Origin: an uncultured Alphaproteobacteria bacterium
Lineage (GTDB): Bacteria > Pseudomonadota > Alphaproteobacteria > Rs-D84
Reading direction: 5' to 3'
Length of the DNA stretch: 64,000 bases
Assembly (NCBI GenBank): GCA_944392775.1
Contig: CALXXV010000006.1
Span: forward strand, 153,270 to 217,269
This document shows positions 1 to 64,000 of the stretch, in pieces; positions within the stretch are counted from its first letter, which is position 1; every line of letters begins with the position of its first letter. The notes below the pieces were generated by a model. That model worked only from the letters and a program-made list of their open reading frames with translations. It was not told the origin of the DNA and ran no database searches. The translations under genes were made by a program, and so were the position numbers.

Positions 1-449
1 AAGCTAGCTTTTCTCTGAAAATGTAGCGCAAATTTTTCATCTATCAAACTACCCCAATTTATATCTGCAGCTGAAACCCCTTCATTTTCTAGATAATCTT
101 GTAATTGTAATAAATCATGTGCAATTGGTAAAGCAGAAGCAATATTTCCGATACTTGCATCTGCCGCTAAAAGTTTAGCTAATATTACAAGTCTTTGAAT
201 ATTTGAAATTATTTTTTTATCTGACGATACAGGCTGAAATCCTTCACCCAAAGCCACAAGCTTCGGTAAAATTATACTATGTCCGGACTTTTCAACGAAA
301 AACCTTTCAACTGAACGAACCGCACGACGACTGGGCAGGAAAATGAGTATATCTTGCAAATCTATATTTTCTGATTTTACAACTTCCCATAATGCGTCCA
401 GCATATGCGCAGGATTCGTAGCATAAAAAACGTTTTTATTTAATGCCAA
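1..449 (-). CDS. addB: AddB-like double-strand break repair protein, N-terminal part (cut by window edge)
   Basis: About 150 N-terminal residues are visible; the gene runs off the left edge. The translation has the pattern of the alphaproteobacterial AddB N-terminus: a VFYATNPAHMLDAL opening, then LIFLPSRRAVRSVERFF (an inactivated helicase-like motif region) and IILPKLVALGEG. AddB pairs with AddA in the helicase-nuclease that resects double-strand breaks for RecA. The start is a TTG at 449, preceded directly by an in-frame TAA, with AAGGA a few bases upstream; it overlaps the end of engB by 14 bases, so the two are probably translationally coupled. The nuclease domain lies outside the window, so the assignment rests on the N-terminus alone. 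Confidence 0.72.
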   Translation of the reverse strand, partial: MALNKNVFYATNPAHMLDALWEVVKSENIDLQDILIFLPSRRAVRSVERFFVEKSGHSIILPKLVALGEGFQPVSSDKKIISNIQRLVILAKLLAADASIGNIASALPIAHDLLQLQDYLENEGVSAADINWGSLIDEKFALHFQRKAS

Positions 450-993
450 TTATAGTCCTTATTGGTTCCAAACCAGTTTTCTTTTCTGATGAAGTTTCTA
501 AAACATCCGCAACCATTGCCGGATGATTTTCATGAGATAAATTATATTGAACTTTCTCACGTACTTTTTTATCTTTTTTAGTATAAACTATCTGATAAGA
601 AATACCATTTTGATCACAAAAATCTAATAAATCTAAATCCGAATCCTTTACCCCAATTCGTGAATCAATTAAAACAAATAATCTAGTCAATTGTCTACGA
701 GTAATTAAATATTCCTCTAAACGTTTCAACCAACGAAATGTTTCCATTTTTGAAACTTTGGCATATCCGTACCCAGGCAAATCTACTATCATTATTTTAT
801 CTTCCACATTAAATAAATTTAAAGACTGTGTACGACCTGGAGTATTTGAAGTTCTTGCAACATCTGTTCCTAACACTGCATTTATTAAAGAAGACTTACC
901 GACATTACTTCTTCCTATAAAAGCAAACTCAGGAAATTGCGATTTTGGCAAATCCGCTACATTTTCAAAACTTCCTACAAATCGTATATTCAC
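436..993 (-). CDS. engB: Ribosome biogenesis GTP-binding protein EngB (YsxC/YihA)
   Basis: This 185-residue protein has the full set of Era/Obg-type GTPase motifs: G1 GRSNVGKS at residues 27-34, a G2 threonine in NTPGRTQS, G3 DLPGYGYA near residue 71, G4 TKKD, and a serine-rich G5 region near ETSSEKK. EngB acts in the cytoplasm in late assembly of the large ribosomal subunit. Length and motif spacing are normal for the family. The ATG overlaps the stop of rsmI by four bases (ATGA) and the 3' end overlaps addB, giving a tightly packed rsmI-engB-addB unit read leftward. Confidence 0.96.
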   Translation of the reverse strand: MNIRFVGSFENVADLPKSQFPEFAFIGRSNVGKSSLINAVLGTDVARTSNTPGRTQSLNLFNVEDKIMIVDLPGYGYAKVSKMETFRWLKRLEEYLITRRQLTRLFVLIDSRIGVKDSDLDLLDFCDQNGISYQIVYTKKDKKVREKVQYNLSHENHPAMVADVLETSSEKKTGLEPIRTIIGIK

Positions 994-1784
994 TTTTCTT
1001 CCTTTTTTAACAATCGGTTATAGGCTTCTTTTTTTGAAATTCCTGTCCTTACAGCTAAATCCATAGCCGCGGCTTTCATAGACGACGTGGAAATATCATT
1101 TACTATTGCGGTAATTTCATCGTCGGACATTTTATGCTCTGGCGCTGGGGCAACAACGATTACAATTTCGCCCCGTGGTGGTGTTATATTTATTAAATCT
1201 GCAGGATACCCAATTATAGTTTCTTCATGTATTTTTGTAATTTCTCTAACAATAGCAATTTTACGTTCCGGCATTACCTTTGCAATTGTAGAAATTGTAT
1301 TCATAATTCTATTAGGGCTTTCATAATAAATAATCGTATGCCGTATTTTATTATCATCACGTAACTTTTTTTCATCGAAGAATCCACAAAAAGTAAATCT
1401 ATCTGTAGGAAATCCAGACAAAACAAGCGCTGATATAGCTGCAACCGGACCAGGAATCACGAAGACCGGTAAATTAGCATCTCTTGCCGCACGAACAAGT
1501 CTAAAACCAGGGTCACTTATGCCGGGCATACCAGCATCAGAAACTGCCGCGACAGACAATCCCGCAAGCATCTTTTTTATAAGATCAGGAATTATTAGTT
1601 TTTCATTATGCTCATGACAAGAAACGCGTGGAGTTTTTATATCAAAATGACTTGCTAATTTTCCAAAAACACGAGTATCTTCTGCAGCAATTAAATCTAC
1701 ATCACGCAAAATTTCTAAAGCACGTGGAGACATGTCTGACAAATTACCTATCGGTGTGCCGACTATATAAAGCCCAGATTGCAT
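990..1784 (-). CDS. rsmI: 16S rRNA (cytidine1402-2'-O)-methyltransferase RsmI
   Basis: RsmI methylates the 2'-O of C1402 in the decoding centre of 16S rRNA using S-adenosylmethionine. The 264-residue product has the tetrapyrrole-methylase fold signatures: GTPIGNL near residue 10, AEDTR near 34, SDAGMPGISDPG around 83-94 and VIPGP around 109. AAGGA lies just upstream of the ATG at 1784. It heads the unit with engB and addB. The gene is divergent from the PBP-activator lipoprotein gene, the same neighbourhood as rsmI (yraL) and lpoA in E. coli, which supports both calls. Confidence 0.96.
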   Translation of the reverse strand: MQSGLYIVGTPIGNLSDMSPRALEILRDVDLIAAEDTRVFGKLASHFDIKTPRVSCHEHNEKLIIPDLIKKMLAGLSVAAVSDAGMPGISDPGFRLVRAARDANLPVFVIPGPVAAISALVLSGFPTDRFTFCGFFDEKKLRDDNKIRHTIIYYESPNRIMNTISTIAKVMPERKIAIVREITKIHEETIIGYPADLINITPPRGEIVIVVAPAPEHKMSDDEITAIVNDISTSSMKAAAMDLAVRTGISKKEAYNRLLKKEEK

Positions 1785-1832
1785 TTAATATCCTTTTATA
1801 GTAGAATGATACAGAATTAAATGGATTTTTCA

Positions 1833-3440
1833 ATGTATATAAAAAGATTTTTTATTTTGTTCATAATAACATTATTTGCCGGTTGCAGTGCCCCAAAAGA
1901 AAACTGGTTTAGTGAGTACGGTAATATGGAAACTGGAAAACCGGCACAGATGCAATATGGTACATTCAGTGGAAAAATCGGTACCCCATCTGATAATTTT
2001 ATCGGCGCCCCTGTACGCAGAATGGCGGTATTATTACCTTTATCCGGAGATAATGAACAAATAGGAAAAACCATAAGAACATCTATTGAAACAGCGGTAT
2101 TACAAAATGCTCCTCAAAATTTATCAGTTTCTTTTTATGATACGGCATCAGAATCCGCAGATTCAATATCAGAAGCATTGGCAAACAATCCGGAAATAAT
2201 TATAGGTCCCGTATTTTCAAAAGATGCGGCGAAATTACGCTCAACCAAACCGGACAAATTACCCGCTTTGTCGTTTACTTCTGATGCGACAGCAATTGGG
2301 GACGGTGTTATGACGATGGCTCTAATGCCAACGAATAGCATAGAAGCAATAGTTAAAGAAATGTCATCTGATGGGATAAAAAAATTTATTGTTATCGCAC
2401 CAGAAACTTCATCTGGGAAATTGATGGCAGGGACAGCTATAAGCGCCGGGAAATACTATGACATATCAGTAATAGGAATATTTTATTACACAGAACAAAA
2501 TTCTGATTCAATAAAAAACATGGCACAATCTGCCACTATGAATACTGCCAGGGTTGAAGCTAATAATCGTGCAAGAGAAATTTTATCCGACATTCTTACA
2601 AACGAACGTCTAACAGTAATAGAAAAATCTTCACTAACAATACAACTAGAAAAATTATCAAAAAAAGACACTCTTGGTAAAATACCGTATGACGGAATAT
2701 TATTTCTGGGTAACAGTGACGACACGAAAAACATCGTTTCTTTTTTAAGATATTACGGTCTGGCTTCAGATAACGCAAAATTTTACGGTACAGCCGTATG
2801 GGATGGTTCTGAAATATCAAAAGACATTACAATGTCAGGTGCAAAATATGCCGCATTACCAGAAGTATCAGAAGAATATTCTAACTTATATGAACAAATT
2901 TCTGGTGAAAAGCCGACAAGACTCGCAACATTTGGTTATGACGCAACAAACATGGCAATAGGTATGTTGTATTCTGATAAATCTAATGCAGCGTACTTAT
3001 TAAATCCCAGTGGCTATATCGGGATAGACGGACTATTCAGATTAAAACCAACTGGTGAAAATGAGCGCGCTTTAAGAATAGTAAAAATAAAATCAGATGG
3101 AACCACAGAAACTGTACGTGAAGCTCAATCAAACTTTTTAAAACCAATTTATAACTTAGAGCAAAAACGTATAAAACCGGCATATTCAATGGAACTAGCA
3201 ACTCCCGGCGTAAATCCGAATGATTATATTTATATACCAGAAAGATTTCATGAAAAATATAAATCAAAAACATACGGTGCAACAATAACACCGGAAGAAA
3301 GCCTTGGATTACCAATGCAAAGGAACGTTATTATATTACCAGACTATGAAAGCGATGCAATAATATCTCCAGACTTTAAACCCGTACCACTAGAATCGAT
3401 AAATGTTACATATATAGACAGTATAGAAATAGAAGAATAA
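1833..3440 (+). CDS. LpoA-like penicillin-binding protein activator lipoprotein
   Basis: A lipoprotein of about 535 residues with a type I periplasmic-binding fold. MYIKRFFILFIITLFAGC is a lipoprotein signal peptide with lipobox FAGC. After it come RRMAVLLPLSGDNEQIGK, the hallmark first strand and helix of Peripla_BP_6/LpoA domains, and later IIIGPVFS. LpoA-type proteins sit at the outer membrane and activate class A penicillin-binding proteins for peptidoglycan synthesis. An ATG 12 bases upstream (1821) is also in frame; 1833 is preferred because it places the basic n-region directly at the signal peptide and has GGA upstream. Synteny with rsmI supports the call. The PBP partner is inferred. 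Confidence 0.82.
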   Translation: MYIKRFFILFIITLFAGCSAPKENWFSEYGNMETGKPAQMQYGTFSGKIGTPSDNFIGAPVRRMAVLLPLSGDNEQIGKTIRTSIETAVLQNAPQNLSVSFYDTASESADSISEALANNPEIIIGPVFSKDAAKLRSTKPDKLPALSFTSDATAIGDGVMTMALMPTNSIEAIVKEMSSDGIKKFIVIAPETSSGKLMAGTAISAGKYYDISVIGIFYYTEQNSDSIKNMAQSATMNTARVEANNRAREILSDILTNERLTVIEKSSLTIQLEKLSKKDTLGKIPYDGILFLGNSDDTKNIVSFLRYYGLASDNAKFYGTAVWDGSEISKDITMSGAKYAALPEVSEEYSNLYEQISGEKPTRLATFGYDATNMAIGMLYSDKSNAAYLLNPSGYIGIDGLFRLKPTGENERALRIVKIKSDGTTETVREAQSNFLKPIYNLEQKRIKPAYSMELATPGVNPNDYIYIPERFHEKYKSKTYGATITPEESLGLPMQRNVIILPDYESDAIISPDFKPVPLESINVTYIDSIEIEE

Positions 3441-3508
3441 TCAAAATACATATTCCTTGAAAAGCTATTTTTATAAATTAAAATGCATCATTGCATAAGG
3501 GCATCAAA

Positions 3509-5209
3509 ATGAATATTTACAAAGAAATTTCTAATTTAATAATATCTAAATTACAAGAGAATAAAGAAATAAAAGATTTTATAACACCACAAATTCTAAA
3601 AAATCTTGCTATAGAAGTTCCTAAATTACGTGAATTTGGAGATTTTTCCACTAATATAGCTATGTTATTATCAAAAAGCATGGGCAAATCACCTAGGGAA
3701 ATTGCGACACTAATAAAACCTACATTAGAAGGGATACCGAACCTAGATACAATATCTATTGCAGGTCCAGGTTTTATAAACTTAAAATTAAAAGACGGGT
3801 ACATAAAAGAAATTTCTTTATCTAATAATTTTGCTCCTGACACAAAAACTACAGAAAAAATAGATTTAGATTACGGTGGATATAATGTTGGTAAAGCTCT
3901 ACATATTGGTCATCTAAGGACAACAGTCGTTGGCGATACTTTTAATCGCATTGCAAAATTTTTAGGTTACAAAACCAAAGCCTACAATCATATGGGGGAT
4001 TGGGGACGTCCTATGGGTCTAATAATAGCATGGGTTTTAGAAAATGGTATGCCACAAAATGTAGATGACGTAAACAGAATGTACCCTGCATCTTCCACGC
4101 GTGCTAAAGAAGACCCAGCATGGTTAGAGAAAGCGCAAAAAATAACAGTTGAATTGCAAAACGGTAATGAAGAATACAAAAAGATATATGATACTTTTAT
4201 GCCTATGTCATTGGGGCAAGTAAGTAAATTACTAACCCGATTAAACATATTGCCATTTGACGAAAACAAAGGCGAAAGACTAATTGCGGAATATGTACCA
4301 GAAGTACAAGAAATTCTGGACGCAAAGGGAATTATTGAACATAGCGACGGTGCAGAAATAATTTCTGTAAAACAAGACACAGACACAGAACCTATGCCCC
4401 CAGTTATGTGGCGTTCAAGTGCCGGTGCACAAACATATGCAGCAGCAGATTTGACAGCAATTTATTATCGTGAAAAGACAGACAATCCTAATACAATCAT
4501 TTATTTTACCGACAATCGTCAAACACTGCACTTTAAACAAATCTTTCGTGCAGCGCGCATAGCGGGCTTTGCGACCGACATAGAATTACAACATATTGGT
4601 TTTGGGACAATAACTGGTACAGACGGGAAACCTTTTAAAACACGTGACGGGAACGTGCCAAGCTTGGACGAAATGATAAATATTGTTGCAGATTCTGTTC
4701 GCGCGCGCGTTAAAGAATCAGGAAAACAATTATCTGACGAAACAATAGAAATGATAGCCTTGGCCGCATTAAAGTTTAACGACTTGATGCACGATGTAAA
4801 GTCAGACTATATATTTGACGTTGATGCAGTAACCAGCTTTGAAGGTAGAACGGGGCCGTATATTCTTTATACAGCGGTCAGATTAAATTCTATATTAAAG
4901 AAAGTCGGCAATATATCAGCTTCTGCAAACTGTGAATTATTACCAGAAGAGCGAGATTTATTAATGTTCTTACTTGATTTTAATCGCATAATTGAAACGG
5001 CATTTGAAAAACGCGCGCCATATATATTAGCGAATTATGCTTACGACCTATGTAAAATGATAAATACTTTTTATCATACCTGCCCTATTATGCGTGATGA
5101 CATACCAGAAGATATCAAAACGCAAAGACTTGCGATAGTAAACCAATCATTACACGTATTATCGAAATCGATAGAATTAATGGGCTTAAAAATTCCAGAA
5201 GAAATGTAA
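3509..5209 (+). CDS. argS: Arginyl-tRNA synthetase
   Basis: A class Ia synthetase of about 566 residues that charges tRNA-Arg. Visible are the N-terminal Add1 domain, the HIGH motif as HIGHLRTTVVGD, and the ArgRS-type replacement of KMSKS as GKPFKTRDG. The C-terminal DALR anticodon-binding domain ends in SIELMGLKIPEEM. An in-frame ATG exists at 3491, but AAGGG lies about eight bases before the ATG at 3509, so that start is chosen. It follows the LpoA-like gene after 68 bases and ends in an intrinsic terminator. No T-box motif is visible in its leader. Confidence 0.97.
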   Translation: MNIYKEISNLIISKLQENKEIKDFITPQILKNLAIEVPKLREFGDFSTNIAMLLSKSMGKSPREIATLIKPTLEGIPNLDTISIAGPGFINLKLKDGYIKEISLSNNFAPDTKTTEKIDLDYGGYNVGKALHIGHLRTTVVGDTFNRIAKFLGYKTKAYNHMGDWGRPMGLIIAWVLENGMPQNVDDVNRMYPASSTRAKEDPAWLEKAQKITVELQNGNEEYKKIYDTFMPMSLGQVSKLLTRLNILPFDENKGERLIAEYVPEVQEILDAKGIIEHSDGAEIISVKQDTDTEPMPPVMWRSSAGAQTYAAADLTAIYYREKTDNPNTIIYFTDNRQTLHFKQIFRAARIAGFATDIELQHIGFGTITGTDGKPFKTRDGNVPSLDEMINIVADSVRARVKESGKQLSDETIEMIALAALKFNDLMHDVKSDYIFDVDAVTSFEGRTGPYILYTAVRLNSILKKVGNISASANCELLPEERDLLMFLLDFNRIIETAFEKRAPYILANYAYDLCKMINTFYHTCPIMRDDIPEDIKTQRLAIVNQSLHVLSKSIELMGLKIPEEM

Positions 5210-5210
5210 A

Positions 5211-5235
5211 AAGCTCCCGATTGGGAGTTTTTTTA
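5211..5235 (+). terminator. Intrinsic terminator after argS
   Basis: CTCCC and GGGAG form a five-pair stem with a GATT loop, followed by seven T residues, two bases after the argS stop codon. Confidence 0.85.
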
Positions 5236-5276
5236 TTGTAATAGCTTTCCTATTCTTAGCAAAACATTAAAATCAT

Positions 5277-5324
5277 ACAAAAACCGACCTACTCGGTCGG
5301 TTTTTATTTTGGTGGGAGTGGGTG
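5277..5324. repeat. Direct repeat copy 1: terminator plus 3' end of tRNA-Tyr
   Basis: A 48-base sequence identical to 5439-5486. It holds the AAACCGACC/GGTCGGTTT terminator hairpin followed by a copy of the last 15 bases of the tRNA-Tyr gene (CCA end, discriminator, acceptor strand and start of the T stem), after which similarity to the tRNA stops. The period is 162 bases, and the intervening 114 bases look more GC-rich than the surroundings. Confidence 0.9.
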
Positions 5325-5438
5325 ATTCCCTCGGCACTTTCTGCCTGCGGGGCATTCCTGACGATTTCGTTTCGCTACGCTTACAAAATCTACTCTTTGT
5401 CGAACCGGTGGTTCTCATCTCACCGCCCCTAGCACAAA

Positions 5439-5486
5439 ACAAAAACCGACCTACTCGGTCGGTTTTTATTTTGGTGGGAGTGGGTG
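5439..5486. repeat. Direct repeat copy 2: true terminator and 3' end of tRNA-Tyr
   Basis: Identical to 5277-5324, but continuous with the intact tRNA-Tyr gene. The hairpin at 5443-5465 has T-rich flanks on both strands and is the probable terminator of the leftward tRNA-Gly-tRNA-Tyr transcript. A spurious reading frame crosses this region and is not a gene. Confidence 0.9.
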
Positions 5487-5558
5487 GATTCGAACCACCT
5501 CAGGCTTAAGCCAACAGATTTACAGTCTGCCCCGGCTCTCCAACTCCGGCGCACGCCC
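5472..5558 (-). tRNA. tRNA-Tyr (anticodon GUA)
   Basis: A class II tRNA of 87 bases with encoded CCA. The D stem is CCGG/CCGG, the anticodon loop CTGTAAA carries GTA, the variable arm is long (around GGCTTAAGCC), and the T arm is GGTGG-TTCGAAT-CCACC. The acceptor strands GGGCGTG and CACTCCC pair except at position 4-69, a C-U mismatch. The discriminator is A. It is downstream of tRNA-Gly in the same leftward transcript. Confidence 0.96.
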
Positions 5559-5563
5559 AATCT

Positions 5564-5638
5564 TGGTGCGGGCAGCGGGAATCGAACCCGCATTTCAAGC
5601 TTGGAAGGCTTGCATACTAGCCTTTGTACTATGCCCGC
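5564..5638 (-). tRNA. tRNA-Gly (anticodon UCC)
   Basis: A 75-base tRNA with encoded CCA and perfect acceptor pairing GCGGGCA/TGCCCGC. The anticodon loop CTTCCAA gives UCC, and the T arm is GCGGG-TTCGATT-CCCGC. Only five bases separate it from tRNA-Tyr, so the two are processed from one transcript. Confidence 0.97.
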
Positions 5639-5658
5639 AACAAATTCAAAGCCTTGTG

Positions 5659-5686
5659 ATTATATACTAATTTTACATAAACGCAA
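5659..5686 (-). promoter_or_regulatory. Sigma-70 type promoter of the tRNA-Gly/tRNA-Tyr unit
   Basis: Read leftward, TTGCGT (5681-5686) and a perfect TATAAT (5659-5664) are spaced 16 bases apart, about 20 bases before the tRNA-Gly 5' end. Confidence 0.75.
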
Positions 5687-5700
5687 GACTTTAATTTTTA

Positions 5701-6537
5701 CTACCTTATACTATGAATAATGTCTTCCATCTCTAATAAAAATTTTATATCATAACCGCGCGCTTTTAAGCGTTGCAACATTAGATGCGCCACATCTGCA
5801 ACACCTAAACTTTTACAGATTTCTACAACCGTTATAATTTCATCACGATTCATTTTATCGGTTGGCATCAAAGCAACTGCTACCCCCAATTCACGTACTG
5901 CCGCACGCATATAAGCGGCTTTATTATCACAGCAACCATATTCATATAACGTCGCGTATGTCTTCGCGTTTTCTAAGAAATCGCTATAAGTATATGCCTG
6001 TGTATTTATATTCCGCATAACTCTATTTTCTATTGTTTCACAAATTTTTTCATCGGAATATAAATAATCTGCCGATGTCATAACATTACTTTCGGTGCCA
6101 TATACCGCCTCTAACCCTTCTGCAATTGTTTTTCTACGCATTGCCAAATCTGAAAAAAGTTGTGCATTTTCTGGGCAACCGCGTTGCGATAAAACATCAT
6201 AAATATGAACAGCTTCATATTGAAGTTCTACACGAGGCTCTGTTTCACTGCAAACATACTGCAATAATAAATCTTCTACAATTGCACACGCTGGACGAAT
6301 TTCGACCTGCTCTGTTTCTGAAGATGCGGTTTCAACAGGTTGTTGTTCTGCAATGTTTTCCGTAACAACTTCTTCTTTAGTAAAATATTGTTTAATGTTG
6401 CCAAAGTCTATGATACCGCGCTTTTGTAACAACCAAACTACTCCTCCGGCAAGCAATATAATTATCAAGACCCAAAGCCAACCATGACGTTTATGTGTTT
6501 CTTTTTCTTTATTTACTTCATACTTTTGTTTTTTCAT
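5701..6537 (-). CDS. Membrane-anchored protein with a repeated helical domain, function unknown
   Basis: A protein of 278 residues: basic cytoplasmic N-terminus, one transmembrane segment at about 20-38 (WLWVLIIILLAGGVVWLL), then a periplasmic part. The last 110 residues resemble the C-terminus of the protein at 7478-8182: AYTYS, a GC..N segment, AVREL/AIREI, a VAVALMP/IATALAP stretch, and FLLEMEDII against FILKMEKII. A second, weaker copy (DVLSQRGCPEN, LAMRR) lies before it. The pattern suggests TPR-like or Sel1-like helical repeats, but I do not recognise the family. It is last in the leftward unit containing lolD. Confidence 0.8.
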   Translation of the reverse strand: MKKQKYEVNKEKETHKRHGWLWVLIIILLAGGVVWLLQKRGIIDFGNIKQYFTKEEVVTENIAEQQPVETASSETEQVEIRPACAIVEDLLLQYVCSETEPRVELQYEAVHIYDVLSQRGCPENAQLFSDLAMRRKTIAEGLEAVYGTESNVMTSADYLYSDEKICETIENRVMRNINTQAYTYSDFLENAKTYATLYEYGCCDNKAAYMRAAVRELGVAVALMPTDKMNRDEIITVVEICKSLGVADVAHLMLQRLKARGYDIKFLLEMEDIIHSIR

Positions 6538-6553
6538 TTATTACTCTCTTATT

Positions 6554-6796
6554 TCATCTTATTGGAGGAAAACAATCTGATCCGTCTTCTGGACAGCAAT
6601 TAAATCCCAAATCAGCCATATCCGTATAAATTTCACCAGCGCAACATCCATTTTTATCAGGTTCATTACCATCAGGGCAAGAAACGTAATCATAGTTTTT
6701 GGGCATATATGAATATGTCGAAACACCCCAGCCAACAAAAAGCCCTAAGAAAAAACAACATAAACATATTAACCAAATAGGTATATTTACTTTCAT
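6554..6796 (-). CDS. Small membrane-anchored protein with a CCP-type cysteine-rich module
   Basis: An 80-residue protein with a transmembrane segment at about 7-27, then a compact cysteine module with Cys at 40, 51, 52, 67, 68 and 75 (SCPDGNEPDKNGCC, FNCCPEDGSDCFPPI). The same module with identical cysteine spacing ends the upstream gene's product, so one probably arose by duplication. The start at 6796 forms an ATGA overlap with the upstream stop and has GGGGA about eight bases before it; a longer in-frame start at 6829 is less likely. In the periplasm the six cysteines could form disulfides. Function unknown. Confidence 0.8.
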   Translation of the reverse strand: MKVNIPIWLICLCCFFLGLFVGWGVSTYSYMPKNYDYVSCPDGNEPDKNGCCAGEIYTDMADLGFNCCPEDGSDCFPPIR

Positions 6797-7485
6797 AATA
6801 AAGTCCCCGTATTTATTGGTGGATAACACTCACTGCCATCTTCTGGACAACAAGCAAAAACAAGATTACCTATATCTTTAAATGTTTCGCCTTCACAGCA
6901 CCCAAACCGATTCGGTTTGCTACCGTCTGCACATAAACCAGACTCTATATTTGCTGCCACCTGCTCTGGATCCAACGTTTCTTCTACTACCATCTCACTA
7001 ACAACAGCAGACGATGTATCATATTTAGAACAATCTTCTTCATACTGCTTTTGTAATTTTGCAATTTCATCTACAGAAGTTGATGTATTCTGTTTAAAAC
7101 TATCAATAGAAGTTTTTAAAGACGAACAATTTTCTTTCTGTTTTTCAATAAAAGAATTTAATACGGTTTCAGCATTCAAAACGACCATTGTTTCTACTTG
7201 AACCGGTTCCGAAGAACTTTGCGCAACCGTCAAAGCGGTAACTCTTCCAACAGTTCTTCTTCCTGCCGCACTTTTAACACAATCTTTTCTATATTTTTCC
7301 TGTAATTGCGCCAACTCTTCTGAAGCAGAATCAGATAATTGTTCAGCTGAATTCAATTCATTTATCCTATTCTGTAGATCTGTGCAGCTCATTCTTTCTA
7401 TAACCCCACTATCTGCTGCAAAACATTGCGTTGCCATAATTATGGAAACAGCAAAAATAAAAATATTTTCTTTTATTTTATTCAT
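6793..7485 (-). CDS. Exported coiled-coil protein with C-terminal CCP-type cysteine-rich module
   Basis: A 230-residue protein with a cleavable Sec signal (MNKIKENIFIFAVSIIMA then CFAADS). Two similar coiled-coil units follow, each bracketed by cysteines: one from MSCTDLQNRINEL to QEKYRKDC, another from ENCSSLKTSI to QKQYEEDC. The C-terminus (about 185-223) is a six-cysteine module with Cys at 185, 196, 197, 212, 213 and 220, the spacing seen in the 80-residue neighbour. The likely location is periplasm or surface. No known family recognised. It overlaps both flanking genes by a few bases, so the unit is translationally coupled. Confidence 0.82.
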   Translation of the reverse strand: MNKIKENIFIFAVSIIMATQCFAADSGVIERMSCTDLQNRINELNSAEQLSDSASEELAQLQEKYRKDCVKSAAGRRTVGRVTALTVAQSSSEPVQVETMVVLNAETVLNSFIEKQKENCSSLKTSIDSFKQNTSTSVDEIAKLQKQYEEDCSKYDTSSAVVSEMVVEETLDPEQVAANIESGLCADGSKPNRFGCCEGETFKDIGNLVFACCPEDGSECYPPINTGTLL

Positions 7486-8182
7486 TTATTATCTTTTCCA
7501 TTTTTAATATGAAATCTATCGCCGGTTCGGTTAACTTTTCTACTTTATCTAAAAAGACCTGAGCTTCGTGTTGCATATCAAGTTTTTTATAAGTATCTAT
7601 TACAACTTCAACCTCAGGTTCATTCATTGTCTCTTCTGGTGCTAAAGCCGTAGCAATTTCTATTTCACGTATCGCCAAGGATTTATACATGTCCGAATTT
7701 TCTACGCATCCCTTTTCTGCTAAGGTGCTATAAGTATAAGCATTTTGTAAATGGCGCCATGCTTCTAATTCTGTTTCTGGGTATAATCTTTCCTTCAACA
7801 AAAGTTCTATACGGCTGCAAGTTGCTATAAATTCTTGATGCTGTTCAGAAGACTGTAAAGGTGCGTTTTTTTCGATCATAACAAGTCGCCCCGCACAACC
7901 ACTTGAATAAGCTTCATTTAATTCACGTAAAGCATCTATATTTTCCGAAGTTGCACCGGCTGTAGTTATTGTCACTATTTCTTGTGCAATAGCATCACAC
8001 TCTTCCGCCCCCAAGCCATAATTTTTTATATAATCATTTTGATTATAAGATAAACCTAAAAATAAACCACATGCAAAAAGCCCGATCAATGCCACAGCGG
8101 CCAAAAATTTATGTCCTTTACTACAAGTACATACATTTGTATCTAAAGTCTTTTTCGTATTATTTTTAATTTTGTTTTTCAT
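7478..8182 (-). CDS. Membrane-anchored protein paralogous to the protein at 5701-6537
   Basis: A 234-residue protein with a cytoplasmic N-terminus containing a CTC pair (NVCTCSKGHK), one transmembrane segment at about 27-45, and a periplasmic region. The C-terminal 100 residues align by eye with the product of 5701-6537 (AYTYSTLAEKGC, SLAIREIEIATALAP, FILKMEKII). Paired cysteines in the periplasmic part (EEC, SGC, ATC, KGC) suggest disulfides. It is the first of four unknown genes after lolD. Function unknown; a shared envelope role with its neighbours is an inference from operon structure. Confidence 0.8.
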   Translation of the reverse strand: MKNKIKNNTKKTLDTNVCTCSKGHKFLAAVALIGLFACGLFLGLSYNQNDYIKNYGLGAEECDAIAQEIVTITTAGATSENIDALRELNEAYSSGCAGRLVMIEKNAPLQSSEQHQEFIATCSRIELLLKERLYPETELEAWRHLQNAYTYSTLAEKGCVENSDMYKSLAIREIEIATALAPEETMNEPEVEVVIDTYKKLDMQHEAQVFLDKVEKLTEPAIDFILKMEKIINE

Positions 8183-8206
8183 ATTCCCTCCATTTTTATA
8201 TTTATA

Positions 8207-8917
8207 TTATTCCACAAAACCGTCTTTAATTGTAATTTTTCTATCTGCACGCGAAGCCAGATTCATATCATGAGTCACAAATAACATCGCCATTTTACTT
8301 TTACGAACTAAATCCATTAAAATATCAAAAACAACTGTTGCATGCGCAGGGTCTAAACTTCCTGTAGGTTCATCTGCTAATAAAATTTCTGGATTATTTG
8401 CCAACGCACGCGCAACAGCTGTACGTTGTTGCTCTCCGCCAGACATTTCCCCTGGTAAGTGAGAAGCTCTATGTGCAACATTTGCAGCTTTTAATAATTT
8501 CATTGCACGAACATTCGCCGCAATTTCATCAACACCATTTGCCAACATAGGCAAAACAACATTCTCTAGCGCAGTAAAATCTGACAACAAATTATGTCGT
8601 TGATATACAAACCCAATTTTACTCCTACGCATCATTGTGCGCATTTCGTCATCCATTTTATGTACAGGAGTCCCAGAAACTAAAATACTACCAGATGTAG
8701 GTTTATCTAGTAATCCAACACATTGTAACAAAGTAGATTTACCGCTTCCTGATTGACCGACTAAAGCTATGATCTCCCCTTTATGCAAATCGAAACCACC
8801 GCCACGTAAAATATGCAAAGGCTGACCGCCTTCCATAAAAGTCTTTTTAATATCACGTACGGATAAAACAACGTCATCTTTCGATATTTTTGACAAAGAA
8901 TTCAAAATATTTGCCAT
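8207..8917 (-). CDS. lolD: Lipoprotein-releasing ABC transporter ATPase LolD
   Basis: A 236-residue ABC ATPase of the MacB/LolD type that drives release of outer-membrane lipoproteins from the inner membrane. Walker A is GQSGSGKST, the signature MSGGEQQRTAVARAL, Walker B ILLADEPTGSLD and the H-loop VTHD. The gene follows the LolC/E permease gene by 15 bases in the same leftward operon, which separates it from other MacB-like ATPases. Confidence 0.93.
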   Translation of the reverse strand: MANILNSLSKISKDDVVLSVRDIKKTFMEGGQPLHILRGGGFDLHKGEIIALVGQSGSGKSTLLQCVGLLDKPTSGSILVSGTPVHKMDDEMRTMMRRSKIGFVYQRHNLLSDFTALENVVLPMLANGVDEIAANVRAMKLLKAANVAHRASHLPGEMSGGEQQRTAVARALANNPEILLADEPTGSLDPAHATVVFDILMDLVRKSKMAMLFVTHDMNLASRADRKITIKDGFVE

Positions 8918-8932
8918 TTTATATAAACACCT

Positions 8933-10195
8933 TTATTCATTTCTAAGAACGTCTACCGGATCCGTATTTGCCGCTTTCCATGCAGGATATAACGTTGCAA
9001 GGAATGCTAAAACTATAGCCAACAATGCAATTCCAATAACAGTTTCAGGCACTAATTTTGACGGTAACTCTGATAAATAATACAAATCTGCCGGGAACAA
9101 GTCTCTACCTGTTGCCCATTGAAAAAATTGTCTTATTGGTTCAATATAGATAGCGATCAAAACACCAAAAAACGTACCGAACAACGCCCCAATTACACCG
9201 ATACTTGTTCCAGACAAAATAAATATTTTCATCATAGATCGACGAGATACCCCAAAAGTACGCAAAACGGCAATGTCTTTAGATTTATCTTTTACCAACA
9301 TAACTAAACTAGAGACAATATTAAACGCTGCAACAATTACTATAAGCATTAAAATCAAAAACATTACATTGGATTCAACCTGCAACGCTCCAACAAATCC
9401 ACGATTTAAATCACGCCAATCCCTAACCACGAACCCATCCGGCAACAACCGTACTAAAGCCTGACTAACATCATCCGTATTTTCCGGATCTTTTAAAAAC
9501 AAATCAATATGTGTAACAGAATCACCTATATTTAAATACTTTTGCGCAGTTTCTAACGGCATAAAAATATACCCAGAATCATATTCGTACATTCCCATAA
9601 AGAAAGAAGACATTACCGGATATGCCATAATCCTTGGCATAGATCCAAAAGGAGTCGGCGTTGCCCCATTAGCAGAAACCAATGATATTTTATCTCCCAT
9701 ACCAACACGCAGGGCACGCGTTAAAGAAGCCCCTGCAACCAACTCACCATCTGTAATTTTATCTAAAGCTTTTCCATAAATCTTTGTACCAGTTTGTGTT
9801 TTTGCGACCAAATCAAGCATCCTAATACCACGTATCATGGCCCCAGTATTATTACCATTCGCAGTTGCCATAACCTGCCCTTCAGCAATCGGAACAATAC
9901 CAATAGAATTTTCAGATATAATTTTATTTTGTTTCATTTTATCAATCAGGAAATCATAATCTTGTATAACACCATCTTGATGATAAACGACGACATGACC
10001 ATTCATTCCGATTATTCTTGATAACAAAGTATCATGAAAACCTCCCATTACAGACATCACAACAATCAAAGTTGCGACCCCCAAAGTAATCCCGATCAAA
10101 GACACCCAAGAAACGACAGATCCAAACCCGCGTTTTTTTGCGGCAAGATATCTAAAAGCAACCTTTCTTTCCAATCTTGAAAACATATAAACCAA
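8933..10195 (-). CDS. Lipoprotein-releasing system permease LolC/LolE family
   Basis: A 420-residue inner-membrane permease with the LolC/E layout: an N-terminal transmembrane helix in LIGITLGVATLIVVMSVMGG, a large periplasmic domain beginning HVVVYHQDG, then three C-terminal helices of the FtsX fold (FLILMLIVIVAAFNIVSSL onward) ending DPVDVLRNE. Only one permease gene is present, so it may act as a homodimer, as proposed for LolF-type systems, or its partner may be elsewhere. A shorter start at MFSRLERK (10186) is possible. Downstream of the secretin gene and upstream of lolD. Confidence 0.92.
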   Translation of the reverse strand: MVYMFSRLERKVAFRYLAAKKRGFGSVVSWVSLIGITLGVATLIVVMSVMGGFHDTLLSRIIGMNGHVVVYHQDGVIQDYDFLIDKMKQNKIISENSIGIVPIAEGQVMATANGNNTGAMIRGIRMLDLVAKTQTGTKIYGKALDKITDGELVAGASLTRALRVGMGDKISLVSANGATPTPFGSMPRIMAYPVMSSFFMGMYEYDSGYIFMPLETAQKYLNIGDSVTHIDLFLKDPENTDDVSQALVRLLPDGFVVRDWRDLNRGFVGALQVESNVMFLILMLIVIVAAFNIVSSLVMLVKDKSKDIAVLRTFGVSRRSMMKIFILSGTSIGVIGALFGTFFGVLIAIYIEPIRQFFQWATGRDLFPADLYYLSELPSKLVPETVIGIALLAIVLAFLATLYPAWKAANTDPVDVLRNE

Positions 10196-10199
10196 CCTT

Positions 10200-11540
10200 T
10201 TAATCGACAGTACCTAAAAAGTCACGCAAAGCATCCCCTACTAAAACATCAGGCGCAACAGCTTGCTCATCTGCATCTACGATTGATATTATCCGAGGAG
10301 ACATAAAAACAACTAACTCTGCAAAAGGACTTATCAAAGTTTCTGGCGTTGTCACAAAAGAATGTGTAGGAATACCTATTATTATGTAATTATCACCAAC
10401 ACTAGACGGAATATTAAAAGAAGAAAGTTCCCCCAAGCTGGTTCGTAGAACTATTTTTGCATCAATTTTTTTGCGCCCCCCAAAGTCACCATATTTTCCA
10501 GTTGCCCCTATTATAAGATCTGTTTCCAATCTATCTTCTTTGCTACATTGCCCTATATCAAATCTTGACTGCCAACCATTTGGTATTACAAAAGTTCCCT
10601 GAGATATTAAAACGATATTCGCCTGTTGAGATAAAAACTCTTGTAAAGTTTTTGTATTTATTTCTGGGCTAACAACTAAAGCCCGCCCAACGACGCCAGG
10701 TATAGACATTTTTATATTCTTATCTCCGAATGCCGGCAACAAATTCATCCATATAATCGGATTATCTGTACGCGGATATACGCGATATATATCAACGTCC
10801 CAAGCCAACATATACTTTTTTGATGATATATCTGAAATTATTTTAGAAACTTCACGTTCTGTTTGATAATTTCCCTCAAAAACGACTGTTTTATCCTGCC
10901 AGTCAACTAATAAGTTTCGCATATCCGCCCCATGCATGGCATCCAAAAGAGCCATGATAATACTTTCGTCTTTCGGCATTTTTACCATCCACTTTGCACG
11001 ATGATTTAAATGCAACTCTGCAGCATCCGCGTCATAAGAATAATAAACCCGCCCCATTTTAGTCATAAGTTCAATAGAGTCTTGTAATGTGCCAGAAGAT
11101 ATTGCACCAGATATTTTTTCTATCATATCCTCATCTTCTATAACAGTTATGTCGGTTCCTTCTAATAACTTATCTAAAGCTTGTTTTACAGTTAATTCCT
11201 TGAATTCATAATCAGAAACTTTTAAATTAGGCAAATCATCTCCGACTCCCAACCTGACGATTTCTATTTTTTCTTCTGGAACAAAAGATACAACCGTCTG
11301 GTTATCCCAATTTACCTCGCACCGTTTTGGAAGATCTATTGAAAAACGTCTTGCGGTATCAGTTGTCAAAGCCGCTTTTTTGGGAAAAATCGGAACAGAA
11401 TTTTCATCTATAACAAGACTATCAACAACTGTCACTGTATCATATAAAGGCTGCTGTTCTTGATTTAGTGTACATGCAGCCCCCAGAATAACTACAACAA
11501 AGGCCAACAATATCTGACAAAACTGTCTTATTTTCTTCAT
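10200..11540 (-). CDS. Secretin-family outer-membrane lipoprotein, type IVb pilus PilN-like
   Basis: A 446-residue lipoprotein (signal with lipobox GAAC near residue 23). The N-terminal half carries an STN/N0-like segment (VKQALDKLLEGTDITVIED). The C-terminus has secretin-domain features: IDAKIVLRTSLGELSSFNIPSSVGDNY and a final VVFMSPRIISI strand, as in BfpB/PilN lipoprotein secretins. Such proteins form the outer-membrane pore of type IVb pili. The remaining pil-like genes are 20 kb away (31.1-35.8 kb), so the system is split. The product is shorter than R64 PilN (about 560). The secretin call is good; the pairing with that pilus block is inferred. Confidence 0.75.
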   Translation of the reverse strand: MKKIRQFCQILLAFVVVILGAACTLNQEQQPLYDTVTVVDSLVIDENSVPIFPKKAALTTDTARRFSIDLPKRCEVNWDNQTVVSFVPEEKIEIVRLGVGDDLPNLKVSDYEFKELTVKQALDKLLEGTDITVIEDEDMIEKISGAISSGTLQDSIELMTKMGRVYYSYDADAAELHLNHRAKWMVKMPKDESIIMALLDAMHGADMRNLLVDWQDKTVVFEGNYQTEREVSKIISDISSKKYMLAWDVDIYRVYPRTDNPIIWMNLLPAFGDKNIKMSIPGVVGRALVVSPEINTKTLQEFLSQQANIVLISQGTFVIPNGWQSRFDIGQCSKEDRLETDLIIGATGKYGDFGGRKKIDAKIVLRTSLGELSSFNIPSSVGDNYIIIGIPTHSFVTTPETLISPFAELVVFMSPRIISIVDADEQAVAPDVLVGDALRDFLGTVD

Positions 11541-11568
11541 TTTATCCCCTTATCCTTTTATGAATATA

Positions 11569-11895
11569 TCAAATATTCATAATTCTTTCAAATTCTTCTA
11601 ACGACATTTCATATATAGGTTTCTGGGTCGGTGTAGTAAGAGTTTTTACTTTTTTATATTGCTCTTCAAACTTTTTTATTACATCGACAACATCTGCTGG
11701 CACAGACTTAGGATCCGTCGCTAAAAGCCTTCTACCATACTCTGCAATAAATTCTAATGTATCAGCGGCAAAAAAACGTCCCACATAATTTTCAATATCA
11801 ATACCACCTTTTTCTACGCAGATAGCCGACATCATCATAGCCATCTGATTATAAAAATTAGCCAATTTAATAAAATTCTGAACAGTTATTGCCAT
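11569..11895 (-). CDS. Small helical protein, function unknown
   Basis: A 108-residue soluble protein predicted to be largely helical, with no signal peptide and one internal cysteine. Nothing in MAITVQNFIKLANFYNQM or MSLEEFERIMNI identifies a family. It lies 28 bases upstream of the secretin gene on the same strand, so it is probably the first gene of that unit. An assembly accessory role would be speculation. Confidence 0.7.
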   Translation of the reverse strand: MAITVQNFIKLANFYNQMAMMMSAICVEKGGIDIENYVGRFFAADTLEFIAEYGRRLLATDPKSVPADVVDVIKKFEEQYKKVKTLTTPTQKPIYEMSLEEFERIMNI

Positions 11896-11934
11896 ATCTC
11901 TACCTTATATCCCTTTTTCCCTATTATAAAAACT

Positions 11935-11964
11935 ATTGCCCCTTTAAGGCAATTAAATTATAAT
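11935..11964 (+). promoter_or_regulatory. Promoter with -10 eight bases from the lipoprotein ATG
   Basis: TTGCCC (11935-11940) and a perfect TATAAT (11959-11964) are 18 bases apart. Transcription would start at about the ATG at 11972, implying a leaderless or near-leaderless mRNA; no Shine-Dalgarno sequence fits. Confidence 0.5.
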
Positions 11965-11971
11965 ATAAATT

Positions 11972-12355
11972 ATGAGAATAAAATACTTAGCTATACTAAT
12001 TTTTCTATTATCGTCTTGTGCATCGCCAAATCGCGGCAGTATTGACGACGCCACTATATTAAATTGGGAAAACGAATCCGTTACCATGGAACAATTCGTA
12101 AGAGATCACAAAGCATGCCTAGGGATAACAGAACCATCTTATATGCCGCGATCAAGAATATCTAAACTAATATCACCAAATCAAAGCAATATTATGCCAG
12201 ACTGGGATGGGTTATGGGTAACATTTCAATCAAATGAATATACTGATGTAGGTCAAAGATCTTTGTTATCAGTTCCAAGGAACACTACCTCTAAAACTGT
12301 TGGTTATTATAGAAAATGCATGTTTAGTCGTGGTTATTTACTACGCGCAAGTTAA
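11972..12355 (+). CDS. Small lipoprotein, function unknown
   Basis: A 127-residue lipoprotein: MRIKYLAILIFLLSSC is a short signal with lipobox LSSC. The mature part has a conserved-looking pair of cysteines (KACLGI, RKCMFSRGY) and ends YYRKCMFSRGYLLRAS, similar in style to short bacterial lipoproteins with a terminal W/R-Y-xx-C helix, but no family is claimed. It precedes ftsQ by 56 bases, which contain a separate promoter. It may be leaderless. Confidence 0.75.
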   Translation: MRIKYLAILIFLLSSCASPNRGSIDDATILNWENESVTMEQFVRDHKACLGITEPSYMPRSRISKLISPNQSNIMPDWDGLWVTFQSNEYTDVGQRSLLSVPRNTTSKTVGYYRKCMFSRGYLLRAS

Positions 12356-12393
12356 AAAATATTTTACTCATTCTCTTTTAAACCGAATGTTTT

Positions 12394-12404
12394 TGTGATA
12401 TAAT
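12394..12404 (+). promoter_or_regulatory. Extended -10 promoter directly before ftsQ
   Basis: TGATATAAT holds TATAAT at 12399-12404 with an upstream TG. The ATG of ftsQ begins eight bases later with no Shine-Dalgarno, again suggesting a leaderless transcript for ftsQ-ftsA. The -35 box is not clear. Confidence 0.5.
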
Positions 12405-12411
12405 TTTTCGC

Positions 12412-13092
12412 ATGAAACGTTCAATATGGTTTTGGCTGTATTTTATTGTTGCGATTGGATTAGCCATATATTTTGCTACGCGCATAATAATGGTAATTTC
12501 TGGATATGGGGTTAATTCATACGTACGTAATATTTCAATATCTGCGGATTCAAAAAACAAAGATCTAAATGTGATTGCAACGGCTGCTGCGATTGCCCCG
12601 GCAACAAATAGTTATACGATTGATTTACAACAAGTAAAGGATCGTATAAGGGCTGTACCCGGTGTAAAGGAAGCCGCAATAAGAAGGAAACCAGATGGAA
12701 ACTTATCTATAAAAGTACAACTTTATGAAGCAATTGCTCTTTGGACCGACGGGGAAAATTATTTTCCTATATCTGCGGACGGAACAATAGTAAATAAACC
12801 GCGTCAAGAAAGAGATGAAAACAGCGTAGTTTTTCGTGGTCCTGTTCCAAACGATATATCAGAAATAACAAAAGCCGCACATAATTTACTTAGTGACTTA
12901 GATTATATGGAATGGATTGAAGGAAGGCGTTGGAATTTACATACATCTGGTGACATAACTGTTTTACTACCAGAAAAGAACCCCGCAGATGCGATCGGCA
13001 GTTTAATTGTATTAAATAAAAATCATAAAATATTATCAAAAAAACTAACTACAATTGATATGCGCGATTCGTCTAGAATATTAGTAAAATAA
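12412..13092 (+). CDS. ftsQ: Cell division protein FtsQ
   Basis: A 226-residue bitopic membrane protein: a short cytoplasmic tail, a transmembrane segment at about 5-30, then a POTRA domain (INEMENT pattern IDLQQVKDRIRAVPGVKEAAIRRKP reads as the classic FtsQ/DivIB strand-helix-strand, with LSIKVQLYEAIALW after it). FtsQ links the early and late divisome in the periplasm. The end, KILSKKLTTIDMRDSSRILVK, matches the C-terminal beta strands of FtsQ. The position five bases before ftsA confirms it. Slightly shorter than typical alphaproteobacterial FtsQ. Confidence 0.9.
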   Translation: MKRSIWFWLYFIVAIGLAIYFATRIIMVISGYGVNSYVRNISISADSKNKDLNVIATAAAIAPATNSYTIDLQQVKDRIRAVPGVKEAAIRRKPDGNLSIKVQLYEAIALWTDGENYFPISADGTIVNKPRQERDENSVVFRGPVPNDISEITKAAHNLLSDLDYMEWIEGRRWNLHTSGDITVLLPEKNPADAIGSLIVLNKNHKILSKKLTTIDMRDSSRILVK

Positions 13093-13097
13093 ATAAT

Positions 13098-14882
13098 ATG
13101 AATTTATTTGATTCTTCTTTTCTATGCCTAGACATAGGCACCAGTGGTGTCAAAGGAATTGCGCACCGTATTCAATCGGGGCGCATGGAAAGATCCGCCT
13201 TATATACAGTTGATAGTTTTGATACTGTATTCGCCTTAAAATCTGTAATAGACGAACTAGAAAAACAAATTGGCACACATTTTGATTCGGCCTATATAAC
13301 AGGTAATTTTGGTAAGGTTATTTTTGAAATGGTTGGTAAAAATACCGTTTGGGATAACGAACACAAAATAACAGCAAGCGATATAAAAAATCAAATATCA
13401 CAAATAAAATCACCTGAAGACTATTACCCAATTCATATAATACCACTAAGATACGACACCCCATCGTCAAGAAATATGTTTTCTCCGATCGGTCATATAG
13501 ACAGACAATTAATCTCTGCATTCGGGGTAATATTTTATAGCAGGAAAAGACTTGATGAAATATTTTCTTTATTACGCAAGGCTCACATTCAAGCAGAAGC
13601 TTTTTATGACCCACAATTTTTACAGAATAATGTATTTAGAATTCAAAAACAAAACACAATGTTCATAGATTTAGGGGCGCAATATACATGTGCATCAATA
13701 TGGACAGATCGCGGACCCGTTTGGTATGAAAAAATCCCAATGGGAGGTACAGATAGAACATTTGAAATCTCAGAAACTCTAAAAATAGATTTTGACGAAG
13801 CAGAACGTATTAAACGTAACGTTGCCAGCTTAATACCGAAAGAAATGGATAGATTTACTCCTGCAGATACGGCATACGAATTTTCAAGAGCAGATGTAAA
13901 TGACATAATTTTACCAAATTTAGTTGACACAGTTGCCGCAATAAAAAATAGTGCAAATACTGCATTATCAAAATATAACCCCACCAGCATAATAATAAGT
14001 GGTGGCGGTGCAGAAATAGAATCAATAAAAGAATTTTTTGAAAATTCTTTTGGTCTACCCGTACAAAACCTACACCAAGATGCGAATATAAGAGCTTTAT
14101 CAACATATATATGGAACAGCGAAGCAGAACATATAAACGCTTATATTAACAGGCGTCAACGTTTAGAAAATTTTAATAAAAAATTAACCAAAATGTTTAA
14201 AAAGCGGCCAAAGAAACGAATAAAGTTTATACCTATAATGCCAAGTACATTATGTTTCGACATGAAAAAACCCGAAACCTATTCTTTATTTAGATCTGGT
14301 GGAATAACCATGATTCATGTAGATATAATGGACGGTTTTTACGTAGATAAAATTGCAGGAAGCATAAAAGAATTAAAATACATACGCGCTCATACAGATG
14401 CACATTTACATGTACACCTTATGACAGAAAGCCCTATAATTTGGGCAATGGACGCTATTTCAGCTGGTGCCGACACAATAATTTTATCAACCAATACCGC
14501 CGGGTTAAAAGCAGCAATAAAAAAAATAAAAGCAGCATCCAGACGTGCAGGCATAGCATTAAATCCAGATTCTTCTGTTGAAATTCTAAAACCAATTTTA
14601 AAAGAAATAGATGAAGTAATGATAATGGCAGTTATGCCTGGAGCAGCGGGTCAAACATTTAATGAAAACTGCCTGCATAAAATATCCGTTTTATCAGCAA
14701 CACGCAAAAAATATGGTTTAAAATACATAATTTCTGTAGATGGTGGGATAAATGTTGAAACAGCTCAAAAATGTTGGGCGGCAGGTGCAGATTTATTAGT
14801 AAGTGGGTCTTACCTTGCAAAAAGTACCGATTTTCCTTTAGCTGTACAAAAATTGCTAAAGCGTCCAGAAAACAACAATTAA
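13098..14882 (+). CDS. Fusion of cell division protein FtsA with ribulose-phosphate 3-epimerase
   Basis: One uninterrupted 594-codon frame. Residues 1-350 are FtsA: phosphate-1 motif DIGTSGVKG (12-20), a 1C domain with IHIIPLRYD and PIGHIDRQL, phosphate-2 FIDLGAQYT, and adenosine motif IIISGGGAEI. Residues about 352-368 (RLENFNKKLTKMFKK) form an amphipathic basic helix like the FtsA membrane-targeting sequence. Residues 375-590 are a complete Rpe barrel with Ser383, His407, Asp409, Met411, His440, Met442 and Asp548 matching the metal and catalytic residues of known epimerases (IHVDIMDG, HVHLM, SVDGGIN). FtsA anchors FtsZ to the membrane; Rpe interconverts ribulose-5-P and xylulose-5-P. ftsZ does not follow. 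An internal ATG at 14193 could give free Rpe but lacks a ribosome site. Confidence 0.93.
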   Translation: MNLFDSSFLCLDIGTSGVKGIAHRIQSGRMERSALYTVDSFDTVFALKSVIDELEKQIGTHFDSAYITGNFGKVIFEMVGKNTVWDNEHKITASDIKNQISQIKSPEDYYPIHIIPLRYDTPSSRNMFSPIGHIDRQLISAFGVIFYSRKRLDEIFSLLRKAHIQAEAFYDPQFLQNNVFRIQKQNTMFIDLGAQYTCASIWTDRGPVWYEKIPMGGTDRTFEISETLKIDFDEAERIKRNVASLIPKEMDRFTPADTAYEFSRADVNDIILPNLVDTVAAIKNSANTALSKYNPTSIIISGGGAEIESIKEFFENSFGLPVQNLHQDANIRALSTYIWNSEAEHINAYINRRQRLENFNKKLTKMFKKRPKKRIKFIPIMPSTLCFDMKKPETYSLFRSGGITMIHVDIMDGFYVDKIAGSIKELKYIRAHTDAHLHVHLMTESPIIWAMDAISAGADTIILSTNTAGLKAAIKKIKAASRRAGIALNPDSSVEILKPILKEIDEVMIMAVMPGAAGQTFNENCLHKISVLSATRKKYGLKYIISVDGGINVETAQKCWAAGADLLVSGSYLAKSTDFPLAVQKLLKRPENNN

Positions 14883-14911
14883 AAACCTGTGCATAAAAAC
14901 ACAGGTTTTTT
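14883..14911 (+). terminator. Intrinsic terminator after the ftsA-rpe fusion
   Basis: AAACCTGTG and CACAGGTTT form a nine-pair stem with an eight-base A-rich loop, followed by a T run. It starts right after the stop codon and shows that ftsZ is not co-transcribed. Confidence 0.88.
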
Positions 14912-15020
14912 GCAAACAATGTCATAAATAAAATTTAAATTTAGCAATAAATTACATCATTTAAATCCATAGGGATTTTGGTTCAAGACTATAAGAAAGC
15001 CCAGATTTATAACTTGTTTG

Positions 15021-15043
15021 CGGGTTGCTTAACAACCGTTTTT
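15021..15043 (+). terminator. Hairpin with T tract in the fusion-tsaE gap
   Basis: GGTTG/CAACC with a CTTAA loop and TTTTT after it, oriented rightward, lies inside the 209-base gap between the fusion gene and tsaE. It could end a small rightward RNA beginning after 14911, but no convincing promoter was found. The rest of the gap shows nothing recognisable. Confidence 0.4.
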
Positions 15044-15091
15044 ATTATCATATTTTCAAAAAAATGTTCAATAGGTAGTCTATCCCAATAA

Positions 15092-15499
15092 TTATAAACA
15101 TTTCATAAGTATTTTTCTACCGTTTCCCTGTTCTGTAATAAAAATATGTACAGTATTTTCTGGTAAAATATCTTCTGCAATTTCTGGCCATTCAATTAAA
15201 GTTATATCATTAGCAATTGCGAAAGGCAGCCCAATTTCAGTAAGTTCCGATTTGTCTTCTATGCGATATAAATCGAAATGAGAAATACCGTCATAATTTT
15301 GAACAATGGTAAAAGTAGGACTAGGAACAACAGTATCCGCCCCACGAAGTGTTTGAATTATAGTACGTGCAATTTCTGATTTTCCCATACCTAAATCCCC
15401 GTGCAAAGCGACAGTCACAGGCGCATGCAAAGTCTTAGCAAAATCTTTCGCCCAATTTCTAGTTTCTTCAACATTTTCAAGATAGAATTCTTTTTCCAT
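15092..15499 (-). CDS. tsaE: tRNA threonylcarbamoyladenosine biosynthesis ATPase TsaE
   Basis: A 135-residue P-loop ATPase needed for the t6A modification at A37 of ANN-decoding tRNAs, working with TsaB and TsaD. Walker A is GDLGMGKS near residues 34-41; SPTFTIVQNY and HFDLYRI are the family's switch and Asp motifs, and TLIEWPEI is the conserved C-terminal motif. Normal length. It follows uvrB by two bases, so the two are read together leftward. Confidence 0.94.
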   Translation of the reverse strand: MEKEFYLENVEETRNWAKDFAKTLHAPVTVALHGDLGMGKSEIARTIIQTLRGADTVVPSPTFTIVQNYDGISHFDLYRIEDKSELTEIGLPFAIANDITLIEWPEIAEDILPENTVHIFITEQGNGRKILMKCL

Positions 15500-15501
15500 G
15501 A

Positions 15502-17496
15502 TTACTCCAATAATAATAAATCGTCTTCCAGTTTATGAATTGCGTCACGCAAATCCGCAGCCGTTTCAAACTCTAAGTTTTCTGCGGCATCGCGCATTTT
15601 CTTAGTCAATTGCTTTATTTCTTTGCGCAAAGAATCGGCATCCGCAACTCCACTAGAAGTATAAACGAATTTACGTTTTTTATCTGTTTTTTCTTCCTTA
15701 TCCCCGACTTCTGCAAAGACCGCTTTTGTAACAGTTTTAGGTGTAATATTATGCTCTTTATTATACGCCATCTGCTTTTCACGACGGCGCGCCGTTTCAT
15801 CCAGCGCAGCGCGCATAGAATCCGTAATAGAGTCCGCATAAAGAATCACGCGACCATTTGCATTTCTTGCCGCACGTCCAATTGTCTGAATAAGAGAACG
15901 CGTCGAACGCAAGAAACCTTCTTTATCTGCATCCATAATAGCAACCAACTCACACTCTGGAACATCCAACCCTTCACGCAACAAGTTAATTCCGACAAGA
16001 ACATCGAATTTTCCAAGTCTTAAATCTCTAAGTAATTCTATACGTTCTAAAGTTTCTATATCGCTATGCAAGTATTTTGCACGAACACCATTTTCAACAA
16101 AATAGTCTGTTAATTGTTCTGCCATTTTCTTTGTCAGTGTTGTGACAAGTACCCTACCCTTAATTTTTTTGACTTCTTCTAACAAATCATCGACTTGATG
16201 AGTGGTTGGTCTAACCTCACAAATCGGGTCTAATAACCCAGTTGGTCTAATAACTTGTTCTGAAACTATACCACCCGATTGATTTAGTTCCCAATCCGCA
16301 GGCGTTGCAGATACAAATATAGTCTGTGGTCGTAAAGAGTCCCACTCTTCAAAAGTAAGCGGTCTATTATCGATACAAGCAGGTAATCTAAAACCATATT
16401 GAGACAAAGTTTCTTTCCTAGCCCTATCTCCGCGGGACATGGCGGAAATTTGTGGAACCGTCACATGACTTTCATCAATAAAAAGAACCGCATCTTTTGG
16501 AAGATACTCAAATAATGTTGGTGGCGGTTGACCAGGTAACCTTCCTGATAAATATCTAGAATAATTTTCAATACCACGGCAAGTACCGGTAGACTCCATC
16601 ATTTCGATATCAAAGTTCACACGTTCTCGCAGACGCTGTTCTTCAATATATTTCATATTTTCATGAAAATATTCCAAGCGTTCTTTTAAATCTTCTCTTA
16701 TCTGACCTATTGCTTGAATAATAGACGGCATAGGCGTTGCATAGTGAGTATTTGGATATACCGCAATTCTATCTAACTTTTGAAGTTTGGCACCCGTTAA
16801 AGTATCAAATTCCCATATTTCTTCGATTTCATCACCCCAGAAAGAAATTTTCCATGCCCTATCTTGCGAATGAGACGGAAACAAATCCAAAGTATCCCCA
16901 CGAATGCGAAATGTTCCACGTTCAAAATTCATATCATTACGCTTATATTGAATATCTACCAATGAGTGCATAACATCTGACATACTAATTTTATCACCTG
17001 CATGCAAAACGATTTTCATGCCTGCATATTGTTCTGGTGACCCCATACCATAAATAGAAGACACCGAAGAAACGACAACGACATCTCGTTCTTCAAGCAT
17101 GGCACGTGTTGCGCTATGCCGCATACGGTCAAGTTGTTCATTAATAGAAGCGTCTTTATCTATATAAGTATCTGTTGTTGGAAGATATGCTTCTGGTTGA
17201 TAGTAATCATAATAAGAAACGAAATATTCGACATGATTTCTTGGGAAAAAGCCTTTCATTTCAGTATATAATTGCGCAGCCAGAATTTTATTAGGTGCCA
17301 TAATTAATGCAGGTCGCCCAAGTTCCGCAATAACATTTGCCATAGTAAATGTCTTACCAGACCCAGTCACCCCCAGCAAAACTTGGCTACGTCTACCATC
17401 TAAAATTCCAGAAACCAACTCAGAAATAGCCTGTGGTTGATCACCCATAGGCTTATAATCGCTTTGAAGATCAAATATTTTTTTATTCACAAGCAT
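15502..17496 (-). CDS. uvrB: Excinuclease ABC subunit B
   Basis: A 664-residue damage-verification helicase of nucleotide excision repair. Walker A GVTGSGKT near residue 42, the beta-hairpin tip [14 protein letters not shown]-type [12 protein letters not shown], helicase motif [11 protein letters not shown], and a C-terminal UVR domain ([25 protein letters not shown]) that binds UvrC. Full length for the family. First gene of the uvrB-tsaE pair, divergent from the AsmA-like gene after a 40-base gap. Confidence 0.97.
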
Positions 17497-17536
17497 TAAT
17501 ATAATTCATTATAATTAAAATACAAGGAAAGAGAGA

Positions 17537-20014
17537 ATGGCACTTAAATCTAGATATAAAAGAAGAATTTTTTTAATAATTACATTTTTTTTCGGGCTAT
17601 CCATTTTAGCACTGATTTTTGTTCCACCTATGTTTACACTTAATGGTTTAAAACCCAAAATAGAACAAACAATATTAGATCAAACTGGTATAACAGCCAA
17701 AATAAAAGGAAATATAAATTTTAGTCTACTAGGACACGCAACGATTGTAGCACACGATATAGAAACGCCAATCGGGGAAATAGGCTCTCTTTTATTTACA
17801 ATACCTTTAACAAGTATATTTGATTTAAATAATGCCCCATTAACTGGGAACATTTCTGTATACAAAGCGAATGTAAAAATAACTAGCCTTATACCAGAAA
17901 AATTTGATCATCAAATAAAAATATATGATTCAGATGTATCTTTCAAAAATCGGAATTTTGAAATAATCCGTGCAACATTAAAAGACGGTATATTATCGGG
18001 CATTATTCGTACACAAAACCATAAATATGATATAGAATTTGAACATGATTTATTTTACGTTCGTAACCAAAACGACAAGATAGAAATAACAGGACAGATA
18101 TATGCGGATGGTTCTGTACGTGGTCAAATATCTATGAAAACAGAAGATATAAACAAATGGTTTGGTTTTGAATATCCTGAAATAAAAGAACAAATAACGC
18201 TTATAACGAATTTTGAATGGGACGGTAATAGAAGTTTTGCGTTTAAAGACATAAAAGCCAATAAGTTTAGTGGTAATATATATATTTTCTCTGACGGCAG
18301 TAAAAAAATTGAACTAAACGGCAAAGATATAACATATGATTTCTCGTTTTTATTTCAACCATCGAATATACTTTATAAAACTAATTTTAATTTAGAATTT
18401 TACGGAAATTTAAAATTTGGTCTTTATAACTTTAACCATTTAAAAATAAATGCCGTTGGAACAAAAGAAGCATTACAAATAAGTGATATAATCGCAGATG
18501 ATATCGCCATTACTGGCGGTTACATAGATGAATACGGCGCACATAATATATTGATAAACATGCCATACGAAGGATTGCCATCTAAATGCCTTTTTTCCGG
18601 TACACCAGATAATTGGAAATGTAGCGAATTTACATATGGTAATTATTCTGGTAGTTTTTCTATATCAGGTGATAAATTTGAAATTTTTATCCAATCAGAT
18701 ACACCTATGCCAGATAGAGAAACTTTAATAAGATGGGCAAAAAAGCTTGGTAATACCGGGCGCATAAATTTCCAATTTTCAGATATAGCTGGCAGCTTTG
18801 AAATAACGCCTCAACAAAACATGCTACCATCTTACACATTTGCACAGGATAAAACTTTACAATGGCTAAACCCAAATATAAAAAACATACCGGACTTCAT
18901 GCGCAACGTCCGTGGAGATTTTATGTGGCAAGGCGACAGTATGTTTTTCGTTCCTGAATCAGGTCGTTGGACTTTAGAATTAACCAAAACATTTTTTAAA
19001 ATTCATGGAAAAAATTTCAAAGAATGGTTCCCTAACATTGATCTGCAGGCTTTAAATAACTTAAATTATGTTGTATCCGGAACGTATAGCGGAAACAACG
19101 TATCCAATTTAAAATTAGAAATTGCGGGTCAGGAATTTAATGGCAGTGTAAGTGGGAACAACATTACACTACATACCAAAATTCTAAACATTGATTCTTT
19201 CTTAAATCAATCTTTCTTGGACTCTTATGAAGAATTAGAATTTTTAGTAAACTCCCCTATAACGATTCCCTTTGAAATACCTATAAATCTATCGTTATCG
19301 GCAGATAGTTTTATATACAATGGAAACGAATTTAAAAATTTTGTTTATTCATTAAAATCTGGTATACAAACTTTCTCAATAACAGATAATGCACGGGGTA
19401 ACTTATTAGCGACATTAAAAAAAGAAAAAAATATTTATAAAATATTTGCTCAATTAAATAAGTTTGTAATAAATGGTTCCCTTTTATCATCGTATATGCC
19501 TCTAAACGTAAAGGATACAATGATAACAGCAGAAATAAACATGCAAACGTTTGGTAATATAGCACACGATCTATCTTATAATATATCCGGCGATTTAGAC
19601 ATGTCTTTTGAAGGTGGGTACCTTATAGGAATTGGTATAGATAATTTTTATTCATATGCAGAAAACATGACAACTTTAAACGCAGAACTAGCTCTTGCAA
19701 ATGCTCTAGAATCAGGCAATTCTATTATAAAAAAGATGCGGATCATAGGAAACTATAAAAACGGTAAATTTCAAACAACCCAACCTATAACACTACAACT
19801 ACATCATACAGATGGGACCGGTAAATTAGAAATTGTAGATAATAACATGTGGGCAAAATTTAATTTGACATTACGCGGAACGTCTCCAGAGCCAACACAA
19901 ATTGAACTAAGTATTTATCCGGACAATAAAAGAAGTTATTCTTTATCGGAAATAATAACTACTTTGGATCCTAGTTTTATGAAAGCATTCATAAAAACAC
20001 ATGAAAAATTTTAA
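17537..20014 (+). CDS. AsmA-family inner-membrane protein
   Basis: An 825-residue protein with an N-terminal transmembrane anchor (about 10-32: IFLIITFFFGLSILALIFV) followed by an AsmA-type chorein-like N-domain (IEQTILDQTGITAKIKGNINFSLLG shows the recurring G-x-I-x-F-S-L pattern) and a long beta-rich periplasmic body. The C-terminal part (LDMSFEGGYLIGIGIDNFY to IIKKMRIIGNYKNGKF) matches the AsmA_2/AsmA C-domain with its ALESGNS segment. AsmA-like proteins bridge the envelope and are linked to phospholipid transport to the outer membrane. GGAAAGAG precedes the ATG. Convergent with, and overlapping by four bases, the next gene. Confidence 0.85.
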   Translation: MALKSRYKRRIFLIITFFFGLSILALIFVPPMFTLNGLKPKIEQTILDQTGITAKIKGNINFSLLGHATIVAHDIETPIGEIGSLLFTIPLTSIFDLNNAPLTGNISVYKANVKITSLIPEKFDHQIKIYDSDVSFKNRNFEIIRATLKDGILSGIIRTQNHKYDIEFEHDLFYVRNQNDKIEITGQIYADGSVRGQISMKTEDINKWFGFEYPEIKEQITLITNFEWDGNRSFAFKDIKANKFSGNIYIFSDGSKKIELNGKDITYDFSFLFQPSNILYKTNFNLEFYGNLKFGLYNFNHLKINAVGTKEALQISDIIADDIAITGGYIDEYGAHNILINMPYEGLPSKCLFSGTPDNWKCSEFTYGNYSGSFSISGDKFEIFIQSDTPMPDRETLIRWAKKLGNTGRINFQFSDIAGSFEITPQQNMLPSYTFAQDKTLQWLNPNIKNIPDFMRNVRGDFMWQGDSMFFVPESGRWTLELTKTFFKIHGKNFKEWFPNIDLQALNNLNYVVSGTYSGNNVSNLKLEIAGQEFNGSVSGNNITLHTKILNIDSFLNQSFLDSYEELEFLVNSPITIPFEIPINLSLSADSFIYNGNEFKNFVYSLKSGIQTFSITDNARGNLLATLKKEKNIYKIFAQLNKFVINGSLLSSYMPLNVKDTMITAEINMQTFGNIAHDLSYNISGDLDMSFEGGYLIGIGIDNFYSYAENMTTLNAELALANALESGNSIIKKMRIIGNYKNGKFQTTQPITLQLHHTDGTGKLEIVDNNMWAKFNLTLRGTSPEPTQIELSIYPDNKRSYSLSEIITTLDPSFMKAFIKTHEKF

Positions 20015-20382
20015 TGTTTTCTGTCAGTAATTGCTTGCATAACAACTTGCCTTGGTACGGCATTTCCATCCTTATCTGCATAATATTTAAATTTACCGAC
20101 AGAAACGCAATGAAAACCGCCTGCATAAAATTTTATTTTTCGCTGACCGCATAATAACATTCTATCCTGCCCGATCAAATCTGCAGAAGCCCCAGTCAAA
20201 GCACGTCTTGCAATTTCAAATATACTTTTTGTACGTAATAAATGCGGAGCATATAAAACACCGCCCCGTTTTACCAAACCCGACATATCATATTTGTCTT
20301 GATTTGATATTAAAATATCCTGCTGATATGGACTAAGTCCTAAATTTTTTGCTAAAATTTCTACATCCGCCTTTTTACGCAT
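20011..20382 (-). CDS. Conserved-looking hypothetical protein
   Basis: A 123-residue soluble basic protein with no signal peptide. Features such as ILAKNLGLSPYQQDILI at the start and KIKFYAGGFHCVSVGKFKYYADKDGNAV look like a folded small domain, but no family is recognised. GGAG lies just before the ATG. It is alone between the aspS terminator and the end of the AsmA-like gene, and its stop overlaps that gene's stop. Confidence 0.7.
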   Translation of the reverse strand: MRKKADVEILAKNLGLSPYQQDILISNQDKYDMSGLVKRGGVLYAPHLLRTKSIFEIARRALTGASADLIGQDRMLLCGQRKIKFYAGGFHCVSVGKFKYYADKDGNAVPRQVVMQAITDRKH

Positions 20383-20450
20383 ACCCTCTCCATTTTTTGC
20401 CTAAGATTATACATAAGGAAAATTTAATTTTAATAGGTTTGATTTCTCAA

Positions 20451-20476
20451 TAAAAATACCCGCTACAAAGCGGGTA
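20451..20476 (-). terminator. Intrinsic terminator after aspS
   Basis: Read leftward, TACCCGC/GCGGGTA pair around a TTTGTA loop and are followed by five T residues, 20 bases after the aspS stop. Confidence 0.88.
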
Positions 20477-20496
20477 CTTTTATTCTTCAAGAAATT

Positions 20497-22266
20497 TTAT
20501 CCTTTCTTACGAACTTGGATATGAACTTCACGAAGTTGTTTTTCTGTGACTTCACTAGGGCTTCCCATCATCAAGTCTTGACCGCGCTGATTTGTTGGGA
20601 AAGCAACAACTTCGCGCAAGTTTGGTTCATCCAACATAATTTGGACAAGTCTATCCAAACCGAATGCACAACCACCGTGCGGTGGCGCACCATATTGGAA
20701 TGCGGTATACATACCACCAAACTTTTTCTTAACTATTTCTTCGTCATAACCGGTTATTTCAAAGCAACGAAGCATAATTTCTGGATTAAAGTTGCGCAAT
20801 CCACCGCTACATATTTCTGCACCATTTAATACCATATCAAACTGAGCCGCTTTAATAGATAACGGGTCTTTTGTTTTCAGTTCTTCCAATGTCGCCATAG
20901 GATACGAGAACGGATTATGAGTAAATGCTAAACCTGTCGGAGATTCTTCATCTTCTTCAAAGAATGGGAAAGCTTCAATCCAGCAAAGACGAAATTCTTT
21001 TGGATCAATTAAGCCCAAATCTTCACCAAGTTTATTGCGTAATTTTCCAGCGGCTTTTGCTGCTGCATCTTCTTTATCACAAATAAAGAACAAAGAAGAA
21101 TTATCCCCTGAAATTTCACGCAATTTCGCGATGCGATCTGCATCTAATTTCTTCGCAACAGGTCCTTTTGCTTCTTCTGCGAAAACAATATAACCCAATC
21201 CGCCAAGTCCAAGTTCTTTAACTGCATAATCCCCCAGTTTATCAAACCAAGAACGTGGTTTATCTGCAGAATTTGGTGCAGGTATAGCACGAACAACTGC
21301 ACCCTGCTCTATAGCATTTGCAAATATACCAAAGTCTGACCCACGGAATATTTCTGTCACATCAGAAATTATGATAGGATTACGCAAATCTGGTTTATCA
21401 GAACCATACTTTAACATAGCCTCATCAAAAGGAATATGCGGTATATCTTCACATACTTTTGCATCAGGTACAAATTCTTTGATAAGTGCCGGCATTAAAG
21501 TATTACCAACTGCCTGAATATCTGGCAAATCAACGAAAGACATTTCCAAGTCTAACTGATAGAATTCTAACAATCTATCTGCACGCAAGTCTTCATCACG
21601 GAAGCAAGGTGCAATTTGGAAATATCTATCAAAACCAGAAATTTGTAACAATTGTTTAAACTGCTGCGGTGCCTGTGGCAAAGCATAGAACATACCATGA
21701 TGATAACGTGATGGTACGATAAAGTCGCGTGCACCTTCTGGGCTAGAAGCGGTTAAAACAGGAGTCTGGAATTCCGAGAACCCCATTTCCCACATTTTAT
21801 CGCGAATAAACTTAATCATTTTATTACGCATTAAAATATTTCTATGCAAAGATTCACGACGCAAATCCAGATAGCGATATTTCAAGCGCAAATCTTCTGC
21901 GACCGTATCATCATCGCCAAAGACTTGGAAAGGCAGCACATCTGCATTTGTAAGGACTTCCCAAGATTCCGCTTTAACTTCAATAGCACCTGTTGGGATT
22001 TTATCGTTTACCGCCTCTGCGTCACGAGCAACAACCGTACCAGAAATTTTAATAACAGATTCTGGGTGAACTTTTTCCAGCGCATCATTACCACCATCAA
22101 ACACACACTGTGTAATACCATAATTATCGCGCAAGTCGATAAACAACAGTGCACCATGGTCACGTTTACGATGAACCCAACCAGACAGAACAACAGATTG
22201 CCCTACGTTTTCTTTATTAAGTTCACCACAAGTATGCGTTCTATACTTAGATTTCAAAGATAACAT
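20497..22266 (-). CDS. aspS: Aspartyl-tRNA synthetase (bacterial type)
   Basis: A class IIb synthetase of 589 residues: OB-fold anticodon domain (SGWVHRKRDHGALLFIDLRD), catalytic core with motif 2 region APCFRDEDLRADR, a bacterial GAD insertion (RNKLGEDLGL) and motif 3 AFGLDRLVQIM. It charges tRNA-Asp, or Asp plus Asn if the enzyme is non-discriminating, which cannot be settled here. An in-frame ATG at 22299 exists, but AAGGGA lies about eight bases before the ATG at 22266. The 180-base leader between it and tRNA-Thr carries a T-box, so expression probably responds to uncharged tRNA-Asp. Confidence 0.97.
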   Translation of the reverse strand: MLSLKSKYRTHTCGELNKENVGQSVVLSGWVHRKRDHGALLFIDLRDNYGITQCVFDGGNDALEKVHPESVIKISGTVVARDAEAVNDKIPTGAIEVKAESWEVLTNADVLPFQVFGDDDTVAEDLRLKYRYLDLRRESLHRNILMRNKMIKFIRDKMWEMGFSEFQTPVLTASSPEGARDFIVPSRYHHGMFYALPQAPQQFKQLLQISGFDRYFQIAPCFRDEDLRADRLLEFYQLDLEMSFVDLPDIQAVGNTLMPALIKEFVPDAKVCEDIPHIPFDEAMLKYGSDKPDLRNPIIISDVTEIFRGSDFGIFANAIEQGAVVRAIPAPNSADKPRSWFDKLGDYAVKELGLGGLGYIVFAEEAKGPVAKKLDADRIAKLREISGDNSSLFFICDKEDAAAKAAGKLRNKLGEDLGLIDPKEFRLCWIEAFPFFEEDEESPTGLAFTHNPFSYPMATLEELKTKDPLSIKAAQFDMVLNGAEICSGGLRNFNPEIMLRCFEITGYDEEIVKKKFGGMYTAFQYGAPPHGGCAFGLDRLVQIMLDEPNLREVVAFPTNQRGQDLMMGSPSEVTEKQLREVHIQVRKKG

Positions 22267-22446
22267 ATTTGGTCCCTTTTTTTGTTTATTCGAGAGCAAA
22301 AATCTAGGAATTTCGGCACCCGAAAAGATTCATTACAGGGGCGCAATTTAAGTTGCGCGGTGCCACCCTGATTTATAACTTAACTTGGGTTTAGTTCACT
22401 CCATGGTTGTCAGTCATATCACTGCGAACGCGCCCGTAAAAACATC
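22267..22446 (-). promoter_or_regulatory. T-box riboswitch leader of aspS
   Basis: On the minus strand AGGGTGGCACCGCG (22369-22356) exactly matches the T-box consensus AGGGUGGNACCGCG. It folds as the canonical antiterminator at 22337-22369: AGGG/CCCT, the seven-base bulge TGGCACC, then GCGCAA/TTGCGC. The variable bulge base is C, which pairs with discriminator G73 of tRNA-Asp. Only 77 bases lie between this motif and the tRNA-Thr gene, so Stem I must be short; GGG/CCC and GTTC/GAAC enclose two GAC (Asp) triplets at 22415-22413 and 22411-22409. A possible terminator (TTTCGG-GTG-CCGAAA then ATTTTTG) follows near 22290-22330 but is weak, so the output mode is uncertain. Confidence 0.83.
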
Positions 22447-22520
22447 TGGTGCCCTAAGCAAGAATCGGACTTGCGACTCGTCCTTACCAAGGACGTGTTT
22501 TACCACTAGACTATTAGGGC
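22447..22520 (-). tRNA. tRNA-Thr (anticodon GGU)
   Basis: A 74-base tRNA with encoded CCA, acceptor GCCCTAA/TTAGGGC, anticodon stem-loop CGTCC-TTGGTAA-GGACG and T arm with GTCCGATTC. Discriminator A. The aspS T-box leader begins directly at its 3' end with no visible promoter between them, so it is probably cut out of the same primary transcript. Confidence 0.96.
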
Positions 22521-22533
22521 ATCGGTAAGGTCA

Positions 22534-22561
22534 ATTATACGGGCTGCGCGCGAAAAAGCAA
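22534..22561 (-). promoter_or_regulatory. Promoter for tRNA-Thr(GGU) and probably aspS
   Basis: Read leftward: TTGCTT (22556-22561) and TATAAT (22534-22539) with a 16-base GC-rich spacer, 14 bases before the tRNA. Confidence 0.75.
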
Positions 22562-22563
22562 GA

Positions 22564-22592
22564 ATAAAAATCCCGCATGCAGCGAGATTTTC
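22564..22592 (-). terminator. Probable terminator after the 22617-23183 gene
   Basis: Read leftward, AAAATC(T)CGC pairs with GCG(G)GATTTT around TGCAT, then T residues. One mismatch lies in the stem. It overlaps the -35 region of the tRNA-Thr promoter. Confidence 0.6.
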
Positions 22593-22616
22593 GGACTAAC
22601 CACCCATAGAACGCAT

Positions 22617-23183
22617 TTATTCTATACAACAATTTACAGCATTTTTTACCCAATTTTTTAATTTAGATAGTCCACCGCTTTTTTCACTTATAACTTCAGT
22701 TTCTTCTATTTCTTCATCTTCTTTTGGGCTTTTTTTTTGATTATTGTTCGTTTTTACCCACTTTACATCGGACTTACCCATAATACCCATATTCAATCCC
22801 CAGAATATGCAATATAAACCATAAGATCGGTCAAACAAATCATACGCATCTTTTTTATTCCCTGCCGCCAACGCTTTGGTACCTACTTCAAATAGACGCA
22901 TTGAAGATGCTAATAAATGCTTAGAAATACACCAAACCTCCCCTTCATAAGAAGGTATTATTTTCTGCATCATAAGTTTGCGTTGTTCACGCACTTCGTT
23001 TATCAAATCATAAAATTCTGTCTTACCAGTTTTAGCACCAGAAAACATTAAGTGTTCTTCAATAGAAATTAAATTCATAATCCCAATAGTTAAATCTTGG
23101 TCAGAAGACAAATCTTTTGGGTTTACTTTTTTAGCACTATCTAACTTTTCTACAAATTCTTTAACATTTTTTATTTTTTCCAT
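22617..23183 (-). CDS. Hypothetical cytoplasmic protein next to the CPVC membrane protein
   Basis: A 188-residue protein, mostly helical, with an acidic linker (KKSPKEDEEIEETEVISEK) and a C-terminal basic helix ending in NCCIE. The middle part (LLASSMRLFEVGTKALAAGNKKDAYDLFDRSYGLYCIFW) looks like a small helical bundle. No family recognised. The start at 23183 has AAGGAG about eight bases upstream; the in-frame ATG at 23225 lies within the upstream gene and is rejected. It follows the membrane-protein gene by 14 bases, so the two are probably co-expressed and controlled by the divergent ArsR-type regulator. Confidence 0.78.
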   Translation of the reverse strand: MEKIKNVKEFVEKLDSAKKVNPKDLSSDQDLTIGIMNLISIEEHLMFSGAKTGKTEFYDLINEVREQRKLMMQKIIPSYEGEVWCISKHLLASSMRLFEVGTKALAAGNKKDAYDLFDRSYGLYCIFWGLNMGIMGKSDVKWVKTNNNQKKSPKEDEEIEETEVISEKSGGLSKLKNWVKNAVNCCIE

Positions 23184-23197
23184 TTTTTCTCCTTTAT

Positions 23198-23710
23198 TTA
23201 AAACCCACAAACGCACAACCACCAACTAACCAAAGCTAAAACAACAACAGGCATAACAACTTTTTCAAATGGGAAATGTGCACGTCCACCATTTTTGACT
23301 TTCATCCAGTCGTAAAGTTTTTCTGTTAAAATAAATAAAATCATTCCAAGGATCGCCCCAAATAAAACCGGGTCGATATACAACATACCACAGATCAAAA
23401 CTGGCGAATAAGGCACCTGCCCCATATAAATAAACCCGATCATTGCAACAGAAATACTGATAAGTAACGCATTACGTCCCCAGAAATTCCAACCTTTTTT
23501 ATCAAAGAACTTTATTGCCCAATACCCAAGCAATGTAAGCAAAGCACCCGCCCAAAGTCCGACAACAGAATCAGGCACCCCAAGTTGTCTTGCAATTTCC
23601 AAAGATGCGCCAATTGCGATAGTACACACAGGACATGCAGGATTGGCCAACACACCTGTCGGCAAAGAAAACAATGATAAAAGACCAATGGATTTAAAAA
23701 ACTTTTTCAA
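23198..23710 (-). CDS. Polytopic membrane protein with an N-terminal CPVC motif
   Basis: A 170-residue protein with a signal-like first helix (to about residue 22), then NPACPVCTIAIGASLEIARQLG, placing a CPVC (CxxC) motif just after the membrane exit, and four further transmembrane helices. The last helix ends WWLCVCGF with another cysteine pair. The conserved CPVCT-IGA-LE-R-LG pattern occurs in small membrane proteins of uncertain function in several uncultured bacteria, as I recall. A redox or metal role is suggested by the cysteines and by the divergent ArsR-type regulator, but this is inference. Confidence 0.8.
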   Translation of the reverse strand: MKKFFKSIGLLSLFSLPTGVLANPACPVCTIAIGASLEIARQLGVPDSVVGLWAGALLTLLGYWAIKFFDKKGWNFWGRNALLISISVAMIGFIYMGQVPYSPVLICGMLYIDPVLFGAILGMILFILTEKLYDWMKVKNGGRAHFPFEKVVMPVVVLALVSWWLCVCGF

Positions 23711-23738
23711 AAAAATCTCCTTTCTTTATAGTTTTATA

Positions 23739-23756
23739 TTTTATATACATATAAAA
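23739..23756. promoter_or_regulatory. Candidate operator for the tandem ArsR regulator
   Basis: TTTTATATACATATAAAA is an 18-base near-perfect palindrome in the gap between the divergent membrane-protein and regulator genes. ArsR-family proteins bind AT-rich inverted repeats of this size. The region is AT-rich throughout, so chance is possible. Confidence 0.4.
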
Positions 23757-23855
23757 AATCATATATATTATTTGCAATATGTATTAAAAAGTCAAATTAT
23801 TTATTTGCGAAAAAGTAAAAATCTTGATAATCTGTATATTACATAGGTAGCATAT

Positions 23856-24524
23856 ATGTCAGGCACAACATTACCAGAAGTAAAAATAAATCGTCAATTG
23901 CCAACACCTGTTATGGAACGTGCGGTACGTGGTTTAACATATATCGCCCACCCTTTAAGGCTTAGGATACTAGAATTTCTTGATGTAAACGGAATGTCGT
24001 CCGTATCTGCAATTGCACGTGCAGTTAACGCGGAACAAATGATAGTTTCACAATCATTACGAAAAATGCGCGAAACAAATTTAGTAAAGACGCATAGACG
24101 TGGAATATTTGTGTATTATGAAATATGTGAAGAATACCCTGCCAGTATTTTTGTTTGCCTGCGAAAATTATTCGGCCATATGACAGACCAATTAAAATTC
24201 TTACGTGACGGCTACAAAGAAATTTTACCTGCCGATTATACAACGATGGCAGCAAATAGAATCAAACTTTTTGCAAACTTTGATAAAATCAGAATTCTTG
24301 AATTTCTTGTATATAACGGCGAATCATGCGTAACAGAAATAGTTTCAGGAACCGGTATTCCACAGATAAAAGTATCACAATATTTAAAGAAATTATCAGA
24401 TGACGATTTTGTAAAATCGCGTCGCGACGGAAGATTTATTTATTATGAAATAACTGCCGGTGTTCATAAAACAACAATCGGTTGCATACACAAAAGATAC
24501 GAAAAAAACAAAGAAAATTTCTAA
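23856..24524 (+). CDS. Transcriptional regulator with two tandem ArsR-type winged helix domains
   Basis: A 222-residue protein made of two similar winged helix domains at about 27-90 and 136-199. Each has RILEFL, a helix-turn-helix ending VSQxLxKM/KL, and a wing RRGIFVYYEI / RRDGRFIYYEI. ArsR/SmtB regulators are normally single-domain dimers, so this looks like a dimer fused into one chain. Cysteines at 91, 101, 158 and 210 could bind metal or sense redox state, but do not form the classic ELCVCDL site. It is divergent from the CPVC membrane protein gene, the likely target. The initiating ATG is at 23856. Confidence 0.88.
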   Translation: MSGTTLPEVKINRQLPTPVMERAVRGLTYIAHPLRLRILEFLDVNGMSSVSAIARAVNAEQMIVSQSLRKMRETNLVKTHRRGIFVYYEICEEYPASIFVCLRKLFGHMTDQLKFLRDGYKEILPADYTTMAANRIKLFANFDKIRILEFLVYNGESCVTEIVSGTGIPQIKVSQYLKKLSDDDFVKSRRDGRFIYYEITAGVHKTTIGCIHKRYEKNKENF

Positions 24525-24525
24525 A

Positions 24526-24549
24526 AAATAAAAACCGGCAAAACCGGTT
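24526..24549 (-). terminator. Terminator of tRNA-Met, possibly bidirectional
   Basis: AACCGG/CCGGTT with a five-base loop at 24533-24549. Read leftward it is followed by TTTTTATTTTTT; rightward by AATTAATTTT, so it may also end the ArsR gene. Confidence 0.7.
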
Positions 24550-24558
24550 AATTAATTT

Positions 24559-24635
24559 TGGTAGCGGGAGAGGGACTTGAACCCCCGACACGTGGATTAT
24601 GATTCCACTGCTCTAACCAGCTGAGCTATCCCGCC
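24559..24635 (-). tRNA. tRNA-Met (anticodon CAU), elongator type
   Basis: A 77-base tRNA with encoded CCA. Anticodon stem-loop GTGGA-ATCATAA-TCCAC, D arm with AGCTCAGCTGGTTAGAGC, T arm GGGGG-TTCAAGT-CCCTC. The acceptor GGCGGGA/TCCCGCT has a G1-U72 wobble. It resembles alphaproteobacterial elongator tRNA-Met; a lysidine-modified tRNA-Ile2 also reads CAU and is not excluded by the anticodon alone. Confidence 0.92.
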
Positions 24636-24645
24636 AATGGCAGGC

Positions 24646-24673
24646 ATTATAGCAAATAAAAAACTGAAATCAA
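24646..24673 (-). promoter_or_regulatory. Promoter of tRNA-Met
   Basis: Read leftward: TTGATT (24668-24673), 16-base spacer, TATAAT (24646-24651), ten bases before the tRNA. Confidence 0.72.
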
Positions 24674-24750
24674 GAAACAAATTTTCTAATTATTGTCTAG
24701 GAAAACAATCACAAAATATGATAAGATATAATCTAACACAGGACACATAA

Positions 24751-25662
24751 ATGATTTACAATTGGAAAATAAGAGATTTTTTAGCAAGGATCGTATCTTT
24801 TACAGGATCCAGCAGAACAGCACGTCGCATAATTCGCGACAAAATACGCTTCAAAGATATAATCTCTCATGACCTTCCCGATCAACTTCCTTTAGAAAAA
24901 CAAAAAAACAACGTAAATATTGCATTTTGTTTTGATAACAAAGGGTATAAGTTAGCTGCGGTCTCTATAAAATCTTTATTAAACTCATCGAAAAATAGAT
25001 GCGACTACAATATATATTGTGTAGTAGATAAAAAGCTGCCCATAAAACATAAAAAAACTATTTCTAATTTAACAAAAAACACCGATTCAAAAATAATCTT
25101 TATTACGGCAAACAATGATTTTGATCGATCTTTACGCCAAGGATGGCCTGTCTCTATTTTTTGGCGTTTAATGTTACCAAAACTATTACCGACGGTAAAA
25201 AAAATAATATATTCTGATATTGATATTATTTTTAGGAAAGACTTATTTGAAGTATTCAATACAGATCTAAAAGACAACCTTATTGCCGGTGTAAAAGATT
25301 ATAAAAACGGCTATATAAACTCTGGTTTTTTACTGATGAATTTAACACAAATACGTAAAGATAAAATTTATCAAAAATGGGTTAACGTTTCTCAAAAAAA
25401 GGATTATAAAAATCCTGACCAAGATTTATTAAACTACACATGTCACGGTCGTATACTTTATTTACCGTTAAAATATAACTTTCAGCCAATGCTAGGAACA
25501 TGGATATTCAAAACACATGCAAAACACGAAATATATGATTTAAAATACAATTTGGTTGTATTACACTACTCTAATTGGATGAAACCTTGGCACGAAGAAA
25601 AAAACAGACCTATTTTTTCTGATCTATGGTGGGAAATAGCGAAACAAACAAAACTATTTTAA
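24751..25662 (+). CDS. Glycosyltransferase family 8 protein
   Basis: A 303-residue soluble transferase of the GT8 (retaining, GT-A) class. After a 50-residue lead come VNIAFCFDNKGYKLAAVSIKSLL (nucleotide-sugar fold start), the metal-binding DxD as YSDIDIIF, NSGFLLMNL, DQDLLNY and the terminal HYSNWMKPW. GT8 enzymes of this form add glucose or galactose during lipopolysaccharide core or capsule synthesis; the exact sugar is not readable. TATAAT at 24727-24732 and AGGA before the ATG give it its own promoter. The PagL-like gene follows. Confidence 0.9.
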   Translation: MIYNWKIRDFLARIVSFTGSSRTARRIIRDKIRFKDIISHDLPDQLPLEKQKNNVNIAFCFDNKGYKLAAVSIKSLLNSSKNRCDYNIYCVVDKKLPIKHKKTISNLTKNTDSKIIFITANNDFDRSLRQGWPVSIFWRLMLPKLLPTVKKIIYSDIDIIFRKDLFEVFNTDLKDNLIAGVKDYKNGYINSGFLLMNLTQIRKDKIYQKWVNVSQKKDYKNPDQDLLNYTCHGRILYLPLKYNFQPMLGTWIFKTHAKHEIYDLKYNLVVLHYSNWMKPWHEEKNRPIFSDLWWEIAKQTKLF

Positions 25663-25724
25663 AACATTAAATTTTTTAATAAATTTGATTGAAATAAACA
25701 GATATATATTATAATATCTCTGTC

Positions 25725-26279
25725 ATGAAAAAACTTATACTGATTTTAATATTATATTTTATACCGGTATGCTCTTTTGCCGCCAATCCTTTTATGGGTG
25801 ACAAAAACAACCAAATTGCATTTAATATCGGTCAAGGCGTAAATAGTGGAATAATAGTTCCTCCTCCAACACAGCTAGTTCCTTTTTACTTATTACATTT
25901 TCAATACTCACAACCAACAACATTTTTTAAGTTACCTGCAAGACAATCTATAAACGTCGCTCAAACAATAGGTTTCGGGAAAAAATATGATTGGGCTTGG
26001 GACAAATACACGATACCGATGATTTTCTTATCAGAAGATTTTGCATTATTTCACGGTGAAAACTGGTATTTCTCAACAGGCATCGGTGCAGGAATGCAGG
26101 CACAACAGAACGAACGTATAGGTTCTAAACTTATATTTCAATTTAAAATTATCGGTGGATACAGAATAACAGACAATATGGGAATCGAATTGTTTATACA
26201 ACATTTTTCAAATGGAAATACTGCAAAAGAAAATAATTCTTATGCATTTTATGGTATGGGGCTTACTTATAATTTCTAA
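25725..26279 (+). CDS. PagL-like outer-membrane lipid A 3-O-deacylase
   Basis: A 184-residue protein: Sec signal peptide (about 1-19, ending SFAA), then alternating beta-strand sequence and a terminal aromatic residue (MGLTYNF) as in outer-membrane barrels. QHFSNGNTAKEN contains the His-x-Ser pair of the PagL/acyloxyacyl hydrolase family near the C-terminus; the catalytic glutamate is tentatively the one in AKEN, closer than in Pseudomonas PagL. Such enzymes remove the 3-O acyl chain of lipid A. TATAAT at 25710-25715 is nine bases from the ATG with no ribosome site. Confidence 0.78.
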   Translation: MKKLILILILYFIPVCSFAANPFMGDKNNQIAFNIGQGVNSGIIVPPPTQLVPFYLLHFQYSQPTTFFKLPARQSINVAQTIGFGKKYDWAWDKYTIPMIFLSEDFALFHGENWYFSTGIGAGMQAQQNERIGSKLIFQFKIIGGYRITDNMGIELFIQHFSNGNTAKENNSYAFYGMGLTYNF

Positions 26280-26306
26280 AAAAAGACCGATTTTTCGGTC
26301 TTTTTT
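26280..26306 (+). terminator. Intrinsic terminator after the PagL-like gene
   Basis: GACCGA/TCGGTC with a TTTT loop, A-rich before and T-rich after, so it may serve both this gene and the convergent ung gene. Confidence 0.88.
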
Positions 26307-26967
26307 ACCAATCTATTGATTCTTTTCCATGAGCTACTAAATACTCATTAGCTTTTGAAAAATGATGATTTCCAAAAAATCCCCTATGCGCAGAAAGTGG
26401 TGACGGATGCACACTTTTCAAAACAAGGTTTTTCTCTGGGTTTACAAAATCTGCTTTTTTCTGCGCATAAGCCCCCCACAACATATAAACAATATTATCA
26501 CGCTTTGATGTTTCACGTATCACAGCATCTGTAAACAACTCCCATCCTTTCCCGGCATGAGAAGCCGCTTGATGTGCTTGAACTGTCAAAGTTGCATTTA
26601 ATAATAAAACACCCTGCTTTGCCCATTCTGTTAAATCTCCACTTGTTTTACTTGGACGACCTAAGTCACTTTCTATTTCTTTATATATATTTATAAGAGA
26701 TGGTGGCACAGGTGTCGGCGGCAAAACAGAAAAACAAAGTCCATGTGCCTGTCCTGGTTCATGATATGGGTCTTGACCAATAATAACAACCTTTACTTTA
26801 TCTAGCGGACACAAATTAAATGCGTTAAAAATATTTGCGGGCGCCGGATAAATTGCCTTGCCAGACAAATATTCACCACGCACAAAATCCGTAAGTTTTA
26901 TAAAATAATCTTTATCAAATTCATTCGACAAAGCATTTTTCCAAGAATCTTCTATTTTTACATTCAT
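26305..26967 (-). CDS. ung: Uracil-DNA glycosylase, family 1
   Basis: About 220 residues. The water-activating motif GQDPYH, uracil-binding LLLNATLTV and the DNA-intercalation loop [13 protein letters not shown] are all present, so it should excise uracil from DNA. The start at 26967 ([10 protein letters not shown]) overlaps the stop of the upstream glycosylase gene as ATGA and matches usual Ung N-termini; an in-frame ATG at 27000 is within that gene and less likely. Confidence 0.97.
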
Positions 26968-27611
26968 AGTTTTATTAACCCATTTTGACACGCTTTCCAT
27001 AAAACCACATCTATATAACCACGTGGCAAACCTGTTTCTTTAACAAGACGCCCAAACATATCATCACATGCTTTTTTTATTTCTGACGATAACTTTTTAT
27101 TATCAATTTTTTCCTGTAAATCAACATCACCTGCATATAGCGCGCCTAGACGCTGAATCCATATATCATATTTTACTACATCCTCACCTAAATTTCTAGC
27201 CAAGTGATTTGCAGTAATCTTTCCTATATGAGGCAACTTTTGCAGATAAGAAATTTTAGAATCTAAATCACACAAAGAATAATAATGGTTACGAAAATCT
27301 TGTCTGTTATTCCAAACCTCACAAACCGCTTTAATTTTATTTTTATTATTAAATATGTTTAATAACTCATTGTAATTAAATATATTATTAACTAAACAAT
27401 TCATAATTTTTTGATGAATTTTTTTAGCAGTTTTTTGTGAAAACCCACCTGCTAAAATCACATATATGACCTGCTCTGCAAATTCATCAGGATTACATTT
27501 TTTAGGACAAGAAAGATTTTGTTTTATTTCATCAAACGTCTGCGCATCGGAATCAAGTCCCATATCACGCAGGCGTTTATCTAAATCAAAGAACCAATCA
27601 GCAGAAAACAT
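26964..27611 (-). CDS. HhH-GPD superfamily DNA glycosylase-like protein
   Basis: A 215-residue protein whose middle holds a helix-hairpin-helix [16 protein letters not shown] followed about 12 residues later by KYDIWIQRL, the place of the catalytic aspartate in HhH-GPD base-excision enzymes. No 4Fe-4S cysteine cluster is present, so it is unlike Nth or MutY; its only cysteine-rich part is SCPKKC in the N-terminal half. The excised base is unknown. It is directly coupled to ung through a four-base overlap, making a small two-glycosylase repair unit. Confidence 0.78.
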
Positions 27612-27619
27612 ATGTCCTT

Positions 27620-27925
27620 TTATTCATTTTGCAAATCATGTTTCATTGATAAGATTTCTGAAACAGACATAGTTTTTTGAGCATTTGTTTGTATTTTTTG
27701 TTTTGCCTTTAAAAAAGCATTCTTTTTAGCGTTATCATCAACCCCCAGTTGCTTTTTTAAATCTTCAAAACGTTTTAATTTTTCAGGGCTTTTATCATTA
27801 TGAGAAAAGATTTCATATTCCAATTGATGATATTCGTTCCACAAAGCATCATCTTCAACACGCGCCCCATTAGAAAGTCTTACCACTTCACCAAATTCAT
27901 TAATTTCAAAATCTTTATCTGCCAT
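27620..27925 (-). CDS. Hypothetical small acidic protein
   Basis: A 101-residue, highly charged, helical protein without signal or membrane segments (MADKDFEINEFGEVVRLSNG). No family recognised. It lies between gyrB (15 bases upstream) and the HhH glycosylase (eight bases downstream) on the same strand, so it is probably expressed with them. Confidence 0.72.
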   Translation of the reverse strand: MADKDFEINEFGEVVRLSNGARVEDDALWNEYHQLEYEIFSHNDKSPEKLKRFEDLKKQLGVDDNAKKNAFLKAKQKIQTNAQKTMSVSEILSMKHDLQNE

Positions 27926-27940
27926 ATCTTACCTTTTTGA

Positions 27941-30340
<2,400 letters not shown>

Positions 30341-30493
30341 TTACATTCCTTTCTTTTTTCTATGCAGAGAATAGCAATTTATGCTATAATTATCAAGGAA
30401 AAAGGGTATAAAAACAAAAAGATAAAACCCCACAGATTTTTGACAAAAGTTATTTTTTTAAACGGCTTATACAACACAAAAAGGGTAAAAGAT

Positions 30494-31063
30494 ATGAAGT
30501 TTAAATTACTATATTTCGGAGAAATTTTAATAAACCCCAAAAAACGTTCTCAACACATTTCGGACATTCGTATGCAGTTTCATCCACAACTAAAAAAACT
30601 GCTAGAACACCAACCATGGGATAACATGACAAAATATATGGTTCCCAATCCGACAAAAAGCCCAATTACGACACGCCATGTTGGTGGTATTGATTGGAAT
30701 CCAATAATTACCCCCAATTTAAAATTACTGGCAGAAATAGATATACAAATGATGCACCCTGAAATTATAGGCGTTCCGCGTAGCGATATAGACAATCGCG
30801 TTAAGACCATATTGGACGGTCTTCGTTGTCCGCAAAACGAACACGAAATCGGTGAAAACACACCGCGCGACATAGGACCTATTTACACATTATTAGATGA
30901 CGATCATCTAATAACTCGTCTTTCTGTAAACACAAGCCATCTTTTATCTACGCACTTGTTTAACCCTGAAATAATTCATACACCAGATACAATATTTATG
31001 TGGTTAGATATAAATGTTCGTGTTGCAGAAGGAACATTAGAAAACCTGCCTTTTATGGTATAA
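30494..31063 (+). CDS. RusA-like Holliday junction resolvase family protein
   Basis: About 189 residues. The core RSDIDNRVKTILDGL followed some 30 residues later by LLDDDHLI matches the RusA pattern (D-x-D-N-xx-K-xx-LD-x-L then a D-D-xx-I), including three acidic residues expected to bind the metal. RusA enzymes resolve four-way junctions and are usually phage-derived, but no other phage gene is nearby. The start at 30494 (MKFKLLYFGEI) has AAGGG about eight bases upstream; a longer frame from 30362 has no ribosome site. A terminator follows. Confidence 0.75.
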   Translation: MKFKLLYFGEILINPKKRSQHISDIRMQFHPQLKKLLEHQPWDNMTKYMVPNPTKSPITTRHVGGIDWNPIITPNLKLLAEIDIQMMHPEIIGVPRSDIDNRVKTILDGLRCPQNEHEIGENTPRDIGPIYTLLDDDHLITRLSVNTSHLLSTHLFNPEIIHTPDTIFMWLDINVRVAEGTLENLPFMV

Positions 31064-31091
31064 AAAAACCGCCAAAACTGGCGGTTTTTTA
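31064..31091 (+). terminator. Terminator shared by the convergent RusA-like and pilR-like genes
   Basis: ACCGCCA/TGGCGGT with an AAAC loop, flanked by an A run and a T run, so functional in both directions. Confidence 0.88.
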
Positions 31092-31094
31092 TAA

Positions 31095-32165
31095 TTAAGA
31101 CAATGCCGCTGTAATTTGGTCTTGCATTTGAAAAGTACCAAGCACAACCCATGCAATAATTGCTGAAACTAACAAAATACCAAAACTATTTAAAACGTTT
31201 GATATAGATTCCATTTTTCGCACAGATTCTTCCAAGTAATCATTTGCAACCCTTGATAAATTTTCATCAAAGTTATTCATATCAGCATATATTGCTAAAT
31301 CTCCTATAATTTCTCTATTAGGAAAATCTCTTCCGGTATTATTTAAAGCATTACCTAAATTATCACCATTAGCAATATAATGCAATGCATCTTCAAGAAT
31401 ATCGCGCAAATAATTATTTGAACTATCAGCTAACATTCTCATTGCATCTGGTATTGTTATACCTGCAGCGACCATAGAAGACAAACTCATCAACCAACCA
31501 ACAGACATTTGAATTTTATAAATATTCCATGGTGGCAAATTATCAAACTTTGCTCTTAATTTTCCAGACCAATTAGGTAAGCTAATAGAAATAAGAGCGA
31601 TCACAAATATAAATATAATAATAAACAAGAACCAATATTTAATAGAAAACTCTGATAACCAAACCAAAGAAGCCGCCATTCCTCGCCAATTCATGTTATT
31701 ACCGGCAATTTCTGCCAATGGAGGAACCAAATAAATACCAACCAAAATTATGATACCGAATGTCAACGCCAATAAAAACAAAGGATAAACTATGGCACTT
31801 AACATCGCACGTTTCATACGTTGTGTTCCTTCTACAACCCTACTAACGTTTTCCAGTGCAACAACCAAATCAGACAAATTACCAGACGTTACCAATAAAG
31901 TTTCTTCTGGCGGAACCCAACCTTTTGTAGCGTCAGAAAAACTCATACCCTTTTCTAAATTTTTTTGCCATTCACGCATTACTATCGCGAAAGGTTCATT
32001 AGGCTTTTTACCATTTTTTGACTCGATATTTTCTAATCTATTCAAAGCGTCCATCAAAGTAAAATCATTATGCAACAAAGAAGCCAGCTTTCTAGCCACA
32101 GCCATTCTTTTTTCTGTGCTAAATTTAAATACCAGTTTTGCATATAACAATTCCAACTTTGTCAT
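31095..32165 (-). CDS. Type IVb pilus inner-membrane platform protein (PilR/GspF family)
   Basis: A 356-residue GspF-family protein with two T2SSF domains: ARKLASLLHNDFTLMDAL at the start of the first and MSLSSMVAAGITIPDAMRML of the second. Membrane segments lie near 120-145, 165-205 and at the C-terminus (FGILLVSAIIAWVVLG). It forms the platform on which pilins are extracted and assembled. Its order after the ATPase gene (separated by one base) matches pilQ-pilR of the R64 thin pilus system, so PilR-like is more apt than PilC. Confidence 0.88.
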   Translation of the reverse strand: MTKLELLYAKLVFKFSTEKRMAVARKLASLLHNDFTLMDALNRLENIESKNGKKPNEPFAIVMREWQKNLEKGMSFSDATKGWVPPEETLLVTSGNLSDLVVALENVSRVVEGTQRMKRAMLSAIVYPLFLLALTFGIIILVGIYLVPPLAEIAGNNMNWRGMAASLVWLSEFSIKYWFLFIIIFIFVIALISISLPNWSGKLRAKFDNLPPWNIYKIQMSVGWLMSLSSMVAAGITIPDAMRMLADSSNNYLRDILEDALHYIANGDNLGNALNNTGRDFPNREIIGDLAIYADMNNFDENLSRVANDYLEESVRKMESISNVLNSFGILLVSAIIAWVVLGTFQMQDQITAALS

Positions 32166-32166
32166 A

Positions 32167-33804
32167 TTAATATACCCCCGGTCTATCTAATAAACCGACC
32201 CAACGTTCTAATTCATCTACGCCTATAATTCCTTGTAACATTAAAGAAGCCGCGGCCTCTTTCAATGTACGTCCATCCATTTCTTCCAACCAATAACGTA
32301 CCGCACCATCCGTATTACCAGACAATGCAAGGCGCAAAAACTCGCTATTAGTAATAATTATTTCACCTGCTTTTATACGTCCCAAAGTTCCTGTACCTTT
32401 ACATTCCTCACAACCTGGGCCACGTATATATACTTGCTGTAACCCCAAATTACCAAAAGCATCTAAAACTCTTTGATAAGCCGGATTTTCCGGATGATCT
32501 ATCAACCTTTCTTTACAATATGGGCAAAGTTTTTTAAAAAGACGCATTGATATTAAACCTCTCATCAATGTTTCTTCTTTTAATTTGAAAGCTTCTATTC
32601 CAAGATCCAGAAGTCTTGTCAATGCAGCCATTGCTGAATTTGCGTGCAAAGTCGTCCAAACATTATGTCCAGACAAAGCCCCACGAACCGTTAATTGTGC
32701 TGCGGCCAAAGTACGAATTTCACCAACCATTAAAGTATCTGGATCACTTCGTAAAGCAGCAGCCAAAGCTTCTGTATATTTTTCTTCGCGCTGTTCTTCA
32801 TTCGTTGTATTAACAACAGGCATCTGATGTGCACCGAATATTTTCTGTTCTACTGGATTTTCAACAGTTATTAAATTTATTTCATAATGCCTTTCTTTTA
32901 ACATCAGCGACATATTTCTTACCAACGTCGTTGATTTTCCTGAACTTGTTGGTCCCGCAACAATCACTAAACCTGTCGGAAAAGAACGAAGTCTCATCAA
33001 CAGTTTTTGCTCATATTCACCAAATTCTTGCTCTGTTTTTATACCTTCTGATGGATTATCATAAAGCAAACGCATTACAACATACCTACTACCAAAGGCG
33101 ATAGGATTAAATTGCATACGTATACTTAAAATACCACGTGGCAAGTATAAATCTTTTGTACCACGTAATGGTGTACGCCCATCTTTCTGCGCGGCCTGAT
33201 ATTCATTCTGTGCATAGTTAGCATTTGACATATCAGACGAAGCGAACGCCGCACGAACAAAAGATTCACCCCATCCTGCATTATATTCAAGAACAGGTTG
33301 CATACTTCCATCTATACGAAAATAAATTGTTGTTTGATCAGCAACTTCGATATGAATATCTGAAACCTTTTGCGCCGCAGCTTTTGCGATAATATCCACA
33401 AAATCTTTTTGCATCTGGTTATCATAATCTTGACGAGAACGAGAAATTCCACCTAATCTTCCTTCATAGGCTTTATAAATACTAGAAACCAAACCCAAAT
33501 CTGAATAAAAAGGTATTCTCATAGGCCGGGCACGTTTTTTTAACAAATCTAAGAAAGCCAGAACCCTACCATCATACCGATGTGTTCTAGATATAATTAT
33601 TTCCCCACCAGAAAAATAAGCAATTAAATTTTGTGTTTCTTTTGGTAATTCTTGTTCTGCACCGGTTGCCGTTAATAATTTATTACCATTTGAAAACAGA
33701 TAATCTACGATATCTTTATTTTCCGCATTTTCCAACCCAGCCGGTATAGACGGTTTCATATCATTTGGTATATTATTTAAAACATCATTTTCTACTTCGT
33801 TCAT
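32167..33804 (-). CDS. Type IVb pilus assembly ATPase (PilQ/GspE family)
   Basis: A 545-residue secretion ATPase: Walker A GPTSSGKSTT near 285, Asp box with TVENPVE, Walker B DTLMVGEIR and His box WTTLHANSA. A zinc motif is formed by CPYCKERL and CEECKGTG, as in GspE/PilB-type ATPases. The N-terminal domain carries SDIHIEV and FRIDGSMQPVL. It should power pilus extension at the inner membrane. Its neighbours (PilO-, PilP- and PilR-like) point to the R64 type IVb lineage. Confidence 0.9.
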   Translation of the reverse strand: MNEVENDVLNNIPNDMKPSIPAGLENAENKDIVDYLFSNGNKLLTATGAEQELPKETQNLIAYFSGGEIIISRTHRYDGRVLAFLDLLKKRARPMRIPFYSDLGLVSSIYKAYEGRLGGISRSRQDYDNQMQKDFVDIIAKAAAQKVSDIHIEVADQTTIYFRIDGSMQPVLEYNAGWGESFVRAAFASSDMSNANYAQNEYQAAQKDGRTPLRGTKDLYLPRGILSIRMQFNPIAFGSRYVVMRLLYDNPSEGIKTEQEFGEYEQKLLMRLRSFPTGLVIVAGPTSSGKSTTLVRNMSLMLKERHYEINLITVENPVEQKIFGAHQMPVVNTTNEEQREEKYTEALAAALRSDPDTLMVGEIRTLAAAQLTVRGALSGHNVWTTLHANSAMAALTRLLDLGIEAFKLKEETLMRGLISMRLFKKLCPYCKERLIDHPENPAYQRVLDAFGNLGLQQVYIRGPGCEECKGTGTLGRIKAGEIIITNSEFLRLALSGNTDGAVRYWLEEMDGRTLKEAAASLMLQGIIGVDELERWVGLLDRPGVY

Positions 33805-33820
33805 TTACTTACTCAATTTA

Positions 33821-34510
33821 TTAATTTGCATTACTTACTACATTTAAAGTTTGAGTATCACCGTCTTTAACAAATATGATACCGTCATCCAAAGAAATTG
33901 ATTTAACCGTATACCCATCAACGACCTTACCTACACTTATTTTTTTATCCTGACCGGTATTTAAATCTTTTATTGTGGCTTGCAATTGAGATCCCGCACC
34001 AAAAACATTTACTAACCTGTAATTTTCACTAAAATTAAATTTGTTTTCTTCATCTGCACTTTCATCAGAATAAGTTGAACTATACGAAGATTTTTTTGCC
34101 GCTGCAGCTTCTGTTTCTGCTTCAAAAGCTTCTTTTTCTCTTTCTAATTTTGCGGCCTCGGCTTCAAGTTTTGCCTGAGCATTTTCTAATTCTTGTTGTT
34201 GTTGTTCTGCACGACCAGACAAACTATCTATTTCCATATGAAGTTTTATTTTTTCTGCGGCTAATCTATCAAGCTCCAAATCAAGCTGTGCTCTTTCTTT
34301 TTCCAACTGCATTAAAACCTTTTCTTGTTCCAGACTTGTAATCTGCTCGAACAAAGAACCTTCTACATTATATGCAGCGACCGCATCTGCAGACAAATTT
34401 TCCATTTCCTCGTCAATATTTCCTTCTTCACAAAAAGCTGGCATAGCTATAAACGCAAAGATAGCCGCGACTAAAAAAGACCGAGAAAAAATAGTTTTCT
34501 TATTTAGCAT
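33821..34510 (-). CDS. Type IVb pilus protein PilP-like, exported coiled coil
   Basis: A 229-residue protein with a signal peptide (ending MPAFCEE, about residue 27), a long coiled coil at about 50-130 (glutamine- and glutamate-rich, ending AKLEREKEAFEAETEAAAAKK), and a C-terminal beta domain (YRLVNVFGAGSQLQATIKDLN to GDTQTLNVV) typical of TIGR03021-type PilP proteins and related periplasmic pilus factors. It overlaps pilO by 11 bases. In R64 PilP is required for thin-pilus formation and is periplasmic. Function here is inferred from order plus domain style. Confidence 0.78.
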   Translation of the reverse strand: MLNKKTIFSRSFLVAAIFAFIAMPAFCEEGNIDEEMENLSADAVAAYNVEGSLFEQITSLEQEKVLMQLEKERAQLDLELDRLAAEKIKLHMEIDSLSGRAEQQQQELENAQAKLEAEAAKLEREKEAFEAETEAAAAKKSSYSSTYSDESADEENKFNFSENYRLVNVFGAGSQLQATIKDLNTGQDKKISVGKVVDGYTVKSISLDDGIIFVKDGDTQTLNVVSNAN

Positions 34511-35762
34511 AGATTATCACCTCATAGTTCCATGTTCGCGTAGAAACATTCCAAACACAGCGTGTCATATACACGCCGCCAAAATCCTGAAAAATTTTCA
34601 TAAATTGCATAGGAATCAATTTTGATTCCGCTTCTATTTCCAAAACGTTCAAATAAACTGTATCAACACCATTTGTTAAAGTATCTACAACAACTTCTGT
34701 TTGAACAGGTGTATTTATCGCTTGAAAAGCACTATTTACAGATCTCAAAATCGTATCTATATCTCGTTCATCCAAAGACGCATATGTTCTAACATTTGGA
34801 AGTTTTACCCTTAAAAGCAAAGAACTATCATTTTCTTCTTGAACGAAACCGCCTGGCATTAAATTTGTTGCGACATTATAAAAATTCTCTAAAGTACCAA
34901 AATCTCTACTAAACCAAGCACTTGCATGTGTTTCTCCACATTCTATAGAAGTTTGGCTCCATCCCATAATTGGTTGCATAAGAAACGCTATTGCTTGATA
35001 GCAAACTTCCGCCCGCAATACAGGATCTGGCAAATAGTCATAAGGCATTATCAGTGGTTCTGGTGGTAAAGGTTTTTGTATATCAAACCTTTCATCTAAT
35101 TCTTTATTTTTTTCTTCCAACAGCTTTTCATATTCTGCAGCCAGTTCTGGATCAACTTGTTCTAATTTTGGCTGTGGGGTCATCATTTGTTTTATTGGTT
35201 CACGAAAAATGTATCCTGTTCCTAAAACAAATAACAAAATTAAAAAAATTGAAAATAAACTTGTGCTTATTCTACTAATCGGTCTAAGCACCGTTTTCAA
35301 AGAATTTGCTATTAAATCAGGCAAATTTCTTTCTACTGCACGTGGCATTCCCCACGAACTGGGCGCAAACAAAGCATTCCAATCAGGTATTTCTGATAAT
35401 TTAAAATACTCTGCCCTGGCATCTTCTTCACGTTCAAACAAAGAATCTTGTAAAATTATTCCATTTCTAACCGCAACCAAAAAAAATTTTTTATCAACAG
35501 CAAAAACAGCTAAAAAAGAACTATATTCAGTCAAAGCATCAGTTACCGCAGCCGCAGCACATTCCATTCCTGAGCGCTGACCATATTTTTTAGATCCAAG
35601 ACCTATCATAGCCCTATATTCTGTGAATAAATTCAACTTTTTATCCACACTTCTGGCCAAATTCCTTGCATAAGAACGAGCAACATAACCAGCACCCGTG
35701 GGTTGCCAAAACAACCCAACCGCATATTTTTTTCTATTGATCGTTATTACTTGATTGAACAA
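34500..35762 (-). CDS. Type IVb pilus protein PilO2-like
   Basis: A 420-residue bitopic protein: a cytoplasmic N-domain of about 170 residues (INRKKYAVGLFWQPTGAG, FAVDKKFFLVAVRNGIIL), one transmembrane segment near 172-190 (SLFSIFLILLFVLGTGYIF), and a periplasmic domain. This is the arrangement of type 4b pilus PilO2 (PAP_PilO family), in which the cytoplasmic part is actin-like. First gene of pilO-pilP-pilQ-pilR, probably driven by a promoter in 35763-35826. Prepilin and prepilin-peptidase genes are not seen here. Confidence 0.8.
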   Translation of the reverse strand: MFNQVITINRKKYAVGLFWQPTGAGYVARSYARNLARSVDKKLNLFTEYRAMIGLGSKKYGQRSGMECAAAAVTDALTEYSSFLAVFAVDKKFFLVAVRNGIILQDSLFEREEDARAEYFKLSEIPDWNALFAPSSWGMPRAVERNLPDLIANSLKTVLRPISRISTSLFSIFLILLFVLGTGYIFREPIKQMMTPQPKLEQVDPELAAEYEKLLEEKNKELDERFDIQKPLPPEPLIMPYDYLPDPVLRAEVCYQAIAFLMQPIMGWSQTSIECGETHASAWFSRDFGTLENFYNVATNLMPGGFVQEENDSSLLLRVKLPNVRTYASLDERDIDTILRSVNSAFQAINTPVQTEVVVDTLTNGVDTVYLNVLEIEAESKLIPMQFMKIFQDFGGVYMTRCVWNVSTRTWNYEVIIYAK

Positions 35763-35826
35763 CTTCTCTCTCTATTTTAGATAATTATAACATAAAAATA
35801 CCTAACATAGCAAACACAGAATGACA

Positions 35827-35860
35827 AAGAAAAACCCGTTAAAATAAAATTTAACGGGTT
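35827..35860 (-). terminator. Intrinsic terminator after the 35875-36282 lipoprotein gene
   Basis: AACCCGTTAAA/TTTAACGGGTT is an 11-pair stem with a six-base loop and, read leftward, a TTTTTCTTT tail. It separates the lpx-side genes from the pil operon. Confidence 0.88.
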
Positions 35861-35874
35861 AAAAGAAATTATTT

Positions 35875-36282
35875 TCAATACCCGACTTCATAACCACCAT
35901 ACATATTACCGGAATTATCTTTTACCAAACCATCCGCAGCTGTTTGAACAGATCTTGCATTAGGACAATCATAAACATTTGCTACTAATATAAAAGCCCG
36001 CTCTGGTCCAAAGATTACCCATTCATTTGGTCTGGTGCGCTGACTAGTTATCCAATATGCATTACCGGGTCTTGCCTGATCTGCTATTTTATTTTCCAAA
36101 TATCTACGGGCATCTTCCGCATCATATACAGAAACTTCTGATTCTATTTTATATAAAAAAGTGCAACCTATCGGTTCTGCTTTTAATTGCGTTAGATATT
36201 CACTACCGTTTTCATTTTTTATCATATTGCCACAAGCAGACAAAGACAACAGCAAAAAACAAACTGCTAATACTTTTTTCAT
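35875..36282 (-). CDS. Small lipoprotein, possibly RcsF/DUF4156-like
   Basis: A 135-residue lipoprotein with lipobox LSAC (about residue 17). The mature part has cysteines in EPIGCTFLY and VYDCPNA flanking a helix and strand (RRYLENKIADQARPGNAYWI), which resembles the G-C ... GAN-A ... YxC layout of DUF4156 and RcsF-type outer-membrane lipoproteins. The resemblance is loose, so a stress-sensing role is not claimed. It lies 19 bases after lpxC on the same strand and before a strong terminator, probably last in the lpx unit. Confidence 0.75.
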   Translation of the reverse strand: MKKVLAVCFLLLSLSACGNMIKNENGSEYLTQLKAEPIGCTFLYKIESEVSVYDAEDARRYLENKIADQARPGNAYWITSQRTRPNEWVIFGPERAFILVANVYDCPNARSVQTAADGLVKDNSGNMYGGYEVGY

Positions 36283-36301
36283 ATTTACCTTCTTTTTATA
36301 C

Positions 36302-37231
36302 TTATATTATATCATAATTGTCTTTATCACTAAATAACTTTTTCAAGACCAAATTATTCAGCGCATGACTTCCTTTAAAAGATTCTAATTTTCCTATAAC
36401 AAAACCACCACTTGTAAACATATCACCAATAGCATCAATTATTTTATGTCTAACGAATTCGTCCGGCCATATAAGTTGATTTAAAGTTGCATCACCTTTA
36501 TCATTCAAAGCAATAACATTTGTTTCATCTGCTCCACGTCCCATACCATGCGCTTTTAAATATTCCCATTCTGAATATTTACCGAAAGTACGAGCTCTGC
36601 ATATATTTTGTACAAAATCTTGAATTGATTTTTCATCTTCATTAAATTTATATGAAAAAGATTGTTTGCCTATTATCTTTTCTGGATAAATCAAAGTTGC
36701 CGTTATTTCCAAACCCTTTTCTGCAGGACTTAACTTTACAAAACCATTGCTTTTTCTGCCAGAAAATAAATTATAAAACCATAATTTTATACGTGCACTT
36801 AGTGGCAATTCTTTTAATAATTCAGAAGCCTTTGCGACGACTTCTTTTTTCACAACTATTTTTTTTATTTTACTTTGTTCTATTCCCGCTTTTACAAAAG
36901 CATTATAAAATTGAGCAGCACTTCCATCTAAAATAGGTGTTTCTTTTCCATCTATTTCTATTATTGCACTATCTATACCTGCCATAAATAAAGCCGCCAT
37001 TAAATGTTCAATTGTCTGAACATGTGCACCATTGGGATTACCAATAGTTGTATTACGCATTTTTGTATCACCAACATTATCAAAAGTTGCTGGTATTAAT
37101 TCACTATTAGCAATATCTATTCTATGAAAAAAAATGCCATTTTTTTTAGAAGGTTTTACTGTCATACTAACAGGCAACCCAGAATGAATACCCTTACCTT
37201 TTATTTTTACCTGCTTTTTTAATGTAGACAT
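36302..37231 (-). CDS. lpxC: UDP-3-O-acyl-N-acetylglucosamine deacetylase LpxC
   Basis: About 309 residues; the committed step of lipid A synthesis, a zinc deacetylase. Zinc ligands are seen in TIEHLMAAL and RHKIIDAIGD, and the catalytic histidine in GSHALNN near the C-terminus. The opening KKQVKIKGKGIHSGL is typical. The start at 37231 has AAAGGAG eight bases upstream and overlaps the end of lpxK by 13 bases. In many bacteria lpxC is in the dcw cluster; here it is grouped with lpxK. An extra basic loop (LWFYNLFSGRKSNG) sits between the two domains. Confidence 0.95.
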   Translation of the reverse strand: MSTLKKQVKIKGKGIHSGLPVSMTVKPSKKNGIFFHRIDIANSELIPATFDNVGDTKMRNTTIGNPNGAHVQTIEHLMAALFMAGIDSAIIEIDGKETPILDGSAAQFYNAFVKAGIEQSKIKKIVVKKEVVAKASELLKELPLSARIKLWFYNLFSGRKSNGFVKLSPAEKGLEITATLIYPEKIIGKQSFSYKFNEDEKSIQDFVQNICRARTFGKYSEWEYLKAHGMGRGADETNVIALNDKGDATLNQLIWPDEFVRHKIIDAIGDMFTSGGFVIGKLESFKGSHALNNLVLKKLFSDKDNYDII

Positions 37232-38133
37232 TGTAAATTCTCCTTTAACCAATTGAAGAAAGCGGAATCAATATTCATATCTAATCTTGCATACTTTATT
37301 TTATCTTTAGCCCAATCAGGTAAACGAACCCAGTCTTTTTCTGTTGTTACCAACTTTGCTTTTTTATTTTTTGCCTTTTTTATTAAATCTTCTAAATCGT
37401 TATCTGTATATTGATAATGATCCGAAAAAGCCTTTTTACCAACGACGTTTTTTAAAGAACTAAAAAATTTTTCAGGGTAACCTATACCCGCAAAAGCATA
37501 TAACTTTTCATCTGTTTCATAAGGAGAAAAAGTTTGAGTTTTTGCATAAAAAATTGGGATATTTTTTGGGATAAAAAAACCGCGACGTGGCTTAGAATTA
37601 CGAATAACTATGACCGCATTTGCACGTTTAAAAGCCTTTTTTGTTTCACGCAAAGGTCCGGCAGGTAAAAGGAATCCGTTACCATATCCCAGTCCTTCAT
37701 CAAACACTAACACAGAAATATCTTTTTTTATTTTGGGATTTTGAAAACCGTCATCCATAACAATAGGAGCATTTTCTGATGCTTGTTTATTTAAAATTAC
37801 TAAATTAGCTTTTCTATTACCCACATGAATCTGCAATCCGTCACGCATAAGCATAGTTGCTTCATCGCCAACATTTCCTGTTTTTGCACTTTTCTTATAT
37901 CCGCGCATAACAACGGGTGCATCCAAGAAATTAGCAACTGCGCGCACAATAGGTGTTTTACCAACCCCACCTGCCAAAATATTTCCGATACAAATAATAG
38001 GTCTTCGTGATTTGTAAACATTTATTTTACGAAATAAAAAAACAATACGACTAAAAAAATAATAGACCAAAGATATAGGCAATAATAAAAATGCCAACGG
38101 AGTTTTATGTAAAAACCACCATGGAGTTTTCAT
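37219..38133 (-). CDS. lpxK: Tetraacyldisaccharide 4'-kinase LpxK
   Basis: A 304-residue membrane-associated kinase that adds the 4'-phosphate of lipid A. An N-terminal hydrophobic segment (about 12-33) anchors it; P-loop GNILAGGVGKTP lies near 49-60 and the second conserved motif MDDGFQNP near 130. The terminal region carries TTEKDWVRLP. Length is slightly short but all motifs are intact. It follows the DUF374 acyltransferase gene by nine bases and precedes lpxC. Confidence 0.94.
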   Translation of the reverse strand: MKTPWWFLHKTPLAFLLLPISLVYYFFSRIVFLFRKINVYKSRRPIICIGNILAGGVGKTPIVRAVANFLDAPVVMRGYKKSAKTGNVGDEATMLMRDGLQIHVGNRKANLVILNKQASENAPIVMDDGFQNPKIKKDISVLVFDEGLGYGNGFLLPAGPLRETKKAFKRANAVIVIRNSKPRRGFFIPKNIPIFYAKTQTFSPYETDEKLYAFAGIGYPEKFFSSLKNVVGKKAFSDHYQYTDNDLEDLIKKAKNKKAKLVTTEKDWVRLPDWAKDKIKYARLDMNIDSAFFNWLKENLQCLH

Positions 38134-38142
38134 GATACACCT

Positions 38143-38928
38143 TTATTTTTTCATTGCTTTTTTTGCTTCTTTTTCTTCGCGTTGTTTTTTCTTAAATTCA
38201 CTAGCTGTTAAATCTTGTTCGACTTTAAACAGATTAAATTCACCATCCATATCACGAACTTGTTTAACCATAATATTTTCTATTTTCTGTCGTATATTTT
38301 CAAATTCTTCTGCACTAACCCTTGAATCAATAAAAATAGGTTTACCAACATTACAAGTTATCACAGAAAAAGGTAAGGCGACTAAATACCTATCCCATCT
38401 ATTTTGGAACCAAGCCTTTGATGAAGAATAACAAACAGGTATAATAGGTGCCCCTGTCATTTTAGCAAAATATAACGCACCATCCTGCACACGCAACGAA
38501 GGTCCCCCAGGACCGTCAGGTGACATACACATAGAAAAATTACCTTGTCTAAGGATACGGACCCCCTGACGAAGAACAGAAATACCACCATCAGAAGTAC
38601 TACCATATATTGATTTTAAACCGAACAATCGCTGTAATTTCGCCATCATTCTACCGTCTTTATGTTTTGAAGCAACCGCATATGCACGCATTCCCCCTAA
38701 ACAAACTATAGGAGACAACATCATACTTCTGCCGTGCCAAAATATAAAAATAGCTGGTTTATTACGATATTTTTTAAAAGTTTTCCAATTTTTGACTTTT
38801 TTTCTACAAGTAAAATAAACGAACCAAATGGCAAGAGCCATAAGACCTGCCAATAACCATTGAAAAAAAGATAAGCGCAAAATGGGTTCCCAGAAAGCTT
38901 TCCATAATTTTCTAAATGTTTTATACAT
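38143..38928 (-). CDS. DUF374 lysophospholipid acyltransferase family protein
   Basis: A 261-residue membrane protein with an N-terminal hydrophobic segment (about 19-42). It has AIFIFWHGRSMM, with the acyltransferase histidine, and SPDGPGGPSLRVQDGALYFAKMTGAPIIPV, the DUF374 signature that replaces the usual PEG-type motif. In Alphaproteobacteria such genes neighbour waaA and lpxK, and the family is thought to acylate a lipid A-related or phospholipid substrate. The C-terminus is a long lysine-rich tail. Upstream of lpxK on the same strand. Confidence 0.88.
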   Translation of the reverse strand: MYKTFRKLWKAFWEPILRLSFFQWLLAGLMALAIWFVYFTCRKKVKNWKTFKKYRNKPAIFIFWHGRSMMLSPIVCLGGMRAYAVASKHKDGRMMAKLQRLFGLKSIYGSTSDGGISVLRQGVRILRQGNFSMCMSPDGPGGPSLRVQDGALYFAKMTGAPIIPVCYSSSKAWFQNRWDRYLVALPFSVITCNVGKPIFIDSRVSAEEFENIRQKIENIMVKQVRDMDGEFNLFKVEQDLTASEFKKKQREEKEAKKAMKK

Positions 38929-39042
38929 AATTACCGACTCTTTTGTAAATTATGAAAGATTTTAGCAATAAAAAAAAGACATTTCAAGACAGATAGGTAT
39001 AAAATCCCAAAAGCAGACTAATAAAACGCACATACATTTTAA

Positions 39043-39070
39043 TTGACAAACGGAGTAAAAATGGTATAAT
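39043..39070 (+). promoter_or_regulatory. Strong consensus promoter of initiator tRNA
   Basis: Perfect TTGACA (39043-39048) and perfect TATAAT (39065-39070) with a 16-base spacer, 15 bases before the tRNA 5' end. Confidence 0.88.
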
Positions 39071-39085
39071 TAGCAAAGTTTTCAT

Positions 39086-39162
<77 letters not shown>

Positions 39163-39165
39163 GTT

Positions 39166-39195
39166 AAAAAAAACACACCACAAGGTGTGTTTTTT
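39166..39195 (+). terminator. Terminator of initiator tRNA
   Basis: ACACACC/GGTGTGT with a four-base loop and a T run; it overlaps the 3' end of the convergent lipoprotein gene. Confidence 0.85.
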
Positions 39196-39469
39196 AATTA
39201 CCGTATACAGTTGTATTTCTTATATTTAAAAGCCATAACCAAGTCCACTTTGTATCAACACTCGTTATAGTTTTTATTCCATTTTTCTCAGCTATCTTAT
39301 TTGGATAACAATCTTCAGAAACTTGTAAGCCTAAAAGATATGAACAACTACCTGAAGCTGTTATAGTTCCTATATTTTTATCTGTATGATTCCAAGCTTC
39401 TGAAAAATCGCTATACACACATCCAGACAATATAATTAACAAAAAAAATAATATAACATTTCTTTTCAT
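39194..39469 (-). CDS. TRL-like small lipoprotein
   Basis: A 91-residue lipoprotein (MKRNVILFFLLIILSGC, lipobox LSGC). The mature part TASGSCSYLLGLQVSEDC, AEKNGIKTITSVDTKW and terminal NTTVYGN follow the TRL-like family layout (small Gly-rich strand, helix with A...GI, VD strand, VYG end). The function of TRL proteins is unknown. Its end overlaps the tRNA terminator. Confidence 0.72.
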   Translation of the reverse strand: MKRNVILFFLLIILSGCVYSDFSEAWNHTDKNIGTITASGSCSYLLGLQVSEDCYPNKIAEKNGIKTITSVDTKWTWLWLLNIRNTTVYGN

Positions 39470-39520
39470 TTTTGTAACCCTTATATTATATATAAATAAT
39501 CTGTTTTTATTCTTTATAAT

Positions 39521-39871
39521 TTACTCACAATCAGTACATTTTACAAATTCACGAACATAGTCGCCGTTTTTTAATATAAGTTTGTTTTCATCTACGCTTG
39601 CTATTTTGTATTCTTCTGTAAAGTCTATTGTCTGATGATTACCTATACTTTTACCTTTAAGTATTAAAACCCCATCTTTTACTTCCCAACCATTATACTG
39701 CAAAGTCGCCATACCTATCGATGTTGCTTTACCACCCTGCTCTAAATCAAAACCTTGCTTTATTTCAGGCATACTTGGTACAGGTTCTATCCATTTACCT
39801 TCTATACTTAATTCTTCGCCACCACACGCAGATAAAATCAATACAAAAACTAAAAATAAAAACCTTTTCAT
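39521..39871 (-). CDS. Lipocalin-like lipoprotein
   Basis: A 116-residue lipoprotein with lipobox LSAC, start at 39871 (MKRFLFLVF) preceded by GGGGAA; an upstream in-frame ATG at 39892 lacks a site. The mature sequence IEGKWIEPVPSMPEIKQGFDL, GGKATSIGMATLQYNGW and LILKGKSIGNHQTI resembles the small lipocalin family common in gut Bacteroidetes, a beta barrel of unknown ligand. Possible inter-phylum transfer is only a thought. Confidence 0.78.
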   Translation of the reverse strand: MKRFLFLVFVLILSACGGEELSIEGKWIEPVPSMPEIKQGFDLEQGGKATSIGMATLQYNGWEVKDGVLILKGKSIGNHQTIDFTEEYKIASVDENKLILKNGDYVREFVKCTDCE

Positions 39872-39983
39872 TATTTCCCCTTTAATTAACAATATTATTA
39901 TATAATTATATCATGATACAAATTGCAAATAGACTCATAAATGCACAAAAAATTGCATAACAATAGACCATGGCTGATAAAAG

Positions 39984-40601
39984 TTATTCGAAACACTTTT
40001 TAAGACTTTGTCCTGTATCTATTTGATCAACTCTTTTATTTCTTATTTCTTCTGCAGCTTTTATTTTCTGCTTTATCAAAATTAAATCTGGATGCGCTTG
40101 TAACTCTGCATGTAATTCATTTATCGCAGCATCTATATCAGATTGATTTCTAACAAATATTGGCATAATAGAATCTGCTGCACTATAAATAGAATCTTGT
40201 AATTCTTTTTTATAATCATCTATTATAGACAAATATGCACGTATATGTTCATCTTCATGCGCTAATATTGCATTATAAGAACAGGTTTCTGGTTCATGAC
40301 GAATATCTATTTGAACTAAAAAATCGCTATAACCTATATTTGCATATATATATTTTAAACTAACACAAAACCCGTCTTCTATATTAGTAATATCTGCAAT
40401 TATATCATAATTATCAACCATTGTTGCAATTACATTTCCATGCAATAAGTCCATTTCTTTTAAAGGCTGAACAACTTCCTTAGACCAATTTGGTACATCA
40501 AGGTCAACACGAGGTGTTAATTTATAAGGTAAACAATCATCTGCCATTACAGGCATAGAAATAAATATGAAAAAAAAACTGATAATGTGTTTAATTTTCA
40601 T
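39984..40601 (-). CDS. Exported protein with an HEDEH motif, possible metallopeptidase
   Basis: A 205-residue protein with a Sec signal (ending VMADD, about residue 21). AILAHEDEHIRAYLSIIDDY contains HExxH, the zinc-binding pattern of zincins, embedded in a predicted helix; this is reminiscent of DUF922-type secreted proteins. The rest is helical at the C-terminus. It follows virB4 by three bases in the same direction, so it may act in the periplasm with that machinery, for example in cell-wall remodelling, but this is inference. Confidence 0.75.
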   Translation of the reverse strand: MKIKHIISFFFIFISMPVMADDCLPYKLTPRVDLDVPNWSKEVVQPLKEMDLLHGNVIATMVDNYDIIADITNIEDGFCVSLKYIYANIGYSDFLVQIDIRHEPETCSYNAILAHEDEHIRAYLSIIDDYKKELQDSIYSAADSIMPIFVRNQSDIDAAINELHAELQAHPDLILIKQKIKAAEEIRNKRVDQIDTGQSLKKCFE

Positions 40602-40604
40602 AAT

Positions 40605-43019
40605 TTATAAATTACCAGCTCCTTGCTTTTTCAAGTACTCTTCAACAAAGTTATTACCATATTGTTTATATAATTCTTCCGCTAATAAAACTGAAGAACG
40701 ACCAGACTCAAATAAACGAAGCATATTTCCAAGTCCACCAAGTTCAGTATTTAAAATAACAGATTCCCCATTAACTGGTCTTGATAACAGAACAGCACGT
40801 TTTAAATTTGGATATGCTTTTCCTTGAATGAAAGCCATTTCCAGAGGATTCAAATTCCAATGTGCATAATCATTAACATCTGCAGCAGGATTTCTAAAGA
40901 ATAAAACAGTCTGGGCTTGTCCACGAACTACATCACCGATACCTAATTTATCAAGAACATTAGCGCGTTGGAAAGCGACCATATAAGCCTGACGATTTTT
41001 ACGACCTTCTTGTAAACCTGCTATAAAATTATCACGGAACATTTTATTTTCTAACATAGGTGCCGTTTCATCGATCATAATTAATGAAGGATTTCCTCCA
41101 GATACTGTTACATTATTTATTCTATGTAAAATATAAGAAATTACAGCTGGTGCTAAAACTTCATCTTGTAAAATTTCTGTAAAATCAAAAGTAGTAAGTC
41201 TTGAATCTAAATCTAACGTATCAGCAGTTTCATTAAACATATCACCATACTGTAAAGGATCGACCCACTTTTTAAGTGCGGCGCGCATATTACCCGAAGA
41301 TGAAAAACAGCTTTCCCATAAATTTTTAAGTAACCTATCCTCTGTTTTTAAATAATCAAAATTCACAGAAACAGCACGTGCAATTTCATCTGCCGAATTT
41401 GGATCATTTTGTCCAGAAATCATTGCCAGCCAACGACGCAGAAAAGCCCTGTTTCCAGCATTATCCTGCATTTTTAACGGATTCAAATGTGTTTGAAAAT
41501 CTATTAAAGATTTTTCTTTCTCTTTACATTGCATAGTAATATACTTACCACCAACAGCCAAAGTGAATATTTCTGCACCTTTATTTCTATCAAAAAAGAA
41601 TGCTTTCAATTTTTTATGACGTAAAGATTGAGCAATCAAAAACGAGAATAAAGTAGTTTTACCACCACCAGTTGGACCTATTGTAAGCGTATGTCCTACT
41701 GCTGCAGGTTTATCAGAAACATGAAATTGAAATTGATAAGGTGTTCCTTGTGCAGTTGGGAAAATAACAAGTGGTCCTTGCCCCCAGTCACTATTAGTTA
41801 CCCCAGTCGGTTGACTAGACATTGGTATACTAATTGCTGCTGTTCTAGATAACATTTTAAAACTGCGTGGGAATACATCAAAACCAGGTATTTGTGCAAA
41901 CCACGATACTTTAGAAGCAAAAGTTTCTACTACCGGAGAAACACCGAACGAAGCAGATATTTTTTTAAATTCGTCTATAAAATTCTGCAAAGATTCTTCT
42001 GTTGAACCAAAAATTATGAATAAAGGATAATAATTTACCAATGTCTGATTTCCAGAAATATTTTCATCCATAGCCATCTTAGCTTCTGAAATTTGTTCTT
42101 CAGAAGAAAACTCATTTTCTTCTATTGTAGCTTTTTTCTGGCGAAAAACTTTTTCTACATCAGCTGTACCCATTATACCGAATGCATTCATACATATCAT
42201 TTCCGTCTGAATTGTAGATATACTATTAAAAAAGTCTTCATCTAAATAATCAGGTGAAAATTTAAAAGAAATCATTGCTGCAAAAGATTGTTTATTTCCA
42301 CTTAAATACTTTACTAAACCGTCTTTTAAAAATATGACATCATCAACAGTTGTAAGATCTGATATACGTTGATCACATACTATCGGTGAAGGTTTAGTAA
42401 TAGGAGATAATATACGTCCAAAAAACTTTGCCATATTGTTTTTTGAATCATTACGTAATACAGAAGGTCTATACGCAGCTAAAATAGATTCTAAATAATT
42501 TCCGTACTGATTTAGTTTTTCACGGGCATTATTACCATTTACAGATAATATAACATAATAACTATTATTAAAAATTCTTAAACCTTGTTCATGCCATTTA
42601 TCATATATTTTTTGTAAAATAGGTTGATCAAATTCATAATCATTATTTTCTTCAACAGCATCACGTATCATATAAAATCGTAAAAATACATTTGGATCGC
42701 GAATTTGATTAAATAATTGTGAACGTAGATCTAAAAATTTTTCTTTTGTTGCATTATCTTGCATACTTGTCTGTACACCATCAATTTTATAAACACGAAT
42801 AATACTTCCATCAGTTAAAACCATAGAATTATCAGTATAAACCGTTTTAAAAGGTAAATATTGAGAATATTTTGCATAACTAAACTTCGGAAATATTTTT
42901 TTTGATAATATAGGTATGTAAATCATCAAAATTATAAAAAGAAAAACAACCGCCATAATTAAAATTATGGAAGAAATTGGAAAATTACCACCTACAAAAT
43001 AATCAAAAAAACCATTCAT
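40605..43019 (-). CDS. virB4: Type IV secretion ATPase VirB4 (CagE/TrbE family)
   Basis: An 804-residue ATPase. An N-terminal hydrophobic segment (about 16-38) is followed by the CagE_TrbE_VirB domain. Walker A GPTGGGKTT near 446-454, Walker B LIMIDETAPML, then a conserved arginine-rich stretch (GLQEGRKNRQAYMVAFQRA). VirB4 energises assembly and transport in type IV secretion systems. Only virB3 is adjacent; no virB6, virB8-11 or virD4 is present within the window, so other parts must lie elsewhere or the pair is relic. Confidence 0.92.
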   Translation of the reverse strand: MNGFFDYFVGGNFPISSIILIMAVVFLFIILMIYIPILSKKIFPKFSYAKYSQYLPFKTVYTDNSMVLTDGSIIRVYKIDGVQTSMQDNATKEKFLDLRSQLFNQIRDPNVFLRFYMIRDAVEENNDYEFDQPILQKIYDKWHEQGLRIFNNSYYVILSVNGNNAREKLNQYGNYLESILAAYRPSVLRNDSKNNMAKFFGRILSPITKPSPIVCDQRISDLTTVDDVIFLKDGLVKYLSGNKQSFAAMISFKFSPDYLDEDFFNSISTIQTEMICMNAFGIMGTADVEKVFRQKKATIEENEFSSEEQISEAKMAMDENISGNQTLVNYYPLFIIFGSTEESLQNFIDEFKKISASFGVSPVVETFASKVSWFAQIPGFDVFPRSFKMLSRTAAISIPMSSQPTGVTNSDWGQGPLVIFPTAQGTPYQFQFHVSDKPAAVGHTLTIGPTGGGKTTLFSFLIAQSLRHKKLKAFFFDRNKGAEIFTLAVGGKYITMQCKEKEKSLIDFQTHLNPLKMQDNAGNRAFLRRWLAMISGQNDPNSADEIARAVSVNFDYLKTEDRLLKNLWESCFSSSGNMRAALKKWVDPLQYGDMFNETADTLDLDSRLTTFDFTEILQDEVLAPAVISYILHRINNVTVSGGNPSLIMIDETAPMLENKMFRDNFIAGLQEGRKNRQAYMVAFQRANVLDKLGIGDVVRGQAQTVLFFRNPAADVNDYAHWNLNPLEMAFIQGKAYPNLKRAVLLSRPVNGESVILNTELGGLGNMLRLFESGRSSVLLAEELYKQYGNNFVEEYLKKQGAGNL

Positions 43020-43020
43020 T

Positions 43021-43317
43021 TTAAGCTGCTAATCTCCCTGGAATTTTTTTTATAAATAGTTGTATTTTAGACGAAATTATTTGTCCTAATTGTGGTTCTT
43101 TTTTAGAAAAGAAAGCCAAAATCATATGAACAATACATACAGAAATTAAGAAATATAACGGGGATATAGAGCTATTGAACCCATAAAAAAGCAAACCTAA
43201 TACAAAAAAAACTATAAAAATAATAAATTGAACCGCAAAATTTATCACAGCAAGCGAATAAGGCACATAAAAAATACGTGCAGGGTTTGCCAATGCTTTT
43301 AATACTTGTTGTTTCAT
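43021..43317 (-). CDS. virB3: Type IV secretion protein VirB3
   Basis: A 98-residue inner-membrane protein with two transmembrane helices near 22-46 and 50-68 and a basic tail, the usual VirB3 size and topology. LKALANPARIFYVPYSLAVINF matches the VirB3 N-terminal region (L-x-RPxMxxGVPY). It ends one base before virB4, the conserved virB3-virB4 order. First gene of a leftward unit that starts at the candidate origin. Confidence 0.85.
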   Translation of the reverse strand: MKQQVLKALANPARIFYVPYSLAVINFAVQFIIFIVFFVLGLLFYGFNSSISPLYFLISVCIVHMILAFFSKKEPQLGQIISSKIQLFIKKIPGRLAA

Positions 43318-43637
43318 TTTTAGATATACCCTCTCCCCATTGCTTGAATTATAACAATTTCAACAGTTTTCAACAAGTATAAAAAACAAAAAACATTTTT
43401 TGTTAAAAATGTTGAAAAAATATAAATTTTTAAACTGTTTATAAATCTAAATTATTTTTAACAAATAATATAAAAATCCCTTAAATCTAAGAAAAAATTG
43501 TTAAAAACCTGTTAAAAAAAATATAAAAACCTTTTTCAACAAAAATAACAAACACAATAAAAACAACAAAAACATATAATAAATATTTGATTTTTTATAA
43601 AAAGCGTTTATAATTAGCCCGTAAAAAGGATTTTAAT
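43318..43637. other. Candidate chromosomal replication origin (oriC)
   Basis: A 320-base gene-free, strongly AT-rich stretch. Eight copies of a nonamer TTTTYAACA (one ATTTCAACA) lie at 43357, 43367, 43401(-), 43410(-), 43455, 43499(-), 43510(-) and 43533. They differ from the DnaA box TTWTNCACA only at the sixth base. A TTAA-N7-TTAA, the CtrA-type site, spans 43501-43515. By eye the plus strand is C- and A-rich to the left and G- and T-rich to the right irrespective of gene direction (for example the minus-strand gene at 44764-45444 still shows G over C on plus), as expected where leading strands diverge. dnaA is not adjacent. Skew was judged from samples, not computed. Confidence 0.65.
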
Positions 43638-43772
43638 ATGAAATTTTTAAGTTCATTAAAAGCTTGGAAAAAACGCGGTAATGTAAAACAAATTCGCCGT
43701 GGTAAGCAAGTTATTTTAATAGATCCAGCAAATCCTAAATTAAAGGCTAAGCAGGGTTTTAAAAAGAAATAA
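43638..43772 (+). CDS. rpmJ: 50S ribosomal protein L36
   Basis: A 44-residue basic protein. MKFLSSLKAWKKR, QIRRGKQVILIDPANPKLKAKQG align with the cysteine-free type-B L36 (YkgO-like: MKxRxSLKxLKxR ... RRxGxxYxINxxNPxFKARQG). It lacks the zinc-ribbon cysteines of type-A L36, as usual for Alphaproteobacteria. AAGGA lies eight bases before the ATG. Its own terminator follows, so it is monocistronic and immediately right of the candidate origin. Confidence 0.9.
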   Translation: MKFLSSLKAWKKRGNVKQIRRGKQVILIDPANPKLKAKQGFKKK

Positions 43773-43783
43773 AATAGTTTTAT

Positions 43784-43807
43784 ACCCCTACAAGGGGTTT
43801 TTTTTAT
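43784..43807 (+). terminator. Terminator after rpmJ
   Basis: ACCCC/GGGGT with a TACAA loop and eight T residues. Confidence 0.88.
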
Positions 43808-43825
43808 AAACTTTAGAGTAAACGT

Positions 43826-44767
43826 ATGGATGTTAAAAATATTTTATCTTTAATAGATAAGTATATATTAAAATATAAAAACGAAAAAAATCCAAAAGAT
43901 GAAACCATTTATAAATTAACTTCGCAAGAAGTTGCAAGTATGGACGATAGGTTTATTAGTAACGAAAAATCAAGGGTATATTTTTGTTTTTATAAATTTA
44001 CTCCGGATAGATATGATATTGAAGGTGCGGCTCAAGAATTTGCTAGTGCATTTTTTATAAATGGTGATTTTTTACATGATAATAAAATGAATTTAGAAAT
44101 GAATGTTGTTATGCCTGTTAGAGTTGATGGTAATGATATTTATATAGACAAGGCAATGATGGCAGAAATTGTATCACATGAATTGATGCATGCATATAGG
44201 AAATATAACGAAATTTTAGCAGGACATTATAAATGGGCGTCACCTGTTATAGATTTTTTTAAAAGTAAATTTTCTGATAAAAAGTATACAATGACGCAAA
44301 GATATCATTCTTATGAAAATACTACACCCGGTAATACTAAAGAAAATAAAATTGTAAAAAAAATGCAATGGGTTGGGTATACTTTTGTTGAAGATGAAAT
44401 GTTTGCTAATCTTGCTGGTATAAAAGTATTTTTAGCTGCAGGTGGTAATATAAATGAAAGTCGTGCAATTCTATTAGTAAAAGAAATAAAAGATTATTTA
44501 AAAGATATAGAGCAAAATGCTACAGAAGAGGATTGGTTAAGATGTATGAATAAAACGTCTTACATATCAGTCCGTAAAAATGAAAATGTAAATCACTTTC
44601 GTAATCGTTGGTTAGCTTATTATAAAGATAGAATTTTACGTTTTGATAAAGAAGTTGAAAAAATTAAAAAGAATAAATCTGTTAACAAATTTAAGACCGG
44701 TCAGGCAAAAATATTATCAAAAGCAAATAAAGAAATATCAATAAATACCACATATGAAAGAGATTAA
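43826..44767 (+). CDS. Zincin-like protein with HExxH motif, function unknown
   Basis: A 313-residue protein with no signal peptide. MAEIVSHELMHAYRKYNE is a clear HExxH zinc site in a helix; a possible third ligand is the glutamate of FVEDEMFANLAGIK about 80 residues later, the gluzincin arrangement. The C-terminal 60 residues are lysine-rich. The base composition fits neighbouring rightward genes. It stands alone between rpmJ and a convergent SufD-like gene. A peptidase activity is likely but the substrate is unknown; toxin or effector roles are not supported by visible features. Confidence 0.75.
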   Translation: MDVKNILSLIDKYILKYKNEKNPKDETIYKLTSQEVASMDDRFISNEKSRVYFCFYKFTPDRYDIEGAAQEFASAFFINGDFLHDNKMNLEMNVVMPVRVDGNDIYIDKAMMAEIVSHELMHAYRKYNEILAGHYKWASPVIDFFKSKFSDKKYTMTQRYHSYENTTPGNTKENKIVKKMQWVGYTFVEDEMFANLAGIKVFLAAGGNINESRAILLVKEIKDYLKDIEQNATEEDWLRCMNKTSYISVRKNENVNHFRNRWLAYYKDRILRFDKEVEKIKKNKSVNKFKTGQAKILSKANKEISINTTYERD

Positions 44768-45444
44768 AATAAATTCATATCTTTAAAGAAGGCCTCTTTT
44801 ATAACATTATTTATTTCTATACTTGATAAACCAGATTCTTTTAAATATTCAATTTGTATATTTTGTGGGGTATATATAGAAGCGCTATGGTCTGCTTTTT
44901 GTGGTACAGCAGAAATTTTTTGTGCAGGTAGAAATTCTATTTTTGCTGTTTCGTCAGATAGTGCAGAAAAACTTATATCTGAATTTGCGTTTATGCAATT
45001 TTTATCAATTATTGCTGTACCAGACAATTTAGATTTACTTTTTTTACCTGCAAGTAATTTAGTATTTACCAAAATTGTGGTATCAGATGCGCTATGTTTT
45101 GCTTCGCAATTAAAGGTTAAATCTGAATTATTTTCAAGCATAACATGTCCGCGAACTTCAGAATTTTTACCGGTATTTTTGATAAAAATATTTAAAAAAG
45201 CCGGTTTTTTATTTTTTATTTTTAAGTCTAAAAATACATTTTGATTTTTTGCGGATAGATTTATATTTAACTCATTTTCACCAGATATTTCGCCGACATA
45301 TATAATATGAACAGGAAGTGAATATTTTTTATTTATATCTGTATTTTTTAGTGTTGATAAATCGGGGCAAAAAAGACCGTCGCAGAAAACGATAGTTTCT
45401 GCTGGAAAGGTTTTTATATTGAATTTTTCCCACATGTATGACAT
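44764..45444 (-). CDS. Short SufD/SufB-family protein
   Basis: A 226-residue protein. The C-terminal half carries the SufBD core pattern: GTAIIDKNCINANSDISF, a KADHSASIY segment, then QIEYLKESGLSS and a final helix VIKEAFF, as at the end of SufD. It is about half of normal SufD and lacks the N-terminal helical domain, so it may be a minimal SufD partner or a remnant. SufB, SufC and SufS are not in view. TATAAT on the minus strand at 45455-45460 lies about ten bases before the ATG, so the mRNA may be near-leaderless; a second start at 45435 is possible. Confidence 0.72.
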   Translation of the reverse strand: MSYMWEKFNIKTFPAETIVFCDGLFCPDLSTLKNTDINKKYSLPVHIIYVGEISGENELNINLSAKNQNVFLDLKIKNKKPAFLNIFIKNTGKNSEVRGHVMLENNSDLTFNCEAKHSASDTTILVNTKLLAGKKSKSKLSGTAIIDKNCINANSDISFSALSDETAKIEFLPAQKISAVPQKADHSASIYTPQNIQIEYLKESGLSSIEINNVIKEAFFKDMNLF

Positions 45445-45472
45445 ATTACTTTACATTATAAAGGAAATAAAA

Positions 45473-46552
45473 ATGGGATTCAATTGTGGAATTGTTGGAT
45501 TACCAAACGTCGGTAAATCTACATTATTTAATGCATTAACACAAAGTGCCGCAGCAGACGCGCAAAATTATCCGTTTTGTACGATCGAGCCTAATACTGG
45601 TCGCGTAGTAGTACCAGATGCAACATTACATAAATTAGCCGAGGTTGCAAAATCGCAAAAGATAATACCTACACAGTTAGAGATTGTAGATATTGCAGGT
45701 TTAGTAAAAGGTGCGTCAAGTGGTGAAGGTCTTGGCAATAAATTTTTAGGTAACATTTTATCTACGGATGCGATAATTCATGTGGTCAGGTGCTTTGAAA
45801 ATGATGATATTGTGCATGTAAACGGGCGTATAGATCCTTTATCTGATATAGATACAATTGAAACAGAATTGATGCTTGCTGATTTAGAAAGTCTTGATAA
45901 ACAGATGAAGAATTTGGAAAAAAAGGCACATGGGTTAGATAAAGCAGCGATAAAATTACTTGCAGATGCAAAGGTTATTCGTGAAGGTCTTGCAGCAGGT
46001 ACACCTGCCAGAATGCAGGAAGTAGATAGCACGCCATTTAATTTATTAACTGCAAAACCAGTTATATATGTATGTAATGTTGAAGAATCTGCCGCGGCAA
46101 GTGGTAATAAGTATTCTGATATGGTTCGTGAAAAATTTGGAAATACTGCACCTGTTCTTGTAATTTCATCAAAGATAGAAATGGAAATTTCGCAGATTGT
46201 AGATTCTGCGGAAAGGAAGATGTTTTTAGAAGATTTAGGTTTAACAGAATCTGGTTTGGATAAAGTTATAAGAACCGGTTATGATACATTGGGCTTACAA
46301 ACTTATTATACAATAGGACCAAAAGAAGCACATGCTTGGACAATAACAAAGGGTATGACTGCACCGCAAGCAGCGGGTAAAATACATACAGATTTTGAAA
46401 AAGGTTTTATTCGTGCAGAAATAATATCACCAGAAGACTTTATTGCACTTGGTGGTGAAGTTGCTGTGAAAGAAGCTGGTAAAATGCGTCTTGTTGGTAA
46501 AGAATATATTATGCAAGAAGGCGATATATGTCATTTCTTGTTTAATAATTGA
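45473..46552 (+). CDS. ychF: Ribosome-binding ATPase YchF (OLA1 family)
   Basis: A 359-residue P-loop protein of the Obg family: G1 GLPNVGKST near residue 8-16, G3 DIAGLVKGASSGEGLGNKFL, a G4 replaced by the YchF-type NVEE, and a C-terminal TGS domain ending in HFLFNN. YchF prefers ATP to GTP and binds ribosomes. The start MGFNCGIVG at 45473 has AAGGA eight bases upstream; earlier in-frame ATGs lie inside the divergent gene. Confidence 0.96.
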   Translation: MGFNCGIVGLPNVGKSTLFNALTQSAAADAQNYPFCTIEPNTGRVVVPDATLHKLAEVAKSQKIIPTQLEIVDIAGLVKGASSGEGLGNKFLGNILSTDAIIHVVRCFENDDIVHVNGRIDPLSDIDTIETELMLADLESLDKQMKNLEKKAHGLDKAAIKLLADAKVIREGLAAGTPARMQEVDSTPFNLLTAKPVIYVCNVEESAAASGNKYSDMVREKFGNTAPVLVISSKIEMEISQIVDSAERKMFLEDLGLTESGLDKVIRTGYDTLGLQTYYTIGPKEAHAWTITKGMTAPQAAGKIHTDFEKGFIRAEIISPEDFIALGGEVAVKEAGKMRLVGKEYIMQEGDICHFLFNN

Positions 46553-46577
46553 CATAAATAGAAAGATTTTATAAAAT
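46549..46577 (+). promoter_or_regulatory. Promoter of the candidate sRNA, overlapping the ychF stop
   Basis: Perfect TTGACA at 46549-46554, with TAAAAT at 46572-46577 17 bases away. The TGA of ychF lies inside the -35 box. Confidence 0.65.
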
Positions 46578-46582
46578 TAACA

Positions 46583-46701
46583 TGTGTCATAACAGAAAAC
46601 GAGGCGTGCATAAAAGAAATTTTTGGGAACGCCAACAATTTAGAGAAATCTAAAAGAGGTTATGCTCTGTTTTCTAACCCGATTTATTCGGGTATTTTTT
46701 T
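46583..46701 (+). ncRNA. Candidate structured small RNA with its own promoter and terminator
   Basis: About 118 bases between the ends of ychF and dnaG. AGAAAACGAG (46594-46603) pairs with CTC-T-GTTTTCT (46665-46675) to close the molecule. Inside, GGCGT/ACGCC (46603-46607 with 46629-46633) and TTTAGA-GAAA-TCTAAA (46639-46654), with a GNRA tetraloop, form two helices. A strong terminator ACCCGA/TCGGGT plus eight T-rich bases ends it at 46701. It does not match 6S, SRP, RNase P or tmRNA cores that I know. No reading frame with a ribosome site is visible. Confidence 0.6.
46677..46701 (+). terminator. Terminator of the candidate sRNA
   Basis: ACCCGA/TCGGGT with a TTTAT loop, then ATTTTTTT. Only rightward reading gives a T run. 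Confidence 0.85.
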
Positions 46702-48316
46702 ACATTGAAATCAGGGTTTCTAAATTTTCTGTGGCGCGTGCAATTTCAGAATTTATGAAGTTCATTTTTTCTTGTAGATCTTCACCAGCAAGCAGTCTAG
46801 CCATTATGTCTTTTTTTTCTGCATTAAGCTTTTCTAAGTATTTTTGTAATTTTAAAGAAACGATATATTTTTCTGCTGCCTTTGCATCAAGGTTCATTTC
46901 AGGTGTTTCACCATCTAAATTTATTTTTAAAGACGTTAAAAATTCTAAATACTTTTCCGCAATTTCTGGATATTTATTAGTTATAAAAATAAGAGTTTTT
47001 TGAGTAATAGAATCTATTTCAGGAAGTTCTATATTTATATTTTTTTTATCTGATTTTTTCCATTTATGCCAAGTACTAAATTTACGAGAATTATATTCTT
47101 GTTCATATTCTGCACGCAGTGCAACATCGGTAATTTTATCAGTTTTTTGCTTCAAAAATTTTTCTGCCTGTGCGCGTCCACCTGGTGTAGATACCAAAAA
47201 ATTTTCATTAGTAATTTTCCATAAGAAGTCAGTAATAGATGTTGCTTCATCTATAATTTTATGCATGGCATCCGCGCCATATTTTTTAAGAATTTCATCT
47301 GGGTCTTTACCACCTGTGACAAAAGCAAATTTTATATCAGAATTATCACGCAAGAAAGGCATAACAATATCGCATGCCCTGCTTGCTGCTTTCTGCCCTG
47401 CACTATCACCATCAAAGCAGAAAATAATATTTCTATTTGATTTACATAAAATAGCAATATGGTCTTCTGTTAGTGCAGTACCAAGAGGTGCAACAGTTTC
47501 TGGAAAACCATTTGATTGCATTTGAATTGCATCAATTTGACCTTCTACGATAATACTTCTATTTGCACGATGAATAGCATCACGTGCAAAATTTAGGCCG
47601 AAAATAGTTTTTCTTTTATGGAATAATTCTGTATCAGCAGTATTTATATATTTAGGGTCAGAACCGTCTAAACTGCGTCCAGAAAAAGCAACTACTTGTC
47701 CATGTGCATTAAAAATAGGAAACATTAATTTATCGCGAAAAAAGTCGTATATACCATATTCACCGCGTCTGCAAAGACCTGTGGATAAAAGTTTATCTTG
47801 TTTTACTTTTGTGAAAGTATTAGCAATTAAATTATTTTTAGGTGCATATCCTAAGCGATACTTTTTTATCATATCATCGCTGAAGCCACGTCCGCGAATA
47901 TAATCTAAAGCAATTTTTCCTTCTGGTTCAAATAATTTTTGTTGATAAATTTTTGTGGCTGCTTCGACTATTTGAAAATAAGTTTCTTCACGAGCAACTT
48001 GTTCAGATGATTTTGGTTTATATTCAGGTATTTTTATTCCTGCCTGATTTGCAAGTTCTTTTATTGCTTCTACGAAATCCATATTATTAGATTTCATAGT
48101 AAAAGAAATAATATCACCATGTTCACCGCAACCGAAACAATGATAAAAACCTTTTTCTTCATTTACAGAAAAACTTGGTGTTTTTTCATTATGAAACGGA
48201 CAGCAACCCCAATAATTTTGACCTTTTTTTACAAGTGGAACGCGGCGCCCTACTACATCGACAATAGATAAACGGGTTCTAAGTTCATCTGTAAAATTCC
48301 GATCATATCCTGCCAT
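46700..48316 (-). CDS. dnaG: DNA primase
   Basis: A 538-residue primase that makes RNA primers at the fork. N-terminal CHC2 zinc ribbon with CPFHNEKTPSF and YHCFGCGEHGD (about 40-66), then the TOPRIM domain with IIVEGQIDAI and FCFDGDSAGQKAA. The protein is shorter than the usual 580-640, and the C-terminal helicase-binding domain after about 430 looks reduced, though a helical tail remains. It shares one base with the end of topA upstream, so they are co-transcribed. Confidence 0.95.
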   Translation of the reverse strand: MAGYDRNFTDELRTRLSIVDVVGRRVPLVKKGQNYWGCCPFHNEKTPSFSVNEEKGFYHCFGCGEHGDIISFTMKSNNMDFVEAIKELANQAGIKIPEYKPKSSEQVAREETYFQIVEAATKIYQQKLFEPEGKIALDYIRGRGFSDDMIKKYRLGYAPKNNLIANTFTKVKQDKLLSTGLCRRGEYGIYDFFRDKLMFPIFNAHGQVVAFSGRSLDGSDPKYINTADTELFHKRKTIFGLNFARDAIHRANRSIIVEGQIDAIQMQSNGFPETVAPLGTALTEDHIAILCKSNRNIIFCFDGDSAGQKAASRACDIVMPFLRDNSDIKFAFVTGGKDPDEILKKYGADAMHKIIDEATSITDFLWKITNENFLVSTPGGRAQAEKFLKQKTDKITDVALRAEYEQEYNSRKFSTWHKWKKSDKKNINIELPEIDSITQKTLIFITNKYPEIAEKYLEFLTSLKINLDGETPEMNLDAKAAEKYIVSLKLQKYLEKLNAEKKDIMARLLAGEDLQEKMNFINSEIARATENLETLISM

Positions 48317-50586
48317 TATTTTTTATCTGTTTTCTTAAATTTTGTACTTGGTTTTTTATTGTTTATCAAGTTTATCGCAGTTTCTAAATCTGGTTGTTCT
48401 TTAACAGAAACATTTACTTTATTAGAAGATATATATGCACCATATCTACCAGTTGGGTAATAGTAAATCATCTGGTCTGTTGCCGGATTTTTACCTAACT
48501 GTACAGGTTCTGCTTTTTTAGTTGCACCTGATAATAATTCTTTTGCAATTTCTAGTGTAATAGTTTCTGCATTATATTGTTTTGCAGCGACATTTTTTGC
48601 ACCGTCTGTTACATATGGACCAAATCGTCCAACGCGGAAAGAAATACCTTCACCAAGTTCAATAGAATTAGATTTTGATTTATCTGCTTCTTTATTTTCT
48701 TCTTTTGTCTCGTCCGGTAAATCTGTACCTTCTAGTTTCTGAGTATAATTACATTTAGGATAATTTACGCAACCTATAAAAGGTCCATATTTTGATAACT
48801 TAATACCCAAATCACCACCGCATTTTGGACATTTATCATTTCCGTCTGCAAAAAGATGTGAATGCATAATTTCATTTATTGCATCAATAATTTCAGCAGT
48901 TTTAATATCTTTTGCGCCATCAATCATACCTTTTGTAGGTGTCCAGAAAGCGCGCAAAGCGTCTAACTTTTGCTGTTTACCATTTGAAACATCGTCCAAA
49001 GTATCTTCTGTTTTTGCAGTAAAATTGACATCAACTAAATCTTTAAAATATTTAGACAGATAAGAAGCGATAACCCAACCACCTGATGTAGGATGGAATC
49101 TGCGTTGTTTATCTTGCTCTACATATTTTCTATCTACAATTGTAGACATAATAGTTGCATATGTAGAAGGACGCCCGATACCAAGTTCTTCAAGTTTTTT
49201 TACAAGTGATGCTTCTGTATATCTTGCAGGAGGTTGAGTAAAGTGCTGTTCTGGTTCTATTTTTGTTATAGAAATCCCGTCACCAATGGACAGTGGCGGT
49301 AACTTTGATTCTTTACTTTCTTCTGCGTCATCTTTATCTTCTGTATAAACGCGCATAAATCCGTCAAAAGTTCTAGTAGTACCAACCGCATGGAAAACAG
49401 CGCGTTTATTTTCTGTTTCTATGTCTGCGGTAACACTATCGAATTCGGCGTTTGTCATTTGACACGCAATAGTTCTTTTCCAAATTAAATCATATAACTT
49501 TGCTTCATCACCAGAAAGTTTATGTTCATTAGTGTCAAAGTGAGTTGGTCTAATTGCTTCGTGTGCTTCCTGCGCATTTTTAGATTTAGTCACATATACA
49601 TTTGGTGATTTAGGAACAAATTTTTCACCATAAGTATTTTGAATATAATTACGAATTTCATTTACTGCATCTGCGGATAAGTTTGTAGCATCGGTACGCA
49701 TATAAGTAATCATACCTTGTTCATATAATTTTTGCGCAGTTGCCATTGTACGCTTTGAAGAAAAATATAATTTTCTTGCTGCTTCTTGTTGAAGAGTACT
49801 TGTTGTAAAAGGTGCTGCGGCACGACGCGTAGATTTCTTTTTATCTATGTTAATAACTTTTGCATTTATAACAGGATTTCCGATACCAGATAAAATATCA
49901 TCTATTTGCGCTTTATTTTCTATTGTCATTTTCTCAATTTTCTTTGAATCAAATTGAGAAAGTGCGGCAGAAAAATCTGCATTATTTGCATTACATGTTG
50001 CCGAGACAGACCAATATTCAACAGGTTTAAACGCTTCTATTTCGCGTTCTCTATCAACAACTAATTTAACTGCGACAGATTGTACGCGACCTGCGGATTT
50101 GCCAAGGTTTCTGCGCCATAGTAAAGGTGATATACCGAATCCTATTAAATAATCCAAAGCACGACGAACAAGGTAAGCATCAACCAAGTTTTTATCTATC
50201 TCGCGTGGGTTATCAATTGCTTCTTGAACTGCTTTTTTAGTAATTTCATGGAAAGCAACGCGATAAACTTTTTTACCTTCCAGTACTTTTTTCGCTTTCA
50301 GAATATCAAGAATATGCCAAGCGATTGCTTCCCCTTCTCTATCCGGGTCGGATGCAAGGTAAACGGCATCTGCTTTTTTTAATTCATCAGTAATAAGTTT
50401 TAATTGTTTCTCTTTACCTGGCATAATTTGCCAGCGCATAGCAAAGTCTTTATCTGGATCAACACTGCCATTTTCAGGAACTAAATCGCGAACATGCCCG
50501 ACAGAAGCAACAACGCGCCAACCTTTACCAAGGTACTTTTCAATAGTTTTTGCTTTTGAAGGGGATTCCACGATAAGTAAATTCAT
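48316..50586 (-). CDS. topA: DNA topoisomerase I
   Basis: A 756-residue type IA topoisomerase relaxing negative supercoils. TOPRIM: LLIVESPSKAKTIEKYLG and ASDPDREGEAIAWH; catalytic tyrosine in ITYMRTDATNLS. The C-terminus has one zinc ribbon (CPKCGGDLGIKL ... GCVNYPKC) and two Topo-C repeats (RFGPYVTDG, RYGAYISSN). Fewer zinc fingers than in E. coli, as in many Alphaproteobacteria. It lies between rodA and dnaG. Confidence 0.96.
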   Translation of the reverse strand: MNLLIVESPSKAKTIEKYLGKGWRVVASVGHVRDLVPENGSVDPDKDFAMRWQIMPGKEKQLKLITDELKKADAVYLASDPDREGEAIAWHILDILKAKKVLEGKKVYRVAFHEITKKAVQEAIDNPREIDKNLVDAYLVRRALDYLIGFGISPLLWRRNLGKSAGRVQSVAVKLVVDREREIEAFKPVEYWSVSATCNANNADFSAALSQFDSKKIEKMTIENKAQIDDILSGIGNPVINAKVINIDKKKSTRRAAAPFTTSTLQQEAARKLYFSSKRTMATAQKLYEQGMITYMRTDATNLSADAVNEIRNYIQNTYGEKFVPKSPNVYVTKSKNAQEAHEAIRPTHFDTNEHKLSGDEAKLYDLIWKRTIACQMTNAEFDSVTADIETENKRAVFHAVGTTRTFDGFMRVYTEDKDDAEESKESKLPPLSIGDGISITKIEPEQHFTQPPARYTEASLVKKLEELGIGRPSTYATIMSTIVDRKYVEQDKQRRFHPTSGGWVIASYLSKYFKDLVDVNFTAKTEDTLDDVSNGKQQKLDALRAFWTPTKGMIDGAKDIKTAEIIDAINEIMHSHLFADGNDKCPKCGGDLGIKLSKYGPFIGCVNYPKCNYTQKLEGTDLPDETKEENKEADKSKSNSIELGEGISFRVGRFGPYVTDGAKNVAAKQYNAETITLEIAKELLSGATKKAEPVQLGKNPATDQMIYYYPTGRYGAYISSNKVNVSVKEQPDLETAINLINNKKPSTKFKKTDKK

Positions 50587-50589
50587 TTT

Positions 50590-51735
50590 CTAACTTCCTT
50601 TTGCAGACAACTGTTGGTCTTTATGAATATGTGCGTTTTGACATAGACCGAAACCGAACATCAGCGATAAAAGACTGCTGCCACCAAAAGACATCAAAGG
50701 CAGTGGTACGCCTACGGTCGGCATCAAACCCAAAACCATAGAGATATTTATAAAATAATAAATGAAAAAGTTCAACATAAAACCAAAACAGACCAATTGT
50801 CCAAATCGATTTCTGCAGGTTTTAGCGCACCAGAATAGCACGATAATTATTACTGTATATAGCATTAATAGTGAAAAAGCACCCAAGAAACCGAACTCTT
50901 CACCAAGCATAGTAAATATAAAATCAGTTTGTTTTTCTGGCAAGAAAGATTGTTGTGATTGTGTTCCTGCCATATAACCCTTACCTAAGATACCGCCACT
51001 ACCAAAAGCGATTTTTGCTTGGTTAATTTGATAACCTGCACCTTGTGCATCATGATCAGGATTTATAAAAGTAATAATTCTGTCGCGTTGATAATCGTGC
51101 AAACCACCGTACCATACAAGCGGTGCAGACAGTAGTCCAAGGATAATTGCAATAATAAACCATTTTTTCTGTGCGCCAACTATATAGAACATACCAACTG
51201 TAATCATACCAAGAGATAAAGCTGTACCAAGATCGGGTTGAAAAACTATTAACAAGAAAGGTACTGCCAACATAGCCGCAGGTACCACATAATTTTTTAG
51301 TTGTGATAATTCGACAGAATTCATCCAAGCAAAGTATCTTGCCAAAGCCAAAACAAGTGCAATCTTAATTAACTCTGATGGTTGAACATGAAAGAAACCA
51401 AGATTAAGCCACCTTTGTGCACCCATACCAGTATGTCCGACAAAAGTGACAAGAACAATCATTATAAAAGCGATAATATAAATTAAGTATGCAGACTTTA
51501 TCCATGTTTTTATATTTATGAATGCCGCGAAAAAGAATACTGCAAAACCCAGTAAAATTTTAATCAGTTGCGACATAGCAAATGGTTGCCACGAACCGCC
51601 ACCTGCAGAATATAGAACAACTATAGAAATGGCCAAAACTAAGCACATAGGAATAAATAAAGCCCAAGAAAAACGACTAAGTTTTTCAGAAAAACTCATC
51701 ATATTAGCATTAGAAACGCGCGTTTGTCTGGTCAT
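50590..51735 (-). CDS. mrdB: Peptidoglycan polymerase RodA
   Basis: A 381-residue SEDS-family polytopic protein with about ten membrane helices. Typical segments are GHTGMGAQRWLNLGFFHVQPSELIKIALVLALARYF, FQPDLGTAL and the C-terminal PTVGVPLPLMSFGGSSLL. RodA polymerises glycan strands for side-wall growth with PBP2. It follows mrdA directly (adjacent codons) in the leftward mreC-mreD-mrdA-mrdB order. Confidence 0.95.
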   Translation of the reverse strand: MTRQTRVSNANMMSFSEKLSRFSWALFIPMCLVLAISIVVLYSAGGGSWQPFAMSQLIKILLGFAVFFFAAFINIKTWIKSAYLIYIIAFIMIVLVTFVGHTGMGAQRWLNLGFFHVQPSELIKIALVLALARYFAWMNSVELSQLKNYVVPAAMLAVPFLLIVFQPDLGTALSLGMITVGMFYIVGAQKKWFIIAIILGLLSAPLVWYGGLHDYQRDRIITFINPDHDAQGAGYQINQAKIAFGSGGILGKGYMAGTQSQQSFLPEKQTDFIFTMLGEEFGFLGAFSLLMLYTVIIIVLFWCAKTCRNRFGQLVCFGFMLNFFIYYFINISMVLGLMPTVGVPLPLMSFGGSSLLSLMFGFGLCQNAHIHKDQQLSAKGS

Positions 51736-53511
51736 TTATTTTATTCTTTTTAACAATTCTTTCATTGTTGCAGCTGCCGTATTTGCTGCAGGTCCACTTC
51801 CACCAGAATGTTCCGTAATAACACATATTGCAAATTTTGGTTTATCAGTTGGTGCATAACCTACAAACAAACCATGATTTCGCATATTCCATTTCAACTG
51901 TTCGTTTGTTAAAACACCGCTAAGACGTTCTTCTTTTGATATACTGCGAACCTGGGAAGTACCGGTTTTTCCACCCATTTTTTTACCGTCAACATTTATT
52001 GCACTGCCAGCGGCCGTTCCTCCTTTTTTTGTTACTTGTTCAAGTCCGTTTAAAATTGCCTGAATATTCTTTTTTTGTAAACCTAAATTTGCAAATTGTG
52101 GTTTTTCTTCTGTTAAAATTAAACGTGGCATTACAGCTTTATTGGATGCAGTTCTTGCCATCATAAGAGCTAATTGTAAACAGTTAGTAAGTGTAAAACC
52201 CTGACCAATACCAGATATAATTGTATCTCCATGCATCCATTTATATCCAATTTGTTTTTCTTTCCAATATCTGTCAGGTATTATGCCACTCATTTCACGA
52301 GATAATATTCCATCCATATAACTTTGAGTGAACCCAAGTTTTATTGCCATTTCTTTTATTGAATCTATACCGATGCGCAAAGCCACCTGATAAAAATATA
52401 TGTCACAAGAATGTTTTAATGCGCTGGCTAAATCTACCCAATCGTGTCCTTCTGGTTTCCAACAGTGATATCTTCTATCACCATAATCCCAGTGACCTGG
52501 ACAGAATATTTTTTCATTTGGTGTAATAGCCCCCGCTTCTAATGCAGCCAAAGCAACAACTATTTTAAATGTAGATCCCGGCGGGTATAAACCTTCGATG
52601 GTTTTATTCATAAATGGTTTCATGTAATCTTTACGTAAAGAATTTATATATTCTTCACCATCATCTGCTCCAAAATTATTAGGATCAAAACTTGGTGCAG
52701 AAACCATTGCTAAAATGTTGCCTGTTTCTATATCTAATGCAACACCACACCCAGAACGATGTAACATTAAAGAATCATACATTATTCGTTGTGCAGCATC
52801 ATTTATAGTTGTTTTTAAATCTTTACCTGTAATAGATGGTTTAAATTGGGTTTTGTCTTCTCCAGTTATACGCCCCGTAGCATTGGTTATCATTACTGTT
52901 TGACCGGGTGTTCCCGCAAGGAAATCATTAAAATGTTTTTCTAGACCTGTAACACCTTCTGTAAAAAATGGTGCATTTGGAACAGCTTCATTTGGGGATC
53001 CAACGTACCCGAAAATTTGTGCACCGGCAGGACCTAATTCATAAACGCGTGAAAAGCCGTTACGAAAATGTAACCCCGGTAAATTTCTAGCTTGTATTTT
53101 AGCCAATTGATTCCAATCTGTATTTTCGCTGATTAATATTGGTTGAAATCTAGGTTGTTTTTTTATTTGCGAATATATTTTATCAATTCGTTTCTTTTTT
53201 AATTTCAATTCTTTTGAAACAATAGAAATTAATTCTTCAAGATTTTCCGTTTCTTCTGGTATTATATATATTCTATATATGGAAGTATCCCTTGAAATTG
53301 GCGTTCCTTTTGCAGATAATATTTTTCCGCGTTCGGGTATATTTATACGAATTCTGAAAGAATTATTTTCACTTTTTTTTGTATATTCACGATAATTAAA
53401 AAGTTGCATTTGTAACATCCTTAAAACAAGTGCGGATGTAAGAACTGCACCTGCCGTTAGAAACAAAGCACTACGACGGTCAAAAAGGCGTGCAACTTCT
53501 TTATCTATCAT
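51736..53511 (-). CDS. mrdA: Penicillin-binding protein 2
   Basis: A 591-residue class B transpeptidase: N-terminal transmembrane helix (about 14-34), the dimerisation domain with IPERGKILSAKG, catalytic serine in PPGSTFKI (SxxK), second motif in KHSCDIYFYQ, and KTGTSQ. It crosslinks the glycan made by RodA during elongation. Overlaps mreD by 11 bases upstream. Confidence 0.96.
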   Translation of the reverse strand: MIDKEVARLFDRRSALFLTAGAVLTSALVLRMLQMQLFNYREYTKKSENNSFRIRINIPERGKILSAKGTPISRDTSIYRIYIIPEETENLEELISIVSKELKLKKKRIDKIYSQIKKQPRFQPILISENTDWNQLAKIQARNLPGLHFRNGFSRVYELGPAGAQIFGYVGSPNEAVPNAPFFTEGVTGLEKHFNDFLAGTPGQTVMITNATGRITGEDKTQFKPSITGKDLKTTINDAAQRIMYDSLMLHRSGCGVALDIETGNILAMVSAPSFDPNNFGADDGEEYINSLRKDYMKPFMNKTIEGLYPPGSTFKIVVALAALEAGAITPNEKIFCPGHWDYGDRRYHCWKPEGHDWVDLASALKHSCDIYFYQVALRIGIDSIKEMAIKLGFTQSYMDGILSREMSGIIPDRYWKEKQIGYKWMHGDTIISGIGQGFTLTNCLQLALMMARTASNKAVMPRLILTEEKPQFANLGLQKKNIQAILNGLEQVTKKGGTAAGSAINVDGKKMGGKTGTSQVRSISKEERLSGVLTNEQLKWNMRNHGLFVGYAPTDKPKFAICVITEHSGGSGPAANTAAATMKELLKRIK

Positions 53512-53959
53512 CGCAAACCTTTTGTATTAAAGCTGTTATCGGAATATATAAAGTAGATACCCATGCAAATAACCAAACAGATTTTATGAATATAGAAAAA
53601 TTAAAATTCATAAAGGATAATATCAATGTAGATATACCAAAGAAAACCATAAATATTTGTAAAGCATTTTTATCTAATCTGGACAAATCAATAAAAGATT
53701 GAAAGCCGTTTATCGCATAAAAAATACAATATGCCGCAGTCCAATAAAAAAGAGAATCAAATTTATAATCTATCAAAAAACAAAAAATAATAGCAAAAGG
53801 AGCAAACCATGGAATAGGTTTTACGAAAGAGCAATAAAATATGGGAATAATTGCAAGTATTCCAGCAGGATTCCAAAATACGACAGACAGTCGCCATAAT
53901 ATTATTACGGAAATATAAGGAAAAGCTAATTTTAAAAAATGTATTATTTTACTTTTCAT
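53501..53959 (-). CDS. mreD: Rod shape-determining protein MreD-like
   Basis: A 152-residue polytopic membrane protein with five or six hydrophobic segments and few charged residues, the size and topology of MreD. Sequence identity to well-known MreD is not obvious, and the call rests on position between mreC (ATGA overlap at 53956-53959) and mrdA. Confidence 0.85.
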   Translation of the reverse strand: MKSKIIHFLKLAFPYISVIILWRLSVVFWNPAGILAIIPIFYCSFVKPIPWFAPFAIIFCFLIDYKFDSLFYWTAAYCIFYAINGFQSFIDLSRLDKNALQIFMVFFGISTLILSFMNFNFSIFIKSVWLFAWVSTLYIPITALIQKVCDDR

Positions 53960-54777
53960 TTATATTCGTCTTGTTTATCAAATAAAAGTACTATAACACG
54001 AGAAATTTCTTTAGGTTGTAAAATATCGACATCTGTTTCATTTATCATATTACCAACGAATATGCCATTTGGTAAAACGCCGCTTATATTACTTGTTACT
54101 AATTTTATACCGCCAGACGGTTGAAATTCAGGGTCACTAAAGAATCCTATTGTTGGGGTATCAGAACCATTTCCTTGCATAAAACCGTATACTTCTGAAC
54201 CTGATATTCTAACTGGAATATTTGAATTAGAGTCCATTAAAGAACGAACGCGTGAAAAATTCGGGGCAACATCAGTTAAAATTCCTACTAAACGCCCGTC
54301 TGTAGAAATTACAGCCATACCATTTTCAAGTCCTTGTTTTATTCCTTTGTTTATAAAAAATGTATTATGATGAAAAGCGGAATTATCATATGTTATATCG
54401 GCTATCACAGAAGCATGTGGTTGAGATTGAATTATATCCAGTTCTTTGGATAATTTTTGATTTTCTAATATGGCTATTTCACATACGTTTTTATTTTTTA
54501 ACGCTTCATCTAAACGAAATCGTAATTCTTCATTTTCAGTACGTAAATTAGATAATTCTCGTATTGTATCAACTGTATCACCTATTACGCGTATTGGCCA
54601 AGTTATTATATCTCCAACCCAGTTTGCAACTGGTAAAATGGCATGGGCCAATCCGTTCATTATTTTGTAATCGGGTTTTGCGATCATTATATATATGAAT
54701 AGAATAGGCAAAACAGCTGCAGCAAGTGCAGATTTTATTATGGTATGTAATTTTGAAGATGTTTTGCTTTGTGTCAT
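53956..54777 (-). CDS. mreC: Rod shape-determining protein MreC
   Basis: A 273-residue bitopic protein: transmembrane helix at about 13-32, a coiled coil at about 60-105 (IRELSNLRTENEELRFRLDEAL) and the MreC beta domain with DITYDNSAFHHNTFFINKGIKQGLENGMAVIS and GRLVGILTDVAPNFSRVRSLMD. It scaffolds the elongation complex in the periplasm. mreB, usually just upstream, is replaced here by the divergent rpmI unit, so MreB is encoded elsewhere or absent. Confidence 0.93.
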   Translation of the reverse strand: MTQSKTSSKLHTIIKSALAAAVLPILFIYIMIAKPDYKIMNGLAHAILPVANWVGDIITWPIRVIGDTVDTIRELSNLRTENEELRFRLDEALKNKNVCEIAILENQKLSKELDIIQSQPHASVIADITYDNSAFHHNTFFINKGIKQGLENGMAVISTDGRLVGILTDVAPNFSRVRSLMDSNSNIPVRISGSEVYGFMQGNGSDTPTIGFFSDPEFQPSGGIKLVTSNISGVLPNGIFVGNMINETDVDILQPKEISRVIVLLFDKQDEYK

Positions 54778-54874
54778 CGGGCATAAGTTTAAACGCTAAA
54801 AACCGAACATTCAATAAAAACTTGATTTTTCATTTAAATATGTCAAAATAACGCACGTATTAACTAAGACCGAA

Positions 54875-54892
54875 ATGGCATTGGCATGCCAT
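54875..54892 (+). promoter_or_regulatory. Hairpin in the rpmI-rplT leader
   Basis: ATGGCAT/ATGCCAT is a perfect seven-pair stem with a four-base TGGC loop, 25 bases before rpmI. L20 autoregulates its operon through leader structures in other bacteria; whether this hairpin does so is unknown. Confidence 0.4.
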
Positions 54893-54916
54893 AAGGTATT
54901 AAGAAAGAGGTAAAAA

Positions 54917-55120
54917 ATGCCAAAATTAAAAACAAAGTCGTACTTGAAAAAGCGCGCATCTATGACTGCAACAGGTAAAATCCGTGTTGCCAGAAATGCC
55001 CACAAGAAACTGTTACGCCACAAATCTAAGCGTGCAAATAACGCTGGGTCAAAGCCACAGTATCTAAATGATAACATGGTTGGTCAGGCTAAAATCTTGG
55101 CTCCATATGGTTTGAAATAA
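54917..55120 (+). CDS. rpmI: 50S ribosomal protein L35
   Basis: A 67-residue basic protein: MPKLKTKSYLKKRASMTATGKIRV and KRANNAGSKPQYL are clear L35 sequence. AAAGAGG precedes the ATG. First gene of rpmI-rplT; infC, often upstream, is not present. Confidence 0.97.
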   Translation: MPKLKTKSYLKKRASMTATGKIRVARNAHKKLLRHKSKRANNAGSKPQYLNDNMVGQAKILAPYGLK

Positions 55121-55134
55121 TAAGGGGGTAGATT

Positions 55135-55503
55135 ATGGCAAGAGTTAAACGCGGAACAACCGTAAAACAGAAACATAATAAGATATTGGCCCGTGCCAAA
55201 GGGTATTTGGGTCGTCATAGCACAACATATCGTGCTGCACGTGAAAAAACAGAAAAAGCAGGACAGTATGCATATCGTGATCGTCGCGTTAAAAAACGTG
55301 AATTTCGTGGTTTGTGGATTGTTCGTATTAATGCTGCTGTACGTAGCAATGGTATGACATACAGTCAGTTTATGAACGGTTTGAAAAAAGCCGGTATTGC
55401 TTTGGATCGCAAGGTTTTGGCGGAAATGGCGTATGCTGGTGATGAAAACTTCACAAAACTGATTGATACTGCAAAACGATTTATCTCTGCCGATGCTAAA
55501 TAA
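55135..55503 (+). CDS. rplT: 50S ribosomal protein L20
   Basis: A 122-residue protein with the L20 signature: [28 protein letters not shown]-equivalent [24 protein letters not shown] and [18 protein letters not shown]. An early assembly protein for the 50S subunit. GGGGG lies before the ATG; 14 bases separate it from rpmI. Confidence 0.97.
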
Positions 55504-55535
55504 GCCTTGGCGGCAGGTGGTTTATTTTGTATGAT

Positions 55536-55567
55536 AAAGCCGTCTATTTGACGGCTTTTTGTTTTTT
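55536..55567 (+). terminator. Terminator or attenuator between rplT and pheS
   Basis: AAAGCCGTC/GACGGCTTT (nine pairs, TATTT loop) followed by TTTTGTTTTTT. pheS starts 11 bases later with no visible promoter between, so it may attenuate read-through into pheST. No T-box core sequence is near it. Confidence 0.82.
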
Positions 55568-55578
55568 AAGGTGGAATT

Positions 55579-56526
55579 ATGCAAGAACAGATAAAAAATA
55601 TTCAGACGCTTGAAGAATTACAAGCTTTGTATACGGTGACTTTCGGTAAAAACGGTACGATGACGTTGCGCCTGAAAGAAATGAAAAATTTAGATAATGA
55701 CGCACGTGCGGAATTAAATAAAGAAAATGTTGCTTTACGTGAATTGTTTAAAGTACGTCAGTCTGAACTAGAAAATGCTGCTATGATGGCAGGTTTGCAA
55801 AAGCAGAAGTTAGATGTTTCTTTAAATCCTGAACCAGAAAACGCGGGGACTTTGCATCCTTTAACACATGCACTGGCAGATATTTCAGGAATATTAGAAT
55901 CTTTTGGTTATGAAATGTGGACAGGGCCAGAGGTTGAAGATGACTGGCACAATTTTACTGCATTGAATACACCTATGCATCACCCTGCCCGTGATATGCA
56001 AGATACATTCTTTTTACCTAATGGTAATATAATGCGTACACAGACATCTGCGATACAGATTAGAAGTATGGAAAAGAAAGGTGCGCCTATAAAAATGTTT
56101 GGTATTGGTGCGACTTATCGTAAAGAAATGGACGCAACACATAGTCCTATGTTCCATCAGATAGAAGGCTTGTATATAGATAAAAATGTGACGATGTCTG
56201 AATTAATTGGTGATGTTCAAGAGTTCTTAAAAAGATTCTTTGAAATGGATGACGTAGAATTGCGTATTCGCCCATCATACTTTCCTTTTACAGAACCAAG
56301 CATAGAAATAGATATGAAATGGCGCGGTGGTAAGTGGTTGGAAATTATGGGTGCAGGTATGGTACATCCAAATGTTCTGCGTAATTGTGGTATAGACCCA
56401 GATGAATATCAAGGTTTTGCGTTTGGTTTTGGTTGGGACAGACTTGCTATGTTGAAATATGGTTTGAATGACATACGTAAGTTTTATGACGGTGATATTC
56501 GTTGGTTAAAAAGTGCAGGATTCTAA
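55579..56526 (+). CDS. pheS: Phenylalanyl-tRNA synthetase alpha subunit
   Basis: A 315-residue class II synthetase subunit: N-terminal coiled coil, then [18 protein letters not shown] and motif 2 [25 protein letters not shown]-like sequence, with [14 protein letters not shown] as motif 3. It forms the alpha2beta2 enzyme with PheT, which starts 18 bases later. AAGGTGG is upstream of the ATG. Confidence 0.97.
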   Translation: [315 protein letters not shown]

Positions 56527-56544
56527 ATATAAACGAGGCGTAAA

Positions 56545-58848
56545 ATGAAATGGACTTATGATTGGTTAAAAGACTATTTAAAAACAGATGCAGATGCGTC
56601 TCGAGTTGCGGATACTTTGACTCGGACAGGGTTAGAGGTTGAAGATTTAATTGAACCTGTTGCACCCATTGCTGCAAAGATTGTGGAATGCAAGGCGCAT
56701 GAAAACAGTGACCATTTGCATGTATTAAAAGTAGACGATGGCAGTGGCACATTGCGTCAGGTAGTTTGTGGCGCACCAAATGCGCGCGTTGGTTTAATAT
56801 CTGCGCTGGCGCGTCCTGGTTGCGTAATAGAAGGTCATGAAATACAAAGTGGTAAATTGCGTGGCGTATTATCAGACGGTATGATGTGCAGTGGTCGTGA
56901 ACTGGGGATAAATGAAGACCACAGTGGTATTATTGAATTACCAGAAGACACAAAAATAGGTTCGCCTGTAATAAATACAGAAACTGTTTTTGATGCAGGT
57001 ATTACACCAAACCGTCCAGATTATTTAGCGGTACGCGGTATAGCACGTGATTTGGCGGCTTGTGGTTTGGGTGAATATATCGCACCGAAAGACGAAATCT
57101 TATCACCTGTAAAAGGTGCAAGAAAAGTAAATATAGAAACAGATAAATGTCCTGTATATCAATTCTGTGAGATACATGACATAAAAATTGCACCAAGTTC
57201 AAGCACTGTAAAGTCACGCCTTGCGGCGATTGGTATAAATCCAAAGAATGCACCGATAGATGCGACAAATTATATTTGTTATGATATGTCGCAACCTATG
57301 CATTGTTTTGATGCAGATGAAATCGAAGGTGATATAACAGTTCGTAATGCAAAGAATGGTGAAAAGTTCACAGACTTGTTTGGCAGCGAACATGAATTAT
57401 CTGATGCAGATGTAGTAATTGCGGACGAAAAAGGCATACTTGCATTAGCGGGCGTTGTTGGTGGTGCGCGTGGTATGACAACAGATAATACAAAGAATAT
57501 TATTTTGGAAAGTGCGTATTTCAATCCTGTTTCTGTTCGTAAGACTTCAAAACGAATTGGTGTATCAACAGATTCTTCATATAGATATGAACGTGGTATT
57601 GACCCAACGATTACAGGTATAGCATTATCAAAAGCGGCTAAAATAATAATGGAAGCATGCGGTGGAAAAATAGTGGGAACAGGAATTGGTGGGGAAATAC
57701 CGAAAGAATCGCGTGCGATAAAATATAGTCCGGACTTGTTTAAGAAAAAAACAGGTATAGAAATGGATGCATCGCATCAGCGCGAGATTTTAGAAAAACT
57801 AGGGTTTAGTGTTTCAGAAGATAAAGCTGTTTGGACAATAGTACCGACATCTGCACGTGTAGATGTAGAATTACCAGAAAATATAGTATCAGAATTAATA
57901 CGTGTTTATGGTTATGATAATATATCAAAGGTTGCAAAGCATACAGCATCTGACGCAGCAAAACATATTGATTATTATATGAGTATAAAGAAGGAGCTTG
58001 TAGCACGCGGTTTAAATGAAGCGAAATCATTTGGATTTGGAAATTCAAAAATAGAAAGTTTGCTATCGGATAAACCCAGCATAAATATTGCAAATCCTAT
58101 TGTAAATACGATGGATACAGCAAGGAATAACTTGCTTGGTTCATTATTAGAATTTGTTGTAGAAAATGAAAAACGTGGCTTACCTGATTTAAATATATTT
58201 GAATTGGGAACAGTTTTTGATGGTGATATGCCGGAACAGCAGCATACACAAATATGTATAATTCGCAGTGGCAATACATCGCCGAAACATTGGCAACGCA
58301 GGAATCGCGCGTATGACATATATGATGTAAAGGCTGATTTGATTGCATTAATGCACGGACAGAATTTTACTGTATGTGCAGATAATGCGCCACTTTGGGC
58401 ACATCCGTTCAGATATGGTGCAATTATGCAAGGCAAGAAAAAAATAGCAGAGTTTGGTGAATTACATCCGTCAGTTGCACATTCGTTGAAGATAAAAACG
58501 TCTGTTATGATAGCGATTGTGGAAGATACAGAAAATTTACCGAAAGCAAAGAAATCGAAAGAACCTGTAATAAGTGATTTTCAGCCTATTACGCGTGATT
58601 TTGCATTTATTGTAGATTCTGAATTTTCTGCAGAAAAACTAACAAGTGTCGCGGTATCAAGTGATAACAGAATACAGGATGTTATAGTATTTGATGCATT
58701 TGATATGGGTGACGGAAAGAAGTCAATAGCATTTACAATAACGATAATTCCGACAGAAAATATGTCCGATGAAGATTTACTAAAACTTCAAGATAAAGTC
58801 ATAGAAAATGTCGAGAAGAAATGTAATGCGAAAATAAGAGATAAATAA
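56545..58848 (+). CDS. pheT: Phenylalanyl-tRNA synthetase beta subunit
   Basis: A 767-residue subunit with all normal domains: N-terminal EMAP-like tRNA-binding domain (IVECKAHENSDHLHVLKVDDG), B3/B4 editing region (APIDATNYICYDMSQPMHCFDADEI), the catalytic-like core (VSTDSSYRYERGID) and the ferredoxin-fold anticodon domain at the end. Co-transcribed with pheS and followed by a terminator. Confidence 0.97.
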   Translation: MKWTYDWLKDYLKTDADASRVADTLTRTGLEVEDLIEPVAPIAAKIVECKAHENSDHLHVLKVDDGSGTLRQVVCGAPNARVGLISALARPGCVIEGHEIQSGKLRGVLSDGMMCSGRELGINEDHSGIIELPEDTKIGSPVINTETVFDAGITPNRPDYLAVRGIARDLAACGLGEYIAPKDEILSPVKGARKVNIETDKCPVYQFCEIHDIKIAPSSSTVKSRLAAIGINPKNAPIDATNYICYDMSQPMHCFDADEIEGDITVRNAKNGEKFTDLFGSEHELSDADVVIADEKGILALAGVVGGARGMTTDNTKNIILESAYFNPVSVRKTSKRIGVSTDSSYRYERGIDPTITGIALSKAAKIIMEACGGKIVGTGIGGEIPKESRAIKYSPDLFKKKTGIEMDASHQREILEKLGFSVSEDKAVWTIVPTSARVDVELPENIVSELIRVYGYDNISKVAKHTASDAAKHIDYYMSIKKELVARGLNEAKSFGFGNSKIESLLSDKPSINIANPIVNTMDTARNNLLGSLLEFVVENEKRGLPDLNIFELGTVFDGDMPEQQHTQICIIRSGNTSPKHWQRRNRAYDIYDVKADLIALMHGQNFTVCADNAPLWAHPFRYGAIMQGKKKIAEFGELHPSVAHSLKIKTSVMIAIVEDTENLPKAKKSKEPVISDFQPITRDFAFIVDSEFSAEKLTSVAVSSDNRIQDVIVFDAFDMGDGKKSIAFTITIIPTENMSDEDLLKLQDKVIENVEKKCNAKIRDK

Positions 58849-58854
58849 AGAATA

Positions 58855-58882
58855 AAAAAGCCGGTATTTACCGGCTTTTTTA
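58855..58882 (+). terminator. Terminator after pheT, shared with nth
   Basis: AAAGCCGGT/ACCGGCTTT with an ATTT loop, A run before and T run after; overlaps the last codons of the convergent nth gene. Confidence 0.88.
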
Positions 58883-59536
58883 TATAATTTTATCTGATGC
58901 GTTACACCATTGTGCAACGGGACATTCTCCGCATTTTGGGCGAAGTGCTTTACAAATATATCTGCCATGCAAAACCATAACATGATTTACCATAGAATGA
59001 TATTTTTTTGGGATTTTCTTTAATAATTTTTCTTCGACTTTTTCTGGTGTGTTATCTGAAGAATCTGCCCAACCAAATCTATGTGATAGTCTGAACACAT
59101 GAGTATCAACACCTATATTAGGTGCCCCCCATAAAACATTCATTACGACGTTCGCAGTTTTTTGCCCAATACCAGGTAATTTCATCAACGCGTCACGGTT
59201 ATGAAATTTTTTTGGGAATTTATAATTTTCATCAGAATTATTTTCTTCATCCATTAATCGTGCGGATAATCCTATAATACTTTTTGCTTTATTATTAAAG
59301 AAAGAAATTACACGAATGTATTTTTTAATCCCGTCTTCACCAAGTGCCAGCATTTTTGCTGGACTTGGTGCGATGCGGAATAATTCAGGGGTTACTTCAT
59401 TTACTTTTTTATCGGTTGCTTGGGCAGATAAAATAACTGCAACTGCAAAAGTAAATTCATTCGTGCTATACAATTCAGAACGAATGTTCATATTTATCGT
59501 TTTTGGTACTTCACGAAAATAAATTTCAGGTGTCAT
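58880..59536 (-). CDS. nth: Endonuclease III
   Basis: A 218-residue DNA glycosylase/AP lyase for oxidised pyrimidines. The helix-hairpin-helix LPGIGQKTANVV carries the catalytic lysine, VDTHVFRLS the aspartate, and CKALRPKCGECPVAQWC the 4Fe-4S cluster (C-x6-C-x2-C-x5-C). Normal length. It follows the small membrane protein gene by two bases and converges on pheT. Confidence 0.97.
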   Translation of the reverse strand: MTPEIYFREVPKTINMNIRSELYSTNEFTFAVAVILSAQATDKKVNEVTPELFRIAPSPAKMLALGEDGIKKYIRVISFFNNKAKSIIGLSARLMDEENNSDENYKFPKKFHNRDALMKLPGIGQKTANVVMNVLWGAPNIGVDTHVFRLSHRFGWADSSDNTPEKVEEKLLKKIPKKYHSMVNHVMVLHGRYICKALRPKCGECPVAQWCNASDKII

Positions 59537-59538
59537 GG

Positions 59539-59913
59539 TTATAAAGAAAATTCTGCCAATCTTTCTTCACAAACTTTCTGACAGTTTGCTTCACATTCTG
59601 CTTTTACCGCATCTGCACTATTTGCGGACATTTCAACAGTATCAACCCAAAGTTTTTCGTATGTATCATTAGAAACATAACATAGACATCTGGTCGTATA
59701 TTGTTCTGACTTTACTTGTTCGTCTTTTACAACTTTACCATTCTTAGTTTCATATTTTGCAGAAAAACTTTTTTGCACACCAGTACCTGCGCATTGTGAA
59801 GTTATTATTATTTTACTTTTTTCTTTGCTGTCCAGTGTTCCAAAATAAAATCCTGCAGCAAATACCCCACATATTAATGCAATACTTAAGATAATGTATA
59901 AAAGTTTACGCAT
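59539..59913 (-). CDS. Small membrane-anchored cysteine-containing protein, unknown
   Basis: A 124-residue protein with an N-terminal transmembrane or signal-anchor segment (about 4-24: LLYIILSIALICGVFAAGFYFG) and a periplasmic region with cysteines in SQCAG, TTRCLCYV and a C-terminal helix AECEANCQKVCEERL. The style (anchor plus paired cysteines) recalls the proteins at 5.7-8.2 kb, but no shared module is seen. It lies 11 bases after ileS, so probably in that transcript. Confidence 0.75.
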   Translation of the reverse strand: MRKLLYIILSIALICGVFAAGFYFGTLDSKEKSKIIITSQCAGTGVQKSFSAKYETKNGKVVKDEQVKSEQYTTRCLCYVSNDTYEKLWVDTVEMSANSADAVKAECEANCQKVCEERLAEFSL

Positions 59914-59924
59914 AAAAATCTCCT

Positions 59925-62900
59925 TTAAGCTTTTTGAATTGACACAGATAAATTATAACCTTCTATTTCTGTGTTATATTCACCTGTCCCGCGTGACATA
60001 TCTGTAATCAATGCTTCGGACATAATATGTTCACGGTGTTGTTCAATCGCATTTGCAAGTGCCGGATCTGCATCATATTCTAATTTTATTCTATCAGATA
60101 CATCCATTCCAGCATTTTTACGTGTATCTTGTATAAAGCGTAATGCATCATTTGCAAGACCTTCTGCAACCAGTTCAGAATTGATTTCTGTATCTAAAAC
60201 AACAACTGCGGTACTATCTGGTAGTGCGGCACCCGTCAAACCTTCTTTGACGGTCAGACGATTTTCAAATTCATCTGCGTTTAATGTATACGCCCCAACT
60301 TTCATTGTATTGCCCGAAATTTCGTATTCACCGCGTTTTACGGCAGGTATAATTTCTTTTAATGCCCCACCAAGTCTTGCGCCAATTTTAGGTGTGATTA
60401 GATATACAAAAGAATCTGCAACAGATGAAATTTCAGAAGTAAATTCTACCGATTTTACATTTAATTCATCTTTAATAATGTTTGCATATTCTTCTAAATC
60501 TATGCCCGCAATAGTTAGTTTAGACAGTGGTAGACGATTACGTAATTTATATTGTTCACGCAATTGTTTACCAACAGAAACAATAGATTGTACACGACGC
60601 ATATCATCTACGATTTTTTTATCATAACTTTCTGATGTAGGGAATTTTTCAAGATGTACACTTTCTGCACCTGTCAGATTCTTATAAATATAGTCACTAA
60701 TAAACGGTGCAAAAGGTGCAAGTGCGCGACACAAATTCGTTAATATGAAATATAATGTATCGAAAGCATCTTGATCTTCATCCCAGAAACGTGCGCGTCC
60801 ACGACGAATATACCAGTTGTTAAGAACGTCTAAGAATCTGACAAATTCTTTTATTGCTACATCTGGTTTATATTCATCCAAAGCAGTTCCGACAACGCTG
60901 ATAAGTTCATTTAATTCAGCAATAATATATTTATCCAATGTATTTTCAGAATTTACAGAATTGCGTGCAACGACATTTCCTGCATTTGCATAAAGAGTAA
61001 AGAAATGATACGCATTCCATAATGGTGTCAGAATTGTTTTTGTAGATTCTGTAAAGACTTTACCTTCAATATCAATACCGACAGGTTCTGCTTTTAAGAA
61101 ATTTGAACCTAGTATGAACAAGCGTACTGCGTCTGCACCATACTTTTCTATTTGTTCTTCTGGGTTAACAAAGTTCCCAAGAGATTTAGACATTTTCTTT
61201 TTGTTATCATCAACAACCATACCGTTTACAGAAACGGTCTTGAAAGCAGGTTTATCAAATAACGCGGTTGCCAGAACCATTAAAGAATAGAACCAACCAC
61301 GTGTTTGATCTTGTCCTTCGATAATATAATCTGCAGGAAAAGTCGCGTTAAATTTATCTGCATTTTCAAATGGATAATGCAATGATGCAAAAGGCATAGA
61401 GCCAGATTCAACCCAGCAATCCAGAACGTCAGAAATTCTTTTCCAACCGTCTTTTGTAAGTGCATCCAAAGTTGGACGATGCAGGTCATGAATTTCCACA
61501 CCAAAGAAATCTTCTATTTCTGCGATAGAGCCGAATATTTTATACTCACCATCTTTTTCCCAGATAGGAAGTGGCGTTCCCCAGAAACGATTTCTTGATA
61601 CAGACCACGGACGTGCGCCCTCTATCCAAGACAAAAAGCGGTCACCAGCAGAAGTCCATGTTGTATATTTCTTTGTGTTTTCAATTAATTTTTCGCGGAT
61701 TTTTGGTACGTCAATATACCAAGAATCTGTTGCACGATAAATCAGTTTTTCTTTACTGCGCGGTCCGTATGGATAACTGTGCTTATATTGTTCTTTCTTA
61801 ACTAAATGCCCATTATCACGCAAGTGCTGTATAATTTTTGGGTTTGCAACAAATATATTTTCTCCTGCCCAGTCTTTAACTTCGGATGTAAAATTACCAT
61901 AGTCATCAACATTTAAGATTACAGGAAATTTTGGGTCAATGTTTTTTGCTGCCCAAAAGTCATCTTCCCCATAAGCTGGCGCAATATGAACGATACCAGT
62001 ACCGTCAGAATCAGATACATATTCTGCAGGTATAATTTGATATAACAAACCTGTTTCGTCATTTGAATAGTAATCAAACAAAGGACGATATTTTTTTCCG
62101 ACCAGTTCGCTGCCTTTTAATTCACCAATCTTTTTTGTGGTTGCAAATTGCTTTTCATATGCAGAAAGTCTGGTTTCAGCGATTACATAAACGCTGCCAT
62201 CTTCGTCTTGCATGCGCAGATAGTTCATATTTGGGTTTACCGCTAAAGCAGAGTTTGCAGGTAATGTCCAAGGCGTTGTTGTCCATGCTAATACTCTGTC
62301 CCCATTTTCTAATTCAAACCAAACAGTGATTGCGTCATCAACGACGTCTTGGTATTCGCTGGATGCTTCGGAATTAGATAAAACGGTACCTAACTTCCAA
62401 TCAAACGGGTTAACGCGATAATCTTTATATAATAAACCTTTATTATGAAGTTCTTTGATTGCCCAAATGACGGATTCCATGTAATTTTTATCCATGGTGC
62501 GATAACCCTTTTCATCACCGCCATCAACCCAACGACCGATACGTTCAATAAATTTTAGCCATTCATTAGAATAAGTTAAAACGTCATTTCTGCACATATC
62601 ACAGAATGCTGCAATACCGTCTGTTGCGACAATATCTTTTGCTTGTCTGCCCTGCTTTTTTTCAACGGATGCTTCTGCGGGCAGTCCATGGCAATCCCAA
62701 CCAAGTTCGCGAACAACATGTTTTCCAAGCATAGTTTGATAACGGCCGACCATATCTTTTACAGCGGAAACACCCAAGTGTCCCCAGTGTGGCAAATTAT
62801 TTGCAAAAGGAGGTCCGTCATAGAACGAGAAAGGATGCCCTAATTTAGTTTGATTCAAAGACTTATGAAAAGTGTCATCACTTCTCCAGAAAGTCAGCAT

Positions 62901-62954
62901 TTCTTGTTCCAGCTTTGGAAAATCGGCTTTTGGTTCTGTTTTTGGGTATGCCAT
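59925..62954 (-). CDS. ileS: Isoleucyl-tRNA synthetase, eukaryote-like type 2
   Basis: A class Ia synthetase of about 1009 residues. The HIGH region reads GPPFANNLPHWGH, the form of eukaryotic-like (type 2) IleRS rather than the PYANGxxHxGH of type 1, and KMSKS is KKMSKSLGNF. The CP1 editing domain has WTTTPWTLPANSALAVNP. Type 2 enzymes lack the C-terminal zinc site and are usually insensitive to mupirocin. The true start is MAYPKTEPKADF at 62954 with CGGAG upstream; a frame reaching 63014 crosses the leader terminator. The leader may be an attenuator. Confidence 0.96.
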   Translation of the reverse strand: MAYPKTEPKADFPKLEQEMLTFWRSDDTFHKSLNQTKLGHPFSFYDGPPFANNLPHWGHLGVSAVKDMVGRYQTMLGKHVVRELGWDCHGLPAEASVEKKQGRQAKDIVATDGIAAFCDMCRNDVLTYSNEWLKFIERIGRWVDGGDEKGYRTMDKNYMESVIWAIKELHNKGLLYKDYRVNPFDWKLGTVLSNSEASSEYQDVVDDAITVWFELENGDRVLAWTTTPWTLPANSALAVNPNMNYLRMQDEDGSVYVIAETRLSAYEKQFATTKKIGELKGSELVGKKYRPLFDYYSNDETGLLYQIIPAEYVSDSDGTGIVHIAPAYGEDDFWAAKNIDPKFPVILNVDDYGNFTSEVKDWAGENIFVANPKIIQHLRDNGHLVKKEQYKHSYPYGPRSKEKLIYRATDSWYIDVPKIREKLIENTKKYTTWTSAGDRFLSWIEGARPWSVSRNRFWGTPLPIWEKDGEYKIFGSIAEIEDFFGVEIHDLHRPTLDALTKDGWKRISDVLDCWVESGSMPFASLHYPFENADKFNATFPADYIIEGQDQTRGWFYSLMVLATALFDKPAFKTVSVNGMVVDDNKKKMSKSLGNFVNPEEQIEKYGADAVRLFILGSNFLKAEPVGIDIEGKVFTESTKTILTPLWNAYHFFTLYANAGNVVARNSVNSENTLDKYIIAELNELISVVGTALDEYKPDVAIKEFVRFLDVLNNWYIRRGRARFWDEDQDAFDTLYFILTNLCRALAPFAPFISDYIYKNLTGAESVHLEKFPTSESYDKKIVDDMRRVQSIVSVGKQLREQYKLRNRLPLSKLTIAGIDLEEYANIIKDELNVKSVEFTSEISSVADSFVYLITPKIGARLGGALKEIIPAVKRGEYEISGNTMKVGAYTLNADEFENRLTVKEGLTGAALPDSTAVVVLDTEINSELVAEGLANDALRFIQDTRKNAGMDVSDRIKLEYDADPALANAIEQHREHIMSEALITDMSRGTGEYNTEIEGYNLSVSIQKA

Positions 62955-62984
62955 AATAAAAACTCCGTTTACGCATGTTATTAT

Positions 62985-63033
62985 AAAAAACGGGCGCCTA
63001 TGCGCCCCAGCCACGTGCAGAAGCGCGGTGCCA
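62985..63033 (-). promoter_or_regulatory. Leader terminator with T-box-like TGGCACCGCG before ileS
   Basis: Read leftward, TGGCACCGCG (63033-63024) matches the T-box bulge and core, followed by a terminator GGGCGC-ATAG-GCGCCC-G-TTTTTT (63007-62985) about 30 bases before the ileS start. The flanking AGGG/CCCT helix of a canonical antiterminator is missing, and the bulge C does not fit the A73 of tRNA-Ile, so this may be a degenerate T-box or a different attenuator. Confidence 0.5.
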
Positions 63034-63119
63034 AGTTATTTTATAATAATTATGCTTGTTAATTTCATCAGAGAAAATGTTAATACAGAAAAATAATAAT
63101 TTCCAGTATTTTTTATTTC

Positions 63120-63195
63120 TGGTGCCGGTTATAGGACTTGAACCTACGACCCCCTCATTACGAATGAGATGCTCTACCAGCTGAGCTAAACCGGC
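63120..63195 (-). tRNA. tRNA-Thr (anticodon CGU)
   Basis: A 76-base tRNA with encoded CCA, acceptor GCCGGTT/AACCGGC, anticodon stem-loop TCTCA-TTCGTAA-TGAGG and T arm GTAGG-TTCAAGT-CCTAT. Discriminator A. It lies directly upstream of the ileS leader, as tRNA-Thr(GGU) does for aspS. Confidence 0.96.
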
Positions 63196-63223
63196 ATACG
63201 TGAAAATATCTTAATATATGTTT

Positions 63224-64000
63224 TTAATTATTTCCACATTTAATTTTACGCAAAACTACCATTATTCCTGCAGGCGTCATACCTGGTATTCTGGATAAGT
63301 CCGCTATGTTTTCAGGACGTGTTGCAGTTAGTTTTTCTATTAACTCGTTTGTTAGACCAGGCAGATTTTTATAATCAAAATTTACAGGTATTTTCATTGC
63401 GGCATCACGCTTATATGATGCAATTTCACGTTCATTTCTTTGAATATAGCCCGCATAAAATTTATCATTTTCTTTTATTTTTTCTGCATGCAGGTCATAT
63501 TTTTTGTTATATTCTTCTTCTGTAATAAGCCCCAGTTTTACAGCCATTTTCCCCAGACGTGCAATTGCATTATCACTACGCAGTGATAATCTGTACTCTG
63601 CACGTGAAGTAAACATACGATAAGGTTCATCAATACCAAGCGTTGTTATATCGTCTATCAGCACGCCAATCATAGCGTTTGTTCTGTCTAGATTTAATGT
63701 TTCTAAATTCAGCGCAAAAGCCGCTGCATTTGCACCTGCAACGATTCCTTGGGCGGCGGCTTCTTCATAACCAGACGTACCATTTATTTGTCCCGCAAAG
63801 AATAGCCCTGAAATATCTTTTGATTCCAAGCATTCATTTAGCACGCGCGCATCTATTGCATCATATTCAATTGCATAACCATAGCGCGCAATTTTTGCAT
63901 TTTCTAAACCTGGTATTGTGCGAATCCATTTATCTTGAATATCTGCACCGAAACTTGTGGATATTCCATTTGGATAAATTAAATCACTAAACAATCCTTC
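63224..64000 (-). CDS. mnmG: tRNA uridine 5-carboxymethylaminomethyl modification enzyme MnmG, C-terminal part
   Basis: About 258 C-terminal residues; the gene continues past the right edge. YPNGISTSFGADIQ, GYAIEYDAIDARVLNECLE, GLFFAGQINGTSGYEEAAAQGIVAG (FAD-binding) and MFTSRAEYRLSLRSDNA are diagnostic for MnmG/GidA, which with MnmE modifies U34 of some tRNAs. The terminal helical domain ends IPGMTPAGIMVVLRKIKCG. The start lies outside the window. Confidence 0.95.
   Translation of the reverse strand, partial: EGLFSDLIYPNGISTSFGADIQDKWIRTIPGLENAKIARYGYAIEYDAIDARVLNECLESKDISGLFFAGQINGTSGYEEAAAQGIVAGANAAAFALNLETLNLDRTNAMIGVLIDDITTLGIDEPYRMFTSRAEYRLSLRSDNAIARLGKMAVKLGLITEEEYNKKYDLHAEKIKENDKFYAGYIQRNEREIASYKRDAAMKIPVNFDYKNLPGLTNELIEKLTATRPENIADLSRIPGMTPAGIMVVLRKIKCGNN

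Follow-up and report, generated by a model that had tools for sequence, protein, structure and literature searches.

Gene content of the locus

The stretch of DNA analysed here (the window, 64,000 nucleotides) belongs to a genome of 0.86 Mb (96% complete) of the genus Candidatus Enterousia, an alphaproteobacterial lineage of the order Rs-D84 (PMC12306168). At positions 13098-14882 of its forward strand lies a single open frame of 594 codons without a stop, which joins the division protein FtsA to ribulose-phosphate 3-epimerase (Rpe). The continuity of this frame had been claimed in the initial annotation, and both parts of the 594-residue product are indeed recognised by structure comparison and by Pfam (FtsA at residues 189-323, E 3.7e-13; Ribul_P_3_epim at 382-573, E 6.5e-42), with NCBIfam and Pfam agreeing on the order FtsA, then Rpe. 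The FtsA part (residues 1-342; 13098-14123, forward strand) has an actin fold with conserved ATP-site residues. An amphipathic helix (about residues 343-367) and a basic linker (368-376), encoded at 14124-14225 of the same strand, lead over to the TIM barrel of Rpe (residues 377-591; 14226-14870, forward strand).

The gene ftsQ ends 5 bp upstream of the fusion gene (12412-13092, forward strand; Pfam FtsQ_DivIB_C, E 3.3e-9; POTRA_1, E 4.9e-7), and ftsZ does not follow the fusion gene, both as first noted. Directly after the stop codon, a terminator-like inverted repeat can be read from the sequence by eye (14883-14914, forward strand). The reverse strand of the window carries rodA, which encodes the elongation SEDS protein (50590-51735; TIGR02210, 403 bits, above cut-off), mrdA for PBP2 (51736-53511; TIGR03423, 531 bits, above cut-off) and mreC (53956-54777; MreC models with E-values down to 1.5e-25, under their cut-offs). 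Genes resembling the type IV secretion genes virB4 and virB3 were recognised by eye at 40605-43317, and further apparent type IV secretion genes lie elsewhere in the source genome (L223, 1527-8109; also by eye).

Further division genes are found in the source genome. An FtsW-type SEDS protein is encoded between mraY and murG (best model TIGR02614, 237.8 bits, below cut-off), and FtsL adjoins an FtsI-like transpeptidase. The 15 genus genomes examined for these families each encode two SEDS proteins (three in one of them) and four to five transpeptidases. A motif search for MreB returned nothing in 1.9 Mb of fusion-family loci, which are parts of genomes and hence uninformative on this point.

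Distribution and integrity of the fusion

Comparison with related genomes confirms, at the level of sequence, that FtsA-Rpe is a genuine two-domain gene ancestral to one family of the order. Of 156 Candidatus Enterousia genomes, 149 carry the fusion (102/103 if only high-quality genomes are counted), as do 26 of 27 genomes representing 12 other genera of the family, so that the search for this architecture in relatives, suggested by the initial annotation, recovered it throughout genus and family. It is absent from 18 genomes of other families of the order. A few copies are cut off by contig ends; in one genome (G178), the two halves are located at two contig ends. Many studies, covering gut metagenomes from many different hosts, contributed the Candidatus Enterousia records.

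The fusion might be an artefact, that is, a frameshift, an assembly error or an internal start from which Rpe is made separately, but we consider the chance of this negligible. No point in favour of an artefact was found, and the same frame is found in 175 genomes, which were recovered from many hosts in many independent studies. A stop or frameshift near 14190-14220, or use of the ATG at 14193 as the conserved start of Rpe, had been named as observations that would speak against a fusion. None of the relatives covering the region has a stop or frameshift there. Moreover, conservation is poor in the 45 columns that precede the Rpe motif, and in each of them, the one with this ATG included, methionine occurs in at most 5 of 79 sequences. 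Thus, an internal start is not conserved, which argues against a separately made Rpe. The sequences of the relatives thus led us to reject, at the DNA level, an interrupted frame at the junction as well as an internal start.

For near pairs of sequences, we obtained dN/dS values of 0.06-0.10 (FtsA part, near 0.08) and 0.02-0.13 (Rpe part), so that both are under strong purifying selection. Mean pairwise identity amounts to 51% for FtsA, 69% for Rpe and 29% for the linker; judged from the aligned sequences, the FtsA part is the faster evolving of the two.

Structure and conservation of the two parts

The full chain was modelled with AlphaFold2 from an alignment built from 23 relatives, a fold prediction that the initial annotation had proposed. 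The model has a mean pLDDT of 91.5, a pTM of 0.61 and pLDDT values below 50 at residues 369-374; hence, the mutual arrangement of the halves is not fixed by the model. An FtsA fold at residues 4-343 and an Rpe barrel at 377-591 are predicted. The former includes the 1C domain and aligns over 327-340 residues to the FtsA structures 7q6f, 1e4g and 4a2a with Z-scores of 30-33 (best match 7q6f, Z 33.0), ahead of PilM and MreB (20-25). The latter matches the Rpe structure 2fli with a Z-score of 32.9 and an rmsd of 1.4 Å.

The FtsA part reaches 77.5 bits with the FtsA equivalog model TIGR01174, short of the cut-off of 175.85, which two unfused relatives pass (242.7 and 260.5 bits). As the curated equivalog score is missed, we regard this part not as a certified FtsA equivalog but as a divergent protein of FtsA fold whose gene occupies the place of ftsA. 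Residues D12, G14, D191, G193, G302 and G303 of the ATP site are invariant in 23 aligned fusions, and across all ATP-site residues checked, only conservative changes occur. According to alignments, the 2B hairpin is shortened by about 10 residues, and residues other than arginine occupy the position equivalent to E. coli R300 and T. maritima R301 (counted from alignments), which we take to have a role in FtsZ binding. Both features would fit a release from FtsZ, a weak argument because family f4 also lacks this arginine and yet has FtsZ.

An amphipathic helix had been placed at about residues 352-368. The helix itself is supported, but its extent has to be revised, as it spans about residues 343-367 in the model, longer than claimed, and is followed by a basic stretch. 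Its hydrophobic moment is 0.61 compared to 0.45 in shuffled controls and resembles that of the C-terminal helices of unfused relatives (near 0.6). The junction was correctly described as lying directly after the membrane-targeting helix, with Rpe starting at residue 377 behind the linker. The helix, now in an interdomain position, is retained in all eight genera assessed other than g15 (g1, g11, g12, g14, g17, g20, g21 and g22). In genus g15, it appears from the sequences to be reduced or lost. In three loci of this genus (L250, L254 and L255), the fusion is still one frame, and its FtsA part is degenerate with a poor FtsA score. Genus g15 thus offers a natural test of which part of the fusion is still needed.

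All metal-binding and catalytic residues of Rpe named at the outset (S383, H407, D409, M411, H440, M442 and D548) are present and, moreover, invariant in the 23 aligned fusions. The Rpe part passes NF004076 (180.8 bits, cut-off 165) and stays below TIGR01163 (149.4 bits, cut-off 212.6), so that its substrate is not certain. In 22 of 23 Candidatus Enterousia genomes with a match, the fusion is the sole rpe found; a few other genomes of the genus have two Rpe matches each. The check for a second rpe in the source genome revealed one (L002, 1498-2175, on contig C3), of which no counterpart was detected in the 22 other genomes of the genus with an rpe match. This copy is probably not the housekeeping enzyme, since it is only 29% identical and lies among sugar-phosphate genes as read by eye. 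The pentose-phosphate pathway has been called incomplete in Rs-D84, and a non-oxidative pathway without transaldolase was reconstructed for most genomes of the reduced lineages treated (PMC12306168). An active Rpe would therefore have a use.

FtsZ in the fusion family and its relatives

FtsZ is close to universal in bacteria. A profile built from ten FtsZ sequences of the order and run on the 156 genus genomes and the 27 genomes of other genera gave no credible match in these 183 genomes at E-values up to 10. It returned short fragments at chance level, the best with an E-value of 0.025, and the FtsZ-negative genomes include one that is 99% complete in a single contig. The same profile detects FtsZ with E < 1e-150 in seven of the eight sister-family genomes on which it was run. 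TIGR00065 found no ftsZ in any of the 24 genus genomes searched and clearly identified it in 15 of 16 sister-family genomes, with a weak match in the remaining one (G027). PF00091 likewise gave no credible FtsZ in these 24 genus genomes and misses G027. A PF00091 match in G011 (E 0.012) was rejected because it runs antisense inside a pyruvate:ferredoxin oxidoreductase-like gene. Normal ftsZ is present in 17 of 18 sister-family genomes. It is thus very probable, from these profile searches, that FtsZ was lost in the fusion family. Across the order as sampled, the fusion is confined to family f1, in which FtsZ is not found; of the 18 genomes from other families, none has the fusion and 17 have FtsZ. 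Fusion and absence of FtsZ may represent one evolutionary event, and their coincidence is therefore not a statistical association.

It is very improbable that FtsZ persists in a form too divergent for profiles and that the fusion serves as a conventional anchor of FtsZ with an enzyme attached. G027 (family f5), which yielded neither an ordinary ftsZ nor ftsA or rpe, encodes a 408-residue FtsZ-like protein (L054, 2519-3745) near phage-like genes of the kind that surround ftsZ in families f4 and f2. Its score of only 31 bits indicates that FtsZ can diverge strongly in this order. However, three different models, among them the order-specific profile in 183 genomes, found nothing credible in the fusion family. 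The replaced R300 equivalent and the shorter 2B hairpin also argue against an FtsZ anchor, although this is tempered by the presence of FtsZ in f4.

In two sister families, f4 and f2, no ftsZ was found other than one located inside a phage-like gene cluster (L056, 7038-10425; L060, 9384-13565; L064, 9466-13265; L063, 8033-11922). It adjoins the gene for a head-to-tail connector (PF12236, E 1.1e-124 in L056), with capsid protein (PF19821) and terminase-like genes nearby. From its gene content, the cluster may be a domesticated prophage or a gene-transfer-agent cluster that holds a core division gene. A cluster of the f4 type had no match in 1.9 Mb of fusion-family loci, which cover parts of genomes only.

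Origin of the fusion

In families f2, f3 and f6, FtsA and Rpe are encoded by two distinct genes, which either overlap or lie end to end, except in one f6 genome (G033), in which ftsA is present and rpe is not beside it. In family f4, an extra gene of about 590-600 codons lies between the two (L157, 6630-8411; L158, 6329-8140; L159, 6033-7796; L160, 5554-7362; L162, 6331-8091); it is an ABC transporter in G026 and, according to Pfam, in L157. Since ftsA and rpe are neighbours in relatives and often overlap, the disappearance of the stop codon between them could have created the fusion and is its most likely origin. The fused Rpe sequences form one clade (support 100/100) on a long stem of 2.1 changes per column. 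With a support of 71/84, the tree does not decide whether they derive from the rpe that lies next to ftsA in the sister families.

Comparison with known systems

The fusion shares with FtsA (TIGR01174, PF14450; 7q6f, 1e4g, 4a2a) the actin fold with its ATP site, the gene position after ftsQ and the amphipathic membrane helix after the actin domain. It differs in the complete Rpe domain appended to it, the score below the family cut-off, the shorter 2B hairpin and the lack of a detected FtsZ partner. With Rpe (NF004076, PF00834; 2fli), it has in common the TIM barrel (1.4 Å rmsd) and the named catalytic and metal-binding residues; unlike Rpe, it is joined to FtsA and, as predicted, to the membrane, scores below the TIGR01163 cut-off and is usually the only rpe of the genome. 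The metabolic enzymes OpgH, UgtP, GdhZ and KidO regulate FtsZ as separate proteins. They resemble the fusion in linking central metabolism to division, whereas in the fusion, the enzyme is covalently joined to FtsA, in cells that lack FtsZ as far as detected. As in the FtsZ-less division of Chlamydia, which is based on MreB and FtsK, no FtsZ is detected and septal FtsI and FtsW types are kept. In Chlamydia, however, ftsA was lost along with ftsZ, while the Enterousia family kept FtsA and fused it; a published table of obligate intracellular bacteria (PMC10591338) shows both ftsZ and ftsA as absent from Chlamydia and from one group of Wolbachia.

The initial annotation knew of no such fusion, and we found no paper combining FtsA, ribulose-phosphate 3-epimerase and fusion, and hence no published description, among open-licence papers. 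Nor did we find one on loss of FtsZ in the order Rs-D84 in the same body of literature. The main text of the Rs-D84/Enterousia genome paper mentions neither FtsZ nor division nor the fusion (PMC12306168).

Possible functions of FtsA-Rpe

We assign a probability of about one half to the reading that the FtsA part of the fusion forms a scaffold bound to the membrane and, in the absence of FtsZ, organises the synthesis of the septal wall; the Rpe attached to this scaffold would usually be the only one in the cell. The FtsA part would bind ATP and polymerise on the inner face of the membrane, where the interdomain amphipathic helix would hold it. Without FtsZ, this scaffold would itself organise the septal wall synthase, FtsQL with FtsWI. 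FtsA of E. coli and Vibrio forms double filaments on lipid with FtsN peptide (PMC7613929), which renders a scaffold of FtsA alone physically plausible. On the cytoplasmic side, the Rpe barrel would interconvert ribulose-5-phosphate and xylulose-5-phosphate. Because known Rpe enzymes often oligomerise, we speculate that Rpe may also help to cluster FtsA. More tentatively, the fusion might be a cytoskeletal septum organiser without FtsZ in which Rpe acts as pentose-phosphate epimerase and, in addition, as an oligomerising or metabolite-sensing module. MreB could also be the organiser instead of FtsA. The earlier proposal of an enzyme tethered to the division ring does not hold as worded, as it presumes a normal Z-ring in a lineage that appears to be without FtsZ. 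A coupling of carbon flux to division likewise finds no direct support, and the neighbouring ftsA and rpe genes of relatives allow an origin by a lost stop codon.

Such an origin is also the starting point for a neutral explanation, in which genome reduction removed the stop codon, the parts work independently and their joining has no functional meaning. The separate, overlapping or abutting genes in f2, f3 and f6 and the poorly conserved linker (29% identity) are consistent with this, but the gene was never re-split in the 175 genomes with a match, which represent 13 genera. Neutrality moreover leaves the coincidence with the loss of FtsZ unexplained, though one shared ancestor is enough to produce it, and we regard this explanation as possible but rather unlikely. 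FtsA might instead be retired from division and serve only as membrane anchor or regulator of Rpe, with division carried out, e.g., by MreB and FtsK as in Chlamydia. This would agree with an undetectable FtsZ, with an FtsA part that is divergent, faster evolving and degenerate in g15, and with published FtsZ-less lineages that rely on MreB (PMC7029139, PMC11975371). However, the gene still follows ftsQ, the ATP-site residues are invariant, FtsQ, FtsL, FtsI and FtsW are kept and dN/dS of the FtsA part remains near 0.08. A retirement of FtsA is thus improbable, more so than a neutral fusion.

FtsA-Rpe represents an evolutionarily fixed physical link between an enzyme of central carbon metabolism and a division protein in common uncultured gut bacteria. 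With FtsA kept and FtsZ undetected in a family of about 180 sampled species, nature offers a way to find out whether septation can be organised by an actin-like protein on its own, and this family of small genomes may divide by a mode that has not yet been described.

What the first reader, a model, noticed from the sequence alone, without database searches (positions are those of the whole stretch)
43318..43637. Candidate chromosomal origin marked by a composition flip and eight DnaA-box-like nonamers
Within 320 AT-rich bases there are eight TTTTYAACA-type nonamers in both orientations, one change from TTWTNCACA, plus a TTAA-N7-TTAA CtrA-like site. Sampled lines show C over G on the plus strand to the left and G over C to the right, regardless of gene direction, the polarity expected at an origin. 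If so, this lineage uses a shifted DnaA box with A at position six.
Basis: partly seen in the sequence, partly recalled or inferred. Interest (0 to 1): 0.75.

Follow-up and report, generated by a model that had tools for sequence, protein, structure and literature searches.

The report
Replication origin with altered DnaA boxes
The 320-base gap between virB3 and rpmJ is almost certainly where chromosome copying starts in these small-genome gut bacteria (Candidatus Enterousia), and its DnaA-binding sites carry an A where nearly all bacteria have a C, a change that can also be seen halfway through in sister species.

Summary
The virB3-rpmJ intergenic region (43318-43637) has seven exact TTTTYAACA nonamers plus ATTTCAACA at 43357. 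Shuffles average 0.17 and never exceeded 3, and no comparable cluster was seen elsewhere in this genome. Strand-corrected fourfold-site GC skew switches at contig position 197.0 kb (support 196.5-198.0); the cluster is at 196,587-196,906. Two further Enterousia genomes switch at the same locus. The box cluster is present in all 80 related loci fetched, so this is the oriC. Position 6 of the eight aligned boxes is A in 97% of 460 boxes. In a sister genus, four origin boxes beside parB are TTATKCACA in two species, TTATTAACA in three and mixed in one, so A6 nonamers are DnaA boxes by homology. DnaA has Ala at E. coli position 435 in every A6 genome with a DnaA sequence, but also in the C6 ones, so it may be permissive and is not sufficient. 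The CtrA part of the claim fails: no CtrA-type domain was found and the site is not conserved. A6 boxes were already proposed in Hominis-group mycoplasmas. New are the origin itself, the box shift in Alphaproteobacteria, and a C6/A6 series within one genus. No experiment was possible.

The parts
43318..43637 (.). oriC: intergenic region between virB3 and rpmJ, 18% G+C
   Evidence: box cluster, skew change point, conservation in 80 loci, least stable 300 bp of the contig
43357..43365 (+). DnaA box ATTTCAACA
   Evidence: aligned in relatives
43367..43375 (+). DnaA box TTTTCAACA; tandem with 43357, 10 bp apart
   Evidence: A6 in all 58 aligned sequences
43401..43409 (-). DnaA box TTTTTAACA; tandem with 43410
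43410..43418 (-). DnaA box TTTTCAACA
43455..43463 (+). DnaA box TTTTTAACA
43499..43507 (-). DnaA box TTTTTAACA; tandem with 43510, 11 bp apart
   Evidence: A6 in all 58 aligned sequences
43510..43518 (-). DnaA box TTTTTAACA (TTATTAACA or TTATCAACA in most relatives)
43533..43541 (+). DnaA box TTTTCAACA
43436..43444 (-). TTATAAACA, a possible weak box that is not conserved as a box in relatives
43580..43592 (-). IHF-consensus match AATCAAATATTTA (candidate only; a near-3' match in 24 of 58 sequences; overlaps the promoter)
   Evidence: three HU/IHF-family genes in the genome
43587..43614 (+). rpmJ promoter TTGATT-N16-TATAAT
   Evidence: same spacing in 58 of 58 sequences
43638..43772 (+). rpmJ (ribosomal protein bL36), right flank
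   Evidence: Pfam L36, just under cut-off; present in 36 of 40 relatives
43021..43317 (-). virB3, left flank
   Evidence: Pfam VirB3
40605..43019 (-). virB4, conserved left neighbour
   Evidence: Pfam CagE_TrbE_VirB

Best explanation
The region is the chromosomal replication origin (oriC) of a Candidatus Enterousia species (order Rs-D84, Alphaproteobacteria). DnaA, encoded 132 kb away, binds about eight boxes of consensus TTTTYAACA through domain IV. Three head-to-tail pairs spaced 9-11 bp (one helical turn) should nucleate a DnaA oligomer. The surrounding 82% A+T DNA, the least stable 300 bp of the contig, should then melt so that two forks leave in opposite directions. Shown here: location, box consensus, conservation, skew polarity. 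Inferred: DnaA binding, unwinding and helicase loading. The C-to-A shift at box position 6 is a lineage change in DnaA specificity; C6 and A6 boxes occupy the same aligned positions at a sister genus's origin. Loss of the base-contacting Thr435 (Ala here) is a plausible permissive step, unproven.
For: Box cluster far above chance. Fourfold-site GC change point at 197.0 kb versus a cluster at 196.6-196.9 kb, dLL 221. In the 1.0-Mb single-contig Enterousia chromosome the TA switch is supported at 597.5-600 kb and the keto best fit is 600 kb, against a cluster at 597,064; the fitted terminus is at 110-150 kb, roughly opposite. In a third genome TA and keto switch at 318-319 kb, where virB3 and the intergenic region lie. 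Box cluster upstream of virB3 in all 80 related loci; de novo top motif TGTTGAAA; A6 in 97% of 460 aligned boxes. Sister genus: homologous boxes C6, mixed or A6, with a GC4 step at that locus in four of four genomes. An A6 cluster also sits upstream of virB3-virB4 in another family.
Against: No experiment or read-depth data. The raw GC cumulative minimum is 27 kb to the right, and single-component fits differ in places: TA4 on the whole contig at 222.5 kb, GC4 in the 1.0-Mb chromosome at 660 kb. Ala435 also occurs in sister species with C6 boxes, so it cannot by itself explain the shift.
Confidence: 0.94

Rival explanations
1. The nonamers are operator sites of a transcription factor that controls the divergent virB3-virB4 and rpmJ promoters, and the origin is elsewhere.
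For: The region is a divergent promoter region with a conserved rpmJ promoter.
Against: Strand-corrected skew switches at this spot in three Enterousia genomes. The homologous nonamers in a sister genus lie next to parB and DUF1653 with different neighbours, and there vary between canonical DnaA boxes and A6 boxes.
Confidence: 0.04
2. It is a DnaA-titration or DnaA-reactivation locus (datA- or DARS-like) a few kb from the real origin.
For: DnaA-box clusters exist outside origins in other bacteria (general knowledge); the skew cannot resolve better than about 1 kb.
Against: No other cluster in the genome; lowest duplex stability over 300 bp in the contig is here; the skew change point coincides within about 0.5 kb.
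Confidence: 0.03
3. It is a CtrA-gated, Caulobacter-type origin.
For: One TTAA-N7-TTAA string at 43501.
Against: No Trans_reg_C domain in the genome while the control search finds it in Caulobacter; the string is TTAA..TTAA at the aligned position in 11 of 58 sequences and is formed by overlapping boxes.
Confidence: 0.01

Closest known systems
Bacterial oriC with E. coli-type DnaA boxes (TTWTNCACA)
   Same: Cluster of 9-mers in both orientations in an AT-rich intergenic region at the skew switch; DnaA with HTH domain IV.
   Different: Box position 6 is A, not C; no canonical box in this region.
Caulobacter, Rickettsia and Wolbachia origins (hemE/COG1806 or hemE/COG1253 flanks, CtrA and IHF sites; PMC1914354)
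   Same: Alphaproteobacterial, AT-rich intergenic origin with several DnaA boxes; dnaA not adjacent.
   Different: Flanks are virB3 and rpmJ; no CtrA; boxes are A6.
Hominis-group mycoplasmas (M. hominis, M. mobile, M. arthritidis), proposed DnaA box TTATTAACA (PMC2751442); relaxed Mollicutes consensus TTWTMHAMA (PMC3091866)
   Same: A at position 6 of the box in a small AT-rich genome.
   Different: Unrelated phylum; there one or two boxes beside dnaA, here a cluster of eight far from dnaA, with a clear skew switch.
Epsilonproteobacterial origins (core TTCAC; PMC5043019)
   Same: A class-wide change in DnaA-box consensus tied to changes at DnaA position 435 and neighbours.
   Different: There position 5 is fixed as T and C6 is kept; here C6 is lost.
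Origin of sister genus g4 (order Rs-D84), parB-DUF1653 intergenic region, found here
   Same: AT-rich DnaA-box cluster at a local GC-skew step; DnaA with Ala435.
   Different: Beside parB rather than virB3/rpmJ; boxes TTATTCACA, TTATTAACA or mixed by species.

Membership tests
Bacterial chromosomal oriC | Cluster of DnaA-box-like 9-mers unique in the genome | tested here: met
Bacterial chromosomal oriC | Switch of strand composition with origin polarity at the site, corrected for gene direction | tested here: met
Bacterial chromosomal oriC | AT-rich, easily melted DNA | tested here: met
   18% G+C; lowest 300-bp duplex stability in the 291-kb contig
Bacterial chromosomal oriC | Conserved position and boxes in relatives | tested here: met
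Bacterial chromosomal oriC | Initiation occurs here and DnaA binds and opens it | not testable with these tools
   needs read depth, footprinting or an unwinding assay
Canonical DnaA box TTWTNCACA | C at position 6 | tested here: not met
   A in 97% of 460 aligned boxes, C in 2%
Caulobacter-type CtrA-controlled origin | CtrA present and TTAA-N7-TTAA sites conserved | tested here: not met
Caulobacter/Rickettsia-type origin | hemE with COG1806 or COG1253 as flanking genes | tested here: not met
   flanks are virB3 and rpmJ
Origin with IHF | Conserved IHF site and IHF genes | tested here: inconclusive
   consensus match near the 3' end in 24 of 58; three HU/IHF-family genes

The most novel reading that the evidence does not exclude
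Within order Rs-D84, DnaA became tolerant at box position 6 (with Ala435), and all boxes of an origin then shifted from C6 to A6 in concert. The change may have happened more than once and is caught half-way in one sister species (three A6 boxes, one C6). The order would be a natural series for how an initiator and its sites change specificity together without stopping replication.
Probability: 0.5. Interest if true: 0.75.

Novelty: new variant of a known kind. Interest (0 to 1): 0.58.

Why it matters
It gives an origin position for an uncultured order of reduced-genome gut bacteria, which makes replication-rate estimates from metagenome coverage possible. Tools that search for TTWTNCACA would miss this origin. 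The C6, mixed and A6 origins of one sister genus, most with their DnaA sequence, allow a direct bench test of how DnaA and its boxes co-evolve.

Tried and rejected
CtrA gating: rejected. An origin beside parAB in Enterousia: parAB lies 40 kb to the right and listed box positions show no cluster there. P423 substitution (Thr/Ser/Ala in Enterousia) as the cause of A6: weakened, because sister-genus species with A6 boxes keep P423. Ala435 alone as the cause: not sufficient, because C6 species G026 and G030 have it too. parS: no TTNCACGTGNAA match near the origin, only two distant matches. The origin of family f2 (G029) by skew: inconclusive on a 31-kb contig. Origins of families f3, f5, f6 and of genera g9 and g10 were not located. 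The E. coli DnaA-box crystal-structure paper (PMC153737) is not held, so which residue touches base 6 could not be checked.

Full report
What was checked. The window is contig C6, 153,270-217,269, of an 860-kb, 96% complete genome. VirB4 relatives place it in Candidatus Enterousia, a reduced-genome gut lineage of order Rs-D84, Alphaproteobacteria (PMC12306168). The region 43318-43637 is the gap between virB3 (with virB4 beyond it, minus strand) and rpmJ (plus strand). It has 18% G+C.

Observation. Seven exact TTTTYAACA and one ATTTCAACA are present. Twenty thousand dinucleotide shuffles gave at most 3, mean 0.17. The other 14.8 kb of intergenic DNA on the 291-kb contig holds 3. The genome has 119 copies in all; of the 100 positions listed, none form another cluster, and tandem pairs within 30 bp occur only here. 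Canonical TTWTNCACA boxes do not cluster among the 100 of 142 positions listed.

Composition. On the whole contig, raw cumulative GC skew falls to about 197-224 kb and then rises. At fourfold-degenerate sites, with a term for gene direction, the GC change point is 197,000 (support 196,500-198,000, log-likelihood gain 221), and GC plus TA together also give 197,000. The cluster lies at 196,587-196,906. TA alone fits 222.5 kb on the whole contig but 196.7 kb on an 80-kb stretch around the cluster. In the 1.0-Mb single-contig chromosome of Ca. E. intestinigallinarum, sampled at 40%, the TA switch is supported at 597.5-600 kb and the combined best fit is 600 kb; the cluster is at 597,064 and the fitted terminus is roughly opposite, at 110-150 kb. 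GC alone gives 660 kb there. In a third genome the TA and combined switch is at 318-319 kb, where virB3 and the intergenic region lie.

Conservation. All 80 VirB4 loci fetched have 3-9 TTTTYAACA upstream of virB4, and rpmJ follows in nearly all that extend far enough. The most enriched 8-mer found without prior assumption is TGTTGAAA. Across eight aligned sites and 58 sequences, position 4 is T in 99.6%, position 6 is A in 97% and C in 2%, position 7 is A in 98%, position 8 is C in 97%; position 5 is mostly C or T. Three head-to-tail pairs are spaced 9-11 bp. The rpmJ promoter TTGATT-N16-TATAAT is present in 58 of 58. The region is the least stable 300-bp stretch of the contig.

A6 nonamers as DnaA boxes. 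In a sister genus (family f4) the gap after parA-parB, before DUF1653 where that gene was found, holds four boxes with nearly the same spacing in every species. They are TTATTCACA or TTATGCACA in G026 and G030, TTATTAACA in G032, G035 and G039, and three TTATTAACA plus one TTATTCACA in G034. Apart from position 5 of one box and unresolved N bases, position 6 is the only variable position. Fourfold GC skew steps up at that gap in four of four genomes tested (41.0 vs 41.4 kb, 63.5 vs 64.0, 29.0 vs 28.7, 67.5 vs 68.5), although on these short contigs the sign does not always reverse. A genome of family f2 (G029) has five A6 boxes directly upstream of virB3-virB4, so the virB3 position with A6 boxes is not limited to Enterousia; its contig is too short for a skew test.

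DnaA. One dnaA gene is found, 132 kb from the origin, with domains I, III and IV. Every A6 genome with a DnaA sequence, and the C6 genomes G026 and G030, have Ala at E. coli position 435; no DnaA match was found for G039. In E. coli Thr435 binds specific bases and is required for DNA binding (PMC9638019, PMC4245941). Enterousia also lacks Pro423, but A6 species of the sister genus keep it. In that genus the C6 species have Ser428 and the A6 or mixed species have Asn428; with five sequences this is only a lead.

CtrA. The TTAA-N7-TTAA string at 43501 is made by two neighbouring boxes and is TTAA..TTAA in 11 of 58 sequences. No Trans_reg_C domain was found in the genome, while the control search finds it in Caulobacter. 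HU/IHF-family genes are present, and one IHF-consensus match overlaps the rpmJ promoter; its role is open.

Mechanism. Shown: position, site consensus, conservation, polarity, low stability. Inferred: DnaA oligomerises on the paired boxes, melts the AT-rich DNA and loads helicase for two opposite forks. The exact unwinding site is not identified.

Comparison. Alphaproteobacterial origins described before are flanked by hemE and use TTATNCACA with CtrA sites (PMC1914354). Changed box consensus is known in Epsilonproteobacteria (PMC5043019) and Thermotoga (PMC10316083). A6 boxes were proposed for Hominis-group mycoplasmas (PMC2751442). The A6 box is therefore not unprecedented; the alphaproteobacterial origin, its place at virB3, and the C6/A6 series in one genus appear new within the held literature.

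Noticed in passing
L211 1381-1637, L212 1380-1637, L288 4337-4600, L265 1484-1750, L248 1484-1738, L260 1484-1730: Origin of sister genus g4 beside parB: four homologous boxes are all C6, mixed or all A6 depending on species, with a conserved terminator-like hairpin (AATCCCTG...GGGATT) between the boxes.
   Followed up: partly
L289 6882-7071: Five A6 boxes directly upstream of virB3-virB4 in family f2 (G029); the other neighbour is a 230-aa protein and a Mur ligase, not rpmJ.
   Followed up: partly
G000 C6:236834-238068: parA-parB lie 40 kb right of the Enterousia origin; no consensus parS (TTNCACGTGNAA) near them on this contig.
   Followed up: partly
window 43826-44767: 313-aa protein with an HELMH (HExxH-type) motif and no Pfam match, next to rpmJ.
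   Followed up: no
G000 C6: Single TTTTYAACA copies are mostly on the plus strand left of the origin (21 of 26) and minus strand right of it (11 of 16); probably in-frame GTT-GAA-AA codons and gene orientation.
   Followed up: no
G000 C6:196.9-222 kb: Fourfold TA skew of minus-strand genes stays negative for about 25 kb right of the origin, although GC skew has already switched.
   Followed up: no
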